From assembly GCA_033875315.1 (NCBI GenBank), contig JANRJG010000030.1, positions 1-59,327 of the forward strand: 59,327 nt of DNA, in the 5' to 3' direction. The notes under the pieces were generated by a model, which was given only the letters and a program-made list of their open reading frames with translations, had not been told where the DNA came from and did not search any database. Numbering within the stretch: the first letter of the stretch is position 1; every line of letters starts with the position of its first letter. The DNA comes from Candidatus Methylacidiphilales bacterium. Its GTDB lineage: Bacteria > Verrucomicrobiota > Verrucomicrobiia > Methylacidiphilales > CAZTYG01. Of the stretch, positions 1 through 59,327 are shown piece by piece. The translations under genes and the position numbers were made by a program.

Positions 1-70
1 CCGCCGCACTCGCCCCCTTGGAACGACGCTTGATAATCTTGGCCCGCAAATCAGCACTGTAGGATTTCAT
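1..70 (-). CDS. IS630-like transposase, N-terminal fragment cut by window edge
   Basis: An open frame starts with ATG at 70 on the minus strand and runs off the left edge. The 23 visible codons begin MKSYSADLRAKIIKRRSKGA, which resembles the start of the helix-turn-helix domain of IS630-family transposases (usual pattern M-K-x-Y-S-x-D-L-R-x-K-I). Only this N-terminus is seen, so family membership is an inference. The catalytic DDE domain and the terminal repeats cannot be checked here. If intact, the element extends to the left of the window. Confidence 0.5.
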   Translation of the reverse strand, partial: MKSYSADLRAKIIKRRSKGASAA

Positions 71-166
71 CCCAATCTTCTACGGGATACCACCAACACT
101 GTACAGCTTTTACGAAGCTAATTAAATGCAAAATGCTCTAAGGCCGACCGGATGAACGGTAGGCAC

Positions 167-200
167 AAAAAAACCCTCCCGTTCAAGGGAGGGTTTTTTT
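167..200 (-). terminator. Rho-independent terminator, bidirectional
   Basis: A perfect hairpin has stem ACCCTCCC/GGGAGGGT with a six-base loop, flanked by an A run on the left and a T run on the right. It can therefore terminate in both directions. It lies 23 bp past the stop of the small Cys-rich gene on the minus strand, which is its most likely client, and it also insulates from anything arriving from the left. Confidence 0.9.
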
Positions 201-222
201 GTGTGAAGAAGATACCAGCAGA

Positions 223-363
223 TCAGGACTTCTTGCCGTCTTCTTTTTTGGTTTCTTCTTTTTTGTCTTTGTCGCCGCAGCCCGAGCATCCACTTCCGCC
301 CGCTTGGACGGTGGAGAGGGAAACGAACGCGATACCGGTGAGGAGGAGGAGGATTTTGTTCAT
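223..363 (-). CDS. small secreted Cys-rich peptide (46 aa), unknown function
   Basis: This is an ATG-started frame of 46 residues followed at once by a strong terminator. Residues 1-21 form a classical signal peptide (MNKI, a hydrophobic stretch, then STVQA at the cleavage site). The mature part would be about 25 residues: GGSGCSGCGDKDKKEETKKE and a few more charged residues. The C-x-x-C pair (C26, C29) and highly charged Lys/Glu/Asp tail suggest a periplasmic metal- or disulfide-carrying micro-protein, but no family is recognised. It is transcribed divergently from the membrane protein starting at 455. The signal peptide, codon use and terminator make it likely to be a real gene. Confidence 0.65.
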   Translation of the reverse strand: MNKILLLLTGIAFVSLSTVQAGGSGCSGCGDKDKKEETKKEDGKKS

Positions 364-454
364 ACGCGCTCAAGGTATCCAACGCGGGCTTTTCGTCAAG
401 GGGGCCACAGGGCGATTTCTTTGCAAAGCGGGCAAACAGGCGTATCCGTGGGGT

Positions 455-1045
455 GTGAAAATCAAAGGATGGATTCTGGGCGTGCTGGGTTTGGTCGTCA
501 TCTGGGGCGTTTTTTGGGGACTCAAAACCACGGCCCAAACCCGGAAGGCCACCGCCCAAGCCATCATCGATCGCACCGCTGCCCAGCCTCTGGCCTCGCT
601 CCCCCCCCAAGACCGCCCGGGTTACCTCGCGGATCTGGCTTCGACCGTCAACCGCCTATCATTTGAAGAACGGCGCCAACTGGCCCTGGCCCGGGGTTTG
701 GACGGCACGTTTGAAGCCATGAGCGACGTCGAGCGCCGGGCTTTCCTGGATGCCACTCTGCCGCAGGGATTCAACCAGATACTTGAAGTCTTCAATAAAA
801 TGGAGCCCACCGAGCGCAAAGCCGCGGTTGAGCGCGCCTTGGACGATCTTCGCAAAGCCGACGACATGGCGCGCGGAGCCGATTGGTCCCGCACCCAGGC
901 CCGGATCGAGGACGGTACCTTGCAACAGGTGGTCGAACAAGGTTTCCAAAGTTACCTCAAAACGGCCTCCGCCGAAACCAAACTCGACCTGGCCCCGGTC
1001 ATCGAGCAGATCCAGCAGAACCTCCGTTCCTACCGTCACCCGTGA
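455..1045 (+). CDS. membrane-anchored hypothetical protein (196 aa)
   Basis: The GTG at 455 is chosen because it gives MKIKGW directly followed by one strong transmembrane segment (about residues 5-23, WILGVLGLVVIWGVFWGL). The open frame extends further upstream, but that stretch has no protein character and crosses the terminator. The remaining 170 residues are helical, charged and probably periplasmic, with no cysteine pattern or catalytic motif I recognise. The stop overlaps the start of the following pseudopilin (GTGA), so the two are translationally coupled and may act in the same envelope process. Function is unknown. Confidence 0.7.
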   Translation: MKIKGWILGVLGLVVIWGVFWGLKTTAQTRKATAQAIIDRTAAQPLASLPPQDRPGYLADLASTVNRLSFEERRQLALARGLDGTFEAMSDVERRAFLDATLPQGFNQILEVFNKMEPTERKAAVERALDDLRKADDMARGADWSRTQARIEDGTLQQVVEQGFQSYLKTASAETKLDLAPVIEQIQQNLRSYRHP

Positions 1046-1593
1046 AGGCAGAATCCACCCCGCCTCCTCGCCGCAAAGGATTCACTTTGGTGGAACTGCT
1101 CGCGGCCCTCACTGTGCTGTCCATCCTGGCGCTGCTGGGGTTGGCGGCCTTGGGTGCCGCCGGGGAGCGTGCCCGTGCCACCCAGTGTGTTTCCAACCTG
1201 CGGCAGATCGGTCTGGCCCTCCAGGCCTTTGCCGCCGATCACGAACAGCAATTGCCCGATATCGTCGCCGGGCGTCACAGTCTTTCCGAAAACGTGCCCG
1301 TCCTCGACACCGTCCTATTGCCCTACACGGGAGGGGAGGCGGCCGTTTTCCGTTGCCCGGGCGATGCCAAAAAGCTTTTTGAGACAACCGGCTGCAGTTA
1401 CTTCTGGAACTATCTTCCCGTTATCCAACCCGATGGAAGCAAGAACCTGCGCCTTCCCGGTTTGGAATTTCCTCTGACCAATCAGTCGAGCCTTTCCCAG
1501 ATCCCGCTGGTGGTCGACAAAGAGGCCTTCCACGACCGGGGCCGCACCAGCAACATCCTATACGCAGACGGGAGTGTCCGTGCCAGCCGCTGA
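1042..1593 (+). CDS. type II secretion-like pseudopilin (183 aa)
   Basis: The start is the GTG overlapping the previous stop. It gives a short basic leader (MKAESTPPPRRKG) ending in Gly just before FTLVELLAALTVLSILALL, the prepilin peptidase site plus hydrophobic helix of type IV pilin-like proteins. Glu5 of the mature form is present. The C-terminus ends ILYADGSVRASR, the ADG-x-V ending typical of the many DUF1559-like pseudopilins of Planctomycetes and Verrucomicrobia. It is probably a minor pseudopilin assembled by a T2SS or pilus machine encoded elsewhere. The 3' end overlaps the ABC ATPase gene by about 20 bp. Confidence 0.8.
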   Translation: MKAESTPPPRRKGFTLVELLAALTVLSILALLGLAALGAAGERARATQCVSNLRQIGLALQAFAADHEQQLPDIVAGRHSLSENVPVLDTVLLPYTGGEAAVFRCPGDAKKLFETTGCSYFWNYLPVIQPDGSKNLRLPGLEFPLTNQSSLSQIPLVVDKEAFHDRGRTSNILYADGSVRASR

Positions 1594-2494
1594 ACCCATG
1601 TTGGAAATCTCCGGATTGGGCAAGCGTTTCGGCGAGCGCATGGCCGTTCAGGACGTTTCGTTCCAGGTGCCCCGGGGTTCGCTCTACGGCCTCCTCGGCC
1701 ACAACGGCGCCGGGAAAAGCACCACCATCGGGGCGGTCCTGGGCCAGATCCACCCCGATGCGGGAATCCTCCGGGTGGCCGGCCACGATGTCTTCCGCTC
1801 GCGCCAACAGGCCCTGGCCCGGGTCGGGGCCATCTTCGAAACCCCCTGCTTTTACGAATACCTCAGCGGTCGCCGTAACTTGGAAATATTCACGGCCTAC
1901 TCCGCCATCTGTCCGCCTTCGGCCCTTGATGCCATCATCGCCAAGGTCGGGTTGATCGGGCGCATCGATGACCCGGTCGGCAAGTATTCGCACGGTATGC
2001 GCCAGCGGTTGGCCCTGGCCCAGGCCCTCCTTCCGGACCCGGATTTCCTCATCCTGGATGAACCCGGTGACGGGCTCGACCCGGAGGGCATTGCCGAGAT
2101 GCGTGAGATGGTTCTGCGGCTGAACCGCGAGGAAGGGATGACCATCCTGCTGTGTTCCCACCAGCTAGACGAAGTCCGGCGCCTTTGCCGTGAGCTGGCC
2201 ATTCTCCGTCAAGGACGTCTCGTCTTCGCCGGGGACTGGCGCGCCTTGGGCCACGTCGCCGGCCAGGTCGACATCCGCACCGACCGTACCACTGTCTCGC
2301 TTTCTCTCCTGGTGGAAAAGAACATGTTGGCCCAGGCGCCGGGCGGTCATGTCCTCGTGCAGGGGGTATCCCTGGCCGACTGTGCCCGGGTACTGGTGGA
2401 GGCGGGCCACCATCTGGAGCATCTTGGTGAGAAAGAGGCCGATCTGGAGGACTTTTACCTGCGCCAAATCCACGGGCGCAAGGAGGGGGCATGA
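1574..2494 (+). CDS. ABC-2 type transporter ATP-binding protein
   Basis: This is a 306-residue ATPase. Walker A is GHNGAGKST (about residues 42-50), the signature is YSHGMRQR (about 136-143), Walker B is FLILDEP (about 157-163), and the switch histidine lies in LLCSHQLDE. The YSHGM form of the signature is typical of CcmA/NatA-type exporters. The start is uncertain: GTG at 1574 overlaps the preceding pseudopilin, while ATG at 1598 (MLEISGLGKRFG) would be the usual family start. It overlaps the permease gene by 4 bp and so forms an exporter pair with it. The substrate cannot be told from sequence. Confidence 0.9.
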   Translation: MSVPAAEPMLEISGLGKRFGERMAVQDVSFQVPRGSLYGLLGHNGAGKSTTIGAVLGQIHPDAGILRVAGHDVFRSRQQALARVGAIFETPCFYEYLSGRRNLEIFTAYSAICPPSALDAIIAKVGLIGRIDDPVGKYSHGMRQRLALAQALLPDPDFLILDEPGDGLDPEGIAEMREMVLRLNREEGMTILLCSHQLDEVRRLCRELAILRQGRLVFAGDWRALGHVAGQVDIRTDRTTVSLSLLVEKNMLAQAPGGHVLVQGVSLADCARVLVEAGHHLEHLGEKEADLEDFYLRQIHGRKEGA

Positions 2495-3336
2495 AACTCC
2501 TGTGGCGGCAATTCACCGGGGAGCTGACCAAGCTTTTTTCCCGCAAGCGGACCTACATCGGCTTCGGGGCCTTCCTCGCGACCGAGATCGCCATCCTCGG
2601 TCTGCTCCAGCTCCCCAGTGCCCAGCGCGCGATCGCCCGGACGCTCGAAGGCAGCGGTTTCCTCTTCCAGGACTACTACTCCGGCATGACCCTCGCCTTC
2701 CTGATGATGACCAACACCATCTTTTTCCTCGGTTCGCTCTACCTCTCACTCATCGCCGGGGATGTGGTGGCCAAGGAAGTGGAGGATGGCACCTTGCGCA
2801 TGATCCTCAGCCGGCCGGTGTCGCGCCTGCGTGTCATTGGGGTCAAGTTCGCCGCCTGCGCGGTCTACACCGCCGTGCTCATGGTCTTCATCACCACCAC
2901 GTCCCTCATCGTCGGGGTGGCCTATGAGGGCATGGGGAACCTCTTTGTCTATGCCCCGCTCCAGGGGGTCTTCGGACTGTTCGGTCCGGGAGAAGCCCTG
3001 TGGCGTTATGCTCTCGCCACCGGCTTGTTGTCTTATCTCACCCTGACCATCACGGTGATGGCCTTCTGTTTCTCCTGCTTCAACATGAAGCCGGCCGCGG
3101 CCAGCATTGTCGCTCTGACCCTGCTCTTCCTCGACATGGTGCTCCAGTTGATGCCGTTCTTTTCCAGTATCCATGGCTGGCTGCTGACCTACCACATGTC
3201 GGTCTGGGTCCACCTCTTCGACCCGCATATCGACGCCTGGCGCATCCTTGAGTCCGTGTTCTACCTCGGCGGCATCAACGCTTCCTTCCTCTTCATCGGG
3301 GCGCTCCAGTTTTGCGGCCGTGATTTCAAGGCATGA
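2491..3336 (+). CDS. ABC-2 type transporter permease
   Basis: The product is 281 residues with about six hydrophobic segments, starting MKLLWRQFTGELTKLFSRKR, which is the cytoplasmic entry typical of ABC-2 permeases. The stretch VVAKEVEDGTLRMILSRPVS (about residues 90-109) is the conserved E-x-G-T-L-x-x-x-L-S-x-P coupling region that contacts the ATPase. The start overlaps the ATPase stop by 4 bp, and the stop overlaps the next start by 4 bp. Together with the ATPase it should form an exporter in the inner membrane. It could move a lipid, drug or polymer, or serve the envelope proteins encoded around it. Confidence 0.88.
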   Translation: MKLLWRQFTGELTKLFSRKRTYIGFGAFLATEIAILGLLQLPSAQRAIARTLEGSGFLFQDYYSGMTLAFLMMTNTIFFLGSLYLSLIAGDVVAKEVEDGTLRMILSRPVSRLRVIGVKFAACAVYTAVLMVFITTTSLIVGVAYEGMGNLFVYAPLQGVFGLFGPGEALWRYALATGLLSYLTLTITVMAFCFSCFNMKPAAASIVALTLLFLDMVLQLMPFFSSIHGWLLTYHMSVWVHLFDPHIDAWRILESVFYLGGINASFLFIGALQFCGRDFKA

Positions 3337-3785
3337 GCCCGGAAACCGCGACCCTTTGCCGACTGCTTGATCTCTTGCAGTTCGCTTGTACGGCGACCAT
3401 GTTCGGCATCATCTGGTATGTGCAGTTGGTGCACTACCCGTCCTTCGTTCGCGTGCGGGAGGACCATTGGCGGGGCTTCCATGACCGCCACACGGGCATG
3501 ACCGGCATGGTGGTGGGCCCGCCCATCCTGGGTGAAACCGCCTGCGCGATTCTCGCGGTGGCGCTGGTTCCGTCTCGTTTGGAGAGACCTGACATCCTGG
3601 CCGGACTGGCGTTACTGGTGTTGATCTGGGGGACAACGGTGTTTTTTTCCATTCCGGCCCATCACCGTCTCGCCCGGGGATTCGACCCCGCGGTGGCGGC
3701 CCGTTTGATCGCCACGAACTGGATCCGCACGGCCGGTTGGACGCTCCGGTTCCTGCTGCTCCTGCTGACCTTGGCCCGCTCCTGA
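3333..3785 (+). CDS. four-helix integral membrane protein (150 aa)
   Basis: The protein has four predicted membrane helices: about residues 10-30, 50-78, 88-106 and 130-148. It has conserved-looking polar positions such as HYPSF after helix 1 and PAHHRL between helices 3 and 4. This layout resembles small uncharacterised membrane proteins often annotated as hypothetical in Verrucomicrobia. I recognise no enzyme family with confidence. The ATG overlaps the permease stop (ATGA), which places it in the same transcription unit as the ABC-2 exporter. Confidence 0.75.
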   Translation: MSPETATLCRLLDLLQFACTATMFGIIWYVQLVHYPSFVRVREDHWRGFHDRHTGMTGMVVGPPILGETACAILAVALVPSRLERPDILAGLALLVLIWGTTVFFSIPAHHRLARGFDPAVAARLIATNWIRTAGWTLRFLLLLLTLARS

Positions 3786-3840
3786 GCTGCTGGGTGCTTG
3801 CCGGGCTTTTCAAACATCCCGGATGTGCCATAAAGAGTCT

Positions 3841-4239
3841 ATGCGCTTCTCGGTTCTGATGCTTTTCCCCCTGCTATTCGGCGTTTCCTCCTGCTCAACC
3901 TTGAAAGAAAACCCCAATCCGATCGCCAGTATTCCCTATGAGCGCACCTCGCGCTTGCAAGAACTCCGCGCGGGGTTGCAGGAGAAAAACAGCCGCTACC
4001 TCCAGGAAAAAGGGGACCGGCTCGACCGCAACACCAACAAGCGCCAATACGGGGAACTCAAGGACGAATACGCCCGCTGGGATATGCGCGCCCAGGAGCA
4101 AATCGAGCGCGAGTTGGTCAAGCGTTACCAGGCAGGTGAAAACGCGGCCCAGTTTCCCGGGATGGAAAGATACCTCGAACCTGCGGCGGCATCCATTCCC
4201 AACCCTGCCCCCACTCCAACTTCCGCGCCCAACCCATGA
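3841..4239 (+). CDS. small outer-membrane-type lipoprotein, coiled-coil rich (132 aa)
   Basis: The start at 3841 gives MRFSVLMLFPLLFGVSSCSTLKEN, a lipoprotein signal with lipidation Cys18 and a slightly weak lipobox (VSSC). An upstream in-frame ATG at 3823 is less likely because it would put a charged MCHKES extension before the signal. The mature part is strongly helical and charged (repeats of E-L-x-x-L-Q-E-K) with a Pro/Ala/Thr tail of about 18 residues at the C-terminus. The family is unknown. Its stop overlaps the following kinase gene by 4 bp. Confidence 0.72.
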   Translation: MRFSVLMLFPLLFGVSSCSTLKENPNPIASIPYERTSRLQELRAGLQEKNSRYLQEKGDRLDRNTNKRQYGELKDEYARWDMRAQEQIERELVKRYQAGENAAQFPGMERYLEPAAASIPNPAPTPTSAPNP

Positions 4240-4817
4240 AAGCACGCGCCATTGTTCTCATCGGCCCGCCCGCCTCGGGCAAGGGCACCTTCGGCAAGGT
4301 GCTGGGCCTGCTGCCCGGGTTTCTTCACTTTTCCATGGGCCATGCTTTCCGAACCCGCGTGTCGCGTGACCAAGCCGAGCGCGACCTGATGCAGGACATG
4401 TTCCAGAAAACATCCCGCGGGCTGCTGGTGCCTGATGCGATCGCATTACGCCTTTTTGACGATTGTATGAAGTCGCTTCTCGCCGGGGGCACCTACCAAC
4501 CCGACCAGCAAATCCTGGTCCTCGACGGTGTGCCACGCACCCCCGCCCAGGCCCGTGTGGTTGCCGAGCAGATGGATGTCCTGGTGACCTTTGAATTTCT
4601 CTGCACCGACGAGGAAATCTTCCATCGCATCCGCGGTCGTGCCGTCAAGGAAGGGCGGGCCGACGATGCCAGCGAGGAGATTGTCCGGACGCGTCTGCAG
4701 GTTTACCGCGCAGCCCTGCCCGGCATGCGCGAGGTATTCGGTGACAAGATCACCACCCTCGACACCAACCGTCCGGCCCACCGCGTTTTGCAGGAGCTAC
4801 TGGAACACATCCCATGA
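4236..4817 (+). CDS. adenylate-kinase-like nucleoside monophosphate kinase
   Basis: The product is 193 residues. The P-loop is GPPASGKGT (residues 10-18), the NMP-binding DG-x-P-R element is DGVPRTPAQA (about 96-105), and the short lid has R-x-x-x-x-x-R-x-D-D (GRADDASEEIVRTRLQVY). It lacks the Zn-finger lid of many bacterial Adk proteins. Some substitutions in the AMP-binding region (HFSMGHAFR instead of a canonical STGDMLR-like stretch) suggest a divergent paralogue rather than the main Adk. It would transfer phosphate from ATP to AMP or a related monophosphate. It sits between two lipoprotein genes, overlapping both by 4 bp. Confidence 0.82.
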   Translation: MKARAIVLIGPPASGKGTFGKVLGLLPGFLHFSMGHAFRTRVSRDQAERDLMQDMFQKTSRGLLVPDAIALRLFDDCMKSLLAGGTYQPDQQILVLDGVPRTPAQARVVAEQMDVLVTFEFLCTDEEIFHRIRGRAVKEGRADDASEEIVRTRLQVYRAALPGMREVFGDKITTLDTNRPAHRVLQELLEHIP

Positions 4818-4981
4818 AATCAGACCGAAACCTTGCCGCGGTTGCCTTGATGGGTTTGCTTGCCCTTGTCCTCCTCTCCGGATGCGCCGCGAGGCGTGGT
4901 GAACCGGAGGATGATGCGCGCTACGAGCGCGGGGTGGAACGGCAGTTCAACGAGAATTACGAAGAACGACTGAAGTATTGA
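4814..4981 (+). CDS. mini-lipoprotein (55 aa)
   Basis: The ATG at 4814 overlaps the preceding kinase stop (ATGA). Residues 1-24 are a textbook lipoprotein signal ending LLSGC, with lipidation at Cys24. The mature part is about 31 residues, mostly acidic and basic (ARRGEPEDDARYERGVERQF...). Such entericidin-sized lipoproteins are often missed by gene callers. Translational coupling to the upstream gene and the perfect lipobox support it. It ends the overlapped plus-strand run; the next gene is convergent. Function is unknown. Confidence 0.7.
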   Translation: MKSDRNLAAVALMGLLALVLLSGCAARRGEPEDDARYERGVERQFNENYEERLKY

Positions 4982-5023
4982 TCTTGACTCCTCCAATTGC
5001 CGCCCGGTTGATCGGCCGGGGGA

Positions 5024-6145
5024 TCAGGAACTGCAGAAGGCGGCCAGCGCTCGCGTCATCTGGTCGGTGCCCTCTTCCAGGGCTTTGACGGAAATCCATT
5101 CGTCGGCGGTATGGGCTTGGCGGATCGAGCCCGGGCCGGCGGCCACCGCGGGCATGCCCGCGGCCGAGAAAATCCCGGCATCGCAAAACCAGGGGGCCGT
5201 GGCCGGACCCCGGAGCAGACGGATGAGCCGGGCCACCCGTGGGTCCCCCGGGTCGGTGTCGAGGGGCTGGGACTCGCCCGTGATTTCCAGAACAATGGGA
5301 TCGGGAAGCTCCCTGCGGAGATGGGCGGTGAAGGATTTGCCCTTCATGCCCGGGACGGTGCGGATATCGGCCAGGGCCTCGGCGAATTCCGGGCTGATGT
5401 TGACCTTGGTTCCGGCTTTGAGCACGGTGATCTGGGCACTGGGACGCCCGAGCACCGGATGGACCATCCGGTCCAGTTGCGCCGGTAAAGAATCGCGGAA
5501 ATACTCCAGGGCGGGAATGAGATGATAAAGGGCATTGTCGTCGGCGGTCGAAAGCGAAGCGTGGCGGGCCCGGCCTCGGGTTTTCAATTTCAGCCAGAGC
5601 GCTCCCTTGTGGGCATGCACCACTTTCATTTCCGTCGGTTCGCCAACGATGACCAGGTCGTATTTCGGGCAGACCCGGGCCCAGGCATGGGCCCCGTCGT
5701 TGCCGGCCTCTTCCCCCATCAAGCCGGCAAAGGTGAATTCCACCCCGGATTTTTTCCATTCCCTGGAACGGGTCACCCGGGCCAGGGCGGTCAGCATGGC
5801 CGCCATCGGGCCCTTGGTGTCGCTGGCGCCACGTCCATGGACGCGACCGTTGCGGACCACGGGGTCGAAGGGTTTGACGGTCATTCCCACCACGCTGACG
5901 GTGTCGGTGTGCGGGGCCAGCAGGATGCGGGTGTGGATCTTCCCATCCGGGCGGAAGACGCCGATGACATTGGGGCGGCCGGGAAGGACGGATTGGAGGC
6001 GTGCGCGTGCGCCCAGACGCTCGAGCCGGTCTTTGAGGAAAAGGGCGAGGGCGGCCTCACCCGGGTTGTCCACCCCCGGATCGCCTGACGGATTCACACT
6101 TGGAATCCTGATCAGGTCGCGCAACAGGGGCAGGGCCGCTTTCAT
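5024..6145 (-). CDS. M20 family metallopeptidase/deacylase (ArgE/DapE-like)
   Basis: The ATG at 6145 overlaps the stop of the upstream epimerase gene (ATGA) and gives a 373-residue protein. Motifs follow the M20 order: H79-x-D81 in APHTDTV, bridging Asp109 in GRGASDTKG, the catalytic/metal pair Glu145-Glu146 in GEEAGND, and Glu169 in GEPTE. The dimerisation domain lies roughly at residues 180-290 (RGRARHASL). It should hydrolyse an N-acyl amino acid with two Zn or Co ions. Acetylornithine deacetylase and succinyl-diaminopimelate desuccinylase are the closest well-known relatives, but the exact substrate is not decidable here. Confidence 0.85.
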   Translation of the reverse strand: MKAALPLLRDLIRIPSVNPSGDPGVDNPGEAALALFLKDRLERLGARARLQSVLPGRPNVIGVFRPDGKIHTRILLAPHTDTVSVVGMTVKPFDPVVRNGRVHGRGASDTKGPMAAMLTALARVTRSREWKKSGVEFTFAGLMGEEAGNDGAHAWARVCPKYDLVIVGEPTEMKVVHAHKGALWLKLKTRGRARHASLSTADDNALYHLIPALEYFRDSLPAQLDRMVHPVLGRPSAQITVLKAGTKVNISPEFAEALADIRTVPGMKGKSFTAHLRRELPDPIVLEITGESQPLDTDPGDPRVARLIRLLRGPATAPWFCDAGIFSAAGMPAVAAGPGSIRQAHTADEWISVKALEEGTDQMTRALAAFCSS

Positions 6146-7101
6146 GCCGGTCCTGTCTGGGTTTTCTTGAACCAATCGACAAAGCGGGTGATGCCTTCTT
6201 CGATCTGGATGTGCGGATCGTAGCCTAGCACGCGGCGCGATTTGTCGATGTTGGCAAAGGTGATGGGGACGTCGCCCGGTTGCTCGGGCTTGTGGCAGAT
6301 CTGCGCTTTGCGACCGAGCGCGGTCTCAATCAGGCGGATGAGTTCGCGCAATTCGACCGTGCGGCTTTCGCCCAGGTTGAAGACATCGTAGCCCCGGACC
6401 GGGTGGTGCAGGGCCTTGGTCACGCCGTCCACAATATCGTCGACGTAGGTGTAGTCTCGCCGGGTCGAGCCGTCGCCGAACTGGTCGATGGATTTGCCCT
6501 CCCAAATGGCCCGGGTGAACTTGTGGATGGCCAGATCGGGCCGTTGGCGGGGACCGTAGACGGTGAAAAAGCGGAGGGCCACGATGTCGAGATCGTACAA
6601 ATGGCTGAAAACCGTGCAGAGGTGCTCGCCCGCGACCTTGGTGGCGGCGTAAGGCGAGATGGTGCGGGAGATCGGGTCCTCTTCGGAAAAAGGCACCTTG
6701 GTGTTGCAACCGTAAACGGAACTGGAGGAACCGAAGACCATGCGGCGGATGCCATGGGCCTTCATGCCTTGGAGGAGATTGAGGGTACCGGTGACGTTGG
6801 TGTCGATGTAAAGCTGGGGTTCTTCGAGCGAAGGCCGGACCCCGGCCCGTGCGGCCAGGTGGATGAGGGCCTCCGGACGAAAATCCTCCAGCACCCGGTT
6901 CACATCCCGCTCCTGACGGATATCCGCTGCATACTGCCGGGCTCCAGTCAGGGCGGCATTGGCCCGCTTGATTGCCGGATCGTAAAAGTCATTGAATTCA
7001 TCCATCAGGGCCGTCTCATGACCCTGGGCCTGCAGTTTTTGCAAAACATGCGACCCGATGAATCCTGCTCCTCCCGTAACTAAGACGCGCATGCTGAGCA
7101 T
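6142..7101 (-). CDS. NAD-dependent sugar-nucleotide epimerase (GalE/UDP-glucuronate 4-epimerase-like)
   Basis: This is an extended short-chain dehydrogenase of 319 residues. The NAD-binding motif is GGAGFIG (10-16), the catalytic Ser/Thr region is SSSSVYG (125-131), and the catalytic pair is Tyr151/Lys155 in SPYAATK. The sequences FFTVYGPRQRPDLAIHKF and DGSTRRDYTYVDDIVDG are hallmark regions of UDP-glucuronate 4-epimerases. An alternative start at 7092 (MRVLVTGG) is equally plausible. Its 3' end overlaps the M20 peptidase gene by 4 bp. It probably supplies sugars for capsule, LPS or exopolysaccharide. Confidence 0.88.
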   Translation of the reverse strand: MLSMRVLVTGGAGFIGSHVLQKLQAQGHETALMDEFNDFYDPAIKRANAALTGARQYAADIRQERDVNRVLEDFRPEALIHLAARAGVRPSLEEPQLYIDTNVTGTLNLLQGMKAHGIRRMVFGSSSSVYGCNTKVPFSEEDPISRTISPYAATKVAGEHLCTVFSHLYDLDIVALRFFTVYGPRQRPDLAIHKFTRAIWEGKSIDQFGDGSTRRDYTYVDDIVDGVTKALHHPVRGYDVFNLGESRTVELRELIRLIETALGRKAQICHKPEQPGDVPITFANIDKSRRVLGYDPHIQIEEGITRFVDWFKKTQTGPA

Positions 7102-7259
7102 CTTAGGTGGATTGACGTGGGCGTCACGCGTAAAATGGTTGCCAGTATAAGATCGACTTACAGATTGCCACCACTCTGGGTCGGGGGGTTATTCACAATG
7201 GACCACTATTAGTTGTGGGTTTTACTTGCACCGTCCTACCTCCGACGTTTAATGGGACG

Positions 7260-10200
7260 ATGTATTTGCAATCGCTCGAGGTGGTGGGGTTTAAGTCGTT
7301 TGCCGAGCCCACGAAAATCAGTTTTGACCGCGGGGTGACCGCGATTGTGGGCCCGAATGGCTGCGGGAAGAGCAATGTGCTCGACTCCATCCGATGGGTT
7401 TTGGGCGAGCAGTCGGCCAAGGCCCTCCGCGGCGGCAATATGCAGGATGTCATTTTCAGCGGTACCGACAGCCGCCGCGCCCTGGGCATGGCGGAGGTCA
7501 CTATGCACTTCGCCGAGTGCGAGAAGGAACTCGGCACCGATTTCCACGAGGTCCGCATCACCCGGCGCGTCTTCCGCGACGGTCGGAGTGAATACGAGAT
7601 CAATAAAACGCCCTGCCGCCTGAAGGATATCCACAACCTTTTCATGGATACCGGCATCGGACGCTCGGCCTACTCCATCATGGAGCAGGGGAAAATCGAC
7701 AAGATCCTCTCCGCCAAACCGGACGACCGGCGGGAAGTTTTCGAGGAAGCCGCCGGCATCACCCGCTTCAAGTCCCAGAAAAAAGAGGCCCTGCGCAAAC
7801 TCGAGGCCACCGAGTCGAACCTCATCCGCGTGGGCGATATCGTCAAGGAATTGTCCCGCCAAATTGGGTCACTCCAGCGGCAGGCTGGGAAAGCCCGCCG
7901 CTTCAAGGAAGTTCATACCCGGTTGAAGTACCTCGACACCCGCCTGGCCGGCCATCTCTACGCCGAGATGCGCGCGCGCCTCGATGCCGGAGAATCGCGC
8001 GTCCAGGGCCTGCAGATGGAGTTCAAGGCCATCCAGCAGGACCTGGAACAACAGGAGTCCGACCTCTCGGTCAAACGCCAACGGGCGGAACAGCTCGAAC
8101 AGGAACTGCGCGCACTCCACCAACAGAAGAGCCTGGCCGAAAGCAATGTGGAAAAAGCCCGCCAGGCCATCCGCTTCAACGACGAACGCATCACGGAATT
8201 CCTTGCCCTCCAGGAAAAGAACCGCGCTGAAATTGCCGCCAGTGGGGAAAAAGTGGCCGATCTCCAGGGCCAGGTCGCGCGCATGCAGGCAGAAGAAGAT
8301 TCGATGCAGGCCGTCCTTGCCCGCTTGGGCGAGGAGCTTGCCGTCCTCCAGACCGCACAGGAAGAGGCCCGCAAACGGGTCTCCGACAACCTCAAGCAGC
8401 GTTCCATCCTGGAACAGAAGCTCAACCAGACCGATAAACAACTCAACACGACCCGCCAGCGCATCGCCGCCCTCGAACTCCAGCAGAATTCCTTCATCGT
8501 CCGGGTCGAAAAACTGGGAGAAGAGGAAAAAATCCTCTCCGCCAGGGGCCGGGAATTGGAGGACAAACTGGCCGAGTCCCGTGCCCGCCTGGACAAGCAC
8601 CAGCAGGCCCACCAGAACCGTCTCGATGAAGTGGTCCGGCTGACCGCCGCCCGCGACGAGGCCGGGGCACTTTTGGAAAGGGCCCGTAAAGATGCCGAGT
8701 TGGCCGCATCCGAGGCCACCCGCAAGGAAGCCCGTTACCATGTGCTCAGCGAAGTGTTGGGTTCGCGGTCCGGTTATTCGGAGAGCACCAAGACCCTCCT
8801 GGGCAAATTCCAGGGTCCGGGTATTTCCGGAACCCTCCTCGATCACATGGAGATCAAGTCGGGCTATGAGAAAGCCATCCAGCGCGCCCTTGGCGCGGCT
8901 TGGGAGGCGCTCATCATCGAGTCGCCCGACGCGCTGCGTGCGGTGACCGAGGCCATCCGCGGTGTCGGGGCCACCGTGGTGGTGGCAGATCTGTTTTCCC
9001 AAAACCCGGGCTCGGCCGAATCCCGTTCCTTCATCCAGCGCCTGGGCCAGACCCTTTTCGGGGCCAAGACGGCGGATGCCCGCGCTTCCTCCATCGACGC
9101 GGCACGCGCCGCCATGAGCTTCGTCACCGCCCAGTCCCGGGTCCGCAACCTGGTCGAACGCATCCTCGAGGAATTCCTCGTCGCCGCCGATGCGGCCGAA
9201 GCGGAGGAACTCCGTCGACTTCACCCCGGGTGCCACATCGTCAGCCGCGACGGCGAAGTCTGGTTCCGCAATGGTCTGCAGATCCGGGGTAGCGATTCCT
9301 CGGCCCTGGCCGCCATCGTCGAGCAAGAGAAGGAATGGAAAGTCCTCCAGGCCGAACTTCCCGGTCACAAACAAAAAGCGGAAAAAGCCCAAGCCGCTTC
9401 CGATCTGGCCCGCGCCCGCTTGGACGAGGCCGAGTCCGTCCTGGACCGCACCCGCAAGCAATCCCAGGAAGAGGAGGGCGGACTGGTTTCGGCCCGATTC
9501 GAATGCGAGGCCCTGGAACGGCAACTCCAGGAGTGGCGCAACTCCTGTGAGACGGTTTCCCGCGAAAAGACCCATCTCAGCCAGCAACAAACGAGTGAAC
9601 AGGGCGGACGCGACGGGCTCGAGGCCCAGGTCCGCGGAATGGAGGCGGAACGTCTGGCCCTGGCCGGGGAAGTCGATTCGCTCATCGTCCGTTTGGGTGA
9701 GCTTAACCAGGAAGTAGAAGAACACTCCCAGCGGGTCACCGAGGCCCGCATCCGCCAGGCCGCCCAGCAACAGAAGGCCCAGACCATCCACCAGGAACTG
9801 GTCATCCAACAAAACCGGCTCCAGGAAGTGGAAAAGGCCAGACTCGACCGCGAGCAGGAAATCGGCGCCTACGAGGTCCGCATCCTCGAATGCCTCGAAA
9901 ACTCCGGCAGGGCGGAACAGGAAATCGAGGCCTGTGCGCGCCAGTCGGGTGAGTTGGAGCAAACCCTGGCCATCCGCGAGAACGAACGCCGCGAAGTCGG
10001 GCGTCTCCTGGGCGAGATCGAGGAAACCGCGCGCATCGGACGCCGCAAAGCCGGGGAAGTCCAGGGCATTTGTGGGCGCGAGGAAGTCCAGGTGGCCGAA
10101 CAGCGCATGCACCTCAATGCTTTGGTGGAGCGCATCCACCGGGCCTATGAGATTGATCTGGCCACCTGGGACCCCGCCACGGCGGAACGCCCCCGACCGG

Positions 10201-11273
10201 AGGGTGCGACTCCCGCTCCGAAAGCACGTTGGACCCCGTCCGATGCCGACGTTGCCCTGGCTGCTCCGGCCAAGGATGTGTTGGCTTCCCTGCCCGTTCC
10301 CGCTCCCCTGGAAGGGGAGGGGACCGCGGTAAATGGTCAAGCAACCTCGGCCCCGGATGCCGGATCGGAAACCGCGGACGCTGGCTCGGATCCGGCTGCA
10401 ACAGCGGTTGAGGCGGACCCCGTTTCCCAACCGGAGCGCGTGGTTGAAGTGGAAGTAGAAGAGGACCCGTTACTGGTCGAGCCGGTCGACTGGCAGGCCG
10501 TGGCCAATGAGGTCAACGAACTGCGTGAACGCATCGACCGCATGGGTCCGGTCAATGTCGAGGCCATCACCGAATACGAGGAACTGGAACAACGGCTCAG
10601 CTTCCTTGCAGGTCAGGAGAAGGATCTCCTGCGGGCCCGCGACCAGCTCCATGAGGCGATCAAGAAAATCAATGAGACCACCCGTGTGCTCTTCTCCGAG
10701 ACCTTCGCCAAGATCAAGGCCAACTTCTCGGAAATGTTTGTCGAACTGTTCGGCGGTGGCAAGGCCGACCTCAACCTGCAGGACGATGCCGATCCGCTGG
10801 AGTGCGGTATCGAAATCGTGGCCCGTCCCCCGGGCAAGCAGCTCCAGTCCATCACCCTTCTTTCCGGGGGGGAGAAGACCATGACCGCGGTGGCCTTGCT
10901 CTTCGCCATCTACATGGTCAAGCCCAGCCCCTTCTGCTTCCTCGACGAAATGGACGCGCCGCTGGACGAATCGAACATCAACCGCTTCATCCGCATCCTC
11001 CAGCGCTTTGTCACCCAGTCCCAGTTTGTGGTCATCACCCACAACAAGCGCACCATCAGCAGCGCCGATGTCCTCTACGGGGTTACGATGGAAGAGCACG
11101 GGGTTTCCAAGATCGTCTCGGTCCGGCTCAACCGCAAAGAAGAGTCGCCCTTGTTCAACGGCAACGGAGGCGACGACACTCCGCCATCCATTGCCGATTC
11201 CATCCGACACGGGGCTTTGGTGACGGAGAGCCAGGGTTCGCGGGAGAGCGAGGCTCCTGCCGAGCTGAATTAG
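7260..11273 (+). CDS. smc: chromosome partition protein SMC
   Basis: The ATG at 7260 gives MYLQSLEVVGFKSFA, the family start; an in-frame ATG at 7215 only adds 15 unlike residues. The protein is 1337 residues, longer than the usual 1150-1200. The order is: Walker A GPNGCGKSN (31-39), long coiled coil, hinge (about 495-680), second coiled coil, signature LLSGGEKTMTA (about 1199-1209) and Walker B FCFLDEMDAPLDE (about 1222-1234). Two oddities account for the length. A low-complexity Ala/Pro/Glu insertion lies at about residues 975-1078 near the C-terminal head, and a non-conserved tail of roughly 50 residues follows the D-loop and H-loop region. It is the ATPase of the condensin-like complex and works with ScpA/ScpB, which are not encoded here. 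Confidence 0.96.
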   Translation: MYLQSLEVVGFKSFAEPTKISFDRGVTAIVGPNGCGKSNVLDSIRWVLGEQSAKALRGGNMQDVIFSGTDSRRALGMAEVTMHFAECEKELGTDFHEVRITRRVFRDGRSEYEINKTPCRLKDIHNLFMDTGIGRSAYSIMEQGKIDKILSAKPDDRREVFEEAAGITRFKSQKKEALRKLEATESNLIRVGDIVKELSRQIGSLQRQAGKARRFKEVHTRLKYLDTRLAGHLYAEMRARLDAGESRVQGLQMEFKAIQQDLEQQESDLSVKRQRAEQLEQELRALHQQKSLAESNVEKARQAIRFNDERITEFLALQEKNRAEIAASGEKVADLQGQVARMQAEEDSMQAVLARLGEELAVLQTAQEEARKRVSDNLKQRSILEQKLNQTDKQLNTTRQRIAALELQQNSFIVRVEKLGEEEKILSARGRELEDKLAESRARLDKHQQAHQNRLDEVVRLTAARDEAGALLERARKDAELAASEATRKEARYHVLSEVLGSRSGYSESTKTLLGKFQGPGISGTLLDHMEIKSGYEKAIQRALGAAWEALIIESPDALRAVTEAIRGVGATVVVADLFSQNPGSAESRSFIQRLGQTLFGAKTADARASSIDAARAAMSFVTAQSRVRNLVERILEEFLVAADAAEAEELRRLHPGCHIVSRDGEVWFRNGLQIRGSDSSALAAIVEQEKEWKVLQAELPGHKQKAEKAQAASDLARARLDEAESVLDRTRKQSQEEEGGLVSARFECEALERQLQEWRNSCETVSREKTHLSQQQTSEQGGRDGLEAQVRGMEAERLALAGEVDSLIVRLGELNQEVEEHSQRVTEARIRQAAQQQKAQTIHQELVIQQNRLQEVEKARLDREQEIGAYEVRILECLENSGRAEQEIEACARQSGELEQTLAIRENERREVGRLLGEIEETARIGRRKAGEVQGICGREEVQVAEQRMHLNALVERIHRAYEIDLATWDPATAERPRPEGATPAPKARWTPSDADVALAAPAKDVLASLPVPAPLEGEGTAVNGQATSAPDAGSETADAGSDPAATAVEADPVSQPERVVEVEVEEDPLLVEPVDWQAVANEVNELRERIDRMGPVNVEAITEYEELEQRLSFLAGQEKDLLRARDQLHEAIKKINETTRVLFSETFAKIKANFSEMFVELFGGGKADLNLQDDADPLECGIEIVARPPGKQLQSITLLSGGEKTMTAVALLFAIYMVKPSPFCFLDEMDAPLDESNINRFIRILQRFVTQSQFVVITHNKRTISSADVLYGVTMEEHGVSKIVSVRLNRKEESPLFNGNGGDDTPPSIADSIRHGALVTESQGSRESEAPAELN

Positions 11274-11295
11274 AGACTATCCGGATAGGCTCTAA
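11270..11295. other. 26-bp palindrome at the smc stop codon
   Basis: TTAGAGACTATCC is followed directly by GGATAGGCTCTAA. The two halves are inverted copies with one mismatch, and the smc stop codon TAG lies inside the left half. There is no T run, so it is not a standard intrinsic terminator. It could form a stem at the mRNA end or be the end of a repeat element, since the coding sequence just before it also looks repeat-derived. Confidence 0.55.
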
Positions 11296-11297
11296 CC

Positions 11298-11456
11298 CGG
11301 AACGGTGCACTAAATACCGCGTGGAGTCGCAGAGTCGCCGATTAGAAACGCAACGGATTGGGGAAAAAGGGATTCACTGAACGGTGATCAGATTTTCCAG
11401 AGAAAACCAATCCGTTCTCCTTGGAGACTTGGTGTCTTGGAGGTTGAACTTGAACT
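11298..11456. repeat. dispersed intergenic repeat, copy A
   Basis: This non-coding stretch shares two blocks with copy B (28774-28919): CCGGAACGGTGCA at the left end, and a centre reading roughly GGGATTC-x3-GAACGGTGATCA. Its right end, with TTGGAGACTTG, CTTGG-x-GGTTGA and an AAAACCAA-x-CCG-x-TCTC lead-in, closely matches the right end of copy C (37714-37853). The copies are diverged, so these look like old members of one family rather than recent insertions. No reading frame is shared between them. Confidence 0.6.
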
Positions 11457-11469
11457 GAATCATCCCGGC

Positions 11470-11742
11470 TCAGGCCAGGATGAACTCGAATTCTTCCGCG
11501 TCGAATTCCTCGCCCTCGATCAGGACTTTGTTCTGGGCCGCGTCGAAGGTGCCGAATTCGCCCACGGACCATTTCGGACCGGCGATGATCTTGACCAGGT
11601 AGCAGCCTTCGCGGAAGTGGGGGCGGAAGCTGGCGCGGAGGGCGCGGGCTTTCTTGAGCGCGTGGGTGCGCTGGGCACCGACGGCGAGCGTGGTGCCGAT
11701 GATGCCAAAAGCCAGCAAAAGGAGGGAGGTTTGGCGGTCCAT
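11470..11742 (-). CDS. small membrane-anchored hypothetical protein (90 aa)
   Basis: The frame begins MDRQTSLLLLAFGIIGTTLA, giving one N-terminal membrane segment (about residues 5-22). A soluble domain of about 65 residues follows, with a mixed strand pattern ending in an acidic tail (GEEFDAEEFEFILA). I recognise no family. Codon use matches its neighbours and the frame fills the space between a repeat element and a divergent small gene, so it is probably real. The N-terminus may be a signal anchor with the domain in the periplasm. Confidence 0.6.
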   Translation of the reverse strand: MDRQTSLLLLAFGIIGTTLAVGAQRTHALKKARALRASFRPHFREGCYLVKIIAGPKWSVGEFGTFDAAQNKVLIEGEEFDAEEFEFILA

Positions 11743-11806
11743 GGTCTGACTTCAATGTGGTGGAAAGTGGCTTGGCTGTCAAAACCGGAAAAAGCGGACT
11801 TTTTTG

Positions 11807-11815
11807 TGCTATGAT
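11807..11815 (+). promoter_or_regulatory. extended -10 promoter element (TGCTATGAT)
   Basis: TG-n-TATGAT matches the extended -10 consensus. Its end lies 6 bp before the ATG at 11822, so transcription would begin at or next to the start codon, giving a leaderless message. No good -35 hexamer is visible, which is acceptable for an extended -10 promoter. Confidence 0.45.
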
Positions 11816-11821
11816 TTTCAC

Positions 11822-11983
11822 ATGGATTGCGCATCCCGATCCCCATCTCAGCCGTCCCAAAGTGTCCCGCTCCAGGATGATGGGACTCATACCGGGCTTT
11901 CTTCGCGATTCGAAGAGGAACTGGAAAAAGAGTGGGAACGTCATCGCCCACAAAATGGAAGTGCGGATGGCCCCATGACCTGA
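11822..11983 (+). CDS. small hydrophilic protein (53 aa), possibly leaderless
   Basis: An ATG frame of 53 codons begins MDCASRSPSQPSQSVPLQDD and continues with a charged helix (SSRFEEELEKEWERHR). It lies between two minus-strand genes and has an extended -10 element immediately upstream but no ribosome-binding site. There is no membrane segment and no recognised domain. The helix and the promoter position argue for a gene; the small size and the absence of known relatives argue for caution. Confidence 0.4.
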   Translation: MDCASRSPSQPSQSVPLQDDGTHTGLSSRFEEELEKEWERHRPQNGSADGPMT

Positions 11984-12033
11984 CCCCTGCAGTTGGTCAC
12001 TTCAAAAAAAGACTTCTGTCACGTTTTGGACAT

Positions 12034-13167
12034 TCATTCCGGAACCAGACGGACCAGCTTGTCGGTGTAGAGGACGTGGATGGCAACGTCGTCCCAGCAA
12101 TGGATGTCACGGATGCGCCCGCCACCCTTGACCAGGATCTCTTCGTGGACAGCCTTGTTCTGCCCGTCGAGGACGATGCGGATGAGTTTCTGGTGGGCCA
12201 GGGAGCCGACCAGGAGGTTGTTTTTCCACTTGGGGAATTGGTCACCGGTGTAGAAATCGATGGCGGAGACGGCGATGGAAGGGGTCCAGTGGGTCACGGG
12301 GGATTCCATGCCTTCGATTTCGGTTTTGTCGGTGATGGGGGTGCCGTTGTAGTTGATGCCGAAGCAGGCCAGGGGCCAGCCGTAGTTGGCCCCCTTTTTG
12401 ATCAGATTGAGTTCGTCACCGCCGCGTGGGCCATGTTCGGTTGACCAGAGGTCGCCCGTGACGGGATGGAAGCGCAGACCTTGCGGGTTGCGATTGCCAT
12501 AGGACCAAATCGAGGGACGGGCCCCGGGAGTTTTGACAAAGGGATTGTCGTCCGGAATGCGGCCGTCGTCATGAAGCCGGTGGATTTTTCCGCCGATGTG
12601 GTCCAGGCGCTGGGCGCGGTTTTCCGGGGTGGTCTTGTCGCCGCGGTCACCATGGGAAAAGTAAAGGTAACCTTGTTTGTCGAATTCCAAGCGGCAGCCG
12701 AAATGGATTCCACCGTGCACATAGTCCTCATCAGGGGGATCGAAGACGGGCTGGATATCGGTGAGGGCGTTGTCTTTGAGGCGGGCCCGGACGATGTTGG
12801 TCAGGCTGCCTTTTTCCTTTTTACGGCTGTAGGCGAGGTAGATCCAGCCGTTCTGGGGGTAGTCGGGGTGGAGTTCGATGTCGAGCAGGCCGCCCTGCCC
12901 ACCGGGGTCGACTTCCGGGATGTTGGCGACGGGCTCGGGAAGGAGCTGGTTGTTTTGGACCACACGCACTTTGCCCGCTTTCTCCGTGATGAGGAGGCGG
13001 CCGTCGGGGAGTTTGACCATGGCCCAGGCATTGGTCAGTCCGGTGACCAACGTTTCTCGGCGCAGTAGGTAATCTTCGGTCTGGACCGGGGGCTCGGATT
13101 GGGCTGGCAGACTGGAAGCGAGGCCGAACGTGAGCAGCAGCAGGGTGCGAATGACCATAGCCGCCAA
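12034..13167 (-). CDS. PQQ-dependent aldose sugar dehydrogenase-like protein
   Basis: This 377-residue protein has an N-terminal signal peptide (LLLLTFGLASSLPAQS). It shows the six-bladed propeller motifs of the glucose/sorbosone dehydrogenase family (YliI type): AWAMVKLPDGRLLITEKAG, GGLLDIELHPDY, YVHGGIHFGCRLEF with the expected active-site His, GNRNPQGLRF, and STEHGPRGGDELNLI. Family members oxidise aldoses in the periplasm using PQQ and Ca. No PQQ synthesis genes are in the window, so the cofactor would have to come from elsewhere. It lies downstream of the potABCD genes but is separated from potD by about 58 bp. Confidence 0.88.
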   Translation of the reverse strand: MAAMVIRTLLLLTFGLASSLPAQSEPPVQTEDYLLRRETLVTGLTNAWAMVKLPDGRLLITEKAGKVRVVQNNQLLPEPVANIPEVDPGGQGGLLDIELHPDYPQNGWIYLAYSRKKEKGSLTNIVRARLKDNALTDIQPVFDPPDEDYVHGGIHFGCRLEFDKQGYLYFSHGDRGDKTTPENRAQRLDHIGGKIHRLHDDGRIPDDNPFVKTPGARPSIWSYGNRNPQGLRFHPVTGDLWSTEHGPRGGDELNLIKKGANYGWPLACFGINYNGTPITDKTEIEGMESPVTHWTPSIAVSAIDFYTGDQFPKWKNNLLVGSLAHQKLIRIVLDGQNKAVHEEILVKGGGRIRDIHCWDDVAIHVLYTDKLVRLVPE

Positions 13168-13225
13168 GCTAGACGCAGGCGAGGCCTTGGCAAGTCGTCT
13201 GGAAGTTCGACGTCCCTATCTAGGG

Positions 13226-14281
13226 CTACTCGGACTTCAACCGGCTCCAAATTTTGTCGTAGAGCGCGGTGTTTTCACCCAGGTCCTCGATTTGGTGGAA
13301 GGCAAAGCCTTCGGGGCGGGTGAATCCGATGCCGTTGCGCAATTCCGGGGCCAATTGGGGCAGGGCGGCCGCGTTGGCGCTACCGTAGAGGGAATACTCC
13401 GCCACCTTGACCGCGATCTCGGCGCGGAGGAGGTAGTCAATGAAAAGATAGGCAGCATCGCGGTTTTTGCTTGAGACCGGGATGGCGAGATTGTCCACGG
13501 AGAGGATGGCTCCTTCCTTGGGCAGGGCGAAGCGGAGATCGGGGTTGTCCGTTTGTGCGGTGGCGAACTCCCCGGCCCAGCCGTGGGCAACGAGGGTTTC
13601 GCCGGAGGCGAGGGAGTCCTCGAAGGATTCGTTGTCATATTTGGCCAGGAGGGGCTTCTGTGCCAGGAGGACGGCTTCGGCCTTGGCCAGTTCTTCGGGT
13701 CGGATGGTGTTGGGTGAAAATCCGAGGAAGATGAGGGCGCCGCCGATGACCTCGCGGGGGTCGTTGAGCATGCTCAACCGGCCCTTGAGGGCGCGGGCTT
13801 TGACCGGGTCGAGCACATCGGACCAGGAGGCGGGAGGGTTTTTGACCGACTTGCTGTTGTAGCCGAAGCCGGTCGCGGTCCACTGGAAGGGGATGGCGTG
13901 GTCGTAGCCGGGGTCGTATTTGAACTTGCGGAAAAACGGGTCGACATTGGCGAGGTGGGGCAGGCGGCTGTGATCGAGCTTTTCCAGAAGATTCATGCGG
14001 CGCATGACCTGGACCATGTAGTCCGAGGGTACGACGACATCGAAGCCGCCGCCGGCCTGGAGCTTGGCCAGCATGTCTTCGTTGCTGCCATAGTTGGCTT
14101 CGACCACCTTGATGCCGGTTTCCTTCTCGAAGTCGGCCTTGAGTGCGGGGTCGAGGTATTCTTCCCAGATGAAGAGGTTGAGGACCTTGGGGGCGGTGGG
14201 GGTGGGGGCGGATTGGGGGCCGCAAGCACCCAGGGTGATGAGGAGGGAGGCGAGGAGGGCCAGGGTGCGGAGGGTGGTCAT
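13226..14281 (-). CDS. potD: spermidine/putrescine ABC transporter substrate-binding lipoprotein
   Basis: The start at 14281 overlaps the potC stop (ATGA). Residues 1-20 form a lipoprotein signal ending TLGAC, with lipidation at Cys20. The mature protein begins with NLFIWEEYLDPAL and has FEKETGIKVVEANYGSNEDM, then VVPSDYM and the late FIDYLLRAEIA region, all characteristic of PotD/PotF-type binding proteins. At 351 residues it has normal family length. It captures polyamines outside the inner membrane and delivers them to PotBC. Putrescine and spermidine cannot be told apart from sequence. Confidence 0.9.
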   Translation of the reverse strand: MTTLRTLALLASLLITLGACGPQSAPTPTAPKVLNLFIWEEYLDPALKADFEKETGIKVVEANYGSNEDMLAKLQAGGGFDVVVPSDYMVQVMRRMNLLEKLDHSRLPHLANVDPFFRKFKYDPGYDHAIPFQWTATGFGYNSKSVKNPPASWSDVLDPVKARALKGRLSMLNDPREVIGGALIFLGFSPNTIRPEELAKAEAVLLAQKPLLAKYDNESFEDSLASGETLVAHGWAGEFATAQTDNPDLRFALPKEGAILSVDNLAIPVSSKNRDAAYLFIDYLLRAEIAVKVAEYSLYGSANAAALPQLAPELRNGIGFTRPEGFAFHQIEDLGENTALYDKIWSRLKSE

Positions 14282-15084
14282 GGGTATTTTTTTTGCAGGA
14301 AGAGCGAGAGACAGGCAAGCAGGATTGATGCGGTGAGCATGAGGGAGGCCAGGGCGTTGATTTCCGGGGTGACGCCGCGTTTGAGCATGGCGTAGATCTG
14401 GAGGGGGAGCGTGGTGGAGTCGGCCGCGCTGACAAAAAAAGCGATGACGAATTCGTCGAGGGAGAGGGCGGTGGCGAGGAGGGCGCCGCCGAGGATGCCG
14501 GGCCAGATGAGGGGGAGCTTGATCCGGACAAAAGTCTGCCACGGGGTGGCGCCAAGATCGAGGGAGGCTTCCTCGAGGCGCGGGTTGAACCCCTTGAGGC
14601 TGGTGCCGACCACGGCGGCGACGTAGCAGAGGTTGAAGGCGATGTGGGACAGGATCATGGCCGGGAGTCCGAGGGCGGCGGGCATGAGGGTTTTGAAAAA
14701 AACGAGCAGGGAAATGGCGAGCACAATGTCCGGCATGATCACCGGGAGGTAGAAGGCGGTTTCGAGCGGTCCCTGGAGCCGCCGGGAGAGTTTGGCCAGT
14801 CCGAGTGCGGCCAGGGTTCCTAGCACGGTGGCGCAGAGGGTCGAGGAGCCGGCCAGCAACAGGGTCTGGCCGAGGGCGGTGCGGAGTTCCACGTTGGAAA
14901 AGAGTTTTTCGTACCAACGGGTGGAGAAGCCCCCCCAAACGGCGCTGTAGCGGCTGGCACTGAAGCTGAAACCAATCAGGACCACGATGGGCGCATAGAG
15001 GAAGATATAGACGGCGAGGGCATTGAGCCGGAGCAGCCGGGCGGTCCAATTCCAGGGGGGGCGGGGGGGCTGGAAATCCATCAT
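14278..15084 (-). CDS. potC: spermidine/putrescine ABC transporter permease PotC
   Basis: The start is the ATG at 15084, overlapping the potB stop; the open frame upstream is inside potB. The 268-residue protein has six membrane segments and begins with a cytoplasmic PPWNWTARLLRLNALAVYIF. The cytoplasmic EAA loop, EEASLDLGATPWQTFVRIKLP, contacts the ATPase. Order and overlaps (potA, potB, potC, potD) match the classical polyamine importer operon. Confidence 0.9.
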   Translation of the reverse strand: MMDFQPPRPPWNWTARLLRLNALAVYIFLYAPIVVLIGFSFSASRYSAVWGGFSTRWYEKLFSNVELRTALGQTLLLAGSSTLCATVLGTLAALGLAKLSRRLQGPLETAFYLPVIMPDIVLAISLLVFFKTLMPAALGLPAMILSHIAFNLCYVAAVVGTSLKGFNPRLEEASLDLGATPWQTFVRIKLPLIWPGILGGALLATALSLDEFVIAFFVSAADSTTLPLQIYAMLKRGVTPEINALASLMLTASILLACLSLFLQKKYP

Positions 15085-15932
15085 GAACGCCGGGCGGGGG
15101 TTTCCCGCGTGAGTTGGAAGGATAAGAACAACGCTCCCCCGATGAGGGCGAGCAGTGCCATGGAGAGCGCGGCCCCAAGAGGCCAATCCTGGGGGAGGGA
15201 GAGGAAACGCTTCTGGATGATGTTTCCTATCATGTCGACCTTTCCGCCGCCGAGCATGTCCGGAACGACGAAGGAGCAGAAGGTTTGGATGAAGACCAGG
15301 GTGCAGCCGGTGAGGATGCCGGGGGCCGCGAGGGGGAGGATGATGCGGCGCAACGTTTCCCAGCGTCCGGCTCCCAGATCGGCCGCCGCGGCCGCGAGGG
15401 TGAAATCCAGTTTTTCCAGACTGGCGTAAATGGGATAAACCATGAACGGGAGATACCAATAGGTGAGGCCCAGGAAGACGGCCGGAGTGGAATAAAGCAG
15501 GACGAAGGGGCCTTCACCGAACCAGCCGAGGCTTTGCAAGAAGCGGTCCATAAAGCCCTGCTGCCGGAGAATGGCAATCCAGGAATAGGTGAGGACGAGG
15601 GAATTTGCGGTCAGCGGAATCATGACCAGGAAATAGAGGAAACGCCGGCGGGAAGGGGGCTGGCGGACGATGAACCAGGCCAGGGGGAATCCGAAGGCCA
15701 GACAGGAGGCGGTGGCCCCGGAGGCGATGAAAACCGAACGAAAGAAAACCTTGATCAAGAGCGGGTCCATGACACGTCCGTAGGCCGAGAGGTCGGGGGT
15801 CCATTCCAGGGGATTGCCCCGGCTCATGAAACTGGCCACGGCGATGATGCCGAAGGGAATGGCGAAGAAGACGGCCAGGAATGCCAGCGGGAGGGCGAGC
15901 AAGCGGAGTCCGGGGAAAGATCGTTCGCTCAT
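15081..15932 (-). CDS. potB: spermidine/putrescine ABC transporter permease PotB
   Basis: The protein is 283 residues with six membrane segments. It starts MSERSFPGLRLLALPLAFLA and has the EAA loop AAAADLGAGRWETLRRIILP near residue 190. The region VPDMLGGGKVDMIGNIIQKRF shortly after it is highly characteristic of PotB proteins. It overlaps potC by 4 bp and follows potA after a 26-bp gap, so all four genes form one minus-strand transcription unit. Confidence 0.92.
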   Translation of the reverse strand: MSERSFPGLRLLALPLAFLAVFFAIPFGIIAVASFMSRGNPLEWTPDLSAYGRVMDPLLIKVFFRSVFIASGATASCLAFGFPLAWFIVRQPPSRRRFLYFLVMIPLTANSLVLTYSWIAILRQQGFMDRFLQSLGWFGEGPFVLLYSTPAVFLGLTYWYLPFMVYPIYASLEKLDFTLAAAAADLGAGRWETLRRIILPLAAPGILTGCTLVFIQTFCSFVVPDMLGGGKVDMIGNIIQKRFLSLPQDWPLGAALSMALLALIGGALFLSFQLTRETPARRS

Positions 15933-15958
15933 GCGATGAGTGAGGGAATCGGCCGGAT

Positions 15959-17038
15959 TCAGTCCGCGGCGGATTCCAGGAGGTAGGCGCTTTCGTCCGG
16001 CCAGCCCACGAAGACGGCGTCGCCCTTGCCGATGCCGGTTTCCTTGAGGTTCTGGCGGCGGACCTGGAGGCTCGGGCCCTTGTCCAGTTTGACCAGAAAG
16101 AGCGTGTCGGTGCCGTAGTAAAGGGAATCGACAATGTGCGCGGCGAAGACGTTCTCCATGCCGGCGGCCCGGTTTTTGCCTATCCAGATTTTTTCCGGAC
16201 GGACGGCGAGAATGCCTTCCGGACCCGGGGTGGTGACGTGATCAGGGAACACCTTGATGTTCAGCCCGGAGGAGGCAAAGACCACGTATTTGCCATCGCG
16301 GGAGACGATGGTGCCCTCGAAAAAATTGGATTCACCGATGAAATCGGCCACGAAGCGGGTGGCGGGTTTCTCGTAGATTTCTTCCGGTGTGCCGACCTGG
16401 AGCACGCGGCCCTTGTGCATGACGGCGATGCGGTCCGACATGGTCAGGGCTTCTTCCTGGTCGTGGGTGACGTAGATGAAGGTCAGGCCCAGGGTGGACT
16501 GGAGTTGCTTGAGTTCGAACTGCATTTCCTTGCGCAGCTTCAGGTCGAGGGCGCCGAGAGGTTCGTCGAGGAGGACGACCGAGGGACGGGTGACGAGGGC
16601 ACGGGCGAGGGCGACGCGCTGTTGTTGGCCGCCGGAAAGTTCGCGCGGGAGGCGTTGGTCCATGCCGGACAAGCGGACGAGGGCGAGGATTTCAGTGACG
16701 GCGGCAAGGATGTCGGCGGGGTTCTTTTTCTGCATTTCCAAACCGAAGGCGACATTCTGGAAAACCGTGAGGTGGGGGAAGAGGGCGTAGTTTTGGAAGA
16801 CCAGATTGATGTCGTGGACGTAGGCGGGGACCCCGTTGATGGGTTTGCCGTTGATGGAGATCCGTCCGGAGGAGGGCCGGTCGAAGCCGGCAATGAGGCG
16901 GAGGGTGGTGGATTTGCCGCAACCGCTCGGGCCAAGAAGGGAGAAGAATTCCCCCCGGCGGATTTCCAAGTCGACGGAACGGACCACTTCGGCGCCGCCG
17001 AGGTGCTTGCAGACCTTGTCCAGATGGACCGCATTCAT
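15959..17038 (-). CDS. potA: spermidine/putrescine ABC transporter ATP-binding protein
   Basis: The ATPase is 359 residues. Walker A is GPSGCGKST (about 37-45), the signature is [15 protein letters not shown], Walker B is [12 protein letters not shown] and the switch His is in VTHDQEEAL. The C-terminal third is a TOBE-type regulatory domain ([13 protein letters not shown] onward). It is the first gene of the potABCD unit. A gap of 34 bp separates it from the exonuclease gene upstream on the same strand, so transcription could start even further upstream. Confidence 0.93.
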
Positions 17039-17072
17039 GGGCTTAGAGGATGGGGGCAGGGGACGGTTGGAT

Positions 17073-17726
17073 TCAGGCGTGATCGAGATAGCGTGGGAGC
17101 GTTTTCACGGCTTCTTCGATGGCCTCGCGCAGGGCTTCAGGGAAGCGCTGTTCGAGGGCGAAGAAAAGTTCACGACTGATCCACGCATCGGTGGCGGCGT
17201 ATTGGATCTGGGAAGGGGTGAGCTCGGCGGCGGCCCAGTTGGTCACCTGGGATTGCTTGGAGATGCGGTAGCCGAGGAGCAGACCGGCGAGGTTGCGCAA
17301 ACCGGTTTTGGCGATTTTCTGGCGTGCCGCAATTTTGCCGAGGTCGAGGATGCTGCGCTCGGCCAAGGGGAAGCGTTCCTTGAGTTTGACCAGGTCCTGG
17401 TCGAGGGCGATGCCGGTTTTGAGGATGTCCGGGCTGGAGAGGATGACGTTGATGAGTCCGGTGCTTTGGATTTCGGCCAGTTGGATGATGTAGGCGGCAT
17501 CGGCGGTGGCCATTTGGATGACCGTCGGGAGGTAGGATTGTCCGCGCCGGAAAGAGGGCCGGGTTTCGGTGTCGAACCCGATGACTTTTTCCTTCCGCAG
17601 GTCGGGGATGTGACGGGCCAGTTCTTCGTCGGAGCGGATGAGGTGGATGGGGCCCTCGTAACGGAAGAGGGGCAGGGAGGCGAGTTCCTCCTTGGTGATG
17701 GCGTTTTGGGGCTCCGGTTGGGTCAT
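17073..17726 (-). CDS. RNase D-like 3'-5' exonuclease (DEDDy)
   Basis: The ATG at 17726 is chosen because it gives MTQPEPQNAITKEE; the longer frame upstream runs through the divergent dipeptidase gene. The 217-residue protein contains exo I FDTETRP (Asp52, Glu54), exo II around IALDQDLVKL (Asp109/Asp111) and exo III YAATDAWISREL (Tyr176, Asp180). It is a single exonuclease domain without the HRDC repeats of full RNase D, like many small bacterial homologues. It should trim RNA or DNA 3' ends with two metal ions. Its start lies only 42 bp from the divergent VanX-like gene. Confidence 0.88.
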   Translation of the reverse strand: MTQPEPQNAITKEELASLPLFRYEGPIHLIRSDEELARHIPDLRKEKVIGFDTETRPSFRRGQSYLPTVIQMATADAAYIIQLAEIQSTGLINVILSSPDILKTGIALDQDLVKLKERFPLAERSILDLGKIAARQKIAKTGLRNLAGLLLGYRISKQSQVTNWAAAELTPSQIQYAATDAWISRELFFALEQRFPEALREAIEEAVKTLPRYLDHA

Positions 17727-17768
17727 TTCGGCGTGCGTTGTGGATCCACAATCGGCAAGCTTGCGGCG

Positions 17769-18380
17769 ATGTCCATCCAGAAAGCACTTTTGGCAGCGGT
17801 TGTGTTGGCTACCGGAGGCGGGGTGTTTCTCCAAGGGGCGGAGTTGGTGGATCTGGCGGAGGCGATTCCGGGAATCCGCTTGGATATGCGCTACGCGGGG
17901 CCGCACAACATCACCGGCCGGGCCATATACAGCGACCCCAGGGCCCGTTTGCGGCCGGAGGCGGCGGCGCGGCTGAAGCGGGTTCAGGAGCGGTTGCGAC
18001 GCGATGGTTTGCAACTGGTGATTTGGGATGCCTACCGTCCACAGTGGGCCCAGGAAGCCTTGTGGAAGGCGGTGCCGAACGCCAATTTTGTCGCGCCGCC
18101 CCGGATGGGATCGCGGCACACCCGGGGCACGAGCGTGGATGTTGGTTTGGCCGATCTCCAAGGGAATCCGGTGGCGGTGCCGACGGACCACGATGTTTTT
18201 TCGCCACTGGCCGATCATGATTTCCGTGACCTACCCAAGGCGGCGGCGGCCCATGCGGAAAAGTTGCGGCAGGCGATGTTCCAGAACGGTTGGAGCGGAG
18301 TGCCGGCGGAATGGTGGCACTACGACCTTCGGAACTGGCGGGAGTTTCCTCCCATCAAGGACAGTCGCGAACAGGATTAA
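17769..18380 (+). CDS. D-Ala-D-Ala dipeptidase, VanX/DdpX-like (M15D)
   Basis: The start at 17769 gives MSIQKALLAAVVLATGGGVF, a signal-like N-terminus, so the enzyme is probably exported. Zn ligands and catalytic residues are in place: His117 and Asp124 in SRHTRGTSVDVG, Glu181 and His184 in EWWHYD, plus Arg90 in DAYRPQ. At 203 residues it has family length. VanX-type enzymes cleave free D-Ala-D-Ala. Outside vancomycin-resistance clusters they usually serve peptidoglycan recycling, and no vanHA or vanRS genes are present here. Confidence 0.88.
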   Translation: MSIQKALLAAVVLATGGGVFLQGAELVDLAEAIPGIRLDMRYAGPHNITGRAIYSDPRARLRPEAAARLKRVQERLRRDGLQLVIWDAYRPQWAQEALWKAVPNANFVAPPRMGSRHTRGTSVDVGLADLQGNPVAVPTDHDVFSPLADHDFRDLPKAAAAHAEKLRQAMFQNGWSGVPAEWWHYDLRNWREFPPIKDSREQD

Positions 18381-18501
18381 GAAACAGGCCTTGGTGGGCT
18401 TCTACGACGGGTTTAGGGAAGGACGAATAACCGGGAGACGGGTCGGGGATCCGGGCAGGATTCCAGATTGCCCCGGCTGGGTAATCCGGTAGGATACCCA
18501 T

Positions 18502-18951
18502 ATGCCCCGACTGAACCATTTTGCAGGATCCTGGTCCGGTTTTTCCCATCTCCTGATGGTGGGGTTGGTGTGGATGGGACTCGTCGCCCACCGCGATCTG
18601 TCGGCCGCGGAAGCACCGGCCGCGACGCCCTCGGCGGTTTCCGGGTATGTTGAGGACTTTCTCGACTACCGCTTCGATGTGCAGACCAAGATGGAAAATG
18701 TCTGGGAAGGCTACATGGAAAAGTACGGCCGCCAGCTCAAACGTGGCCGGGCGACCTTCAGTTACCACGTGAATCCAGACGGGAAAGTCACTTTGGTCGA
18801 ATCCCCCGCCAAGAAAGTGGACCCGGCGATTCTGGCCTTGGCGCATCGCACGATCATTGAGGCCAACCAGATGCCGGTTCCGTTCCCGGCTAGCGTCCGG
18901 CAGAAGTTTCCCTCGGGTTACTTCAACGGCATCGTCTTCACGGTCAAGTAA
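18502..18951 (+). CDS. secreted protein with TonB-C-like fold (149 aa)
   Basis: The N-terminus has a long signal peptide (hydrophobic about residues 16-36, ending in Ala-rich cleavage sites such as LSAAEA). The mature domain contains GYMEKYGRQLKRGRATFSYH, then VNPDGKVTLVESPAKKVDPA, a pattern reminiscent of TonB C-terminal domains (strand, DG turn, strand). That likeness is weak. It stops 4 bp from the convergent outer-membrane barrel gene. Function is unknown. Confidence 0.65.
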   Translation: MPRLNHFAGSWSGFSHLLMVGLVWMGLVAHRDLSAAEAPAATPSAVSGYVEDFLDYRFDVQTKMENVWEGYMEKYGRQLKRGRATFSYHVNPDGKVTLVESPAKKVDPAILALAHRTIIEANQMPVPFPASVRQKFPSGYFNGIVFTVK

Positions 18952-18954
18952 CCC

Positions 18955-20214
18955 TCAGTATCGCCAAGAGGCGGCCACACTGATCCGCGAACGTTCGAAC
19001 TCTCGTGAAGGGGTGTTCACCACCTCACTTTCGGACCAGCTGTATTCGTAGGTGGCTCGCAGGTTCCAGACTTGCTTCCAAGCGGTTTTCCATTCCAATC
19101 TGGGCGTGTAAACGCGGTCCCGCCGCTTGGCCGGGAAAAAGTCGTCCTCGTTGACCCTGAATCCCAAGGAAGCACTGCAAACCAGTTCCCCGGATTCGCC
19201 GCCCGTGAAGGTGTGGCGGAATTCCGCGTCCCAAAGTCCCTCCCGCATCATGCCGCAACCTGCCGAGGAGGGGAAAAGGTATTGCTTGCCGGATAAGCTG
19301 AGGAGGTCTTGGGAAGTGATTTGGATGCCGACCTGGCCCCGGTAATAGATTTCAGTGCGCTCGTCGGGTTCGCCCTTGGGCAGATCGCGGGTGAAGAAGC
19401 GAAAATCGGGACCGGCCTCGGCATCGATATTCAACCAAGGCAGGGGATGGCCCAGGGTTCCGACCACCCAACGGAAGTATTGGTTGTCGAATTCGATGGG
19501 GGTATGCGGCATCTGCCCCTGGTCTTCCTGGCCGAGGCGTCCACCGACATACGCGTCCCAGTCCCCGGCCAATTGGCGGCCGAAATCAAGACCCAGGCTG
19601 AAATCGTTGCGGTCGTCGTAATTCTGATAACCGGGGGTTGGGGAATAGTCCGTCATGAAATCATGCCACTGACCCCGGTAAAGGCCCCGGACCCACCACG
19701 CCCCTGGTTTCCAGGTGATTTGCGCGTTGTGGTCGAGCATGAAGTTCCTGCGGCGGTTGCGCACCTCCGGTGCCCCGACCGCCGGCGCCCCTCCGGGGCC
19801 GGTCCAGGTGGGAGAGATGGTGCTGCCGTCGGTATAGCTTTGGCTGAGGTCGCCTTGCCAGGACCAGTCCTCCTGCTTCCCGGCAAACTCCAGACGCCCG
19901 GTGTGTTTTTGGTGGGACTCTTCGCTGGCGTTGAGGAATGCCAGTCCCTCCCAGGTGTAACTGGGGGTCCAAGTTCCGGCTTGATCCGCATCGCACTTCA
20001 AGCCGAGTGTGAGCTGGCCCTGGGTGATCCAGGAAGAGCGATCGGCCTGCCTTCCATAGGCATAGGTGTAGATATTGTCGTCATAGATCTCCTTGGCCGA
20101 AGCTTCGACCAGCAGCAGAACGGGTTGGTGTATTTTTCCTGATCCAGGGGGTGGGGTGGTCGCCGCCGGGAGCCACGCGGCACTAAGTAACAGAACTAAT
20201 AGAAGACGATGCAC
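18955..20214 (-). CDS. outer-membrane beta-barrel protein (419 aa)
   Basis: It starts MHRLLLVLLLSAAWLPAA, a signal peptide. The mature part is a series of alternating hydrophobic/polar strands separated by Gly/Asp/Asn-rich turns, with many aromatic residues. It ends SVAASWRY; a C-terminal aromatic residue is the usual outer-membrane barrel recognition signal. Regions such as EIYDDNIYTYAYGRQADRSS resemble the start of the OmpL/BBP2 barrels common in Verrucomicrobia. The substrate is unknown. A TATAAT -10 box on the minus strand lies at 20256-20261, about 42 bp before the start. Confidence 0.72.
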   Translation of the reverse strand: MHRLLLVLLLSAAWLPAATTPPPGSGKIHQPVLLLVEASAKEIYDDNIYTYAYGRQADRSSWITQGQLTLGLKCDADQAGTWTPSYTWEGLAFLNASEESHQKHTGRLEFAGKQEDWSWQGDLSQSYTDGSTISPTWTGPGGAPAVGAPEVRNRRRNFMLDHNAQITWKPGAWWVRGLYRGQWHDFMTDYSPTPGYQNYDDRNDFSLGLDFGRQLAGDWDAYVGGRLGQEDQGQMPHTPIEFDNQYFRWVVGTLGHPLPWLNIDAEAGPDFRFFTRDLPKGEPDERTEIYYRGQVGIQITSQDLLSLSGKQYLFPSSAGCGMMREGLWDAEFRHTFTGGESGELVCSASLGFRVNEDDFFPAKRRDRVYTPRLEWKTAWKQVWNLRATYEYSWSESEVVNTPSREFERSRISVAASWRY

Positions 20215-20255
20215 GGATCGAAAGTAGGAGCGTTACTAATCTTTGGAAAGCCCAT

Positions 20256-20261
20256 ATTATA
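20256..20261 (-). promoter_or_regulatory. candidate -10 box for the barrel gene
   Basis: TATAAT reads on the minus strand inside an unusually AT-rich island (20215-20285) in an otherwise GC-rich region, about 42 bp upstream of the ATG at 20214. No convincing -35 hexamer is visible at the right spacing. Confidence 0.4.
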
Positions 20262-20353
20262 AGTATAACTTATTCTAAAGGCACGATCAGGCTTGACCTG
20301 TCGGTGGTCGGGTTTAGCAAGGAGGGGACCCGGGTTGTTTCGGCCCGGGCGCC

Positions 20354-22150
20354 ATGAGTGCCAAGGCATCCCCGCCCCCCAAGACCAGTCTGCTCCGTTT
20401 TTTAGGCTGGCAGATGCAACCCTATGCCAGGTGGCTGGTGTTGGGTTTCGTGCTCAACACCATGCACGGGGTGGCGATCACCTTCCAGAATCTGGCCCCA
20501 AAGTATCTGATCGACGATATTGTCACGCCGGTGATGCCCGCAGGGGAGCGGTGGATGAAGCTGGCCCAGCTGATGGGATTCTATTTGTTGGCTTCGATTG
20601 TTTTCCGGATGGTTTTCTGGCACCTGAGCTTCCGAATCTTCACTTGGGTGCGAGAACGTATCCTCCTCCGATTGCGGGCGCGGTTTTACCGCCACATCAA
20701 TTCACTCTGTCTGAGATTCCATGGACGGCACAATTCGGGGGAACTATTCAGTTATCTCTTTGGTTCGCCCCTGACCCAGCTGCAGCAGTTCATGCACCAA
20801 ACGGCATTGATGGGGCCCGGGATGCTGGCCCTGCTCGTTTCCAGTCTGGGGACGCTGCTGATGTGGGATTTTGTCATGACCGCGGTCTTGGCTGCTTCCG
20901 TATTCACCAGTGTCTGGTTGATGAACCAGGCGCGGCATAAAATCCACGGCTACCACACCGCTTTCCAGAGCAGCGAAAGCGAAGTCAGCGGAAGGGTGGC
21001 CGACCTCATCCGGGGCACCCGTGAGATCAAATTGTATGCGGCCGAAGGAACCGTCGGCCGCGATTTCAAGGAGCAGGCCGCACACATCAGCAAGAAAAGC
21101 GTCTGGCGGGATGTTCAGTCGCACATCGAATGGATGAAGCAGGAAGGTGCGGGCTACGTTTTTTTTGCCCTGGTTTGTTCCGTCGGGGCCTGGCGCTGCC
21201 TGGACGGCCACATCACCCAGGGTGAGTTGGTCGGATACCTGTTGTCCTATGGGGGTTTGCAGGGTCCCCTCCAGCAGCTCTATCAATTGTCCACTTTGTA
21301 CGGCAGCGCCGAGGCCAGTTTTGCCCGCATGAATGCGGTCCTGCAAACCCCCAGCACGACGCCGGATCCTCCTCCAGGTTCTGCCGTCGTCATGCCCCAC
21401 CGCGGTGAAGTGGCTTTCGAAGGGGTGCACTTCAAGTACGCCGCCAAGGACATCCTCAACGGTCTCTCCTTCCGCATACCCTATGGGCAGAAAGTCGCTT
21501 TTGTCGGACCCTCGGGAGCGGGCAAGACCACCATCTCGCAACTGATGATCCGGCTTTACGATCCGAGTGTTGGACGGATCACCGTCGATGGGGTGGACCT
21601 CTCCCGCTGCCGCGGCGCCGATGTCCGCAAAAGCTTCGGCGTCGTCCCCCAGTCGCCCTATTTTTTCCAAACCACCATCCGGCAGAATCTGCTCCTCATC
21701 CGCCCGGATGCCGATGACGACCAGTTACGGAGGGCATGCGAAATGGCCAATGCCTGGGAATTCATCGCCCAGTTGCCCGAAGGACTCGATGCCCGCGTCG
21801 GTGAGGCCGGCGCGAATTTGAGCGGCGGCCAGCGTCAACGGCTGGCCATCGCCCGTGTCCTGTTGATGGACCCGCCTTTTCTGATTTTCGACGAAGCCAC
21901 CAGTGCCTTGGACACCGTCAGCGAGCGCTTGATCCAGGAGTCTTTGGAGAAAAATTTGCAGGGAAAGACGGCCGTGTTCATCGCCCACCGCTTGGCCACC
22001 ATCAAGGCCTGCGATCGGATCATGGTCCTGGAGCAGGGCCGTCTGGTGCAGGATGGGTCCTATGCCGAATTGTCCAACTCCCCCGGACTGTTCCGGGACA
22101 TGATAGAAGCCGACCGATTCGGTGTCAGTTCTGTGATCCATTCGTCATAG
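20354..22150 (+). CDS. MsbA-like ABC exporter, fused membrane and ATPase domains
   Basis: This 598-residue half-transporter has six membrane helices in the first about 320 residues, then a nucleotide-binding domain. That domain has Walker A GPSGAGKTT (about 385-393), signature LSGGQRQRLAIARVL (about 489-503), Walker B FLIFDEATSALD (about 508-519) and the switch His in FIAHRLATIK. The arrangement is that of lipid or drug exporters such as MsbA. It would work as a homodimer in the inner membrane. A GC-rich hairpin (CCCGGG on both sides of a nine-base loop) lies just upstream of the ATG. Confidence 0.92.
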   Translation: MSAKASPPPKTSLLRFLGWQMQPYARWLVLGFVLNTMHGVAITFQNLAPKYLIDDIVTPVMPAGERWMKLAQLMGFYLLASIVFRMVFWHLSFRIFTWVRERILLRLRARFYRHINSLCLRFHGRHNSGELFSYLFGSPLTQLQQFMHQTALMGPGMLALLVSSLGTLLMWDFVMTAVLAASVFTSVWLMNQARHKIHGYHTAFQSSESEVSGRVADLIRGTREIKLYAAEGTVGRDFKEQAAHISKKSVWRDVQSHIEWMKQEGAGYVFFALVCSVGAWRCLDGHITQGELVGYLLSYGGLQGPLQQLYQLSTLYGSAEASFARMNAVLQTPSTTPDPPPGSAVVMPHRGEVAFEGVHFKYAAKDILNGLSFRIPYGQKVAFVGPSGAGKTTISQLMIRLYDPSVGRITVDGVDLSRCRGADVRKSFGVVPQSPYFFQTTIRQNLLLIRPDADDDQLRRACEMANAWEFIAQLPEGLDARVGEAGANLSGGQRQRLAIARVLLMDPPFLIFDEATSALDTVSERLIQESLEKNLQGKTAVFIAHRLATIKACDRIMVLEQGRLVQDGSYAELSNSPGLFRDMIEADRFGVSSVIHSS

Positions 22151-22190
22151 AATTGACTCGAAATGGCATCCTTTCAGCTGGATTGTTCCC

Positions 22191-22196
22191 TATAAT
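22191..22196 (+). promoter_or_regulatory. candidate -10 box for the subtilase gene
   Basis: A perfect TATAAT lies 22 bp upstream of the ATG at 22219, in a short AT-rich gap after the exporter gene. The -35 side is poor, so this rests on the hexamer and its position. Confidence 0.4.
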
Positions 22197-22218
22197 TACC
22201 GGATAGAGCCCTCCATTT

Positions 22219-25200
22219 ATGCGTCTGTATTCCCGAGCCAGCTCCTTTTTGCTGATTGTTGCCCTGACCGTGCTAATCGGTGTGGGCTCATGGCTTCAAG
22301 ACGTTCAAAAACGTCAGGATCGGTCATCCGTGTCTGATTCGACAACGACGGCAGATGTGGATTCAAGGACTTCGACCCAGGAGTCTCCCGGGTCCGAAGC
22401 CGGTGTCGAAGTCGGGACCGAGTCCATCGATGCCTCCAGTCCTAACAAATTTGGCGATTCCAGACCCGCAAAGCCCGCAGGAGGCCGGATGGTCGGAGCC
22501 GGCAATCTGAACGAGAACGCTGAGGGCACGACTCCAGAGGGAGTAATCACCGGTTCCGAGTCTTTCAATGATTCCACAAATGATAAGTCCACGGAGATCG
22601 CCAACGTTCTCGCCGGGCGTGATCTTTCCGATCCTGCAGAGCGTGCATGGGCTGTGGCGCGCCTGTCGGAAATCCAGGAGGCGCAGCGAGAGGCCGTGCT
22701 GGCCAAAGCCTCCCGTTTGGGTATTCCGCTCCGGATGCGGGGCCCGGGGCACCGGGTCTCGGAGTTGTACACTTTCCAAGGGGACCGCCCGGTCTACCGG
22801 CACACCACCAACGCCAACGCCGCCATTTCCAGCGGAGCCAACCTGCTCTTCGGCGGAAATTTCAGTCTCTCGGGTTCGGGGGTGAAAGTGGGGGTGTGGG
22901 ACGGCGGTTCGGTGCGTTCAACCCACCAGGAATTGACCGGGCGTGTCACCTTGAAAAATGCCTCCGCCGCCCTGGATGACCACGCCACCCATGTCGCGGG
23001 CACCATTGGCGCCTCGGGAGTCCAGGCCGCCGCCAAGGGCATGGCCCCTTCGGTCGCCATCGATTCGTATGAGTGGACGGACGATTACACGGAAATGACG
23101 GCTGCTGGTGCGTCCAGTGCGGGCCAGATCACGACCAAAATCCCTTTGTCCAACCACTCCTATGGCTACGATGCCGTCACGGCCGATATGGGACGCTACG
23201 AAACCGAGGCCAGATCGGTGGATGCGGTGGCCGCCGCCCTGCCCTACTATCTGCCCTTCTGGGCCGCAGGCAACGAACAGGACACCCTCACCGCCAAGGG
23301 TGGATTCCAATCCATCACCTACAATGGTCTGGCCAAAAACATCATGACCGTGGGCGCCGCTAACGACGCCGTCACATCCGGACTGCGTGATCCCGCCAAG
23401 GCGGTCATCGCCAGTTTTTCCAGCCTGGGTCCCTGCGACGACGGGCGGATCAAGCCCGATCTGGTCGCCAACGGGGTCAATGTCTATTCCAGCATCAGCA
23501 CCGGCAATGCCGCTTACGACGGTACCTACAGCGGCACCAGCATGGCCACGCCGTCGGCCATGGGTTCGGCCGCGCTCATCGTCCAGCTTTACGCCCGCGA
23601 GTTTTCCGGCCAGTTGATGCGGGCCAGCACACTCAAGGCCCTGCTCATCCACACCGCGAGCGATCGAGGCAATCCCGGACCGGACTACACTTACGGCTGG
23701 GGCTTGATCAACGTCAAGGCCGCAGCCGACTTGGTCCTGGCACACAAGGCCAGCCTGGCCAGTCCCAAAATCATCGAAAACTCCCTTTCTTCAAGCCAGA
23801 CCACCCGGAACCATACTTTCACTTGGGACGGCAGCAGCCCGATCCGGGCCACCCTCTCGTGGACCGACCCCGCCGGCACGGCCCAGACCAGCCAGGACAG
23901 CCGCACCCCGAACCTGGTCCGCAATTTGGATCTGAAAGTCACCGCGCCGAACGGCACCACCGTCTACCGCCCATACATCATGCCTTTTGTCAACACGTGG
24001 ACCCAGGCTTCCATGTCCCTCAATGCCACCACCGGCGTCAACAACACCGACAACGTCGAGCAGGTCTTGGTCGCTTCCCCGTCGCAGGCCGGCACCTACA
24101 CCCTCACGGTGTCGATCAATGGTACCCTCACCACCAACCAGACCTACTCCCTCATCGTGACAGGCGGTTCCGCTGCGGCCGCCAACCCCGCCCCCAACGT
24201 CACGCTGACCTCTCCGGCCAGTGGGACCACCCTCCTCTCCGGCAACCCAGTGGTGCTGTCGGCCAATGCCACCGACACCACTTCGACCGGGGCCACGGGC
24301 ACCATCTCCCAGGTGCAATTCCTCAGCGGCAACTCCGTGGTCAACACCGACACCGCCGCACCCTATACCTTCAGCTGGACGCCACCCTCTGCCGGAACCT
24401 ACACGCTCAGCGCCCGTGCCACCGACAGCGAAGGGGCCAGCGCCTCATCGTCTGTGGCCACCCTTACGGTCCTGAGCGGCAACGGGGCCCCCACCCTTGC
24501 TTCGTTTTCGCCCACCAGTGGTAGCGTTGGAACTTCGGTGGTCATCACCGGAACCAATTTTTCCGGAGTCACTGCCGTCCGTTTCAATGGGGTCGATGCC
24601 ACATCCTTTACCAGCGATTCCAGCACCCAGATCACCGCGGTCTATCCCTCCGGGGCGGGGACCGGTCCGGTCACGGTGATCAATGCCTACGGCACCGGCA
24701 CCAGTCCGGGCAATTTTACCTTGGCCGCTGCGCCGGTGCTGATCAGCCAGGTTTATGGCGCAGGAGGGTTGTCTGGGGCGGTTCTCAGTGCGGATTATGT
24801 GGAATTGCGCAACACCACCGGCTCGCCGGTCAGTCTGGCCAACTGGTCGGTCCAATACGCCAGCGCCAGCGGAACGACCTGGTCGGTGAACAACCTTTCG
24901 GGCTCGATTCCGGCCTATGGTTTCTACCTGCTCAAGTTGGCTTCCGGAACCACCGGGGCGGCATTGCCCACGGCGGATGCCACCGGTGGAACGAACCTCA
25001 GTGCCTCCAGCGGCAAGATCGCCCTGCGCAACAGCATCACCGGATTCACCGGCTCATCCCCCATCGGACAGGCCGGTCTGCAGGATTTTGTCGGCTACGG
25101 CACGGCCAACGCCTTCGAGGGTGCGGCTGCCGCACCCGCAGCGTCTTCCACCACGGCCATCCTCCGGGCCGGGAACGGGGTGACTGACAGCGGCAACAAC

Positions 25201-26949
25201 AACAGCGATTTCAGCTCCGGCTCGCCCAACCCGCGCAATTCCAGCGGCGGGACGGTGGCCCCGGTCATCACCAGTGCCTCCACGGCGGGCGGCTCGGTGG
25301 GATCGCTCTTCAGTTATCAAATCACTGCTTCCAATGGGCCGACATCCTACTCCGCCAGCCCGTTGCCTGCCGGACTGACGGTCAATGGCACCACCGGCGC
25401 CATCTCCGGCACACCGACCACCGCCGGAACGACCAATACCACCTTATCCGCCACCAACAGCGGTGGAACCGGCACGGCCGCCCTGACCATCACCATTGTC
25501 GCCAGCGGGGGAGGGGGAGGAGGCGGGAATAGCACGATCTTCAATGAAGATTTTACCTCCATCACCTCTGGAAACAGCACTTCCACAGCAGGATCGAACA
25601 CAACCTGGGCAGGTAACGGGAATTTTACCACGACCAACAACGCATTTCAGGCAGGCGGGGCCGTGCGCATCGGCTCCAGCAGTGCAAATGGATCCATCAC
25701 CAGCCGGGTCATCGATCTCAGTGGTAACGGGGGGAATTTCACCCTGAGTTTCAAAGTCAAGGGTTGGACCGACTATGAGGGCAATCTGTTGATCAATATC
25801 ACGGGGCAGACCACCCAGTCGGTCAGCTACACCAACCTGATGACAGACCCCTTCGAAACCAAGTCGCTCAATTTTACCGGCGGCCAGGCCTCATCAACCA
25901 TCACATTCTCCACGCCAACCAAGCGGTTGTTCCTCGATGACGTCTTGGTGACCAGGGCCGCAGCGTCCGGCCCGGTGATCACCACCAATGGCACGCTTTC
26001 CACCGTCAACACCACCTACGGCACCGCCTCGCCCACGCCGTCCACCTTCACCCTCTCCGGCGACAACCTCGCCGCAGGCGTCCTGGTCACCGCCCCCGCG
26101 GGCTTCGAGGTTTCGAAGACCGCCGGTGGCGCTTCGGGTTACAATGGCACCCAGACGGTCGGTGCGGCTGGGACTCTGGCGGCCACCCCGATTTATGTCC
26201 GTCTGGCTTCCACCACAGCCGCCGGATCCTATGACGGCAATATCCTCTGCACCAGCCCGGGCGCTCTCCCGGTCAACGTCGCCACGGCACCTAGCGTGGT
26301 TTACCCCAAGCTCCTGACCGTGACCGCCAACGACCGCACCAAGGCCTTCGGCACGACCCTCTCCCTCGGCACCTCCGCCTTCACCACCAATGGAACGGTC
26401 GGTGCCGAAACCGTGGGAACGGTCACCCTCAGCGCCAGCGGCGGCACCGGGGCCTACGACGCCCAAGGAGACTATGAAATCATTCCCTCCAACGCCAGCG
26501 GTGGCACATTCAACCCGGCCAACTACGACATCTCCTATGAAACGGGTCTTCTCACCGTGACCGGACAGTCTTTCGCCTCCTGGCTCAACGGCCTTTACAC
26601 CGGGAACAACGCACTACCCGATGCGGACCCCGACTTCAACGGCCTCAGCAATGCCTTGGAATTTTTCTACGGCATGAGTCCCGGCAACAACAGCTCCGCG
26701 GCTCGGCCGATCCTAACTGTCAACGCCAGCCAGATGAGCCTGCAATACCGCCGCAGCAAGTCGGCCGCCGGAGTCACGGGAACGGTGGTGTGGAGCAATG
26801 AGCCCGGGAGCTCCGGTACATGGTCGTCGGAAGGCATCACCGACAACCTGGTCAGTGATGAGGGAACCTATGAAATCCGGGAGGCGGTGTTGTCGCTCCA
26901 GCCGACGGACATCAAGAAATTTCTCCGCTTTGACATCGTTCTGCCCTGA
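22219..26949 (+). CDS. giant secreted modular subtilase (S8 peptidase, 1576 aa)
   Basis: After an N-terminal signal anchor and a Ser/Thr-rich propeptide comes a subtilase domain (about residues 210-520). It has Asp228 in VGVWDGG, His255 in DDHATHVAGTIG, oxyanion Asn352 in AAGNEQ and Ser441 in SGTSMATPSAMG. Downstream in order are a jelly-roll-like P/C domain, a Big-type Ig module, an IPT/TIG module (SFSPTSGSVGTSVVITGTNF), a lamin-tail-like module (VYGAGG, DYVELRN), a putative Ig repeat, a Gly-rich linker, another beta-sandwich, and two modules that resemble MBG-type repeats. Near the end lies DPDFNGLSNALEFFYGMSP, the Ca-binding-like segment that precedes the C-terminal module in many Verrucomicrobia exoproteins. 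It probably digests external proteins. Confidence 0.9.
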   Translation: MRLYSRASSFLLIVALTVLIGVGSWLQDVQKRQDRSSVSDSTTTADVDSRTSTQESPGSEAGVEVGTESIDASSPNKFGDSRPAKPAGGRMVGAGNLNENAEGTTPEGVITGSESFNDSTNDKSTEIANVLAGRDLSDPAERAWAVARLSEIQEAQREAVLAKASRLGIPLRMRGPGHRVSELYTFQGDRPVYRHTTNANAAISSGANLLFGGNFSLSGSGVKVGVWDGGSVRSTHQELTGRVTLKNASAALDDHATHVAGTIGASGVQAAAKGMAPSVAIDSYEWTDDYTEMTAAGASSAGQITTKIPLSNHSYGYDAVTADMGRYETEARSVDAVAAALPYYLPFWAAGNEQDTLTAKGGFQSITYNGLAKNIMTVGAANDAVTSGLRDPAKAVIASFSSLGPCDDGRIKPDLVANGVNVYSSISTGNAAYDGTYSGTSMATPSAMGSAALIVQLYAREFSGQLMRASTLKALLIHTASDRGNPGPDYTYGWGLINVKAAADLVLAHKASLASPKIIENSLSSSQTTRNHTFTWDGSSPIRATLSWTDPAGTAQTSQDSRTPNLVRNLDLKVTAPNGTTVYRPYIMPFVNTWTQASMSLNATTGVNNTDNVEQVLVASPSQAGTYTLTVSINGTLTTNQTYSLIVTGGSAAAANPAPNVTLTSPASGTTLLSGNPVVLSANATDTTSTGATGTISQVQFLSGNSVVNTDTAAPYTFSWTPPSAGTYTLSARATDSEGASASSSVATLTVLSGNGAPTLASFSPTSGSVGTSVVITGTNFSGVTAVRFNGVDATSFTSDSSTQITAVYPSGAGTGPVTVINAYGTGTSPGNFTLAAAPVLISQVYGAGGLSGAVLSADYVELRNTTGSPVSLANWSVQYASASGTTWSVNNLSGSIPAYGFYLLKLASGTTGAALPTADATGGTNLSASSGKIALRNSITGFTGSSPIGQAGLQDFVGYGTANAFEGAAAAPAASSTTAILRAGNGVTDSGNNNSDFSSGSPNPRNSSGGTVAPVITSASTAGGSVGSLFSYQITASNGPTSYSASPLPAGLTVNGTTGAISGTPTTAGTTNTTLSATNSGGTGTAALTITIVASGGGGGGGNSTIFNEDFTSITSGNSTSTAGSNTTWAGNGNFTTTNNAFQAGGAVRIGSSSANGSITSRVIDLSGNGGNFTLSFKVKGWTDYEGNLLINITGQTTQSVSYTNLMTDPFETKSLNFTGGQASSTITFSTPTKRLFLDDVLVTRAAASGPVITTNGTLSTVNTTYGTASPTPSTFTLSGDNLAAGVLVTAPAGFEVSKTAGGASGYNGTQTVGAAGTLAATPIYVRLASTTAAGSYDGNILCTSPGALPVNVATAPSVVYPKLLTVTANDRTKAFGTTLSLGTSAFTTNGTVGAETVGTVTLSASGGTGAYDAQGDYEIIPSNASGGTFNPANYDISYETGLLTVTGQSFASWLNGLYTGNNALPDADPDFNGLSNALEFFYGMSPGNNSSAARPILTVNASQMSLQYRRSKSAAGVTGTVVWSNEPGSSGTWSSEGITDNLVSDEGTYEIREAVLSLQPTDIKKFLRFDIVLP

Positions 26950-27038
26950 GTTCCAGATCCCGTCCTTGCCCAGAAAAAAATACGCTTCCTTCCCTAGGGA
27001 GTCGGTGTGCATAGTGTGACGGAGTTGACCTTTGATTC

Positions 27039-28772
27039 ATGTGGCAAAGTTTTTTCAGTTTTGTTCGATCCTGTTTTGTTGAAGTCCTGATTCTCAATTG
27101 GATCGCACGGACAGAACGCACATCCCGCTTGGATCACTTTTTCCGTCCCGGCCTGTTTCGTGTGCTGCGCCCGTTGGATCCTGGGAAAAAAATCGTTCTG
27201 TTGGTCACTCCGGGTTCTTCGCCGGATGGGGCGGCGGAGATGACCCGGATCCTTGCCCGGGGATTCCGCCGCACGCACCAAGTTGTGGTCTTGGTGGTGG
27301 GATCTGGTGGAGGAGCAACATTTTGGAAGGACGAGGCCGATTGTTGCTTCGAAATTCCTGCTGTTTGGTCGCACCGTAGGGTCCTTTTGCAGGCCTTGCT
27401 CCGCAGGCTCTGCGAAGTACATCCGTTCGAAGCGGGAATCCTGCATTCGACCGTCTGCTGGAATTTCACGGAAGCCTTTTCACGTTTTGACGTGCCCTTT
27501 CTTTTTTGCCTTCTGGGGGCAGAGCGCGATTTTCTCAACTTGGATGAATGGCGTTGGCTGGTTTGGCAGACCGATCGCGTTGTTTTTCCTTCCAGGGAGG
27601 CACTGCACCATCTGGTGGACCAAGATTCCGTTCTATCCAACGCACGTATGGTGGTGGTGCCTCCTCCCCAAGTGGACCATCCGGAAATCTATCAGTCTGC
27701 TTTGATGGATTTGACAGCAGAAGTGATCAAAGAAAAGGCCTGTGAATTGGCCGATCGCCAGACCATCCTCCGTGCGAAACTGCTACACCCGGACTACCTT
27801 GAGCCTCATCTGAGGTCGCAGCAGCCGGAAGAACAAGTGCGGGTGTACACCCGCAAATGGCGGAGTGGGATTATCCCCAGCAGGCCCTTTCCCGGATTCA
27901 ATCCAGGCATGTATTTGGACGCCCATCCGGACTGTCGTCGCGACCCTCTGGCCCATTGGTTTGACTCGGGCCAACCATCGGGACTATGGCGAATGCCGTT
28001 GTTGTACCCCGAAGATACGGCTCCCCCGGATGCGCGCGCATTCCGGGGGGTCGCACTGCACATCCATGTGTATTACCCGGATGTGGTGCCCGACATGTTG
28101 AAGCGCTTGTTGTCGAACCATTTCCGGCCCGACCTCTGGATCACAGTCAGTGAGGCCTGCGATGTTTCGGAGGTCGCAGCTTTGTTCCGGGACTACCCGG
28201 GCAGGGTCGAATATGTTCAGGTGCCCAACCGGGGCAGGGATCTGGGACCCTTGATCACCGCTCTTGGCCCGCGCCTGGTGCGGGATTATGAGATTGTCGG
28301 ACACATCCACACCAAAAAAAGGCTCTGGCATGATGATGGCAAACTCGGAAAAGTTTGGCGCGAGTATTTGTTGGAACACATGGTCGGCGGTGGAGGGCGC
28401 CGCATGATGGATCGAATATTGGCGGCATTGGAATGTGATCCAAAACTAGGCTTGATCTACCCGGAGCGGAGGCATTTGGGGACGTGGGATGATCCCGAGT
28501 CGCACACACAACGCCTTCTGGCACGAATGGGATTGTCTGTAAGTTGCGGGTTGTGTCCCGATTTTCCGGCGGGATCATTTTTTTGGGCCAGAACCTGCGC
28601 CCTGCAACCCTTTCTCGAGCTTGGCTTGGATTGGGCGGATTACCCGGATGAGCCCGCCCCCAATCAGCATGCCAACCTGCATGCGCTGGAGCGATTGTCG
28701 CCGCTTGTGGTGGCCAGTCGCGGCTATCAGAATGCTTTGACCTATATCTCCGGACTCAATTGCCCGGTATAG
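27039..28772 (+). CDS. glycosyltransferase-like protein with C-terminal RgpF (rhamnan synthesis F) domain
   Basis: The product is 577 residues. The C-terminal 240 residues carry the RgpF/DUF616-like pattern: ALHIHVYYPDVVPDMLKRL, then VPNRGRDLGPLI, VGHIHTKKRLW, and FPAGSFFWAR with the late D-x-A-x-x-H-A-x-E-R type end (HANLHALERL). The N-terminal 250 residues look like a degenerate GT-B half (VLLVTPGSSPDGAAEMTRIL) without a visible second Rossmann half. It probably helps build a rhamnose-containing polysaccharide, as RgpF does. It lies alone between the subtilase gene and a repeat element. Base composition is slightly lower in GC than in its neighbours. Confidence 0.72.
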   Translation: MWQSFFSFVRSCFVEVLILNWIARTERTSRLDHFFRPGLFRVLRPLDPGKKIVLLVTPGSSPDGAAEMTRILARGFRRTHQVVVLVVGSGGGATFWKDEADCCFEIPAVWSHRRVLLQALLRRLCEVHPFEAGILHSTVCWNFTEAFSRFDVPFLFCLLGAERDFLNLDEWRWLVWQTDRVVFPSREALHHLVDQDSVLSNARMVVVPPPQVDHPEIYQSALMDLTAEVIKEKACELADRQTILRAKLLHPDYLEPHLRSQQPEEQVRVYTRKWRSGIIPSRPFPGFNPGMYLDAHPDCRRDPLAHWFDSGQPSGLWRMPLLYPEDTAPPDARAFRGVALHIHVYYPDVVPDMLKRLLSNHFRPDLWITVSEACDVSEVAALFRDYPGRVEYVQVPNRGRDLGPLITALGPRLVRDYEIVGHIHTKKRLWHDDGKLGKVWREYLLEHMVGGGGRRMMDRILAALECDPKLGLIYPERRHLGTWDDPESHTQRLLARMGLSVSCGLCPDFPAGSFFWARTCALQPFLELGLDWADYPDEPAPNQHANLHALERLSPLVVASRGYQNALTYISGLNCPV

Positions 28773-28773
28773 C

Positions 28774-28919
28774 CGGAACGGTGCAATTGATATCGTATAG
28801 AATCACAGGGAAGCCGGTAGAAACATAGCGAATGGGGGAGAAAAGGGATTCTCCGAACGGTGATCAAAAGAGTCGTCGCCCAACCCCTTTCTTCCCCAGA
28901 GTCCTTGTGGTTGCTGAAT
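28774..28919. repeat. dispersed intergenic repeat, copy B
   Basis: It begins one or two bases past the RgpF-domain stop. It shares CCGGAACGGTGCA, AGAAAC-x3-GCGA/ACGGA, GGGATTC-x3-GAACGGTGATCA and a degenerate version of the right end with copy A at 11298-11456, in the same order and spacing. A minus-strand open frame across it is best explained as a by-product of the repeat. Confidence 0.6.
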
Positions 28920-28998
28920 CGCATGATTCCGGTTTAGAACCTGTCTGAATGTTTCTTACTCAGGCAGAAAACGCCCGGAGCAACGCCATCCGGCGGGA

Positions 28999-29718
28999 TC
29001 AAGAACGACTGGCGCGGTGCAGGGCCACGATCCCCAGGGTTGGGCGGGACCAGTGCACTTCCCCAAATCCTGCCCGCTCCAACTCCCGGCCAATCTCCTC
29101 CACATCGGGAAATGCACTGATGGACGAAGATAGGTACTCATAAGCGGCCCGGTCACGGCAGAGAATTTTTGCCGCACGGGGTAGGAGATGGCGCAGATAA
29201 AAATAATAGAACGGACGGAACCAACGGAAGGGCTGGGAAAATTCCAGGATGTGGACCGTGCCTCCGGGCTTCAGCACCCGGTGGATTTCCCGCAGGGCCC
29301 GCTCGCGGTCCTCAAAGTTCCGGTAGCCGAAGGCCAGGGTCACGGCATAGAAGGAGGCGTCGGGGAAGGGCAGGGCCAGGGCATCGGCGACCACGGTTTT
29401 TTTCACGCCCTTGGCCCGGGCGCGTTCGAGCATGGGTTCGCAGAAATCTCCGCCGACCGCGTCGAACCCCGCCTGTTGCAGCGCCAGGGTGACGTCGCCG
29501 GTGCCGCAGGCGAGGTCGAGAATTTCCGATTTCTGATGATTGAATTCTGATTTGGGTAATGAGCGGACGAGGAGGAATCGCCACCAGTAATCGACACCGC
29601 CGCTGAAGAGGTGGTTCAGGCGGTCATAGGGGGCCGAGATCCGCGCGAACATTTCACGGACGGAGGGTCCGTGAGGTTTCCTGTTTTCTGTTTCCGTTTT
29701 GCGGTTCAAGGCGCTCAA
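28999..29718 (-). CDS. menG: demethylmenaquinone/ubiquinone C-methyltransferase (UbiE/MenG)
   Basis: The protein is 239 residues. SAM motif I is ILDLACGTGDVTLAL, followed by VVADALALPFPDASFYAVTLAFGYRNFEDRERALREIHRVLKPGGTVHILEF when read in pieces, the classic UbiE region. The N-terminal FARISAPYDRLNHLFSGGVD matches the family hallmark. It methylates the quinone ring in menaquinone or ubiquinone synthesis. Two short AT-rich tracts in the coding sequence are odd: one encodes KTETENRK near the start, and one at 29522-29555 encodes KSEFNHQKSE just before motif I. The second replaces the usual R-P-G-x-R-V segment. Confidence 0.88.
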   Translation of the reverse strand: MSALNRKTETENRKPHGPSVREMFARISAPYDRLNHLFSGGVDYWWRFLLVRSLPKSEFNHQKSEILDLACGTGDVTLALQQAGFDAVGGDFCEPMLERARAKGVKKTVVADALALPFPDASFYAVTLAFGYRNFEDRERALREIHRVLKPGGTVHILEFSQPFRWFRPFYYFYLRHLLPRAAKILCRDRAAYEYLSSSISAFPDVEEIGRELERAGFGEVHWSRPTLGIVALHRASRS

Positions 29719-29764
29719 ACACTAAACCAGAAACCGCTAACTGGAAACGATTCGCTTCGCGGAC

Positions 29765-32275
29765 TCAGGCCGACTTCGAACCGACGGGCTTGTCCTGTGG
29801 TTCGCCCGGCGTGAAGGTCAGCTCGGTGCCTTGGAGATCGACAGCGACCACGCATCCTTCCTTGATTGTGCCGCGGATGATTTCCTCCGCCAGCGGATCT
29901 TCGAGGAAACGCTCGATGGCCCGGCGCAACGGACGGGCCCCGTATTGCGGGTCGTAGCCCTTCTCGATGAGGAAATCCAAGGCGGGCTGGGTGAGCTTGA
30001 CCAGGATTTTGCGTTCGCGAAGCCGTTCGCCGACTTTCTTGATTTCCAATTCGACGATCTTGGTCAGATTCTCGCGGGTGAGCGAGTGGAAGACGATGAT
30101 ATCGGTCAGGCGGTTGAGGAACTCGGGCTTGAAGACCTTCTTGGCTTCTCCAAGGAGTTTTTCCTTGATGGCCTCGTAGTCGGCCGCGTCGGGATCGGCG
30201 GTGCCGAAACCCATGGTGTTGTTGCGCTTCACCAATTCGGCCCCGACATTCGAGGTCATGATGATGATGGTGTTGCGGAAGTCGACCTTGCGACCAAGGC
30301 TGTCGGTGATGGTGCCGTCCTCGAGGATTTGCAGGAGGATGTTCCAGACGTCGGGGTGGGCCTTTTCGATTTCGTCAAAGAGGACCACGCAATAGGGACG
30401 GCGGCGGACCTTTTCGGTCAATTGGCCGCCTTCTTCATAGCCCACATAGCCGGGGGGCGAACCGACCAGGCGGGAAACGTTGAACTTCTCCATGTACTCG
30501 GACATGTCGAGCTGGATGAGGGCGTCTGCTTCGCCAAAGACGTGTTCGGCCAGTTGCTTGGCCAGATGGGTTTTGCCCACCCCGGTCGGGCCGAGGAAGA
30601 TGAACGAGCCGATGGGCCGTTTCGGATCCTTGAGATCGGCGCGCGAACGGCGCAGGGCTTTGGAGAGGGCGTGCACCGCCTCGTCCTGGCCGATGACTTT
30701 GCCCTTGAGTTCCTCGCCGATGGTGAGGAGTTTGGCCGTTTCCTTGGCCTCCAGACGGGTCAACGGGATGCCGGTCCATTTCGAAACGATGGTGTAGACG
30801 TCGTCGATGTCGACGAGTACTTCGGTCTCGTCGCGTTTGCGGCGCCACTCGGCCATGGTGTTTTCCAGGCTGAGACGGGCTTCCTTTTCCTTGTCGCGCA
30901 GGGCGGCGGCTTTTTCAAAGTCCTGGTCTTTGATTGCGGCTTCCTTTTCGGACTTGATGGTTTCGATCTTCGCTTCGCTGTCCTTCAATTCGGGAGGCAG
31001 CATGCTGGCGGAAATGCGCGCGCGCGAACCGGCTTCGTCCATGATGTCGATGGCTTTGTCGGGGAGGAAGCGGGCGGTGATGTAGCGGTCCGAGAGCTTG
31101 ACCGCGGCCTCGATCGCCGGGTCGGTGATTTTGGCGCGGTGGTGCTGCTCGTATTTCGGGCGCAGTCCCTTGAGGATGAGGACGGCCTCGTCCACGCTGG
31201 GGGCTTCGACCTTGACCGACTGGAAGCGGCGTTCCAAGGCAGAGTCCTTCTCGATGTGCTTGCGGTATTCGTTGAGGGTGGTCGCGCCCACGCACTGGAG
31301 CTCGCCGCGGGAGAGGGCGGGCTTGATGATGTTGGAGGCGTCCATCGCCCCCTCGGCCGAACCGGCGCCGACGATGGTGTGGAGCTCGTCGATGAAGAGG
31401 ATGATGTTCTTGGATTTGCGGATTTCCTCCATGACCGCCTTGATGCGTTCCTCGAACTGGCCGCGGTATTTGGTGCCTGCGACCATGAGGGCGAGGTCGA
31501 GGGTGATGACTTTTTTGTCGCGCAGAAGTTCGGGGACGTTGCCGGCGACGATTTCCTGGGCCAGGCCTTCGACAATGGCGGTCTTGCCCACGCCGGCCTC
31601 GCCGATCAGCACCGGATTGTTTTTAGTGCGGCGGCAAAGGATCTGGATGACGCGTTCGATCTCGTTCTTGCGTCCGATGACCGGGTCCATTTCGCCCTTG
31701 GTGGCGAGTTCGGTCAGGTCGCGGCCGAAGGCTTTGAGGGCCGGGGTTTTGACTTCCTTGCGGCCTCCGGAGGCACCGCCTTGGGCTTCGGCGGCGGGTT
31801 CGCCACCGGGGGCTTCCTCTTCCTGTTCGCCGGCTTCGAAGTTGGGGTCGAGTTCCTTCAGCACCTCGTTGCGGGCGCGTTCGAGGTCGACGTCGAGGGT
31901 CTTGAGCACACGGGCCGCCACGCCGTCGCCCTCGCGCAGGAGGCCGAGGAGGATGTGCTCGGTGCCGACGTAGCTGTGGTGGAGGGCCTTGGCTTCCTTG
32001 CCGGCGAGGGCGAGGACCTTTTTGACCCGGGGGGTGTAGGGGATGTTGCCCGAGATCTTGGTATCAGGGCCGGAGCCGACCTGTTTTTCGACTTCCATCC
32101 GGACGGTCTCGAGGTCGAGGCCCATCTTTTGCAGGACATTGACCGCGACGCCCTGGCCGAGTTTGATCAAGCCGAGGAGGAGATGTTCGGTGCCGACGTA
32201 GTTGTGGTTGAAGCGGTCGGCTTCCTTGCGGGCAAGGGCCAGGACCTGTTGGGCGCGGGGTGTGAAGTTGTTCAT
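29765..32275 (-). CDS. clpC: ATP-dependent Clp protease ATP-binding subunit ClpC
   Basis: At 836 residues it has normal ClpC length. Two Clp_N repeats begin [20 protein letters not shown] and [17 protein letters not shown]. The first AAA+ domain has Walker [10 protein letters not shown] (about 222). The middle domain includes the UVR-like helix [20 protein letters not shown] (about 460), typical of ClpC rather than ClpA or ClpB. The second AAA+ domain has GPTGVGKTH (about 561). It unfolds substrates for ClpP, including phosphoarginine-tagged proteins bound by the N-domain. The start lies 1 bp after the mcsB stop, so the two form one operon. Confidence 0.96.
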
Positions 32276-32276
32276 T

Positions 32277-33350
32277 TCAGGAAATCTTGAGTTTTTTGAT
32301 GTTGGGCGGCGGGACCGCCTTGAGTTTTTCCCGCAGCAAGTCCGCCCGCACGGCGTCCCGTTCTTCCGCGCCGAGTTTGCGCCCGGCCTCCTTCTGTAGG
32401 TGGGCCGGTTGGGTGTGGACGAAGAGGTCGTCGAGCTTGTCCTTCAAAGTAATCGGGAGGACGCCCAAGTCCACCCCCAAAATGAGCAGGGAAAGCAGGT
32501 TGAGTGCCTCTTTGGATGACATGGCATGGGCATGTTGCATGACCCCGAAGGCGCGGCCCAGTTGGTCGGCCACCATGCGGCCTTTTTCCTGCACCAGTTT
32601 CTGGCGTGCGTTCCATTCGTTCTCGATCAGTTTACCGATCACCTTGTGCAAGCGGTCGAGGATCTGCTGTTCGCTTTCGCCCAGGGTCATCTGGTTGGAA
32701 ATCTGGAAGAGGTTGCCCAGGGCCTCGGTGCCTTCCCCGTAGAGGCCGCGCACGGCCAGGCCGATCTGGTTGACCGATTTGATCACCTGGTTGATCTGGT
32801 CGCTCAGGACCAGGCCGGGAAGGTGGAGCATCACCGAGGCTCGCATACCGGTGCCGACGTTGGTCGGGCAGGCGGTGAGGTAGCCCAGCTGCGGCGAAAA
32901 GGCGAAGTTGAGTTTCTTCTCCAGGCCGGTGTCCACGGCATCTGCGGTCTTCCACGCCAGGTCGAGATCGTAGCCGGGGAAGATGCTCTGGATGCGCAGG
33001 TGGTCCTCCTCGTTGATCATGATGCTGATGGTGCGGTCGCTGCTGACCACCAGGCCGCTGCCGGAATTCTTGGCCGCGTGCTCTCGGCTGATCAGGTGTT
33101 GCTCGACCAGGACTTGTTTCTCCAGTGGACTGAAAGTATCCATCGGCTGGTCGTAGTGTGGTTGCTTGAGCGAGGCCAGCAGCCGCACGGCGGGCTGGAC
33201 TTCGGCGAGCAGGCGTTCGCGGTCGGATTTCTTGAGCCAGCCGGGAAAGGGGTGTTCGCGCAGGTTGCGGGCCAGCCGCACGCGGCTGCTCATGACGATG
33301 CCGTGGCCGGGGCAGTCATTCAGGGTGGGCAATTTGGCGGTGTTGGCCAT
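32277..33350 (-). CDS. mcsB: protein arginine kinase McsB
   Basis: This 357-residue protein of the phosphagen-kinase fold has [10 protein letters not shown] (21-30), the catalytic NEEDHLRIQ (113-121), and [18 protein letters not shown] (157-174, with the conserved Cys161). RDAVRA at 331-336 matches the RDxxRA motif that forms the phosphoarginine-sensing allosteric pocket in Bacillus/Geobacillus McsB. The enzyme phosphorylates arginines and so marks proteins for ClpCP. It is directly upstream of clpC. The usual Firmicute partners ctsR and mcsA are absent, so either McsB acts without McsA or an unlinked activator exists. Confidence 0.95.
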
Positions 33351-33459
33351 GTCTCAACTTAAGCGGTTGGGATGGAAAATGCAACAGGGCGGGTCTCTTC
33401 GTCCCTGTAGGGCTCGCGAGGGCATTGACGGAGTGAGGAGTCGGGCCCACAATCTGCCC

Positions 33460-33900
33460 GTGCGCGTATCGAAGAAGAGTGAATATGCCGTCCGGGCACT
33501 GCTGGAGATCGCGTTGGGTAGATTGGAGGGCCGGGAATGGCGGCAGATTTCCCAGATTGCCGAGGCCACCCGCATCCCGGAAAAGTTTCTCGAACAAATC
33601 CTGCTGGCCCTCAAGAAACGGGGCTTGTTGCAAAGCCGGCGCGGCGTGATTGGGGGCTATGCGCTGGCGGTCGAGCCCGGGGCCATTCGATTGGATGAGG
33701 TCATCCAGATCCTCGACGGAGAAACCTCAGGAGAAGCCACCGACCCGGCCGGGGACATCGGGGCCAGAGTCTTTCGCCGCCTTCTGGCCCGCTCCGAGGA
33801 TGCGGCCCTCGAAGTCCTGCGGGGCGTTACCCTGGCCCAATTGGTCGAGGAAGCCCACCAGATGCGCAGTTCCCCCTCCGGTATGGACTACCACATCTGA
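33460..33900 (+). CDS. Rrf2 family transcriptional regulator without cysteines
   Basis: The GTG start at 33460 gives MRVSKKSEYAVRALLEIA, the family start (146 residues); the longer frame upstream overlaps mcsB. The winged helix includes ISQIAEATRIPEKFLEQILL, with recognition helix and wing RRGVIGGYAL. No cysteine occurs anywhere in the protein, so it cannot hold the Fe-S cluster of IscR or NsrR and is more like the CymR/no-cluster branch. It is divergent from mcsB and 74 bp upstream of the MoeB-rhodanese gene, which it may control. Confidence 0.9.
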   Translation: MRVSKKSEYAVRALLEIALGRLEGREWRQISQIAEATRIPEKFLEQILLALKKRGLLQSRRGVIGGYALAVEPGAIRLDEVIQILDGETSGEATDPAGDIGARVFRRLLARSEDAALEVLRGVTLAQLVEEAHQMRSSPSGMDYHI

Positions 33901-33974
33901 TGGCTGATGGTTGATTCCGAATCAGTCCTTTCCTCTTGAAGCGACCCGGGCTTGGGCTACTTTTTCCCTTCCCC

Positions 33975-35162
33975 ATGAGCCATCTGGACCGCATCGCCCA
34001 AGCCGCCGCCGCGCAGGAGTTTTCCAACGAGGAAATCAAACGCTACAGCCGACACCTCATCATGCCCGAGGTGACGATGGAGGGCCAGAAAAGGCTCAAG
34101 GCCGCCCGGGTGCTGGTGGTGGGTACCGGTGGACTCGGTTCCCCCCTGTTGGCCTACCTCGCCGCCGCCGGCGTCGGGAAAATTGGCTTGGTCGACTTCG
34201 ACCGCGTCGATACCTCCAACCTCCAGCGCCAGATCATCCACGGCACCTCGAGCATCGGGAAGCTCAAGACCGAGTCCGCCGCCGCCGCCATGCGGGAAAT
34301 CAACCCCCACGTGGAAATCCAGCGTTACGACGTCCCCCTGACCTCGGAGAACGCCATGGGGATCATCCAGGACTACGACATCGTGGCCGACGGGACCGAC
34401 AACTTTGCCACCCGCTACCTGGTCAACGATGCCTGCGTCCTCCAGAACAAGCCCAACGTCTACGGGTCCATCTTCCAGTTCGACGGCCAGTCCACCGTCT
34501 TCTGGGCCGAGAAGGGCCCTTGCTACCGTTGCCTCTACCCCGAGCCGCCCGACCCCGGCCTCGTCCCCAGTTGCGCCGAAGGCGGCGTGCTCGGTGTGCT
34601 CCCCGGGATCATCGGCGTCGTCCAGGCCATCGAGGTGGTCAAACTCATCATCGGCAAGGGCGACCTTCTGGTCGGCAGATTGTTGTTATTCGACGCCTTG
34701 AAGATGAAGTTCCGCGAGATGAAACTGCGGAAAGATCCGACCTGCCCGATCTGCGGGCCGACGGCGACGATCAAAGAGCTCATCGACTACGACCAGTTTT
34801 GCGGCACCCCCGCGGTCGATGCCCCCGCGCGGAAGCTCCTGGCCCTGCCCGAAATCAGTCCGGTCGACCTGAAGAAGAAACTCGATGCCAAGGAAGACTT
34901 TGTGCTGCTCGACGTACGCGAGCCGCACGAGACTAAGATCTGCGTGATCCCGGGTGCGACCCAGGTGCCGATCGGGGAGCTGCCCAAGCGGCTGCACGAA
35001 TTCGACAGTGCGAAAGAGATCGTGATCTATTGCAAGGGAGAGATCCGCACCGGCCAGGCCTTCCGCCTGCTCCAACAAGCCGGTTTCGGAAAGCTCAAGG
35101 CACTCGAAGGTGGCATCGAGGGTTGGGCAGAAGACGTAGATCCCTCGATGCCCACTTACTAA
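33975..35162 (+). CDS. moeB: MoeB/ThiF-type adenylyltransferase fused to rhodanese
   Basis: The start at 33975 gives MSHLDRIAQA; an upstream ATG adds only 13 residues. The 395-residue protein has an E1-like domain: ATP loop GTGGLGS (50-56), VDFDRVDTSNLQRQ (73-86), and Zn ligands C183-x2-C186 and C257-x2-C260. A rhodanese domain (about 300-395) follows, with active Cys353 in CKGEIRTG. It adenylates the C-terminal Gly of a ubiquitin-like sulfur carrier and hands over sulfur from the rhodanese Cys, for molybdopterin, thiamine or cysteine synthesis. The rhodanese loop CKGEIR deviates from the usual C-x-x-G-x-R-S. Confidence 0.92.
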   Translation: MSHLDRIAQAAAAQEFSNEEIKRYSRHLIMPEVTMEGQKRLKAARVLVVGTGGLGSPLLAYLAAAGVGKIGLVDFDRVDTSNLQRQIIHGTSSIGKLKTESAAAAMREINPHVEIQRYDVPLTSENAMGIIQDYDIVADGTDNFATRYLVNDACVLQNKPNVYGSIFQFDGQSTVFWAEKGPCYRCLYPEPPDPGLVPSCAEGGVLGVLPGIIGVVQAIEVVKLIIGKGDLLVGRLLLFDALKMKFREMKLRKDPTCPICGPTATIKELIDYDQFCGTPAVDAPARKLLALPEISPVDLKKKLDAKEDFVLLDVREPHETKICVIPGATQVPIGELPKRLHEFDSAKEIVIYCKGEIRTGQAFRLLQQAGFGKLKALEGGIEGWAEDVDPSMPTY

Positions 35163-35672
35163 ACTGTGCCAGTAGTCGGTTGGCAATAGGCGGCAGCACT
35201 GACTTGGCCGAGAGCCGGAAGCCAACTGCATGACCCATTTCCCACAGAAAGTCGGCCAAGAAACGTGAAGTCATACCAAATTAAAATGACTGAGTGACAG
35301 GATCAACGGGAGGGCGATCCGCCTGAGCCTAACCATGCAGTTGTTACCGCGAAGAGCGCTAAGTTCGCGAAGTTATACGGATTTTGGCTGGCAAAAACTG
35401 CATTCACCGATCGGTGAACCCGAAGTCAAATGTCATGCAGTAGGACGACTTCTTTTTGTATTCCCAATCATGTGTTTCTGCCTCGCGTTCTTCGCCGCGT
35501 GAGGTCCCGTTCGGCGTGACCAACGCGGTCACGGGACGTCCTTCGTGGTGGACTGAATTGTTTCGCCTGAGGCGGACAGCCGAGCCGGTTTGTGGTCTTT
35601 CTTCCAAGAGCGGATCAGCAGGAATCTTGTCTTCCCCTAGGCGCTTTATCACCTGCTCAATGTGATTGGGTA
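35163..35672. other. gene-poor 510-bp interval with a CGCGAAG tract and a short palindrome
   Basis: I find no convincing gene in this interval. A reading frame on the minus strand exists but has no start, domain or neighbour support. The interval holds ACCGCGAAGAGCGC...CGCGAAG (35346-35372) and a perfect 14-bp palindrome, TTCACCGATCGGTGAA-like (about 35403-35418), similar to the GAACGGTGA centre of the dispersed repeat copies A and B. It looks like decayed repeat material between the moeB gene and the convergent flavoprotein. Confidence 0.5.
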
Positions 35673-36638
35673 TCAAGTGCTTGTTTTGGCCAGCAGGGTG
35701 AGGGCGGTGTGGTGGCCGGACTCCCAGGCGCTTTCCACCCTCGGGTGGGCAATGGCATCGCCTGCATACCACCATCCCTCGGGCAGGTCTTCCGTCGTCA
35801 CGACGGCGGTGGTTTTTGCGTAGCGCCAGCGGTGGGTGAAAAGCGCCGTGGGTTCCAGGTTCCCCAGTTGCCAGGCAGCGGAGGCGAGAGTGCCCAATTC
35901 CGCCGACCAAAGGGCGGGATCTTCTTCGAAACGGGCCTGACTGAATGGGGCGGATGCCTGGGCCACGAGGACGGTACGATCCCCGGTGACCCTTCCGGTT
36001 TTGTGGTTTTCGCAGGCGGTCCACGCCAGCACGGGATCCTCGGGACGGGAGATTCCATAGGCGGAGGGGGTCAGGCCATGGCGGGTGCCTTCAAACTCCA
36101 GAACCAGGGTCAGGCAGGGGGCGTAGGGTTCGTTGGGAGTTGAGCAAGAATCGAGTCCCAGTCCCGCCAGGGCGCGGGTTTGGGGCCAGGGGGCGGTGGA
36201 TAGGACCCGGTCGAAGGATTCCCCGCCCACGATCCATTGGGTTCCCTGGGGCTGGGGTTTCTCGATTTTTTGCTCGAGCCGCACGTCCAGTCCCTGTGCC
36301 AGGTCGCGGGCCAGATGGCTGTTGCCCGTGGCATGGTAGAAGCGCGGTTCGTCCGGCAGGGGCTGTTCGTCCGGGCCGAGGATGGGGGCGGCCAGGGAGC
36401 GGATGGAGGAACCACAGGATTGTTCCAGGGCTTTGCGGAAGGGTTCGGTCCGGCGGGTGAAATACTGGGCGCCGTGGTCGACCCGGTGTTCCCGCCAACG
36501 TTTGGTCGCGCAGCGTCCGCCGAAGCCGCGGGATTTTTCGAAAACGACCACGCGGCAACCGGCATCGTGCAGCACCCGGGCCGCGGCCACACCGGCCATG
36601 CCTGCTCCGATGACGGCGATGGAAAGAGGGCTAGCCAT
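35673..36638 (-). CDS. FAD-dependent amine oxidase, renalase-like
   Basis: The protein is 321 residues. The N-terminal Rossmann motif is AVIGAGMAGVAAARVL (G11-x-G13-x-x-G16), followed by VVVFEKSRGFGGRCATKR, the second FAD contact of renalase-like flavoproteins. The C-terminal FAD motif is PEGWWYAGDAI. Bacterial renalases oxidise mis-hydrogenated NAD(P)H isomers, but many members are uncharacterised. It lies directly downstream of the ADP-ribosylglycohydrolase gene (4-bp gap), suggesting co-transcription and possibly a shared NAD-related role; that link is inference. Confidence 0.82.
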   Translation of the reverse strand: MASPLSIAVIGAGMAGVAAARVLHDAGCRVVVFEKSRGFGGRCATKRWREHRVDHGAQYFTRRTEPFRKALEQSCGSSIRSLAAPILGPDEQPLPDEPRFYHATGNSHLARDLAQGLDVRLEQKIEKPQPQGTQWIVGGESFDRVLSTAPWPQTRALAGLGLDSCSTPNEPYAPCLTLVLEFEGTRHGLTPSAYGISRPEDPVLAWTACENHKTGRVTGDRTVLVAQASAPFSQARFEEDPALWSAELGTLASAAWQLGNLEPTALFTHRWRYAKTTAVVTTEDLPEGWWYAGDAIAHPRVESAWESGHHTALTLLAKTST

Positions 36639-36642
36639 ACAT

Positions 36643-37662
36643 TCAGTCCGGTCTGGGAAAATCCGCCAACAGTCCGGCCAAGCGGGGGTAGTCGTGCAGT
36701 CCGGTGATCCATTCGGGGGGCAGGCCTTCCTTCCCGGAACGGGCGCCGGTGAGGGCGCCGACGACCACGCCGCGGTGGCAGTTGTCGCCGCCCAATCGCG
36801 TGTTGGCCATGATTGCGCCGCGAGGGTCGTTTTCGTATTTGCAGGCCAGGAAGAGGGCGGCGGGAAAAGCGTCCCCTATGTAGCAGGCGGTGCTGAAACG
36901 GGAACCGACGACATGGGATTCGTCCTCCTCGCGGGCCCACCGGGCGTAGGGGTGTTCCAGGGCGGGATGTGCGGCCGGGCCTAGATTTTTCGAAGCGGAG
37001 GTCCAGTTTTCTCCCAGGATGAAGGCCTGGAGCAAACGGGCGAAGGTGCGGGCGGCGTCCTGGACCTGGGCGTTTTTGTGGGTCAGCGAGACATGGCTTT
37101 GCACGGCCTGGAGGAGTTTTTCGTCGTCGTGCAGATACCAGAGCACGAGGGGGACGACCATGGCGAGTCCGCCGATGTGGATGTCGTCGATGCCGCAGCG
37201 GTCCGGTTTTTTTCCTTTGGCGTGGTTCTGGAAGAATCCCCGGTGGAACTCCTCCACGTAGGTGTCGCGGTGCGACCCGGGCGTGAGCATGAAGGCGAGG
37301 TAGCGTTGGACAAAATCGTTGCGGTCGTAGCCCTGGCAAGAGATGAGGGATTCCGCGAGGACGGCGGCGAGTTTCAGATTGAGGGTGTTTTCCCCGGCCT
37401 GGAGGAACTGGTGGTAGTGGATGTCCTTCAATCCCCAGAAACGGGCCTGATCGTGCAGGATGTCGTCCTTGGGGCCGGTGGCGGTGTAGTGGCTGCGCCA
37501 GAGGATGCTATCGGGGTGGTGGGGTAGGGGTGGTTTGTAAGAGTCGAGGGTTCCGTAATCGCGGGCGATGAGGGCGCGGCTGTAATACCAATGGGCGGGC
37601 ATGGCCAGGGCATCACCTATAAACGACCCCCACCAGGCGCCGTGGGCTCGGGAAACGGACAT
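36643..37662 (-). CDS. ADP-ribosylglycohydrolase family protein
   Basis: The protein is 339 residues. The first metal motif lies in GSFIGDALAMPAHW (about 12-25). A central D-x-H-x-G pattern, DDIHIGGLAMV, is followed by the late motif GGDNCHRG at about 291-298, in place of the canonical GGDTDT-x-G. The overall plan is that of ARH/DraG enzymes, which remove ADP-ribose from proteins, nucleic acids or small molecules with Mg. The changed late motif (N-C-H for T-D-T) could alter metal binding. It forms a two-gene unit with the flavoprotein. Confidence 0.85.
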   Translation of the reverse strand: MSVSRAHGAWWGSFIGDALAMPAHWYYSRALIARDYGTLDSYKPPLPHHPDSILWRSHYTATGPKDDILHDQARFWGLKDIHYHQFLQAGENTLNLKLAAVLAESLISCQGYDRNDFVQRYLAFMLTPGSHRDTYVEEFHRGFFQNHAKGKKPDRCGIDDIHIGGLAMVVPLVLWYLHDDEKLLQAVQSHVSLTHKNAQVQDAARTFARLLQAFILGENWTSASKNLGPAAHPALEHPYARWAREEDESHVVGSRFSTACYIGDAFPAALFLACKYENDPRGAIMANTRLGGDNCHRGVVVGALTGARSGKEGLPPEWITGLHDYPRLAGLLADFPRPD

Positions 37663-37713
37663 GGGGTCAGATTACGTTCGGCAGGGGGAAACGCAAACGC
37701 CCCGGAAGTTTCG

Positions 37714-37853
37714 TAACCACCAAGACTCCAAGACACCAAGGTTTGAAGTTTGGAAAGGAGCCGGAGAGCGATTGATTTGGATACCCGAACGATCAATGCA
37801 AGAGTTGATCAAAACCAAGCCGATCTCATTGGAGACTTGCGTTTTGGTGGTTG
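37714..37853. repeat. dispersed intergenic repeat, copy C, with inverted ends
   Basis: The left end reads AACCACCAAGACTCCAAG and the right end is its imperfect inverse (TTGGAGACTTG then TTTTGGTGGTT), giving an element of about 140 bp. The right part matches copy A (11389-11456) in AAAACCAA-x-CCG-x-TCTC-x-TTGGAGACTTG and the final GGTTGA. There is no open frame inside. It lies between the glycohydrolase gene and tRNA-Gln. Confidence 0.6.
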
Positions 37854-37891
37854 ACCCGCTGATTCGTTCCCGCGTTCTGCTGGGGGTAGGG

Positions 37892-37962
37892 TTGCCCGAC
37901 ATGGATTCGAACCATGAATAATGCCTCCAAAGGGCACTGTGTTACCGTTACACCATCGGGCA
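37892..37962 (-). tRNA. tRNA-Gln (anticodon TTG)
   Basis: A complete cloverleaf reads on the minus strand. The acceptor stem is TGCCCGA with TCGGGCA, the D arm is GTGT/ACAC, and the anticodon stem GTGCC/GGCAT encloses loop CTTTGGA (anticodon TTG). The T arm is CATGG/CCATG with loop TTCGAAT, and the discriminator is A. CCA is not encoded. The seven-base acceptor stem and T stem are perfect. Confidence 0.95.
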
Positions 37963-38008
37963 GGGGATGGAACTGATGAGCCTAGGCCGGACGTTTTTTT
38001 TCGCAAAT

Positions 38009-38626
38009 CTAAAATCCGCCTTGGTCGGGCCAGGGGATGCCCCCCCTGGCCAGGTCGGCGACGACCGCCGGCAGCAGGCGATGTTCGGCTTCCTGGATGC
38101 GGGCGTGGAGGGTTGTTGCGGAATCGCCCGGAAGGACGGGGACTTTTTCCTGGCGGATGATGGGACCGCCGTCGAGGGAATCATCGACCCAGTGGACGGT
38201 GCAACCGGTTTCGGCAACGCCGGCATCGAGGGCCTGCTTCCAGGCCTCCAGTCCTTTGAACGCGGGAAGCAGGGAGGGATGGATGTTGAGGATGCGTCCG
38301 GCGAAGGGTTGCAAGAGCGGGGACTTGAGAACGCGCATGTAACCCGCCAGCACAACCAATTTGGCGCCCGAATGCCGGATGGTTTGTGCCAAGGCGGATT
38401 CGATTTCCGGTTCGAGTTTGGTTTTGAATTTTCCCGTCGGGCAGACGTAGGTGGGGAGGCCGCGTGCGGCGGCGTGTTCGAGGATGGGGGCATGGGGCAG
38501 GTCGCTGGCCACGAGGACGATCCGGGCGGGGATTTCGCCGCGGTCGATGGCATCGGCGAGGGCGAGAAAATTGGAGCCCCGGCCCGAGCCGAGGACGGCG
38601 ACCGGCAGGAGAGGGCCATGCGTCAT
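38009..38626 (-). CDS. purN: phosphoribosylglycinamide formyltransferase
   Basis: The protein is 205 residues. The phosphate-binding loop is GSGRGSNF (13-20), and the catalytic triad is Asn114 and His116 in NIHPSLLPAF and Asp152 in VDDSLDGGPII. LAGYMRVL (94-101) is the folate-side hallmark. It transfers the formyl group of 10-formyl-tetrahydrofolate to GAR in purine synthesis. The start overlaps the stop of rfaE2 (ATGA), so the two are coupled although their pathways differ. Confidence 0.94.
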   Translation of the reverse strand: MTHGPLLPVAVLGSGRGSNFLALADAIDRGEIPARIVLVASDLPHAPILEHAAARGLPTYVCPTGKFKTKLEPEIESALAQTIRHSGAKLVVLAGYMRVLKSPLLQPFAGRILNIHPSLLPAFKGLEAWKQALDAGVAETGCTVHWVDDSLDGGPIIRQEKVPVLPGDSATTLHARIQEAEHRLLPAVVADLARGGIPWPDQGGF

Positions 38627-39102
38627 GGTTGTCTCATCCGGTTGACTAGAGAGGTGGTGGAACGGCCGGGGACGAGCTGGAGGAGCTCGATGCGGGAGCC
38701 AGCAGCTTCGAGGATTTTCCGTTCCTCGGGGTCGAGGGTGTCCAGGGTGTAGTCCCCCCCCTTGGCGTAAATGTCCGGTCGTGCGGCGGCCAGGAAGGCG
38801 GTGGCCCGGGAGCCGGGAAAGATACAGACGGCATCGACGCAGGCCAGGCCGGCCAGGACTTCGGCGCGGTCGCTGGCGGTGTTGAGCGGGCGGTTGGGGC
38901 CTTTGAGTTGGCGCACACCTTCGTCGTCGTTGATGCCGACCAGCAGTAGTTGCCCGAGGGTTCGGGCGTGTTGGAGGTAGCGCACATGGCCGACGTGGAG
39001 CAGGTCGAAGCAGCCGTTGGTGACGACCCAGGATCCGGAGGCGGCGCTGCTTTGTCGCCAGTTCTCCAAATCGTTAAATGCGACACATTTAGGGAAGTTC
39101 AT
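38623..39102 (-). CDS. rfaE2: D-glycero-beta-D-manno-heptose 1-phosphate adenylyltransferase (RfaE domain II)
   Basis: This is a single cytidylyltransferase-fold domain of 159 residues. The nucleotide-binding motif is TNGCFDLLHVGHVRYL (28-43; H36-x-x-H39), followed by LLLVGINDDEGVRQLKGPNR and the late RSTTSLVNRM. It corresponds to the C-terminal half of HldE; the kinase half is not here. It makes ADP-heptose for the LPS inner core, which fits an LPS-bearing Gram-negative cell. It is co-transcribed with purN. Confidence 0.9.
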   Translation of the reverse strand: MNFPKCVAFNDLENWRQSSAASGSWVVTNGCFDLLHVGHVRYLQHARTLGQLLLVGINDDEGVRQLKGPNRPLNTASDRAEVLAGLACVDAVCIFPGSRATAFLAAARPDIYAKGGDYTLDTLDPEERKILEAAGSRIELLQLVPGRSTTSLVNRMRQP

Positions 39103-39217
39103 AGAGTTTCCGGATCATGGTTTTTCTCTTGACCCTCCCCACGTAAGCAGCAACATGCGGCCCTGTGCAATCCGAAAGTCCGTTGGCTTTCCAACGGTCC
39201 TAGAAGCACTTACGAAT

Positions 39218-40717
39218 ATGTTCGGTATCCTTTGGCTGGCTTCATATGCCTTCGTTGTGATCGGGTTGTCCGTTTACGGACTGCACCGATTGTGGATGGT
39301 TCGCACTTACCTCAAGTACCGCCACCTCAAGCCTTTGCCCATGGCCCGTTTCGGGCAGTTGCCCAAAGTCACCGTGCAGTTGCCGATTTACAATGAACGT
39401 TATGTGGCCGAGCGACTGATCCGTTCGGTGTGCGCCCTCGATTACCCGTCCGATCTTCTGCAGATCCAGGTCTTGGATGATTCGACCGATGAAACCAGCG
39501 GCTTGGTGGCCGGGCTGGTGCGGGAGTACCAAGGCAGGGGCTTGGACATCGAACACCTGACCCGGAAAGATCGATCGGGGTTCAAGGCCGGTGCGTTGCA
39601 AGAGGGCATGAAGCAGGCCAAGGGCGAGTTCATTGCCATTTTTGACGCGGATTTTGTTCCGCCCCCCGAGATGCTCCGTCAGACGATCGATTTCTTCACC
39701 GATCCTGCCGTTGGGATGATCCAGACCCGCTGGGGTCACCTCAATCGTGGGTACAACCTCCTGACCCGGGTGCAGGCGCTGCTTCTCGACGGGCATTTGA
39801 TCATCGAGCAAACGGCGCGTTCACGTTCCGGGCGTTTCTTCAATTTCAATGGCACAGCCGGCATCTGGCGGGCCTCCACCATTGCCGATTCCGGGGGGTG
39901 GCAACACGACACCCTGACCGAAGATCTGGACCTGAGTTACCGGGCGCAGTTGCAGGGCTGGAAATTTGTCTTTGTCCCTGACCTGGTCACACCGGCCGAG
40001 TTGCCGGTCGACATGAACGCCTTCAAGGCCCAGCAATACCGTTGGGCCAAGGGTGCGGTCCAGACTTGTAAGAAACTCCTGCCAGCCGTCTGGCGTTCCC
40101 GCCAGCCCCTGCGAGTCAAGTTGGAGGCCACCTTCCACCTCACGTCCAATTTTGCCTACCTGCTTCTGGCCTGCATGGCCCTCTTAGTCCATCCCGACCT
40201 CAAGCACCAGGGGGTTCACTGGCAATCGGTTCTCCTTATTGACCTGCCCATTTTCATGGCGGCTTCACTGTCGATCTTCCTGTTTTACGCCGCGGCCCTG
40301 CGCGCGGGGGGGGTGAGCTGGATCCAGATCGTCTTCTACATTCCCATGCTCATCGCCGTCGGCATCGGGTTGTGCCTCAATAATGCCCGGGCCGTGCTCG
40401 AAGCCGTCTTCAACCACCACTCGGAATTCACCCGCACGCCAAAATACGGGGTCTCCGAGCGATGGACCACCTGGTGGCGGATGAATTACCGATCGGCCCG
40501 AACGGTCCTCCCTTGGCTGGAATTGTTGTTGGCGGCCTACTACCTCACTTTCGTCTGGTATGCGGTGCAGCACCGGCAGTGGTGGTCACTGCCGTTTTTC
40601 TGCCTCTTTGCCTTCGGCTTCGGCTACTCCGGCTGGCTGTCGATTTTCCAAGGTTCCTTCTTTTCACATCTGGGGGAACGGCTTAGGGTGGGCATCGCCA
40701 CGCGTTATGGAGTTTGA
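39218..40717 (+). CDS. processive family 2 glycosyltransferase, cellulose-synthase-like membrane protein
   Basis: The ATG at 39218 starts at the first membrane helix (MFGILWLASYAFVVIGL); the upstream extension runs antisense to rfaE2. The 499-residue protein has Asp87 in LDDSTDE, Asp143-x-Asp145 in FDADF, Asp236 in TEDLDLSYR and Q-x-x-R-W at 272-276 (QQYRW), the complete set for a processive beta-glycan synthase. Four or five C-terminal helices form the translocation channel. There is no PilZ domain and no bcsB neighbour, so the polymer is more likely a mannan-type or other beta-glycan than regulated cellulose; this remains open. Confidence 0.88.
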   Translation: MFGILWLASYAFVVIGLSVYGLHRLWMVRTYLKYRHLKPLPMARFGQLPKVTVQLPIYNERYVAERLIRSVCALDYPSDLLQIQVLDDSTDETSGLVAGLVREYQGRGLDIEHLTRKDRSGFKAGALQEGMKQAKGEFIAIFDADFVPPPEMLRQTIDFFTDPAVGMIQTRWGHLNRGYNLLTRVQALLLDGHLIIEQTARSRSGRFFNFNGTAGIWRASTIADSGGWQHDTLTEDLDLSYRAQLQGWKFVFVPDLVTPAELPVDMNAFKAQQYRWAKGAVQTCKKLLPAVWRSRQPLRVKLEATFHLTSNFAYLLLACMALLVHPDLKHQGVHWQSVLLIDLPIFMAASLSIFLFYAAALRAGGVSWIQIVFYIPMLIAVGIGLCLNNARAVLEAVFNHHSEFTRTPKYGVSERWTTWWRMNYRSARTVLPWLELLLAAYYLTFVWYAVQHRQWWSLPFFCLFAFGFGYSGWLSIFQGSFFSHLGERLRVGIATRYGV

Positions 40718-40979
40718 CTGGACCCTGTTTTCCGGAAAAGGGGTGACCTTGGAAGAAGCCGCCGAGAGCTTCGAAGACCCCTTTAGTGTGCGACTCTGGC
40801 CGGAGCGGGGGGACATCGCCGAACACAGCCGTTATTTCTGTCTGGGCATGACGTTGCGCGGTCGTGGCGTTTTTTCTGTGTACAGCACCAATGGCAAGCA
40901 GATCAAAGTGCTGACCGCCCGTGAATTGACCGAGGAAGAGAGCTTTTTCTACAACCGCAAGGCCCGGGAGTACTTCTGA
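40707..40979 (+). CDS. brnT: BrnT-like toxin (DUF497, 90 aa)
   Basis: The ATG at 40707 lies inside the last codons of the GT2 gene (11-bp overlap). MEFDWTLFSGKGVTLEEAAESF and EDPFSVRL follow the BrnT pattern (short FDWD-type start, helix with EEA, then D-P strand). EHSRYFCLGMTLRGRGVFSVYS and the final ARELTEEESFFYNRKAREY match the rest of the fold. BrnT is an RNase-like toxin of the RelE superfamily. The antitoxin gene follows with a TGATG overlap. At 90 residues it has the normal length. Confidence 0.82.
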   Translation: MEFDWTLFSGKGVTLEEAAESFEDPFSVRLWPERGDIAEHSRYFCLGMTLRGRGVFSVYSTNGKQIKVLTARELTEEESFFYNRKAREYF

Positions 40980-41254
40980 TGGAAACCATCACCAAATGGG
41001 AACAGATCCCCCGTTTCGCCTCGGTCGAGGAGGAACGCGACTACTGGCAGCAACACCAGTTGGATGGACGGATCATGCAGGAGGCCTGTTTCAAGTCCGA
41101 CGGCACCGAGTCCACCACCATCACCCTCCGCATGGACCCGCGCATGTTGGCCCGCCTCAAGCGCCTGGCCGGGCAGCGTTACCTCAATTATCAGAGCATG
41201 ATCAAGCAGTGGCTGGCCGAGCGGCTGGAAGACGAACTCGACAAGCGTTCGTGA
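40979..41254 (+). CDS. brnA: BrnA/CopG-type antitoxin (91 aa)
   Basis: The start overlaps the toxin stop (TGATG). The N-terminal part, IPRFASVEEERDYWQQHQL, resembles the toxin-binding arm seen in CopG-type antitoxins. The C-terminal ribbon-helix-helix runs TTITLRMDPRMLARLKRLAG, then YQSMIKQWLAERLEDEL. It should neutralise the upstream toxin and repress the pair. Toxin-first order is the rule for brnTA. No promoter of their own is visible, since the toxin gene starts within GT2. Confidence 0.85.
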   Translation: METITKWEQIPRFASVEEERDYWQQHQLDGRIMQEACFKSDGTESTTITLRMDPRMLARLKRLAGQRYLNYQSMIKQWLAERLEDELDKRS

Positions 41255-41283
41255 GGCGGTCGCGGACGGGTGTGGGGTGGGTT

Positions 41284-41300
41284 TACCGCGAAGCACGCGA
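41284..41300. repeat. CGCGAAG tract, copy 2
   Basis: TACCGCGAAGCACGCGA shares the ACCGCGAAG-x2-CGCGA core with the tracts at 35346-35372 (plus strand) and 49606-49625 (minus strand). All three lie in intergenic DNA. Confidence 0.5.
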
Positions 41301-41451
41301 TGGGGTTTTTTTGTGGACCCCGGGTCCCATGGCATCATTCCGAAAATTTCGAGTGCACCGAGTCCTTTGCGGTGAAATCTTCCCCTGATTTCGTGCAGCA
41401 CAGCCTCCCAAAAGGGATTTACAAGGTCCATACGGGCCCTAGTTTATACCC

Positions 41452-42024
41452 ATGAGCCCCGTTCGTCGCAACCGTCGTGCCTTCACCCTGATCGAACTTC
41501 TGGTGGTCATCACCATCATCGGCATCCTGGCCGGCCTGGCCCTGCCTGCGGTCAATGGGGCTCTGAATACCGCCCGCAAGGCCGAAGCCGGTGCCATGGT
41601 CAATCAGCTCCGCACAGCCATGGTCAGCTATCAGACCGAGTATGGCACCTGGCCCGGCCTTTTTACCGGGACGGACGCCAGCACCAACTCCGGGGATACC
41701 GCACTCTACAATATTTTGATTGGTTCTACCTCGGCCACTGCCAGTGATCAAAATCCCCGCCGCATCGTCTTCATGGAATTCAACACCAAAGTCCTCCGTT
41801 CCAACATCAGCTCCAGCAACAAGACCCCGGATGCCAGTGGTACCAAGTTTGTCGATCCTTGGCACCAAGCCTACTGGATCCAGGTTGATTCGGACTATAA
41901 TAACCAGATTGCAGTCGGAGATAATCAGGGGACCATCAATGCCTCCGTGGCCATCTGGTCGCGTGGCCCTCAGAAGTCTTACGATGGCACGGACAAAACA
42001 AAGTACGTCACCACTTGGAAGTAA
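41452..42024 (+). CDS. type II secretion major-pseudopilin-like protein (GspG type, 190 aa)
   Basis: The leader MSPVRRNRRA is followed by FTLIELLVVITIIGILAGLA, the N-methylation and helix region with Glu5. The residue at -1 is Ala rather than Gly. The mature domain has a GspG-like end (KFVDPWHQAYWIQVDSDYNN, then SVAIWSRGPQKSYDG), where Ca-binding acidic residues are expected. It lies 3 bp before a second pseudopilin, and no gspD-F genes follow, so both would use a machine encoded elsewhere. Confidence 0.85.
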   Translation: MSPVRRNRRAFTLIELLVVITIIGILAGLALPAVNGALNTARKAEAGAMVNQLRTAMVSYQTEYGTWPGLFTGTDASTNSGDTALYNILIGSTSATASDQNPRRIVFMEFNTKVLRSNISSSNKTPDASGTKFVDPWHQAYWIQVDSDYNNQIAVGDNQGTINASVAIWSRGPQKSYDGTDKTKYVTTWK

Positions 42025-42027
42025 TCC

Positions 42028-42636
42028 ATGACCGCCACCTCCCGCCCTTCCCGCCGCGCCTTCACCTTGATTGAACTCCTGGTGGTCATGACCATCATCA
42101 CCGTCCTGGCCGGCATCACCATCGGGGTCATGGGCAACGTGCAGAAAAAAGCCGCCACCAGCCGCGCCTCGGTGGAAATCGCCGCCATTGAAACCGCGCT
42201 CGAACGTTACAAAATAGACAATGGCGATTATCCCGTGGCCAACGGCATCGCCATCACCAGCAATTTGTATTCCTCCAACCCCAGCAACGCCACTTACACC
42301 ACGTCCGGGCGCACACTGTTCACCGCTTTGATGGGACGCTCGGCCTATTCCGCCACCGCCAATGCCACCGCCTACATCGAGTTGAAGGAAGGCCAGGTCG
42401 GCTCGCTCACGACGAACTCCTACATCCAGGATCCCTTCGGTTACGCTTATGGTTACTTTTACGATTCCGCCGGGAACGTCAACAGCGTGGCCTCCGCCAA
42501 ATCCCTTTTCAACCAAGTGGTGCCGGACATCTGGTCCACCGCGGGAGAAACCGGCGCCGTCACCGTGACCAACGATGGCTCGGCCAACTACGCCCGCTAC
42601 CTCCGTTGGGTGACCAACTGGGGCAGTCGGCAGTAG
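42028..42636 (+). CDS. type II secretion pseudopilin-like protein (202 aa)
   Basis: The leader MTATSRPSRRA is followed by FTLIELLVVMTIITVLAGIT, again with Ala at -1. The alpha-spine continues EIAAIETALERYKIDNGDYP, the GspG-type helix with the Y-x-x-D-N-G-x-Y-P hallmark. DPFGYAYGYFYDSAGN and SANYARYLRWVTNW complete the globular domain. It follows the first pseudopilin by 3 bp and almost certainly shares its transcript. A T run and a REP element lie immediately downstream and may end the message. Confidence 0.85.
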   Translation: MTATSRPSRRAFTLIELLVVMTIITVLAGITIGVMGNVQKKAATSRASVEIAAIETALERYKIDNGDYPVANGIAITSNLYSSNPSNATYTTSGRTLFTALMGRSAYSATANATAYIELKEGQVGSLTTNSYIQDPFGYAYGYFYDSAGNVNSVASAKSLFNQVVPDIWSTAGETGAVTVTNDGSANYARYLRWVTNWGSRQ

Positions 42637-42644
42637 GTTTTTTT

Positions 42645-42772
42645 CCTCCCGAAGGGTCACACGCCGTGTGACCGGGATGAGGAAACAACCCAAGAAGTCT
42701 TCTCAGGATCTCGTCCGGGGAATCCGTGCTCAAAAGTTGCTTCCGGTCGCAGGGCCTGCGACCCTCCGGAAG
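42645..42772. repeat. REPIN-like doublet 1 (REP arms about 90 bp apart)
   Basis: The left REP core is GGTCACACGCCGTGTGACC (42655-42673). The right REP core is GGTCGCAGGGCCTGCGACC (42745-42763). With flanks, the right copy is an inverted version of the left one: both read GGAGGGTCRCA...TGYGACCGG in one orientation or the other. Two inverted REPs at this distance form a REPIN. The right REP lies inside the 5' end of the RAYT reading frame. Confidence 0.75.
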
Positions 42773-43253
42773 TTGGAAGAAAAAAGCCGAGAAATCCAGG
42801 AAGCATCCGATTCATCTTCCTCCCCGTGATTGGAACAACCGGGCACCTTTGATTTTCCTGACTGTGGCCGTGAATGGAAGAAGGCCGTTGCTGAACCGAG
42901 ATACCATTTACCAACTGTTGAAATCCGTCTGGTCCGACGCCAAAGATTGGAAGGTTGGGCGTTATGTTCTATTGCCCGACCATGTGCATTTGTTTTGTGC
43001 CCCTGTATCCATGAATCCCATTCTATCCCTTCCTTCGTGGATCACCTATTGGAAACGAACCAGCACCAGGCGTTGGCCTTATCTTGAAGAAAAGCCAGTT
43101 TGGCAAAGGGAATACTGGGATCGTCAACTCCGTTCCGTGGATCATTACGAATCCAAATGGAATTATGTTTTTCAGAATCCGGTGAGGGCTGGGTTGGTGA
43201 AGGAAGCGGAAGATTGGCCCTATCAAGGAGTGATCGAAAATTTGGAAGCTTGA
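42726..43253 (+). CDS. REP-associated tyrosine transposase (RAYT, Y1_Tnp/HUH)
   Basis: The protein is 175 residues from the only usable in-frame start (GTG 42726). HUH metal motif His86-x-His88 lies in VLLPDHVHLFCAP, and the catalytic Tyr147 lies in WNYVFQNPVRAGLV, with the RAYT-typical WQREYWDRQLRS before it. The reading frame passes through a REP at codons 7-13, so the true start may be later with a non-standard codon, or the N-terminus is really REP-derived. It is surrounded by three REPIN-like doublets, as expected for a RAYT acting in trans on REPs. Confidence 0.88.
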   Translation: MLKSCFRSQGLRPSGSWKKKAEKSRKHPIHLPPRDWNNRAPLIFLTVAVNGRRPLLNRDTIYQLLKSVWSDAKDWKVGRYVLLPDHVHLFCAPVSMNPILSLPSWITYWKRTSTRRWPYLEEKPVWQREYWDRQLRSVDHYESKWNYVFQNPVRAGLVKEAEDWPYQGVIENLEA

Positions 43254-43262
43254 TTTATTTAC

Positions 43263-43383
43263 CGGAGGGGCGCACGCCGTGCGTCCGGATGAGAGGCAAT
43301 CAGTGGAATGCCCTGGGAATGAGGTTTGGGGAATTCGACCTGCCAGATAAGCCCGGTCGCAGGGCCTGCGACCCTCCGGGAAG
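43263..43383. repeat. REPIN-like doublet 2
   Basis: It starts 10 bp past the RAYT stop. The left REP is the variant GGCGCACGCCGTGCGTCC (about 43270-43288) with CCGGAG before and GGATGA after it. The right REP core, GGTCGCAGGGCCTGCGACC (43355-43373), is identical to the right REP of doublet 1. Centre-to-centre spacing is about 85 bp. Confidence 0.75.
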
Positions 43384-43403
43384 GAGGAAAGACAGTAAGA
43401 CCG

Positions 43404-43528
43404 GTCCGGAGGGTCACACGCCTTGTGACCGGGATGAAGGGATGACGTGGGCTAAAAGTTGCCTGTCTCGGACAGGACAATCGATATTGCAAGATGAGCC
43501 CGGTCGCAGGACCTGCGACCCTCCGGGA
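43404..43528. repeat. REPIN-like doublet 3
   Basis: The left REP core is GGTCACACGCCTTGTGACC (43412-43430) with GGA before and GGGATGA after it. The right REP core is GGTCGCAGGACCTGCGACC (43502-43520), differing from doublets 1 and 2 at one central base. Spacing is 90 bp. It ends just before the stop of the convergent ArsR-methyltransferase gene. Confidence 0.75.
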
Positions 43529-43544
43529 AATTCAAGAACATCCG

Positions 43545-44486
43545 CTACTTCGTCCCCACCGCCAGCAGGGTCTGGAAATGGGGGGCCTCAGTTTCCTTGG
43601 CCACGATGGATACCGAGGTCTGTTTGAACCCTGCCAGGCGCATCATCTGGTCCAGATCGGTCTCGGCAAAGCCCAACCAGGTATCGGCGTAAAGCTCCCG
43701 CGCCTTGTCGAAGGTGTGGGCGTTCAGGTCCAGAATCAACACCCGTCCGCCTTTTTTGAGGATGCGGTAGGCGGCATCCATCGCCTTCTGCGGGGTGGCG
43801 GCATGGTGCAGGGCCTGGCTGAGGATGACCGTGTCCACGCTCGCGGCCGCGATGGGCGGGTCTTCCATGTCGCCCAACCGGTATTCCAATCCCTCCAGTC
43901 CGTTTTCCCGCGCCAGTGCGGACCCCACTTCGACCATGCGCGGGGAGTTGTCCACTGCGATGACCTTCTTCGCCCGCACCGCCAGCATTTGCGATAGCAG
44001 GCCCTCGCCCGCACCGAGATCGGCGATGGTTTGGGGGGGGAGCATCTGCAGGAGCAGGTGGCCGACCGCCTCCCAGGACCGGCCGGGGCAGTATTTTTTC
44101 CCCAAGCGACCGGCCAGGGTGTTGAAATACTGGCGGGTGGTTTCCTTGCGTCGCTTCAGGATCAACAGGCGGGCCTTGCGGTCCTTTTCGTGGGTTTCCA
44201 GTTCCTTGGCCGCTTCCAGCGCGGCCTGACAAAGGGGGGTGAGGATGGCGGGCAGGGTGTCTGACCAGCGATAGTACGTGCGCTGGCCTTCGCGGCGGGT
44301 CAACAGCACGCCCGACTCCTTCAACTGGCCGAGATGGGTGGAGATGCGGGACTGTCCCAGATTGAGGGCCTCCTGGAGTTCGGCCACCGACATCTCATCC
44401 CCCTGCAGGAGGCTCAGGATGCGCAGCCGGGTCGGATCCGAAAGCAGGCCAAGCAACTTGAGGCGGGAAACGGGTCCGGCGGGCAT
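43545..44486 (-). CDS. ArsR-family regulator fused to SAM-dependent methyltransferase domain (SahR-like)
   Basis: The protein is 313 residues. An ArsR winged helix lies at residues 1-95 ([20 protein letters not shown]; recognition part [20 protein letters not shown]). A class I methyltransferase domain follows, with motif [16 protein letters not shown] (154-168), acidic Asp179 in VIAVDN, and [16 protein letters not shown]. No arsenic-type Cys pair is present. Known relatives (SahR of Proteobacteria) sense S-adenosylhomocysteine through this domain and repress SAM-cycle genes. Its place divergent from metK, with ahcY just beyond, fits that role well. Effector and regulon are inferred. Confidence 0.88.
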
Positions 44487-44493
44487 GGCAGGG

Positions 44494-44527
44494 AAAATAT
44501 CATTCCATCATGATGCGTCAATATTTT
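44494..44527. promoter_or_regulatory. 34-bp interrupted palindrome, candidate SahR-like operator
   Basis: AAAATAT-n5-CATCA|TGATG-n5-ATATTTT has outer and inner arms centred on the same point (44510/44511). It lies 8 bp upstream of the regulator start and 40 bp upstream of metK, so one bound dimer could control both divergent genes. A metK promoter (TTGCAC, 16 bp, TACGCT at 44531-44558) begins just after it and would start transcription at or next to the metK ATG. Confidence 0.65.
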
Positions 44528-44566
44528 GTCTTGCACCGGGCAGGCGCCGGATTACGCTATCAGCCT

Positions 44567-45769
44567 ATGTCAGACCGCTACATCTTCTCCTCCGAGTCCG
44601 TCGGCGAGGGCCATCCGGACAAAGTTTGCGACACCATTTCCGACGCCATCCTGGATGCCTGCCTCCGCGTCGACCCCCGCAGCCGCGTGGCCTGCGAGAC
44701 CTTTGCCAAGAGCAACGTCGTGGTCGTGGGCGGGGAGATCACCATTCCGAAAATCGGGCTCAAGCCCATCGGTGATGTCATCAACATCGACAAGACCATC
44801 CGCGACGCGGTCCGTGGCATCGGCTATGTCCATGACGACGATGTCTTCCATGCCGACCGGATCTTCATCAACAATTACCTGACCACCCAATCCCCGGACA
44901 TCGCCCAGGGTGTGGATGCGGTCAAGGCCAAGGGCAAGAAAACGGCCGAGCAAGGGGCGGGTGACCAGGGAATCATGTTCGGCTACGCCAGTGATGAAAC
45001 GCCCGAACTCATGCCCGCGCCGGTCATGTTTGCCCACCGCCTCGGGCGCGAACTGACCCGCATCCGCAAGCAGGGCAAACTCGCCCCCTGGCTCCGTCCC
45101 GATGCCAAGAGCCAGGTTTCGGTGGAATACATCGACGGCAAGCCCACCCGCATCACCAACGTCGTCATCTCCACCCAACATGCCGCCAGCGTCAGCCACG
45201 CGGAAATCGAACGCTTCTGCATCGAACAGGTGATCAAGAAAGTCCTGCCCAAACGAATGCTCACCGACAAGACCGAATACCTGATCAATCCGACGGGCAA
45301 ATTCGTCGTTGGCGGTCCCCAGGGCGACAGCGGCCTGACCGGGCGCAAGATCATCGTCGACACCTACGGTGGCATGGGCCGCCATGGTGGCGGGGCCTTC
45401 TCGGGCAAGGATCCCTCCAAGGTCGACCGCAGCGCCGCCTACATGGGCCGCTGGGTGGCCAAGAACATTGTCGCCGCCGGTCTGGCCCAGCGCTGCGAGG
45501 TGCAGTTCGCCTACGCCATCGGCCACCCCAAGCCGGTCAGCGTGCACATCGACACCTTCGGCACGGGTGCGGTGGCCGATGCCCGCATCCTGCGCGCGGT
45601 CAACCAAGTCTTCAGTTTCAAACCGGCCGACATCGTCAGCCAGCTCAACCTGCTGCGCCCGATCTACAGCCTCACCACCAACTACGGACATTTCGGGAAG
45701 AAAAACCCCGAAATCACCTGGGAGAAAACCGACAAAGCACAAGCCCTGCGCAAAGCGGCGGGGGTGTGA
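44567..45769 (+). CDS. metK: S-adenosylmethionine synthetase
   Basis: The ATG at 44567 gives [19 protein letters not shown], the family start (400 residues). Hallmarks are [19 protein letters not shown] and [19 protein letters not shown]. The enzyme makes SAM from methionine and ATP with Mg and K. No Shine-Dalgarno sequence precedes the start, and the candidate promoter would make the message nearly leaderless. It lies between a SahR-like regulator and, past a small mobile cassette, ahcY, so the methyl cycle is grouped here. Confidence 0.97.
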
Positions 45770-45770
45770 A

Positions 45771-46195
45771 AGTTTTAGGTTTTAAGTATTAAGTTTTAAG
45801 CTGACTCGCGGCCATGGCTTACAAATCTTTCGAGGATCTGGAGGTTTGGCAGCGTGGATGCAGGATGTCAGTGGATCTTTTTTTAGCATTCGAAAAATGC
45901 CGCTTCCCCAATCTCAAAAGTCAGATTGAACGGGCTGGCCTTTCGGTGGCTTCCAACATTGCCGAAGGTGCTGAACGTGGCGGAACAAAAGAATTTTCGC
46001 AATTTTTGAAAATAGCAAAGGGGTCGAGTGGCGAAGTTCGAACCCAGTTGTATATTGCCCAGAAGTTGAAAGCAATCGACGTCACAGAAGCAAAAAGACT
46101 GGTGAAAGAATCAAAAGAAATCTCAGCCATGTTGGAAGGGTTGCGAAAGTCTGTCCACCGATCAGCTTAAAACTTAATACTTACAAACTTAAAAC
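45771..46195. mobile_element. four-helix-bundle cassette bounded by about 34-bp inverted repeats
   Basis: The left end (45771-45804), AGTTTTAGGTTTTAAGTATT continuing AAGTTTTAAGCTGA, and the right end (46162-46195) are inverted copies with one mismatch and one single-base gap. They enclose only the 118-aa four-helix-bundle gene, whose stop codon lies inside the right repeat. A lone copy of the same repeat occurs at 54797-54831. This suggests a mobile or once-mobile unit, although no transposase is encoded. Both ends are much richer in AT than the surroundings. Confidence 0.6.
45814..46170 (+). CDS. four-helix-bundle protein (23S rRNA intervening-sequence protein family, 118 aa)
   Basis: The frame begins MAYKSFEDLEVWQRGCRMSV, then ERAGLSVASNIAEGAERGG, KEFSQFLKIAKGSSGEVRTQ and a final helix with EISAMLEGL. 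This is the standard S23/IVP family pattern: LEVWQ-x-x, S-x-x-S-N-I-A-E-G and S-x-x-E-x-x-T-Q. The fold is a pentamer-forming four-helix bundle of unknown function, originally found inside 23S rRNA intervening sequences. Here it sits free between metK and ahcY with lower GC than its neighbours, inside a TIR-bounded cassette. Confidence 0.9.
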   Translation: MAYKSFEDLEVWQRGCRMSVDLFLAFEKCRFPNLKSQIERAGLSVASNIAEGAERGGTKEFSQFLKIAKGSSGEVRTQLYIAQKLKAIDVTEAKRLVKESKEISAMLEGLRKSVHRSA

Positions 46196-46212
46196 TACAA
46201 CAAAGGACCACC

Positions 46213-47646
46213 ATGAGCACCACAGCCACCACCACCGCCAAGACCCACGACTACAAAGTCGCCGACATCGGCCTCGCCGACTGGGGACGCAAGGAAATTG
46301 AAATCGCCGAGCAGGAAATGCCCGGCCTGATGTCGATCCGCAAGAAGCACGCCGCCACCAAGCCGCTCAACGGCGTGCGCATCACGGGATCGCTCCACAT
46401 GACCATCCAGACCGCCGTTCTCATCGAGACCCTCAAGGATCTCGGGGCCGACGTCCGCTGGGCCAGTTGCAACATCTTCTCCACCCAGGACCACGCCGCT
46501 GCCGCCATCGCCAAGGCCGGCATCCCTGTCTTTGCCTGGAAGGGTGAGACCCTGGAAGAATACTGGGAGTGCACCTGGCAGGCTTTGACCTGGCCCAATG
46601 GAAAAGGACCGCAGTTGATTGTCGACGACGGCGGCGATGCCACGCTGCTCATCCACAAAGGCGTGGAACTTGAGGACGGGGACAAATGGGTTGATTCCGC
46701 CTCCAAGAGCACGGAAGAACAGGTCATCAAGGACCTGCTCAAGAAGATCAAGGCCGAGAATCCCTTCCACTGGCATGAAGTGGTGAAGGACTGGCGCGGG
46801 GTTTCGGAAGAAACCACCACCGGCGTCCACCGCCTCTACAAGATGATGGAAGAGGGCAAACTCCTCGTCCCCGCCATCAACGTCAACGATTCCTGCACCA
46901 AGTCGAAGTTCGACAACCTCTATGGTTGCCGCCACTCGCTCATCGACGGACTCAACCGCGCGCTCGACGTCATGATCTCCGGCAAAGTGGCCGTGGTCTG
47001 CGGCTACGGCGATGTCGGCAAGGGCTGCGCCCAGTCGCTCAAGGGCCAGGGCGCCCGTGTCATCATCACCGAGATCGACCCGATCTGTGCGCTCCAGGCC
47101 GCCATGGAAGGTTACGAAGTCACCACCATCGAGGACACCCTCGGAAGGGCCGATATCTACGTCACCACCACCGGTAACGCCGACATCATCACCGTAGAGC
47201 ACATGCAGAAGATGAAGGACCAGGCGGTCATCGCCAACATCGGTCACTTCGACAATGAGATCCAGGTCGACAAGCTGAATGCCCTTGCGGGCGCCAAGCG
47301 CGTCAACATCAAGCCCCAGGTGGACAAGTATGTCTTCGGCGACGGCCGGGCCATCTTCCTCCTCGCCGAGGGGCGCCTGGTCAACCTCGGTTGCGCCACC
47401 GGTCACCCGAGCTTTGTCATGTCGGCCTCGTTCTCCAACCAGACCCTGGCCCAGATCGACCTCTGGCACAACAAGGACACCTACAAGCCCGGCGTCTACC
47501 GCCTCTCGAAAAAACTCGACGAGGAAGTGGCGCGCCTGCACTTGGAGAAGATCGGGGCCAAGCTGACCCGCCTGACCAAGGCCCAGGCCGACTACATCGG
47601 TGTGCCCGTGGACGGCCCTTACAAGCCCGAGCACTACCGTTACTGA
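46213..47646 (+). CDS. ahcY: adenosylhomocysteinase
   Basis: The protein is 477 residues from [20 protein letters not shown]. It shows [17 protein letters not shown] (substrate loop) and [20 protein letters not shown] (NAD-binding Rossmann), and ends KPEHYRY, the C-terminal lid that reaches the neighbouring subunit. It contains the extra segment of about 40 residues ([13 protein letters not shown] to EETTTG) found in the longer class of the family. It splits S-adenosylhomocysteine into adenosine and homocysteine. It probably once shared a transcript with metK, before the four-helix-bundle cassette separated them. Confidence 0.97.
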
Positions 47647-47667
47647 TCCCCGAGCGGATACAAGGAA

Positions 47668-47699
47668 ACGGCGCGGGAGCCATCCCGCGCCGTTTTTTT
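47668..47699 (+). terminator. Rho-independent terminator after ahcY
   Basis: The stem ACGGCGCGGGA/TCCCGCGCCGT has an 11-bp perfect pairing with a four-base loop (GCCA), followed by seven T. It lies 21 bp past the ahcY stop and is the strongest terminator in the window. Confidence 0.95.
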
Positions 47700-47722
47700 G
47701 TGTTCATTTTTTTCATTCATTA

Positions 47723-47744
47723 GCCGGGGAATCCGTTCCCCGGC
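47723..47744. other. perfect 9-bp hairpin without T run
   Basis: GCCGGGGAA and TTCCCCGGC are separated by TCCG. It lies between the ahcY terminator and malQ. There is no T run, so it is either a second stem behind the terminator or a small palindromic repeat. Confidence 0.5.
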
Positions 47745-47821
47745 CATAGAAAGGCATTCCGTCGCCACATCGCCCGCCTTTTGGTTTTGACGCCCGTAGG
47801 GCAGCGGGGGAATGTCAGCAG

Positions 47822-49591
47822 ATGCCCACCCCATCGTCCGCCCCCTCCCGCCAAGCGGGATTGTTCGCTCCGGTTTTCGCCCTCCGCCACAAGGGTGACC
47901 TGGGGGTGGGGGACACCGAGTCCGTCCGGCGGATGGTCGATGTCTGTGCCCGCTGGGGTTTCCGTGTGTTGCAGGTCCTGCCAATCAACGAGACCAGCGG
48001 CGACAACAGCCCTTACAACGCCATCAGTTCTTGCGCGCTCGATATCACCACCCTGGCGGCCGAACCCGGTCTGTTGCCCGGGCTGACCCCGGATGCCCGA
48101 CGCGAGGTTTGTCCAGACGATCTGGCGGCGGATCTGGGTCGCGGACCGGTGGCTTATGCCAAGGTCAAGGCCATCAAGTGGCAGCTGGCCCGCGAGGCCT
48201 TTGCCGGTTTCCAGACGGAGCGGGCGGATTTCGCGACGGAAGGCCGGGAATTCGAGGTCTTTTGCCGGGACGAACGCGAATGGCTCGAACCCTACGCGCT
48301 CTTCCGCGCCCTCATGGCCGATCATGACGATTCGCCGATGTGGGAATCCTGGCGTCCGGAATGCCGGACGCTCAAGTCCGCGATGGAGTGGGTGGCGGAG
48401 CTGCCGGTGGTGGAGCGACGACGCCTCGATGTGAAATGTCGCTTCTACCAATTCGTCCAATGGGTGCTTTACCGCCAGTGGGAATCCGTACAAAAGCATG
48501 CCGCGCTGCACGGGGTCGCACTCATGGGGGATATTCCCTTCGGTTTGAGCCGTTCCAGCGCCGATGTCTGGGCCCGTCCGCAGCAATTCGATCTGGAGTG
48601 GTCGGGCGGTGCACCGCCGGAGCCCTTTTTCCAGCCCGATCCCTTCACCCAGCAATGGGGGCAGAACTGGGGTGTGCCGTTGTATCAATGGGCGGCCATG
48701 GAAGCGGACGGATTTTCCTGGTGGCGCCGCCGGGTGCGCCAGACCGCCCGCATTTTCAAGATGTTCCGCATCGACCACGTTCTGGGATTTTATCGTGTCT
48801 TTTCCTTCCCGTGGCAGCCGCGCGACAACGCACGGTTCATCGGCATGGGCGAAGCGGAAGCCCGCGCCTTGGCCGGGGATGTCCCGCGTTTCCTGCCCCG
48901 TGACGACCATTCCGAGGAAAACCGCCAGGCCAATCGCCGCGACGGGGAGAAGATCCTCCGTATTCTCCAAGAGGCGGCGGGCGATGCGGTCATCGTGGCC
49001 GAGGACTTGGGCGTGGTCCCGGTGTACGTGCGCCCCAGCTTGTTGGAACTGGGCATCAGTGGTTTCAAGATCCCGCTTTTTGAGCGCGACGATGCCACAC
49101 GCGAATACAAGGATCCGGCGGATTATCCCGAACTGACCCTGGCCACCCTGTCCACCCATGACCACGAAACCCTCAAGGGGACGTGGGAGGGATGGTGGGC
49201 CAAGATCGAACGGGACTGGGGCCGGGGAGTGATCAAGCAGGGCGACGAGGGGCTGGCCCAGGACGCCCGTGAAGCCTCGTGGGAGATTTACCGGTTGCTT
49301 CGATTTGCCGGGTTGGACGATTCCCGTCTGGTCAGGGAGTTCGAACCGGCCGTTCACCAGGCGGCCTGCCGACAATTGTTGGAATGTCCGTCCTGGCTGG
49401 CCGTGCTGACCGTGACCGACTTTTTCGCCCTCGATCTGCGTTTCAACGTCCCCGGGCCGGTGAGTGAAAGCAATTGGTCGGAACGTCTGCCCTTCAGTGT
49501 GGATGAGTTGGCTGCGGGCAAAGTGAGACCGGATTTGATTTTCGGCCTGGCTGAATGGCTGCGTGAAAGCGGGCGCTTGGGACGGGGTTAG
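47822..49591 (+). CDS. malQ: 4-alpha-glucanotransferase (GH77, amylomaltase)
   Basis: The protein is 589 residues. The GH77 catalytic residues are in place: nucleophile Asp318 in FRIDHVLGF, acid/base Glu394 in VAEDLGVVP, and transition-state Asp447 in STHDHET. NETSGDNSPYNAISSCALD (about 57-75) is the family's sugar-binding start. It moves alpha-1,4-glucan segments between maltodextrins in glycogen or maltose use. No other mal or glg genes are near. It is transcribed alone after the ahcY terminator. Confidence 0.93.
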   Translation: MPTPSSAPSRQAGLFAPVFALRHKGDLGVGDTESVRRMVDVCARWGFRVLQVLPINETSGDNSPYNAISSCALDITTLAAEPGLLPGLTPDARREVCPDDLAADLGRGPVAYAKVKAIKWQLAREAFAGFQTERADFATEGREFEVFCRDEREWLEPYALFRALMADHDDSPMWESWRPECRTLKSAMEWVAELPVVERRRLDVKCRFYQFVQWVLYRQWESVQKHAALHGVALMGDIPFGLSRSSADVWARPQQFDLEWSGGAPPEPFFQPDPFTQQWGQNWGVPLYQWAAMEADGFSWWRRRVRQTARIFKMFRIDHVLGFYRVFSFPWQPRDNARFIGMGEAEARALAGDVPRFLPRDDHSEENRQANRRDGEKILRILQEAAGDAVIVAEDLGVVPVYVRPSLLELGISGFKIPLFERDDATREYKDPADYPELTLATLSTHDHETLKGTWEGWWAKIERDWGRGVIKQGDEGLAQDAREASWEIYRLLRFAGLDDSRLVREFEPAVHQAACRQLLECPSWLAVLTVTDFFALDLRFNVPGPVSESNWSERLPFSVDELAAGKVRPDLIFGLAEWLRESGRLGRG

Positions 49592-49605
49592 CCGAGGGGG
49601 CTCGA

Positions 49606-49625
49606 TTCTTCGCGATCTTCGCGGT
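49606..49625. repeat. CGCGAAG tract, copy 3
   Basis: Read on the minus strand, this is ACCGCGAAGATCGCGAAGAA, the most regular copy of the tract also seen at 35346-35372 and 41284-41300. It lies in the 122-bp gap between malQ and dinG. Confidence 0.55.
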
Positions 49626-49713
49626 GGGCATCGTCTTTCAGGGCGGTGAAAAGTGGACGGGCACACGAATTTCCCATCGATTCACCGGGGGACGGCGTTA
49701 TGCTGCTCTGTTC

Positions 49714-51735
49714 ATGATTGCGCCCCTTCAACCCTGGGACAACGGCCTGGAGTCCCGGGTGCGGGAGATGTTCGGCCCCGGTGGGTTGCTTTCCAAGGCC
49801 AAGAACTTCGAACACCGCCAACCCCAGCAGGAAATGGCGTCGGCGGTGGCCCGTTCGCTCGAGAACGAACGCCATCTGGTGGTCGAGGCCGGAACGGGCA
49901 TCGGCAAGAGCCTGGCCTACCTGCTGCCCGCGGTGCACTTCGCCGTCGAGCAGGGGCGCAAGGCCCTGGTCTCGACCTACACCATCAACCTGCAGGAGCA
50001 ACTTTTCCACAAGGACATCCCCTTGGTGGAGAAGATCGTGCCCTTCGATTTCCAGGCCACCCTGCTCAAGGGACGGCACAATTACATCTGCCCGCACCGC
50101 CTCAAACGCGCGCGGCAGTTGGCGGCCGATTTATTCGTCACCAGCGAGAAAGCCGAATTGGAACGCTTGTGGGAATGGTGGCAGGCCACCACTGACGGGA
50201 CGCTGAGCGATTTCAATCTGGCGCCGGACCCGAAGGTCTGGGCCCAGGTCTGCAGCGAGGCCCATGTCTGCACCCCCCGGACCTGCGGCAACGACCCAAA
50301 GTGCTTCTACCAACAGGCCCGCAAACGACTGGTCGAGGCCCATGTGGTGGTGATGAACCACACCCTGTTCTTCACCTGCCTGGGCGGGATCGACGAGGAC
50401 ATGATGGCCGGGGGCGGGTATTTGTTTCCGAATGACTTTGTCGTTTTCGACGAGGCCCACAACCTCGAGTCGGCGGCTGCCCGGCACATCGGATTGAGTG
50501 TGGGATCCTCCTCCTTGCGCTACCAGTTGCACCGGCTCTACCACCCCACGACGCGCAAGGGATTGTTGGTGCTGGCCCGCAACACTGAAGGGCAGCGGAT
50601 GGTGGTGGACCTGTTGGACCGGGTGGACGAGTTTTTTTCCAAATTGGAGAATGCCTGCCGGTTCGACCAGGGCAACGAGTGGAGGGTGCGGCAGCCCGAT
50701 GTGGTCGAAGATTCGCTTTCACTTCCGGCGATGCAGCTCCGGCAGGCCCTGCTGGATGCCGCGGCGTCGTCCGAGGACGAAACCCAGCAGGTGGAACTGC
50801 GAGACATGGCCCGGCGCTTCGCCGAATTCAAAGACGACCTCTCGGTTTTTCTATCCCAGGCGCATGAGAACTATGTTTATTGGGTGGAGCGGAGCGGGCG
50901 CGGATCCTCCGGAGCCCTGCAACTGCACGGGGCGCCGGTGGACCTGGCCGGGGTGCTTGAACCCATGCTGTTCAAGCCGGGCAACACCGCGATCATGACC
51001 AGTGCCACCTTGTCTGTGGGTGAGGGATTGGATTATTTCCAGAAACGGGTGGGGGCCTTCGAGGCCGACACACTGCAACTGGATTCACCTTTCGATTACG
51101 CCCGGCAGATGAAAGTATTCATCCCCAAGCGCATGCCCGAACCATCGCAGGGACGCGAATACGAGGAAGCCCTGCAGCGCTGGATCCGCTACTTTCTCGG
51201 CCAGACCGGAGGGCGGGCCTTTGTCCTGTTCACCAGCTACGGGGCGATGCAACGCGTGGCCCAGGGCATGGCGGGCTGGTTGGCGGAGCAGGGATGGCCT
51301 TTCATGCTGCAAGGCGGGGGGATGTCGCGCAAGAAGATGTTGGACGACTTCAAGAGCCGGGACCATGCCGTGCTTTTCGGGACGGACAGCTTCTGGCAGG
51401 GGGTCGATGTGCCCGGCGAAGCACTGGTCAACGTCATCGTGACCCGTTTGCCCTTCGCCGTCCCTGACCATCCGCTGATCGAAGCACGGCTGGAATGGAT
51501 CGAGGAACGCGGGGGCGATCCATTCCGGGAGTATTCCCTGCCCGAGGCCATTCTGAAATTCCGCCAGGGGGTGGGGCGGTTGATCCGCACGGCCACCGAT
51601 CACGGGCAGGTGGCGATCCTGGACGCCCGGATCTTGAGCAAGTCCTACGGCAAGGCCTTTCTGGCCAAACTACCGGACTGTCCCGTGACTTTGTTGGGCG
51701 ACGAGGTATTGGGGGGAGCGGGGCTGGAAGATTGA
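49714..51735 (+). CDS. dinG: DinG-family Fe-S DNA helicase
   Basis: The ATG at 49714 gives MIAPLQPWDNGLE (673 residues); an in-frame start at 49624 lies in repeat-like DNA. Walker A is AGTGIGKS (59-66) and the DEAH box is FDEAHNLE (245-252). Cys126, Cys186, Cys191 and Cys197 have the x4/x5 spacing of the DinG iron-sulfur cluster, with Cys180 as an extra. The late motif QGVDVPGEALVNVIVTRLPF and the Q-x-x-G-R-x-I-R motif (RQGVGRLIR) complete the XPD-like superfamily 2 helicase. It probably unwinds R-loops or replication-blocking structures. The last 66 bp overlap the convergent FHA gene. Confidence 0.93.
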   Translation: MIAPLQPWDNGLESRVREMFGPGGLLSKAKNFEHRQPQQEMASAVARSLENERHLVVEAGTGIGKSLAYLLPAVHFAVEQGRKALVSTYTINLQEQLFHKDIPLVEKIVPFDFQATLLKGRHNYICPHRLKRARQLAADLFVTSEKAELERLWEWWQATTDGTLSDFNLAPDPKVWAQVCSEAHVCTPRTCGNDPKCFYQQARKRLVEAHVVVMNHTLFFTCLGGIDEDMMAGGGYLFPNDFVVFDEAHNLESAAARHIGLSVGSSSLRYQLHRLYHPTTRKGLLVLARNTEGQRMVVDLLDRVDEFFSKLENACRFDQGNEWRVRQPDVVEDSLSLPAMQLRQALLDAAASSEDETQQVELRDMARRFAEFKDDLSVFLSQAHENYVYWVERSGRGSSGALQLHGAPVDLAGVLEPMLFKPGNTAIMTSATLSVGEGLDYFQKRVGAFEADTLQLDSPFDYARQMKVFIPKRMPEPSQGREYEEALQRWIRYFLGQTGGRAFVLFTSYGAMQRVAQGMAGWLAEQGWPFMLQGGGMSRKKMLDDFKSRDHAVLFGTDSFWQGVDVPGEALVNVIVTRLPFAVPDHPLIEARLEWIEERGGDPFREYSLPEAILKFRQGVGRLIRTATDHGQVAILDARILSKSYGKAFLAKLPDCPVTLLGDEVLGGAGLED

Positions 51736-52503
51736 GCCGCTGTCGCTGTCGCGATTGTTGTGGCGGACGACAAAAACGACCACGGCCAGGATGAGGCCGA
51801 CCACGGCGAGGACGATGACGGCATACCAGAGGTAATCGGGTCCGGTGACCTTGAGGGAGGAAGGAGCGGCGGTGGAAGATGAGGGCACGAGGACTGGTTT
51901 GGCCTCCTGCACAGCTGATGCTGAGGCCGATACGGTGGCCGAGGTGGCTCCTGGCAGGTGGAGAATGGCCGAGACCTTGGCGTTTTTCTTCGGTTCGCGC
52001 GGAGGATAAGCCCGCGTTGCCGGGGAAACGGCCAGGGACATGGTGTTGCTCAGGATGGCCGCCGGTGGCTTGGGCAGGGCCTGGGGTACCTGGGCCGGTG
52101 GCTCGGCGGCCGCTTGTTGCTCAATCCGTCCGGCCTTTTGCCGCATCTCCGCGGCCCAACTGGCGAAGGAATCGGCGTCAAATTGCTCGGGATCACGCAG
52201 GGTGAAGCCGAACCATAGGTCGCCAGTTTGGATGATTTGATCGTCCCCCAAGATCGTGCTCGTGACGGCCTGGCCTTCAACGTTGGTTCCGTTGCGGGAG
52301 CCCAGATCTTCGATGTACCAGGCATCTTGGTAAAAGACCAAGCGGGCATGCTGGCGGCTGACCGAGTCATTGGTGCTCATGATCGCACTGCCGGGCAGGC
52401 GCCCGATGAAGAATTCAGCCTCGGTCAGGGGGAAGGCTTCCGGCCAGGATGCTTCCTGCCCGGCCAGAGGAACAAGCATGGCCACGACCTTTTTTGGACT
52501 CAC
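51670..52503 (-). CDS. FHA-domain protein with C-terminal membrane anchor (277 aa)
   Basis: The FHA core at about 25-105 has phosphothreonine-binding residues Arg35 (FFIGR), Ser49-Arg50-x-His52 (SVSRQHARL) and Asn71-Gly72 (GSRNGT). A Pro/Ala/Ser-rich linker of about 110 residues follows, then one membrane helix (about 226-250, YAVIVLAVVGLILAVVVFVV) and a short charged tail. It is thus a cytoplasmic phospho-Thr reader tethered to the inner membrane by its C-terminus. The GTG at 52503 or the ATG at 52479 could be the start; the latter has a better AAGG site. The 3' end overlaps dinG antisense by 66 bp. No kinase gene is near. Confidence 0.85.
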   Translation of the reverse strand: MSPKKVVAMLVPLAGQEASWPEAFPLTEAEFFIGRLPGSAIMSTNDSVSRQHARLVFYQDAWYIEDLGSRNGTNVEGQAVTSTILGDDQIIQTGDLWFGFTLRDPEQFDADSFASWAAEMRQKAGRIEQQAAAEPPAQVPQALPKPPAAILSNTMSLAVSPATRAYPPREPKKNAKVSAILHLPGATSATVSASASAVQEAKPVLVPSSSTAAPSSLKVTGPDYLWYAVIVLAVVGLILAVVVFVVRHNNRDSDSGSIFQPRSPQYLVAQQSHGTVR

Positions 52504-52705
52504 CCGATGGGGAAATCAAGAATCAAGCGCATCCTCCCACCCGGACTATTGCATTTCTCCCGGGAACTTTTAACTTGGGGCGTCCCGAGGTTGGCACGGA
52601 ACGGGCTGTCCTATTCCCACCCCGCCGCGGGTCACAAACTTGTTGTCGCAGCGGACGATTCCGCTACGCTGGCAAGCCGCATTCCTAAAGCCAACCGACC
52701 CCACT

Positions 52706-53806
52706 ATGTCCACTCTGGAAGCCACCCGAAAAGCCCCCCAACCCTCTTCGTTTGCCGACGCTCCGGTCAACAAGTCGCTCAAGCCGGAAGCCAAGGTCGG
52801 CCTGCTCCGCACCATGGTCCGCATCCGACGCTTTGAGGAACGTTCGCTCCAAGCCTATCAGGGCGGCAACATCGGTGGATTCCTCCATCTCTACAACGGC
52901 CAGGAAGCCGTTGCCGTCGGTTCGATTTCCCTCTGTGGACCCCACGACCACGTCATCACCGCCTACCGCGACCACGGACACGCGCTCGCTGTCGGCATGG
53001 GCATGAATGAATGCATGGCCGAACTCTTCGGCAAGGCCACCGGTTGTTCCAAAGGCAAGGGCGGGTCCATGCATTTCTTCGCCCCCGACAAGAATTACTG
53101 GGGAGGCCATGGCATTGTCGGCGGTCAGACCCCGCTCGGCCTCGGATTGGCTTACGCGGTCAAATACAAGGGCCTGACCGGTTCCTGCCTTTGCTACATG
53201 GGCGACGGTGCGGTCAACCAGGGTGCTTTCCACGAATCCCTCAACCTCGCCTCCCTCTGGGACATCCCCGTCATCTTCGTCATTGAGAACAACGGTTATT
53301 CCATGGGCACCAGCCTGGCCCGTTCCTCGGCCTTCCGCGAGTGCCTGGCCAAGCGCGCCGAGGGTTACGACATGGACTGGCAGCAGTGCATGGGCCACGA
53401 CCTCTACGAGGTACGCGCCGCCGTCCAAATCGCCCTCGACCGTGCCCACCAGAAATCCCGGCCGACCCTGATCGAGATCGACACCTACCGCTACGAAGGC
53501 CATTCCGTCGCCGACGCCAACAAAAAGAAATACCGCAGCCCGGAAGAGATCGAAAACTACAAAACCACCAAGGACCCGATCCAGCTCTTCAAGAACCAGC
53601 TCATCGCCGAGGGTCATCTGGACGAACAGCGATACGAGACCATCGACCGCGAGGCCAAGGACGAAGCCAAGGCCGCGGCCGACTTCGCCGAACAGAGCCC
53701 CTATCCTTCCCGTGAATCCATCCGCGAGGACATTTACTGGGAAACCGACCAGCCCGACGGCCGTACCTCCCAGGGCCGCATTTTCTTCAACGACGAAATC
53801 GAATAA
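52706..53806 (+). CDS. pdhA: pyruvate dehydrogenase E1 component, alpha subunit
   Basis: The ATG at 52706 gives MSTLEATRKAPQ (366 residues). The thiamine-diphosphate motif GDGAVNQGAFHESLNLASLW leads to VIENNGYSM (about 166-200). GGHGIVGGQTPLGLGLAYAV and RYEGHSVADANKKKYR are E1-alpha hallmarks. With the beta subunit it decarboxylates pyruvate and loads the acetyl group onto the E2 lipoyl arm. It heads a compact E1alpha-E1beta-E2-E3 operon. Confidence 0.95.
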   Translation: MSTLEATRKAPQPSSFADAPVNKSLKPEAKVGLLRTMVRIRRFEERSLQAYQGGNIGGFLHLYNGQEAVAVGSISLCGPHDHVITAYRDHGHALAVGMGMNECMAELFGKATGCSKGKGGSMHFFAPDKNYWGGHGIVGGQTPLGLGLAYAVKYKGLTGSCLCYMGDGAVNQGAFHESLNLASLWDIPVIFVIENNGYSMGTSLARSSAFRECLAKRAEGYDMDWQQCMGHDLYEVRAAVQIALDRAHQKSRPTLIEIDTYRYEGHSVADANKKKYRSPEEIENYKTTKDPIQLFKNQLIAEGHLDEQRYETIDREAKDEAKAAADFAEQSPYPSRESIREDIYWETDQPDGRTSQGRIFFNDEIE

Positions 53807-53813
53807 CTTCCCT

Positions 53814-54788
53814 ATGCGCAAAATCACCTACCGCGAGGCCCTGCGCGAGGGCCTTTCCGAAGAAATCGAACGCGATGAGAACGTGGTCATCATCGGCGAG
53901 GAAGTGGCCCAGTACAATGGCGCCTACAAAGTCACCGAGGGCATGTGGGCCAAGTACGGAGACAAACGCATCGTTGACGCGCCGATCAGCGAGGCCGGAT
54001 TCATCGGCATGGGCGTGGGCGCCTCCATGCTCGGCATCCGCCCGGTTATGGAACTCATGTTCTTCAGCTTCGCCTACGTGGCCTGGGACCAGATGATCAA
54101 CAACGCCTCCGCCGTGCGCTATATGTCCGGAGGAAAAATCAACTGCCCCATCGTCGTCCGCGGCCCGGCCAACGGCGGTACCAACGTCGGTGCCACCCAC
54201 TCCCACACCCCGGAAAACGCCATCGCCAATGTCCCCGGCCTCAAGGTCGTCTGTCCCGCCACCGCCTACGATGCCAAGGGCCTGATCAAATCCGCCATCC
54301 GCGACAACGACCCGGTCTATTTCATGGAGAACACCCTTCTCTATGGCGAGTCCTGGGAGGTGCCCGAGGAAGAATACCTCGTCCCCATCGGCAAGGCCGA
54401 CGTCAAGCGCGAGGGAACAGACCTGACCATCGTGGCCCATGGCCGTTGCGTCATCATGGCCCTCAAGGCCGCCGAACTCCTCCAGGCCGAACACGATCTC
54501 AGTGTCGAAGTGGTCGACCTCCGCTCCATCCGCCCGCTCGACGAGGACACCATCTGCGAATCCGTGCGCAAGACCCACCGTGTCCTGCTGGTGGAAGAAA
54601 ACAAACCCTTCTGCGGCGTCGACGCCCAGATCAGCCACCTCATCCAGGAAAAATGCTTCGACGACCTTGATGCGCCGATCAAGCGCCTTTCCGCCATCGA
54701 TGCCCCGGCAATCTACTCCAAACCCCTTGAGGATTTCCAGATCCCCAACGTTGACCGCATTGTCAAAGCGGCCCTCAGCGTGGGTTAG
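53814..54788 (+). CDS. pdhB: pyruvate dehydrogenase E1 component, beta subunit
   Basis: The ATG at 53814 lies 7 bp after the pdhA stop and gives MRKITYREALREGLSEEIER (324 residues). FIGMGVGASMLGIRPVMELM, GGTNVGATHSHTPENAI and LRSIRPLDEDTI mark an E1-beta transketolase-like domain. The subunit forms the alpha2beta2 E1 with PdhA. Its 3' end is followed by a 35-bp AT-rich repeat before the E2 gene. Confidence 0.95.
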   Translation: MRKITYREALREGLSEEIERDENVVIIGEEVAQYNGAYKVTEGMWAKYGDKRIVDAPISEAGFIGMGVGASMLGIRPVMELMFFSFAYVAWDQMINNASAVRYMSGGKINCPIVVRGPANGGTNVGATHSHTPENAIANVPGLKVVCPATAYDAKGLIKSAIRDNDPVYFMENTLLYGESWEVPEEEYLVPIGKADVKREGTDLTIVAHGRCVIMALKAAELLQAEHDLSVEVVDLRSIRPLDEDTICESVRKTHRVLLVEENKPFCGVDAQISHLIQEKCFDDLDAPIKRLSAIDAPAIYSKPLEDFQIPNVDRIVKAALSVG

Positions 54789-54796
54789 ATCTTGTT

Positions 54797-54831
54797 CTGC
54801 TTAAAACTTAATACCTAAAACTTAAAACTTT
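54797..54831. repeat. solo copy of the four-helix-bundle cassette terminal repeat
   Basis: TCTGCTTAAAACTTAATACC continuing TAAAACTTAAAACTT matches the right terminal repeat of the cassette (46162-46195) at nearly every base, in the same orientation. No gene accompanies it. It fills the pdhB-pdhC gap and leaves only 5 bp before the pdhC ATG. Confidence 0.75.
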
Positions 54832-54836
54832 TCCCC

Positions 54837-56090
54837 ATGCCCACCGCCATCACCATGCCCAAGCTCAGCGACACCATGACCGAGGGCACGGTCGTCAAAT
54901 GGCTCAAGCAAGAGGGGGACACGGTCAACTCCGGCGATGTCATTGCCGAGATTGAAACCGACAAGGCCACCATGGATTTGGAGGCCTTTGATTCCGGGGT
55001 GTTGCTGAAGATCCTGGCCCCGGCCGGCACCGCGGCCGCCTGCAAGGCTCCCATTGCCTTTATTGGTGAAAAAGGGGAAAAAATTGATGAAGCGGCATTT
55101 GCCGCCGCTTCCGTCAAGGAGGCGGCTCCGGCGTCTGCCTCGGCTCCGGCCGTTGAACCTGTTTCCGCGCCCGCACTGCCTCTGCCGACCCCCCAGGCCG
55201 TGGGTGGACTGGTGGGACGGGCCAAAGCCTCTCCCCTGGCCCGCAAGATCGCGGCCGAAAACGGGGTCGATCTTTCCCGGGTGACGGGCACCGGGCCCGG
55301 CGGGCGCATCGTCAAAAAGGACGTGCTGGCCCTCGGTTCAACAGGAGGCTCCGGCGGCTCCGGATGGCTTCACGCCACCGGTTACATCGGCAAGGGCGAC
55401 GAGCGTGTGCCCCTGACCAACATGCGCAAGACCATCGCCAAGCGCCTCCAGCAGAGCAAACAGACCATTCCCCATTTTTACCAGGAGATGGAAATCGACA
55501 TGGGCCCCTGCATGGCGCTTCGGGCCGTTCTCAATGCCCGTTTGGAAAAAACCCAGCCTCCGGTCAAACTCAGTTTCAACGACTTCGTCCTAAAAGCCTG
55601 TGCCGTGGCCATGCGCAAGGCACCCGTGGTCAATGCCTTCTGGGAAGAGGATGCCGTGCGCATGAACGGTTCGGTCCACCTCGCTTTCGGTGTTGCCATC
55701 CCCGGTGGCCTCATCACGCCCGTGATCCCCGACGCACAGGACAAGAACCTCAAGCAGATCAGCCTTGAAGCCAAGGAATTGGCCGCCCGTGCCAAGGAGG
55801 GCAAACTCAAGCCCGAGGAATACACCACCGGCACTTTCACCGTCTCCAATCTGGGCATGTTCGGCGTTGACCGCTTCAGCGCCATCGTCAACCCACCCCA
55901 GGCTGCCATCCTGGCCGTCGGCAACATCGTGGCCAAACCCGTGGTCGATGCCAATGGCCAGATCGTGGTCGGCCAGCGCATGAGCCTGACCCTATCCGCC
56001 GACCACCGCGTGGTCGACGGCGCCGACGCCGCCATCTTCCTGAAGGAAGTCAAAGACCTCCTCGAAGCCCCGGCCCTGTTGGTGGCTTGA
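54837..56090 (+). CDS. pdhC: pyruvate dehydrogenase E2 component (dihydrolipoamide acetyltransferase)
   Basis: The protein is 417 residues. One lipoyl domain carries Lys43 in EIETDKATMDLEAF. An Ala/Pro linker follows, then a peripheral-subunit-binding domain (about 130-162, ASPLARKIAAENGVDLSRVT) and a catalytic domain with the H-x-x-x-D-G motif in SADHRVVDGADA near residue 390. Its place between E1beta and E3 supports a pyruvate rather than oxoglutarate E2. The ribosome-binding region is made of the solo AT-rich repeat. Confidence 0.93.
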   Translation: MPTAITMPKLSDTMTEGTVVKWLKQEGDTVNSGDVIAEIETDKATMDLEAFDSGVLLKILAPAGTAAACKAPIAFIGEKGEKIDEAAFAAASVKEAAPASASAPAVEPVSAPALPLPTPQAVGGLVGRAKASPLARKIAAENGVDLSRVTGTGPGGRIVKKDVLALGSTGGSGGSGWLHATGYIGKGDERVPLTNMRKTIAKRLQQSKQTIPHFYQEMEIDMGPCMALRAVLNARLEKTQPPVKLSFNDFVLKACAVAMRKAPVVNAFWEEDAVRMNGSVHLAFGVAIPGGLITPVIPDAQDKNLKQISLEAKELAARAKEGKLKPEEYTTGTFTVSNLGMFGVDRFSAIVNPPQAAILAVGNIVAKPVVDANGQIVVGQRMSLTLSADHRVVDGADAAIFLKEVKDLLEAPALLVA

Positions 56091-56121
56091 CCGGTCCTCC
56101 TCTCCAGATTTAAGCACTTGT

Positions 56122-56140
56122 CCACCAGCGGGTCTGGTGG
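56122..56140. other. hairpin between pdhC and lpd
   Basis: CCACCAG and CTGGTGG enclose a five-base loop. There is no T run. It lies in the 106-bp gap before the E3 gene and may modulate downstream expression or mRNA stability; nothing more can be said. Confidence 0.4.
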
Positions 56141-56196
56141 AATATTGAAGGTCCGTTGTTCGCACCCTTCGCGCGCCCTGCGGTGAAAGTCCCTTT

Positions 56197-57582
56197 ATGA
56201 AATATGATTTGATTGTTATTGGCGGCGGACCCGCCGGCTACGTCGGCGCCATCCGCGCCGCCCAACTCGGCAAGTCCGTCATGGTCGTGGAACAGGAACG
56301 CGCCGGTGGCACCTGCCTCAATTGGGGCTGCATCCCCACCAAGGCCCTGCTCAAATCCGCCGACCTGTACCGTCATTTCCAACACGCCGCTGAATACGGC
56401 CTTTCCGCCAAGGACGTGAGCTTCGACTTCGCCAAAGTGGTTGAGCGCAGCCGCGGCGTGGCCGATAAAATGGCCAAGGGCATTGAAGCCCTCTTCCGCA
56501 TGAAGAAGGTCGATTACGTCGTCGGCACCGGTTCGATCCGCAAAGACAAGAAGGTCCTGGTCAAAACCGCCGACGGCAAAGAACAGATCCTTGACGGCGA
56601 CAAGATCCTCGTCTGCACCGGCACCGTGGCCCGCCGTCTGCCCGGAGTCGAGGTCGACGGACAACGGGTTATGACCAGCCGCGAGGCCCTGGCCAACAAG
56701 ACCCAGCCCAAGTCCCTCGCCATCATCGGCGCCGGGGCCATCGGGGTGGAGTTCGCCTATTTCTTCAATAGCTTCGGCACCCAGGTCACTCTCATCGAGA
56801 TGCTCCCCCAAATCCTGCCCGTCGAGGACCACGAGGTCGCGGAACACCTTTCGCGCTCTTTCACCAAGTCCGGCATCGAAGTGTTGACCGAGACGAAAGT
56901 CGACAAGACCGAAGTGGGCAAGAAGGGCGTCAAGCTCACCGTTTCCGGCAAGGTTTCCAAAACCATCGAGGCCGATGCCCTCCTCATCGCCATCGGTGTG
57001 CAGGCCAATGCCGAGGCGATCTTCGACAAAGACCTCAAGATCGAACTGGAAAAAGGCTACGTCAAAACCAAGGAAAACTACGAAACCACCGTCCCCGGCA
57101 TTTTTGCCGCGGGCGACATCATCGGCCCGCCCTGGCTGGCCCACGTGGCCTCGCACGAGGCCATCGAGGCCGTCGAGGGCATGTTCCTCAAGGGCAAGAA
57201 GCCGCACAAAGTGTCGGTTTTCCCCGGTTGCACGTATTGCCAGCCCCAAGTGGCCAGCGTCGGACTGACGGAGAAGAAGGCCAAAGAGAAAGGCATCAAG
57301 TTCAAGGTGGGCAAATTCCCCTACCGCGGCAGCGGACGGGCCGTCGCCTCGGGAGATGCCGATGGCTTCATCAAAGTTCTGCTGGGCGACCCGCACGGGG
57401 AGATCCTCGGGGCCCACATTGTCGGGGCCGAAGCGACCGAGCTCATCGCCGAATTCACCCTGGGCATGACACTGGAGGCCACGTTTGAAGAAATCGCCTC
57501 CACCATCCACGCCCACCCGACCCTCTCGGAAATGATCCAGGAAGCCGTCCTCAACGCCAAGGGCCAGTCGATCCATATCTAA
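56197..57582 (+). CDS. lpdA: dihydrolipoyl dehydrogenase (E3)
   Basis: The protein is 461 residues. The FAD motif is GGGPAGYVGAIRAA (9-22), the redox disulfide is Cys40-x4-Cys45 in GGTCLNWGCIPT, the NAD motif is GAGAIGVEFAYFF, and the C-terminal His-Glu pair lies in AHPTLSEMIQEAV. It reoxidises the lipoyl arm of E2 and makes NADH. It is the last gene of the pdh operon, 106 bp after pdhC, and may also serve oxoglutarate dehydrogenase and glycine cleavage. Confidence 0.95.
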   Translation: MKYDLIVIGGGPAGYVGAIRAAQLGKSVMVVEQERAGGTCLNWGCIPTKALLKSADLYRHFQHAAEYGLSAKDVSFDFAKVVERSRGVADKMAKGIEALFRMKKVDYVVGTGSIRKDKKVLVKTADGKEQILDGDKILVCTGTVARRLPGVEVDGQRVMTSREALANKTQPKSLAIIGAGAIGVEFAYFFNSFGTQVTLIEMLPQILPVEDHEVAEHLSRSFTKSGIEVLTETKVDKTEVGKKGVKLTVSGKVSKTIEADALLIAIGVQANAEAIFDKDLKIELEKGYVKTKENYETTVPGIFAAGDIIGPPWLAHVASHEAIEAVEGMFLKGKKPHKVSVFPGCTYCQPQVASVGLTEKKAKEKGIKFKVGKFPYRGSGRAVASGDADGFIKVLLGDPHGEILGAHIVGAEATELIAEFTLGMTLEATFEEIASTIHAHPTLSEMIQEAVLNAKGQSIHI

Positions 57583-57678
57583 ACCCAGTGTCCCGGGCCC
57601 GTTGAAGCATTCTGCGCCCGGACGCCTGCTGTATTTCCGGTCGCTTGCCTTCCTGTCCGGCGGGGTCCAGCATGATCC

Positions 57679-59166
57679 GTGCGTCGTCGCTTCTCATGTT
57701 CTGATTGGGGCGTTTCCCTGGGGCTAGTCCTGTTCCTGGCCGGCTGTGCCGGGGCCGGTCGTGAACCTGTTCCCCGGAGCGACATGGCGGCCTTGGCTCC
57801 GGCAGATGGTTGGAAGGCTGGTGGTGGGGGCGACGGCATCCGCACGGGCTGGATCGCTGATTTCGGGGACCCCCGGCTGACCGCGCTGGTGGCCGAGGGA
57901 CTCGACCGCAACCCCGACGTGCTCGAAGCTTCGGCCCGTCTGGAAGCGGCCCGTGCGGCGGCCAAGCGCGCCGGCGCCGCCTTGTTCCCCGCCCTGGATT
58001 TGAACGGGGCAGGGGATCGCCGCATCCCGTTCAAAGGACTGCCTTCGGCGAGTGTGGGGGCTTCATTGGATATCAGTTGGGAGCTGGATCTTTGGGGCCG
58101 CATCGCCTCGGCCAAGCGCGGGGCCGGGCAGCAATGGAGGGCTTCCGCCTCGGAATACGCCTCGGCCCGCCAATCCCTTGCCGCACAAATCGCCAAATCC
58201 TGGTTCTTGGCCGTGGAGGCCGGAAGCCAGCTAGACCTGGCCCGGGATTTTGTCGCCAGTTACACGCGCACGCTGGCCATTGTTCAGTCGCGTGCCGACA
58301 TGGGGACGGTGACGCAGGAGGACCATGCCCTGGCCCGGGCCGACCTGGCCACATCCCAGCAGTCCATGCAGGCCGCTGAGACGGCCGGCCGCGAGTCGGT
58401 GCGTTCCTTGGAAATACTCCTGGGCCGCTATCCCGCGGCGGAACTCAAAGTGGCGGACTCGTTGCAGGCGGTGCCCCCGCCCATTCCTTCCGGATTGCCT
58501 TCGGAAATGCTGGAGCGGCGACCGGATGTGGTGGCGGCGGAGCGCCAAGTGGCGGCGGCGTTCCAGTTCACCCAATCCGCTGCAGCGGCCCGTCTGCCGC
58601 GCCTCGGCCTGACCGGTTCGCTCGGCTCGGTCTCCAATGCCCTCAACAGCCTGACCAATCCGATCAACGCCGCCACCACCTTGGGTGCCGCCCTCTTCCA
58701 ACCGCTTTTCGACGCCGGCCTCCGCCAGTCGGAATTCGAGGAAGCCCGGGCCGAACAAAAAGCAGCGGTGGCGCGTTATCGCGCGGTGGCCCTTCGTGCC
58801 TTCCAGGAAGTGGAAAATGGACTGGATCGGGAAAGTTCCCTGACGGGCCAGGAGGAAAAAATCACCGAGGCCGTGCGGAACTATGGCCAAGCCCGCAAGA
58901 CGGCTGAAATCCGCTACCAACAGGGGGCGGATTCATTGTTTGAGGTGTTGGCGGTGCAGCGCCAGGAACTGCAGGCGCGAACCGCCCTCATCCGCCTGCG
59001 GGGCGAACGCCTGGTCCAGCGCACCAATCTCCACCTCGCCCTGGGCGGCGATTTTCTCCCCGCGGATGATTCCAGCCTTGATGGGCAAAGTCCGTTCCGG
59101 CCTGTGTCGCAAAGCCATCTTCAGGCCATGCCCAGGGAAACTCCCCAGAAGTCATCTCAAAAATAG
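57679..59166 (+). CDS. RND-type outer-membrane efflux lipoprotein (OprM/NodT family)
   Basis: The GTG at 57679 gives MRRRFSCSDWGVSLGLVLFL, a lipoprotein signal ending LAGC (Cys23); 495 residues in all. The two OEP repeats are visible, with WIADFGDPRLTALVAEGLDRN, SWELDLWGR, LPSEMLERRPDVVAAERQV and LGAALFQPLFDAGLRQSEFE, classic NodT/OprM landmarks. It trimerises into a channel-tunnel across the outer membrane. The partner inner-membrane pump and adaptor are not in the window and may follow to the right. Confidence 0.9.
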   Translation: MRRRFSCSDWGVSLGLVLFLAGCAGAGREPVPRSDMAALAPADGWKAGGGGDGIRTGWIADFGDPRLTALVAEGLDRNPDVLEASARLEAARAAAKRAGAALFPALDLNGAGDRRIPFKGLPSASVGASLDISWELDLWGRIASAKRGAGQQWRASASEYASARQSLAAQIAKSWFLAVEAGSQLDLARDFVASYTRTLAIVQSRADMGTVTQEDHALARADLATSQQSMQAAETAGRESVRSLEILLGRYPAAELKVADSLQAVPPPIPSGLPSEMLERRPDVVAAERQVAAAFQFTQSAAAARLPRLGLTGSLGSVSNALNSLTNPINAATTLGAALFQPLFDAGLRQSEFEEARAEQKAAVARYRAVALRAFQEVENGLDRESSLTGQEEKITEAVRNYGQARKTAEIRYQQGADSLFEVLAVQRQELQARTALIRLRGERLVQRTNLHLALGGDFLPADDSSLDGQSPFRPVSQSHLQAMPRETPQKSSQK

Positions 59167-59177
59167 GACATGCCCGC

Positions 59178-59280
59178 GCTGGAGGTCAGAAAGCTGTCCG
59201 GCGAGGCGCGAGGAGAGCGAAGGTATGAAATATACCTTTAACCGACGAGCAACGAAGCGGGGCAGCTTTCTGGCTCCAGC
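59178..59280. repeat. MITE-like element with about 21-bp inverted ends and an inner hairpin
   Basis: The left arm, GCTGGAGGTCAGAAAGCTGT, and the right arm, GGCAGCTTTCTGGCTCCAGC, are inverted copies with about 19 of 22 positions matching. A second hairpin, AAGGTAT-GAA-ATATACCTT, sits near the centre (59220-59238). The total length is 103 bp, with no coding frame. It begins 11 bp after the efflux gene stop. It may be a miniature mobile element or a structured RNA end. Confidence 0.6.
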
Positions 59281-59327
59281 CCTGAGGGTTGCGGCGGCAC
59301 CGACCCGCTCCCTTCGTCGTCACTTCC

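Follow-up and report, generated by a model that had tools for sequence, protein, structure and literature searches.

A long connector, predicted to be disordered, in the joint of SMC proteins from Verrucomicrobiota

The window analyzed here (the whole stretch of 59,327 nucleotides of contig JANRJG010000030.1, from a Candidatus Methylacidiphilales bacterium) carries an smc gene, which encodes the chromosome segregation protein SMC. Its start is the ATG at 7260 and not the GTG at 7215, as judged from MYLQSLEVVGFKSF. The protein is a bacterial SMC (SMC_prok_B) and not a MukB. It matches the NCBIfam model TIGR02168 (SMC_prok_B) with 952.9 bits, above the cut-off of 567.35, and contains PF02463 (SMC_N) and PF06470 (SMC_hinge, at 519-651). 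Both halves of the head are present in the translation, with the Walker A motif (GPNGCGKSN), the LSGGE signature and the Walker B motif (FLDEMDA). The gene is found at one place in its own genome (G000), which also encodes the kleisin ScpA elsewhere (PF02616, E = 3.1e-40, C1:28789-29445) and has a ParB gene and one parS-like palindrome. The features of the gene discussed below are as follows.

7260 to 11273, forward strand: smc, an open reading frame of 1337 aa matching TIGR02168, SMC_N and SMC_hinge; single copy in the genome.
10146 to 10544, forward strand: the whole joint connector, from Tyr963 to the residue before GPVN; 133 aa, compared with 37-44 in the short state and 35 in Bacillus subtilis.
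10176 to 10475, forward strand: the insert proper, rich in Ala, Pro and acidic residues and predicted to be disordered; residues 973-1072, 100 aa, delimited by the profile gap, AF2 and composition.
10491 to 10544, forward strand: helix alphaC3 of the joint, opening with the conserved Trp of a DW motif; residues 1078-1095, a helix in both AF2 models.
10545 to 10556, forward strand: GPVN loop between alphaC3 and alphaC4; residues 1096-1099, a helix break in both models.
10560 to 10751, forward strand: helix alphaC4, leading to the C-terminal head lobe; residues 1101-1164, from the AF2 model of residues 1-1200.
10752 to 11150, forward strand: C-terminal ATPase head lobe, with the LSGGE signature and the LDE of Walker B; profile matches to PDB 3zgx and 5xg3, and a structural match to 5h66_B (TMt 0.85).

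The match to TIGR02168 halts at profile position 960 (nucleotide 10175) and restarts at position 962 (nucleotide 10476), leaving exactly 100 extra residues, and the reading frame is open throughout this stretch. A connector of such unusual length is a variant feature and does not exclude membership of the SMC family. We compared the composition of the insert core (104 residues, 972-1075) with that of 1025 non-overlapping segments of the same length from the SMC protein. The core contains 15.4% Pro, against at most 5.8% in each of the other segments, together with 21% Ala and 19% Asp plus Glu; its net charge is -14, and every other segment has a higher entropy. The stretch includes DAGSETADAGSDPAATAVEA. 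An earlier sequence-only reading had marked a low-complexity insertion, rich in Ala, Pro and acidic residues, at 10186-10494. The insertion is real, those limits fall within some 20 bases of the ones defined by the profile, and the compositional bias is borne out. Synonymous codon usage is also atypical, with a GC3 of 0.61 in the insert and 0.78 in the rest of the gene. Among SMCs with connectors of at least 70 residues, GC3 was below that of the head in 74 of 87 (window included). The insert further contains two short inverted repeats, at 10300-10322 and 10359-10396.

In the Smc joint as described (PMC5526789), the N-terminal helix runs without a break and the C-terminal strand is divided into alphaC1 to alphaC4, in which alphaC2 crosses to alphaC3 and a short loop leads on to alphaC4. 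A profile of 15 short-state joints matched the B. subtilis joint crystal 5nmo (E = 4.9e-12). Tyr963 is invariant in the 33 rows of the alignment, and the insert starts ten residues after it. It ends just upstream of a conserved Trp (135 of 188 rows), which opens the helix ending at GPVN, a loop whose G, V and N are invariant. By homology, the insert is located in the alphaC2-alphaC3 connector, on the C-terminal strand only. By the same comparison with the B. subtilis crystal, it should face away from the rod axis, because the axial cross-linking residues are reported to be absent from alphaC2 and the adjacent peptides (Diebold-Durand 2017, PMC5526789).

The sequence-only reading had it that the insertion interrupts the C-terminal coiled coil just before the head, where a flexible loop could affect head engagement or contact with ScpA. 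The interruption of the coiled coil stands, but the placement next to the head does not, as alphaC3 and alphaC4 intervene before the C-head sheet. The N-domain of ScpA binds the neck, between joint and head. ParB/Spo0J is a closer known partner of the joint (PMC9564211), and the same source, citing Bock 2022, gives the joint as a proposed binding site for ParB in B. subtilis. An effect of the insert on head engagement, by way of the joint, is possible, because the joint has been proposed to orient the heads (PMC5526789).

Structure prediction points to a flexible segment between intact helices. In an AF2 model of C-terminal residues 873-1295 (57 sequences, mean pLDDT 80.8), the flanking helices mostly have pLDDT 93-98 and the insert 39-60. 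Helices alphaC3 and alphaC4, with the GPVN break between them, are intact in this model, as is the head lobe. A two-strand model of residues 1-1200 is weak (33 sequences, mean pLDDT 70.1, pTM 0.33). In it, the N-strand helix 167-502 is unbroken, residues 964-1077 are without structure, and pLDDT is 30-39 for residues 981-1070. Across the two models, the insert is thus given no predicted fold (pLDDT 30-60), in keeping with the flexible loop first supposed. Note that the low confidence comes in part from the insert columns of the alignments being mostly gaps. It suggests intrinsic disorder, as an indication and not as proof. Foldseek matched the B. subtilis SMC head 5h66_B and the Pyrococcus yayanosii head with joint 5xei. 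A structure search with the two-strand model matched whole SMCs, hinges and heads but was uninformative for the joint.

In 188 distinct SMCs of Verrucomicrobiota, we determined the length of the connector, counting from the conserved aromatic residue up to the position that precedes GxVN. The phylum draw comprised 213 genomes, 135 of which had a match of any kind, and 99 stretches were taken. Starting from 223 loci, we dropped nine without a C-head match, six without the pattern [GA][PTSA]VN (L080, L102, L176, L030, L217 and L216) and three that were too short (L004, L029 and L034), and then removed duplicates. L080, L102 and L176 do carry connectors and are left out of the length counts. The lengths form two groups, with 78 rows at 37-44 aa and 110 rows at 51-134 aa, and the connector of the window is the second longest of the 188; that of Chthoniobacter flavus (L070), a cultured member of the long group, has 92 residues. 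All 56 SMCs from other classes of the phylum are short (39-44), and all 39 from the window's class outside its order are long (64-134). The window's own order is mixed, with five long connectors (60, 83, 86, 96 and, in the window, 133) and 22 short ones (37-40). Loci from named genomes were long in 66 of 66 cases (51-97); these were picked by similarity to the window, so the sample is uneven, and those identical to other rows had been removed as duplicates. Outgroup SMCs from Bacillota and Pseudomonadota have connectors of 25-40 residues in 11 of 11 cases (one of the 11 from a record labelled Acinetobacter phage), a small sample from the 66 records found (52 + 14), with rows L001 and L162 left out of the comparison. 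The window's connector thus lies outside the usual 25-44 residues of short rows and outgroups. The earlier reading had asked whether the insertion is conserved among Verrucomicrobiota: it is conserved as a feature (110 of 188) but not as a sequence. We find that the long connector is genuine: a known element that varies in length across a lineage, in a form shared loosely by many relatives and lacking in the other SMCs examined. Titles and the beginnings of abstracts in the literature yielded no treatment of a joint insertion in SMCs of Verrucomicrobiota.

The element occupies the same place as in the B. subtilis joint (5nmo), between the helices that come after the conserved Tyr and the one that precedes GxVN. 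There, however, it consists of 35 residues arranged as short helices, whereas about 100 of the 133 residues in the window are predicted to be unfolded. Experiments on B. subtilis Smc bear on what such a site may accept. The arms are reported to be sensitive to inserted peptides, parts of the joint and the vicinity of the hinge being the exceptions (PMC5526789), and 14-residue peptides were used in an insertion screen (PMC5344682). Paired insertions between head and joint (204/996) are described as uncoupling head engagement from rod opening (PMC5526789). The natural insert resembles the engineered ones in that parts of the joint domain tolerate them (PMC5526789), but those were artificial and 14 residues long, and the window's is natural and has about 100.

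We consider it probable that the insert is a naturally expanded disordered loop, under loose constraint, at a site of the joint that is permissive and faces outward; it might tune how flexible the joint is or how partners reach it. The N-terminal strand is uninterrupted, and alphaC3, GPVN and alphaC4 keep their normal spacing, so that the coiled coil could close beneath a loop pointing outward from the two-fold axis of the rod. Such a site would tolerate insertion under weak purifying selection, and length and sequence would therefore drift. Most likely, the loop would be a tether that disturbs neither the ATPase nor the rod mechanics and has a mild influence on how flexible the joint is and how accessible its surface, the proposed docking place of ParB in B. 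subtilis. We infer that the insert is there because the site tolerates it; its function may be nil, or it may lie in tuning joint flexibility or partner access.

The way the connector evolves is consistent with this. In 69 full-length SMCs, the segments around the connector are fixed in length (standard deviation 0): 14 residues lead up to the Tyr, 105 span GPVN to LSGGE, and 85 follow. The connector itself varies from 37 to 133 residues, with a standard deviation of 16.4. The only other strongly variable part is the C-terminal tail (7-205 residues), the hinge being moderately so (104-147). Between pairs with C-head identities of 0.90-0.999, connector length differs in 75% of 194 long-state pairs and in none of 50 short-state pairs. 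Sequence constraint was estimated from 12 close pairs of equal length, all from long lineages other than the window's family. The variable part has a dN/dS of 0.28 (bootstrap 0.13-0.51), compared with 0.10 in the first 20 residues, 0.056 in alphaC3, 0.125 in the coil and 0.034 in the head. A value of 0.445 over all 24 equal-length pairs was set aside, as the distant pairs are probably misaligned. The variable part thus evolves loosely yet not freely in those lineages. Net charge is negative in all 110 long connectors and correlates with length (rho = -0.58 in the long rows). However, the C-terminal tails are also net negative (67 of 67), at an equal density (-0.136 per residue, as against -0.122 in the connectors). 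Selection for acidity specific to the connector was therefore rejected, and the acidity is no evidence of a site-specific role.

These data also bear on the alternative that the loop is neutral filler, present only because the site is permissive: it would have no role, and its length and sequence would drift freely. Rapid length change, low identity, relaxed codon usage and an acidity that is the same as the tail's would all be expected. Nevertheless, we regard neutral filler as rather unlikely, since the upper bootstrap bound of dN/dS stays below 1 and the first 20 residues are more constrained still (both in other lineages), and since the long state is retained in every row from the rest of the class and in every named row.

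It is unlikely, too, that the long connector is a class-wide functional innovation, in which an entropic tether would replace the compact alphaC2-alphaC3 connector and either uncouple or tune the signal from head engagement to the arms, or gate the docking of ParB. If it were so, SMC arms would not everywhere have to be stiff and fixed in build near the heads, and the lineage would be nature's exception to that rule. The joint is believed to determine how the heads are oriented and to be contacted by loaders and unloaders. A joint element of 37-134 residues, with helices of fixed length on either side, is a natural series on how rigid the joint must be. The same series addresses whether the joint surface must remain open to ParB.

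Another SMC-like protein with an enlarged joint is MukB, whose insertion of 84 aa is described as an interaction hub at which MatP binds, AcpP being bound nearby (PMC8669397). Both MukB, as described there, and the window's SMC are enlarged on the C-terminal strand at the joint. However, the MukB insertion is a structured domain with known ligands, and the window's insert has no predicted fold. By analogy, the loop could carry binding motifs for ParB, ScpB or another protein and fold on binding. The MukB precedent and the proposed binding of ParB to the B. subtilis joint (PMC9564211) would favor this, as would the presence of ParB, a parS-like palindrome and ScpA in the window's genome. We nonetheless hold it to be quite improbable. 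By eye, the inserts of the order's five long rows share no motif, their ends aside. Furthermore, ParB and parS-like sites also occur in genomes with short-state SMCs and in genomes without SMC (such as G013 and G079), so no correlation supports a role for ParB.

Two explanations of the insert at the level of DNA are both very improbable. One is that selfish or repeat DNA (an RPE-like palindromic element) was inserted in frame. The two inverted repeats and the atypical codon usage fit such an element, but the insert is single copy in its own genome (next-best DNA match E = 0.07), the palindrome has one other place there, with 2 mismatches, no tandem repeat lies at the insert, and the inserts of relatives at the same place differ in sequence. 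The multiple copies expected of an RPE-like element were thus not found when its own genome was searched with insert and palindrome. The other is an assembly error or frameshift; the sequence-only reading had named a single-genome artefact or assembly error as its refuting case. The genome is a draft of 42 contigs and the sole one of its family in our sample. However, frame 0 is open and slightly closer to the spacers of relatives than shuffled sequences are (z 1.3-2.7), and the other frames contain stops and show no resemblance to those spacers, and a frameshift was rejected on this ground. A single-genome artefact is further disfavored by long connectors at the same place in L003, L005, L006 and L007. 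The insert has the look of natural variation rather than of a sequencing error.

A tree of 103 C-heads, thinned at 88% identity from the 188, requires four changes between long and short states, of which the starred branches force at least two. Holding all long rows as a single clade was not rejected (p-AU 0.18), and the long state may have arisen in one event or in a few. Long connectors in other orders of the class (families f12, f10, f16, f17, f19, f20 and Chthoniobacter-like rows) are found at the same place, but their sequences are unlike that of the window. In several f12 rows, a stretch of acidic residues precedes a basic run resembling KRRRKKK, and the end is conserved; the window's insert lacks the basic run.

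Several Verrucomicrobiota genomes of high stated completeness (99-100%) gave neither an SMC above the cut-off of TIGR02168, the NCBIfam SMC_prok_B profile (567.35 bits), nor a match to ScpA, the kleisin partner of SMC. They belong to genus g17 of family f11, perhaps Akkermansia (G079, G085, G091, G136 and G165), and to families f8 (G013, G023, G027 and G031), f21 (G061 and G065) and f14 (G094). A known condensin homologue is reportedly absent from Akkermansia muciniphila, according to a passage in PMC10197239. Across the phylum, 78 of 213 genomes had no match of any kind to the C-terminal ATPase head lobe of SMC (C-head). One genome (G162, stated to be 99% complete) had a good ScpA match (E = 2.4e-38) and no SMC above the same cut-off.

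Divergent SMCs have been kept in two genomes of f8, G007 (loci L216/L226) and G044 (L217), where GPVN, the conserved loop between helices alphaC3 and alphaC4, is replaced by GPAD or GSVD. The ScpA match of G007 (20.8 bits) falls under the cut-off, and f8 sister genomes lack an SMC. Smc-ScpAB was possibly lost stepwise in this family.

In several loci of family f12, the long connector, the Smc joint segment that ends at the residue before GPVN, is a charge-patterned linker. In L162, L164, L166, L178 and other f12 loci, an acidic run is followed by a low-complexity stretch, a KRRRKKK-like basic run and the conserved end. Elsewhere the C-head open reading frame (ORF) starts within the connector (L034, also L004 and G029), and the SMC frame appears to be broken there; in L034 this is likely a sequencing error, because coverage of that record is 2.4x. 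Locus L030 (G054) has an in-frame TAG directly past the GPVN region.

Between two hinge marks (approx. 8820-9245), the window SMC has 139 residues, compared with a median of 122 among 69 full-length SMCs. The opposite strand of smc also carries a long ORF, probably a by-product of the smc codon pattern:

7869-10430, minus strand, ORF of 853 aa antisense to smc

Follow-up and report, generated by a model that had tools for sequence, protein, structure and literature searches.

A PF05635 gene between inverted heptamer arrays in the metK-ahcY gap: a candidate mobile relative of 23S rRNA intervening sequences

Crystal structures of PF05635 proteins, the family encoded in the intervening sequences (IVSs) of some 23S rRNA genes, have been available since 2006, and the STRR sequences of cyanobacteria are dispersed heptamer repeats. 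The IVS of Coxiella is 428 nt long; it contains an S23p ORF preceded by GACAGAT heptamers, has a terminal stem of 28 bp and is cut out by RNase III (PMC4990558). As cited in that article, IVSs have been proposed to be transposition remnants (Burgin 1990) or mobile elements with an ORF that functions in mobility (Ralph and McClelland 1993), and the family member XCC0516 is described, after Lin 2006, as a homopentameric toroid, a five-membered ring (PMC4990558). Dispersed heptamers have been reported separately, as GGGAATC in Xanthomonas and GGGGAYT in Nostoc (PMC4692102) and as TAACTGA in Beggiatoaceae (PMC4679880). The Xanthomonas heptamers mostly occur in four units, often as inverted pairs and near the end of the upstream ORF, and generally no association of heptamers with mobile elements was found (PMC4692102). 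A search of the open-access literature, with preprints and most subscription journals outside its scope, found no paper joining IVP genes outside rRNA with heptamer arrays.

The window analyzed here is a 59,327-bp stretch of DNA from Candidatus Methylacidiphilales bacterium (contig JANRJG010000030.1). An element of ~430 bp (45771-46195; 43% GC, against 61% GC for the window) begins 2 nt beyond the TGA stop codon of metK (45767-45769) and precedes ahcY (Table 1). An earlier note, made from the sequence alone, had described a gene enclosed by inverted repeats, the right one of which takes in the stop codon, and had reported a single further copy of the repeat in the pdh operon; all three observations were reproduced. 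Inverted repeats of 32 nt (45773-45804 and 46162-46193; 91% complementary, 357 nt apart) surround the PF05635 gene, the TAA codon at 46168-46170 falls within the right arm, and the pdh copy lies where the note had placed it. Neither arm was matched in 20 shuffled windows with up to 6 mismatches allowed. The same note had taken the ends for fixed terminal inverted repeats (TIRs) of about 34 bp, a description that has to be replaced: the unit series (C)TTAAAAC TTAATAC TTAAAAC TTAAAAC is a four-unit degenerate heptamer array, and the arms differ between family members. Since the ends are heptamer arrays and not a fixed 34-bp TIR, other members mostly differ in end sequence and share the architecture. 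The RNA of the complete insert folds well (z -4.8). Searches of phage records and of PADLOC gave no match.

Table 1. Positions of the element, its neighbors and related features in the window
Feature	Position	Strand	Description or basis
metK (S-adenosylmethionine synthetase), upstream host gene	44510..45769	+	Pfam S-AdoMet_synt N/M/C
Left arm, degenerate heptamer array	45771..45804	.	G-type on + strand (GTTTTAG GTTTTAA GTATTAA GTTTTAA G); sequence, repeat search, shuffles
IVP (four-helix-bundle) gene	45814..46170	+	118 aa; PF05635 / TIGR02436; AF2 model, nearest fold 2GSC
Right arm, inverted array	46162..46195	.	C-type on + strand (CTTAAAACTTAATACTTACAAACTTAAAAC), holds the IVP stop codon; sequence, repeat search, shuffles
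ahcY (adenosylhomocysteinase), downstream host gene	46213..47646	+	Pfam AdoHcyase
Solo C-type array in pdh operon	54796..54831	.	92% match; preceding ORF 12 nt away, following ORF 8 nt away
RAYT gene	42726-43253		NF047646, 90 bits

In profile searches, the window IVP scored 102.5 bits against PF05635 (cut-off 33.8) and 99.8 against TIGR02436 (cut-off 24). The AF2 model (pLDDT 95.6) was closest in fold comparison to XCC0516 (2GSC; TM 0.89), with 2RLD also matched. Avd (4DWL) aligned with a TM of about 0.79, a match that is weak by E-value and at 12-13% identity, and Avd inside the DGR ribonucleoprotein (8UB7/8UBB) was a further, weaker fold match. On the basis of this model the window IVP is assigned the four-helix-bundle fold of XCC0516; the pentamer is a property of XCC0516. 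We know of no catalytic domain in IVP. Among close pairs dN/dS is 0.08-0.30, which indicates that the IVP product matters and that the gene is under purifying selection. The window's genome contains seven PF05635 genes, and the family is present in 221 of 289 sampled Verrucomicrobiota genomes, with up to 15 matches per genome; the same survey found no IVP genes in several genomes, small or closed, from the order to which the window belongs.

All seven IVP genes of the window's genome adjoin inverted short-repeat arms, and the arm sequence is different each time, with units of GTGATGRG (8 nt), AAGTAGG-like, TTAAAAC (7), GTGGACA (7), GTCCTTG (7), GAGNNC (6) and a short AT-rich type. The signal is strong in four of the seven; the arms are short at L010 and L015, and L012 is mainly periodic rather than paired. 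Most IVP loci of order relatives likewise show short-repeat arms. A cross-phylum sample comprised 80 named IVP loci, of which 77 were evaluable, and 78 control ORFs; an inverted-repeat score of at least 14 was reached at 77% of the 77 IVP loci and at 0% of the controls. Periodic arrays (array score of at least 10) were found in 72.5% of the arms over 119 loci, compared with 1.7% of shuffles. The arms were better described as inverted at 95 loci and as direct at 6 (n=101). Period 7 dominates, the arrays are most often four units long, and the median element length is 462 bp. The unit consensus includes an AG step in 115 of 137 period-7 arms, and C makes up only 11% of bases in these arms read towards the gene. 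In a set of 30 loci picked only by Pfam score, 23 outscored all shuffles and a period-7 array was present in 41 of 60 arms, and the cyanobacterial and Riemerella plasmid loci had the same architecture in 10 of 10 cases. Inverted short-repeat arrays around IVP genes are thus a general architecture across bacterial phyla. The expectation that other family genes would be flanked by the repeat held for the inverted-array architecture, which is common, and failed for the exact sequence, which other members do not share; a single 34-bp TIR common to all members was rejected, since the arms differ between loci. The suggestion that the gene is mere cargo is also unlikely, because the family goes with arrays in different phyla and purifying selection acts on it (dN/dS about 0.08-0.30).

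The arms of one locus are not exact unit-by-unit inverted copies of each other, as their excess over permuted units is only modest (Wilcoxon p = 4e-4; median per-locus p 0.41). Only among proteins more than about 50% identical do the arms become more alike as identity increases, so descent alone may explain the covariation. Seven loci of one genus (L051, L052, L054, L073, L074, L060 and L061) have 8-nt units (GGGGTTAA, AAGGTGAG), and step length therefore varies by lineage. Longer GC-rich inverted repeats with no clear heptamer are found at L151, L154, L290 and L292; these may be decayed or different ends.

The elements occupy the gaps between stop and start codons in operons. The array begins a median of 6 nt from the upstream stop codon (within 12 nt at 59%) at the 69 loci whose upstream gene runs in the same direction, and it ends a median of 12 nt before the next start codon. 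This preference can reflect site choice, or selection for the place that spares both proteins. In one case a plasmid element lies between two ribonucleotide-reductase genes. On cyanobacterial plasmids, IVP elements also occur within CRISPR-Cas operons, between cmr2/cas10 and cmr3 (L081, 1501-1857) and between cas6 and cas4 (L082, 1501-1869).

The earlier note had proposed an insertion between metK and ahcY and had raised the question of empty sites; the insertion was supported, and empty sites exist. Among 26 genomes of the order, including the window's own, metK and ahcY are adjacent without the element in 23, and copies of the end sequence are scattered elsewhere in the window's genome. Empty counterparts also exist outside this locus: two Nostoc plasmids have an operon in common and carry reciprocal insertions in it, the IVP element of either plasmid facing an empty site in the other, and the element of genome G055 is missing from the counterpart site in G057. 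Both Nostoc junctions are clean and lie at a stop or start codon. There is no clear target-site duplication at one and a possible 3-bp duplication (ATG) at the other, so that no consistent duplication was seen in these two insertions. Within the order, the metK-ahcY gap of G033 is occupied by an IVP that has another heptamer, GTTTTCA, and that of G001 contains a scar-like sequence, TAAGTTTCAAGACTTAAAACT, directly after the metK stop codon (L170, 1470-1502), composed of one left-arm piece and one right-arm piece.

The metK-ahcY position is held by 22 sampled IVP loci, mostly from Verrucomicrobiota, and these fall in at least two lineages of the IVP tree. The grouping expected from metK was rejected on the IVP tree (AU p = 2e-53). 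On the metK tree, a clade of L011 and L088 remained acceptable (p = 0.10); that pair alone is therefore no proof of transfer, and the IVP-side test carries the argument. Fixed chromosomal architecture, which the earlier note had named as the result that would speak against mobility, is thus a partial description: many IVP loci do lie at this position, but the IVP tree rejects simple vertical descent. We read metK-ahcY as a favored site that has been repeatedly occupied or replaced, with some inheritance. Part of the recurrence could be an old vertical insertion followed by many losses.

The array of the window element is itself dispersed. The TTAAAAC pattern has about 20 matches per orientation in the window's genome (overlapping registers counted), compared with 0-1 for the reversed pattern, and these correspond to about 18 separate sites besides the element. 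One of them is the pdh copy, which lies between a transketolase-type, pdhB-like ORF (53712-54788) and a dihydrolipoyl-acyltransferase ORF (54837-56090). Five of the sites are inverted pairs (hairpins) 20-45 bp apart and the remainder are single. The dispersed arrays are mostly intergenic; of those near genes, the G-type tends to lie after a stop codon and the C-type ahead of a start codon. Across the roughly 18 sites, only IVP was seen enclosed by matching inverted arrays. Single arrays at L002, L008 and L037 have longer flanks in common (cgaccggggaaaggattccccggctacaggagatttctgc ahead of the array and cgcctctgcgtctctgcgcgag behind it), which indicates that some single copies belong to a larger dispersed repeat. 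The arms of two other IVPs in the window's genome were tested and are not dispersed, leaving TTAAAAC as the only dispersed type known there and ruling out that every IVP has dispersed cognate arrays. In a set of 60 genomes, TTAAAAC-type arrays are frequent in G000, G001, G015 and G029 and less so in G039. In four of these five (G000, G015, G029 and G039) there are IVPs whose arms are of the TTAAAAC or TGAAAAC type. G001 has many TTAAAAC-like arrays, but the search turned up no IVP with arms to match, and this exception excludes the rule that array abundance always implies a cognate IVP. The scar in the metK-ahcY gap of G001 suggests that this genome once had a matching IVP, since lost.

Several other explanations were weighed against mobility of an IVP-encoding element. 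IVP might be useful to the host and passed down vertically as part of the metK-ahcY (SAM cycle) operon of Verrucomicrobiota, with arrays acting as a structure for transcript processing or regulation that drifts in sequence. The 22 loci at this position fit such a history, as do the weak correlation between metK and IVP identity (rho 0.21; 18/1000 permutations) and the RNA folding of the insert. The predominance of genomes that keep metK and ahcY adjacent without IVP, the AU rejection of a metK-based clade and the presence of the same architecture in unrelated operons and on plasmids make it rather unlikely. Pairing within the arms also argues against it, with G.U pairs numbering 119 and A.C pairs 145 on the coding strand of 106 arm pairs (p = 0.12). 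With no G.U excess, the inverted symmetry of the arms is not visibly kept by RNA pairing, and a conserved RNA stem was rejected as their explanation although the single insert folds well. The same counts weigh against RNA-mediated mobility, in which IVP, resembling Avd in role as in fold, would work with a trans-acting reverse transcriptase, and the element would pass through an RNA intermediate. The fold match to Avd and the place of Avd in the DGR ribonucleoprotein point in that direction, as does the excision of known IVS elements as RNA by RNase III (PMC4990558); given the low identity and weak E-values of the Avd matches, we consider this route quite unlikely.

A transposase sharing the ends, which the earlier note had proposed to look for, was not found at the roughly 18 dispersed sites, and the RAYT (REP-associated tyrosine transposase) encoded 2.5 kb from the element has different REPs. 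The arrays could nonetheless be imagined as REP-type sequences moved by RAYT with IVP as a passenger, given this proximity, the further RAYT copies in the genome and the resemblance of the inverted array pairs to REPINs. However, the local RAYT is ringed by its own GC-rich palindromes, GGTCGCAGGGCCTGCGACC and GGTCACACGCCGTGTGACC, and not by heptamer arrays, and no RAYT was detected in G015 and G039, incomplete assemblies that both have arrays and matching IVPs. On these two grounds RAYT is a poor candidate, it is disfavored as the mobilizer, and the REP-like account is very improbable. The region 42649-43529, with RAYT and the two palindrome families, looks like an ordinary RAYT-REP unit. Chance or slippage, by which heptamer tracts would expand anywhere and happen to adjoin IVP genes, draws on the over-representation of heptameric repeats in bacteria (PMC4692102). 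It has next to no probability when none of the 78 control ORFs reaches the inverted-repeat score seen at most IVP loci and the orientation is inverted in 95 of 101.

The architecture, its generality, the insertion sites, the empty sites, the dispersed copies, the purifying selection and the fold were computed directly. The best reading of these data is that the element is a mobile chromosomal relative of 23S rRNA IVSs and that IVP is its own end-recognizing protein. Stated in full, the element is, with fair probability, a minimal mobile unit of ~430 bp, made up of an inverted heptamer array, one IVP gene and an inverted array and inserted in the metK-ahcY stop-start gap, in which IVP would bind the arrays and mobility would depend on IVP. 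A small, probably pentameric IVP ring would bind the tandem units of its cognate array, possibly with one unit per ring subunit; the usual four units neither prove nor exclude that correspondence. Bound IVP may then flag both inverted ends, so that an activity of the host, or one acting in trans, copies or inserts the element; the same activity would also have spread the hairpin pairs and solo arrays, as derivatives that are internally deleted or one-ended. What this implies is a mobile element with no recognizable transposase. Those 23S rRNA IVSs that encode S23p/IVP appear to be such elements in one particular location, and the data suggest a widespread, little-described kind of tiny mobile element.

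A broader proposal is advanced tentatively, as a possibility. IVP would be the only protein of a transposase-less mobile class found across phyla, its pentameric ring reading, at each of the two inverted ends, tandem heptamers in which the AG step is fixed. The heptamer repeats of bacteria (STRR, GGGAATC of Xanthomonas and others) would be non-autonomous derivatives, and the 23S IVS would be the same element in rRNA. Calling these elements a separate mobile class would need demonstrated movement. The placement of PF05635 genes between inverted arrays offers one explanation for three puzzles, namely 23S rRNA IVSs, the function of IVP and the over-represented heptamers of bacteria, and it makes the cognate array the predicted ligand for PF05635.

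Compared with known systems, the element resembles MITEs in its shortness, inverted ends, dispersal and internally deleted forms and differs from them in that no parent transposase with these ends was found at the roughly 18 dispersed sites and the end arrays vary from element to element. REP sequences and REPINs associated with RAYT are likewise short, dispersed and intergenic, single or in inverted pairs, whereas the units here are tandem heptamers and not GC-rich palindromes, and the REPs of the local RAYT are different. The dispersed heptamer repeats are closer, being degenerate, commonly of four units, arranged in inverted pairs, intergenic and, in Xanthomonas, close to the upstream ORF end, but the articles describing them draw no connection with IVP genes (PMC4692102, PMC4679880). 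The encoded protein shares its four-helix-bundle fold with XCC0516 (2GSC) and the DGR protein Avd (4DWL), at the TM values given above; unlike Avd, which works with an adjacent reverse transcriptase, the window element encodes none and is adjoined only by metK and ahcY, with no neighboring reverse transcriptase and template/variable repeats as in a DGR. The 23S rRNA IVSs of Coxiella and Leptospira share with it the protein family, a length of about 430 nt and the arrangement of terminal inverted repeats and an IVP ORF. The window element differs from these IVSs in lying at the junction of a protein-gene operon, outside the 23S rRNA gene, and in its arms, which consist of inverted heptamer arrays and have dispersed counterparts, both solo and hairpin.
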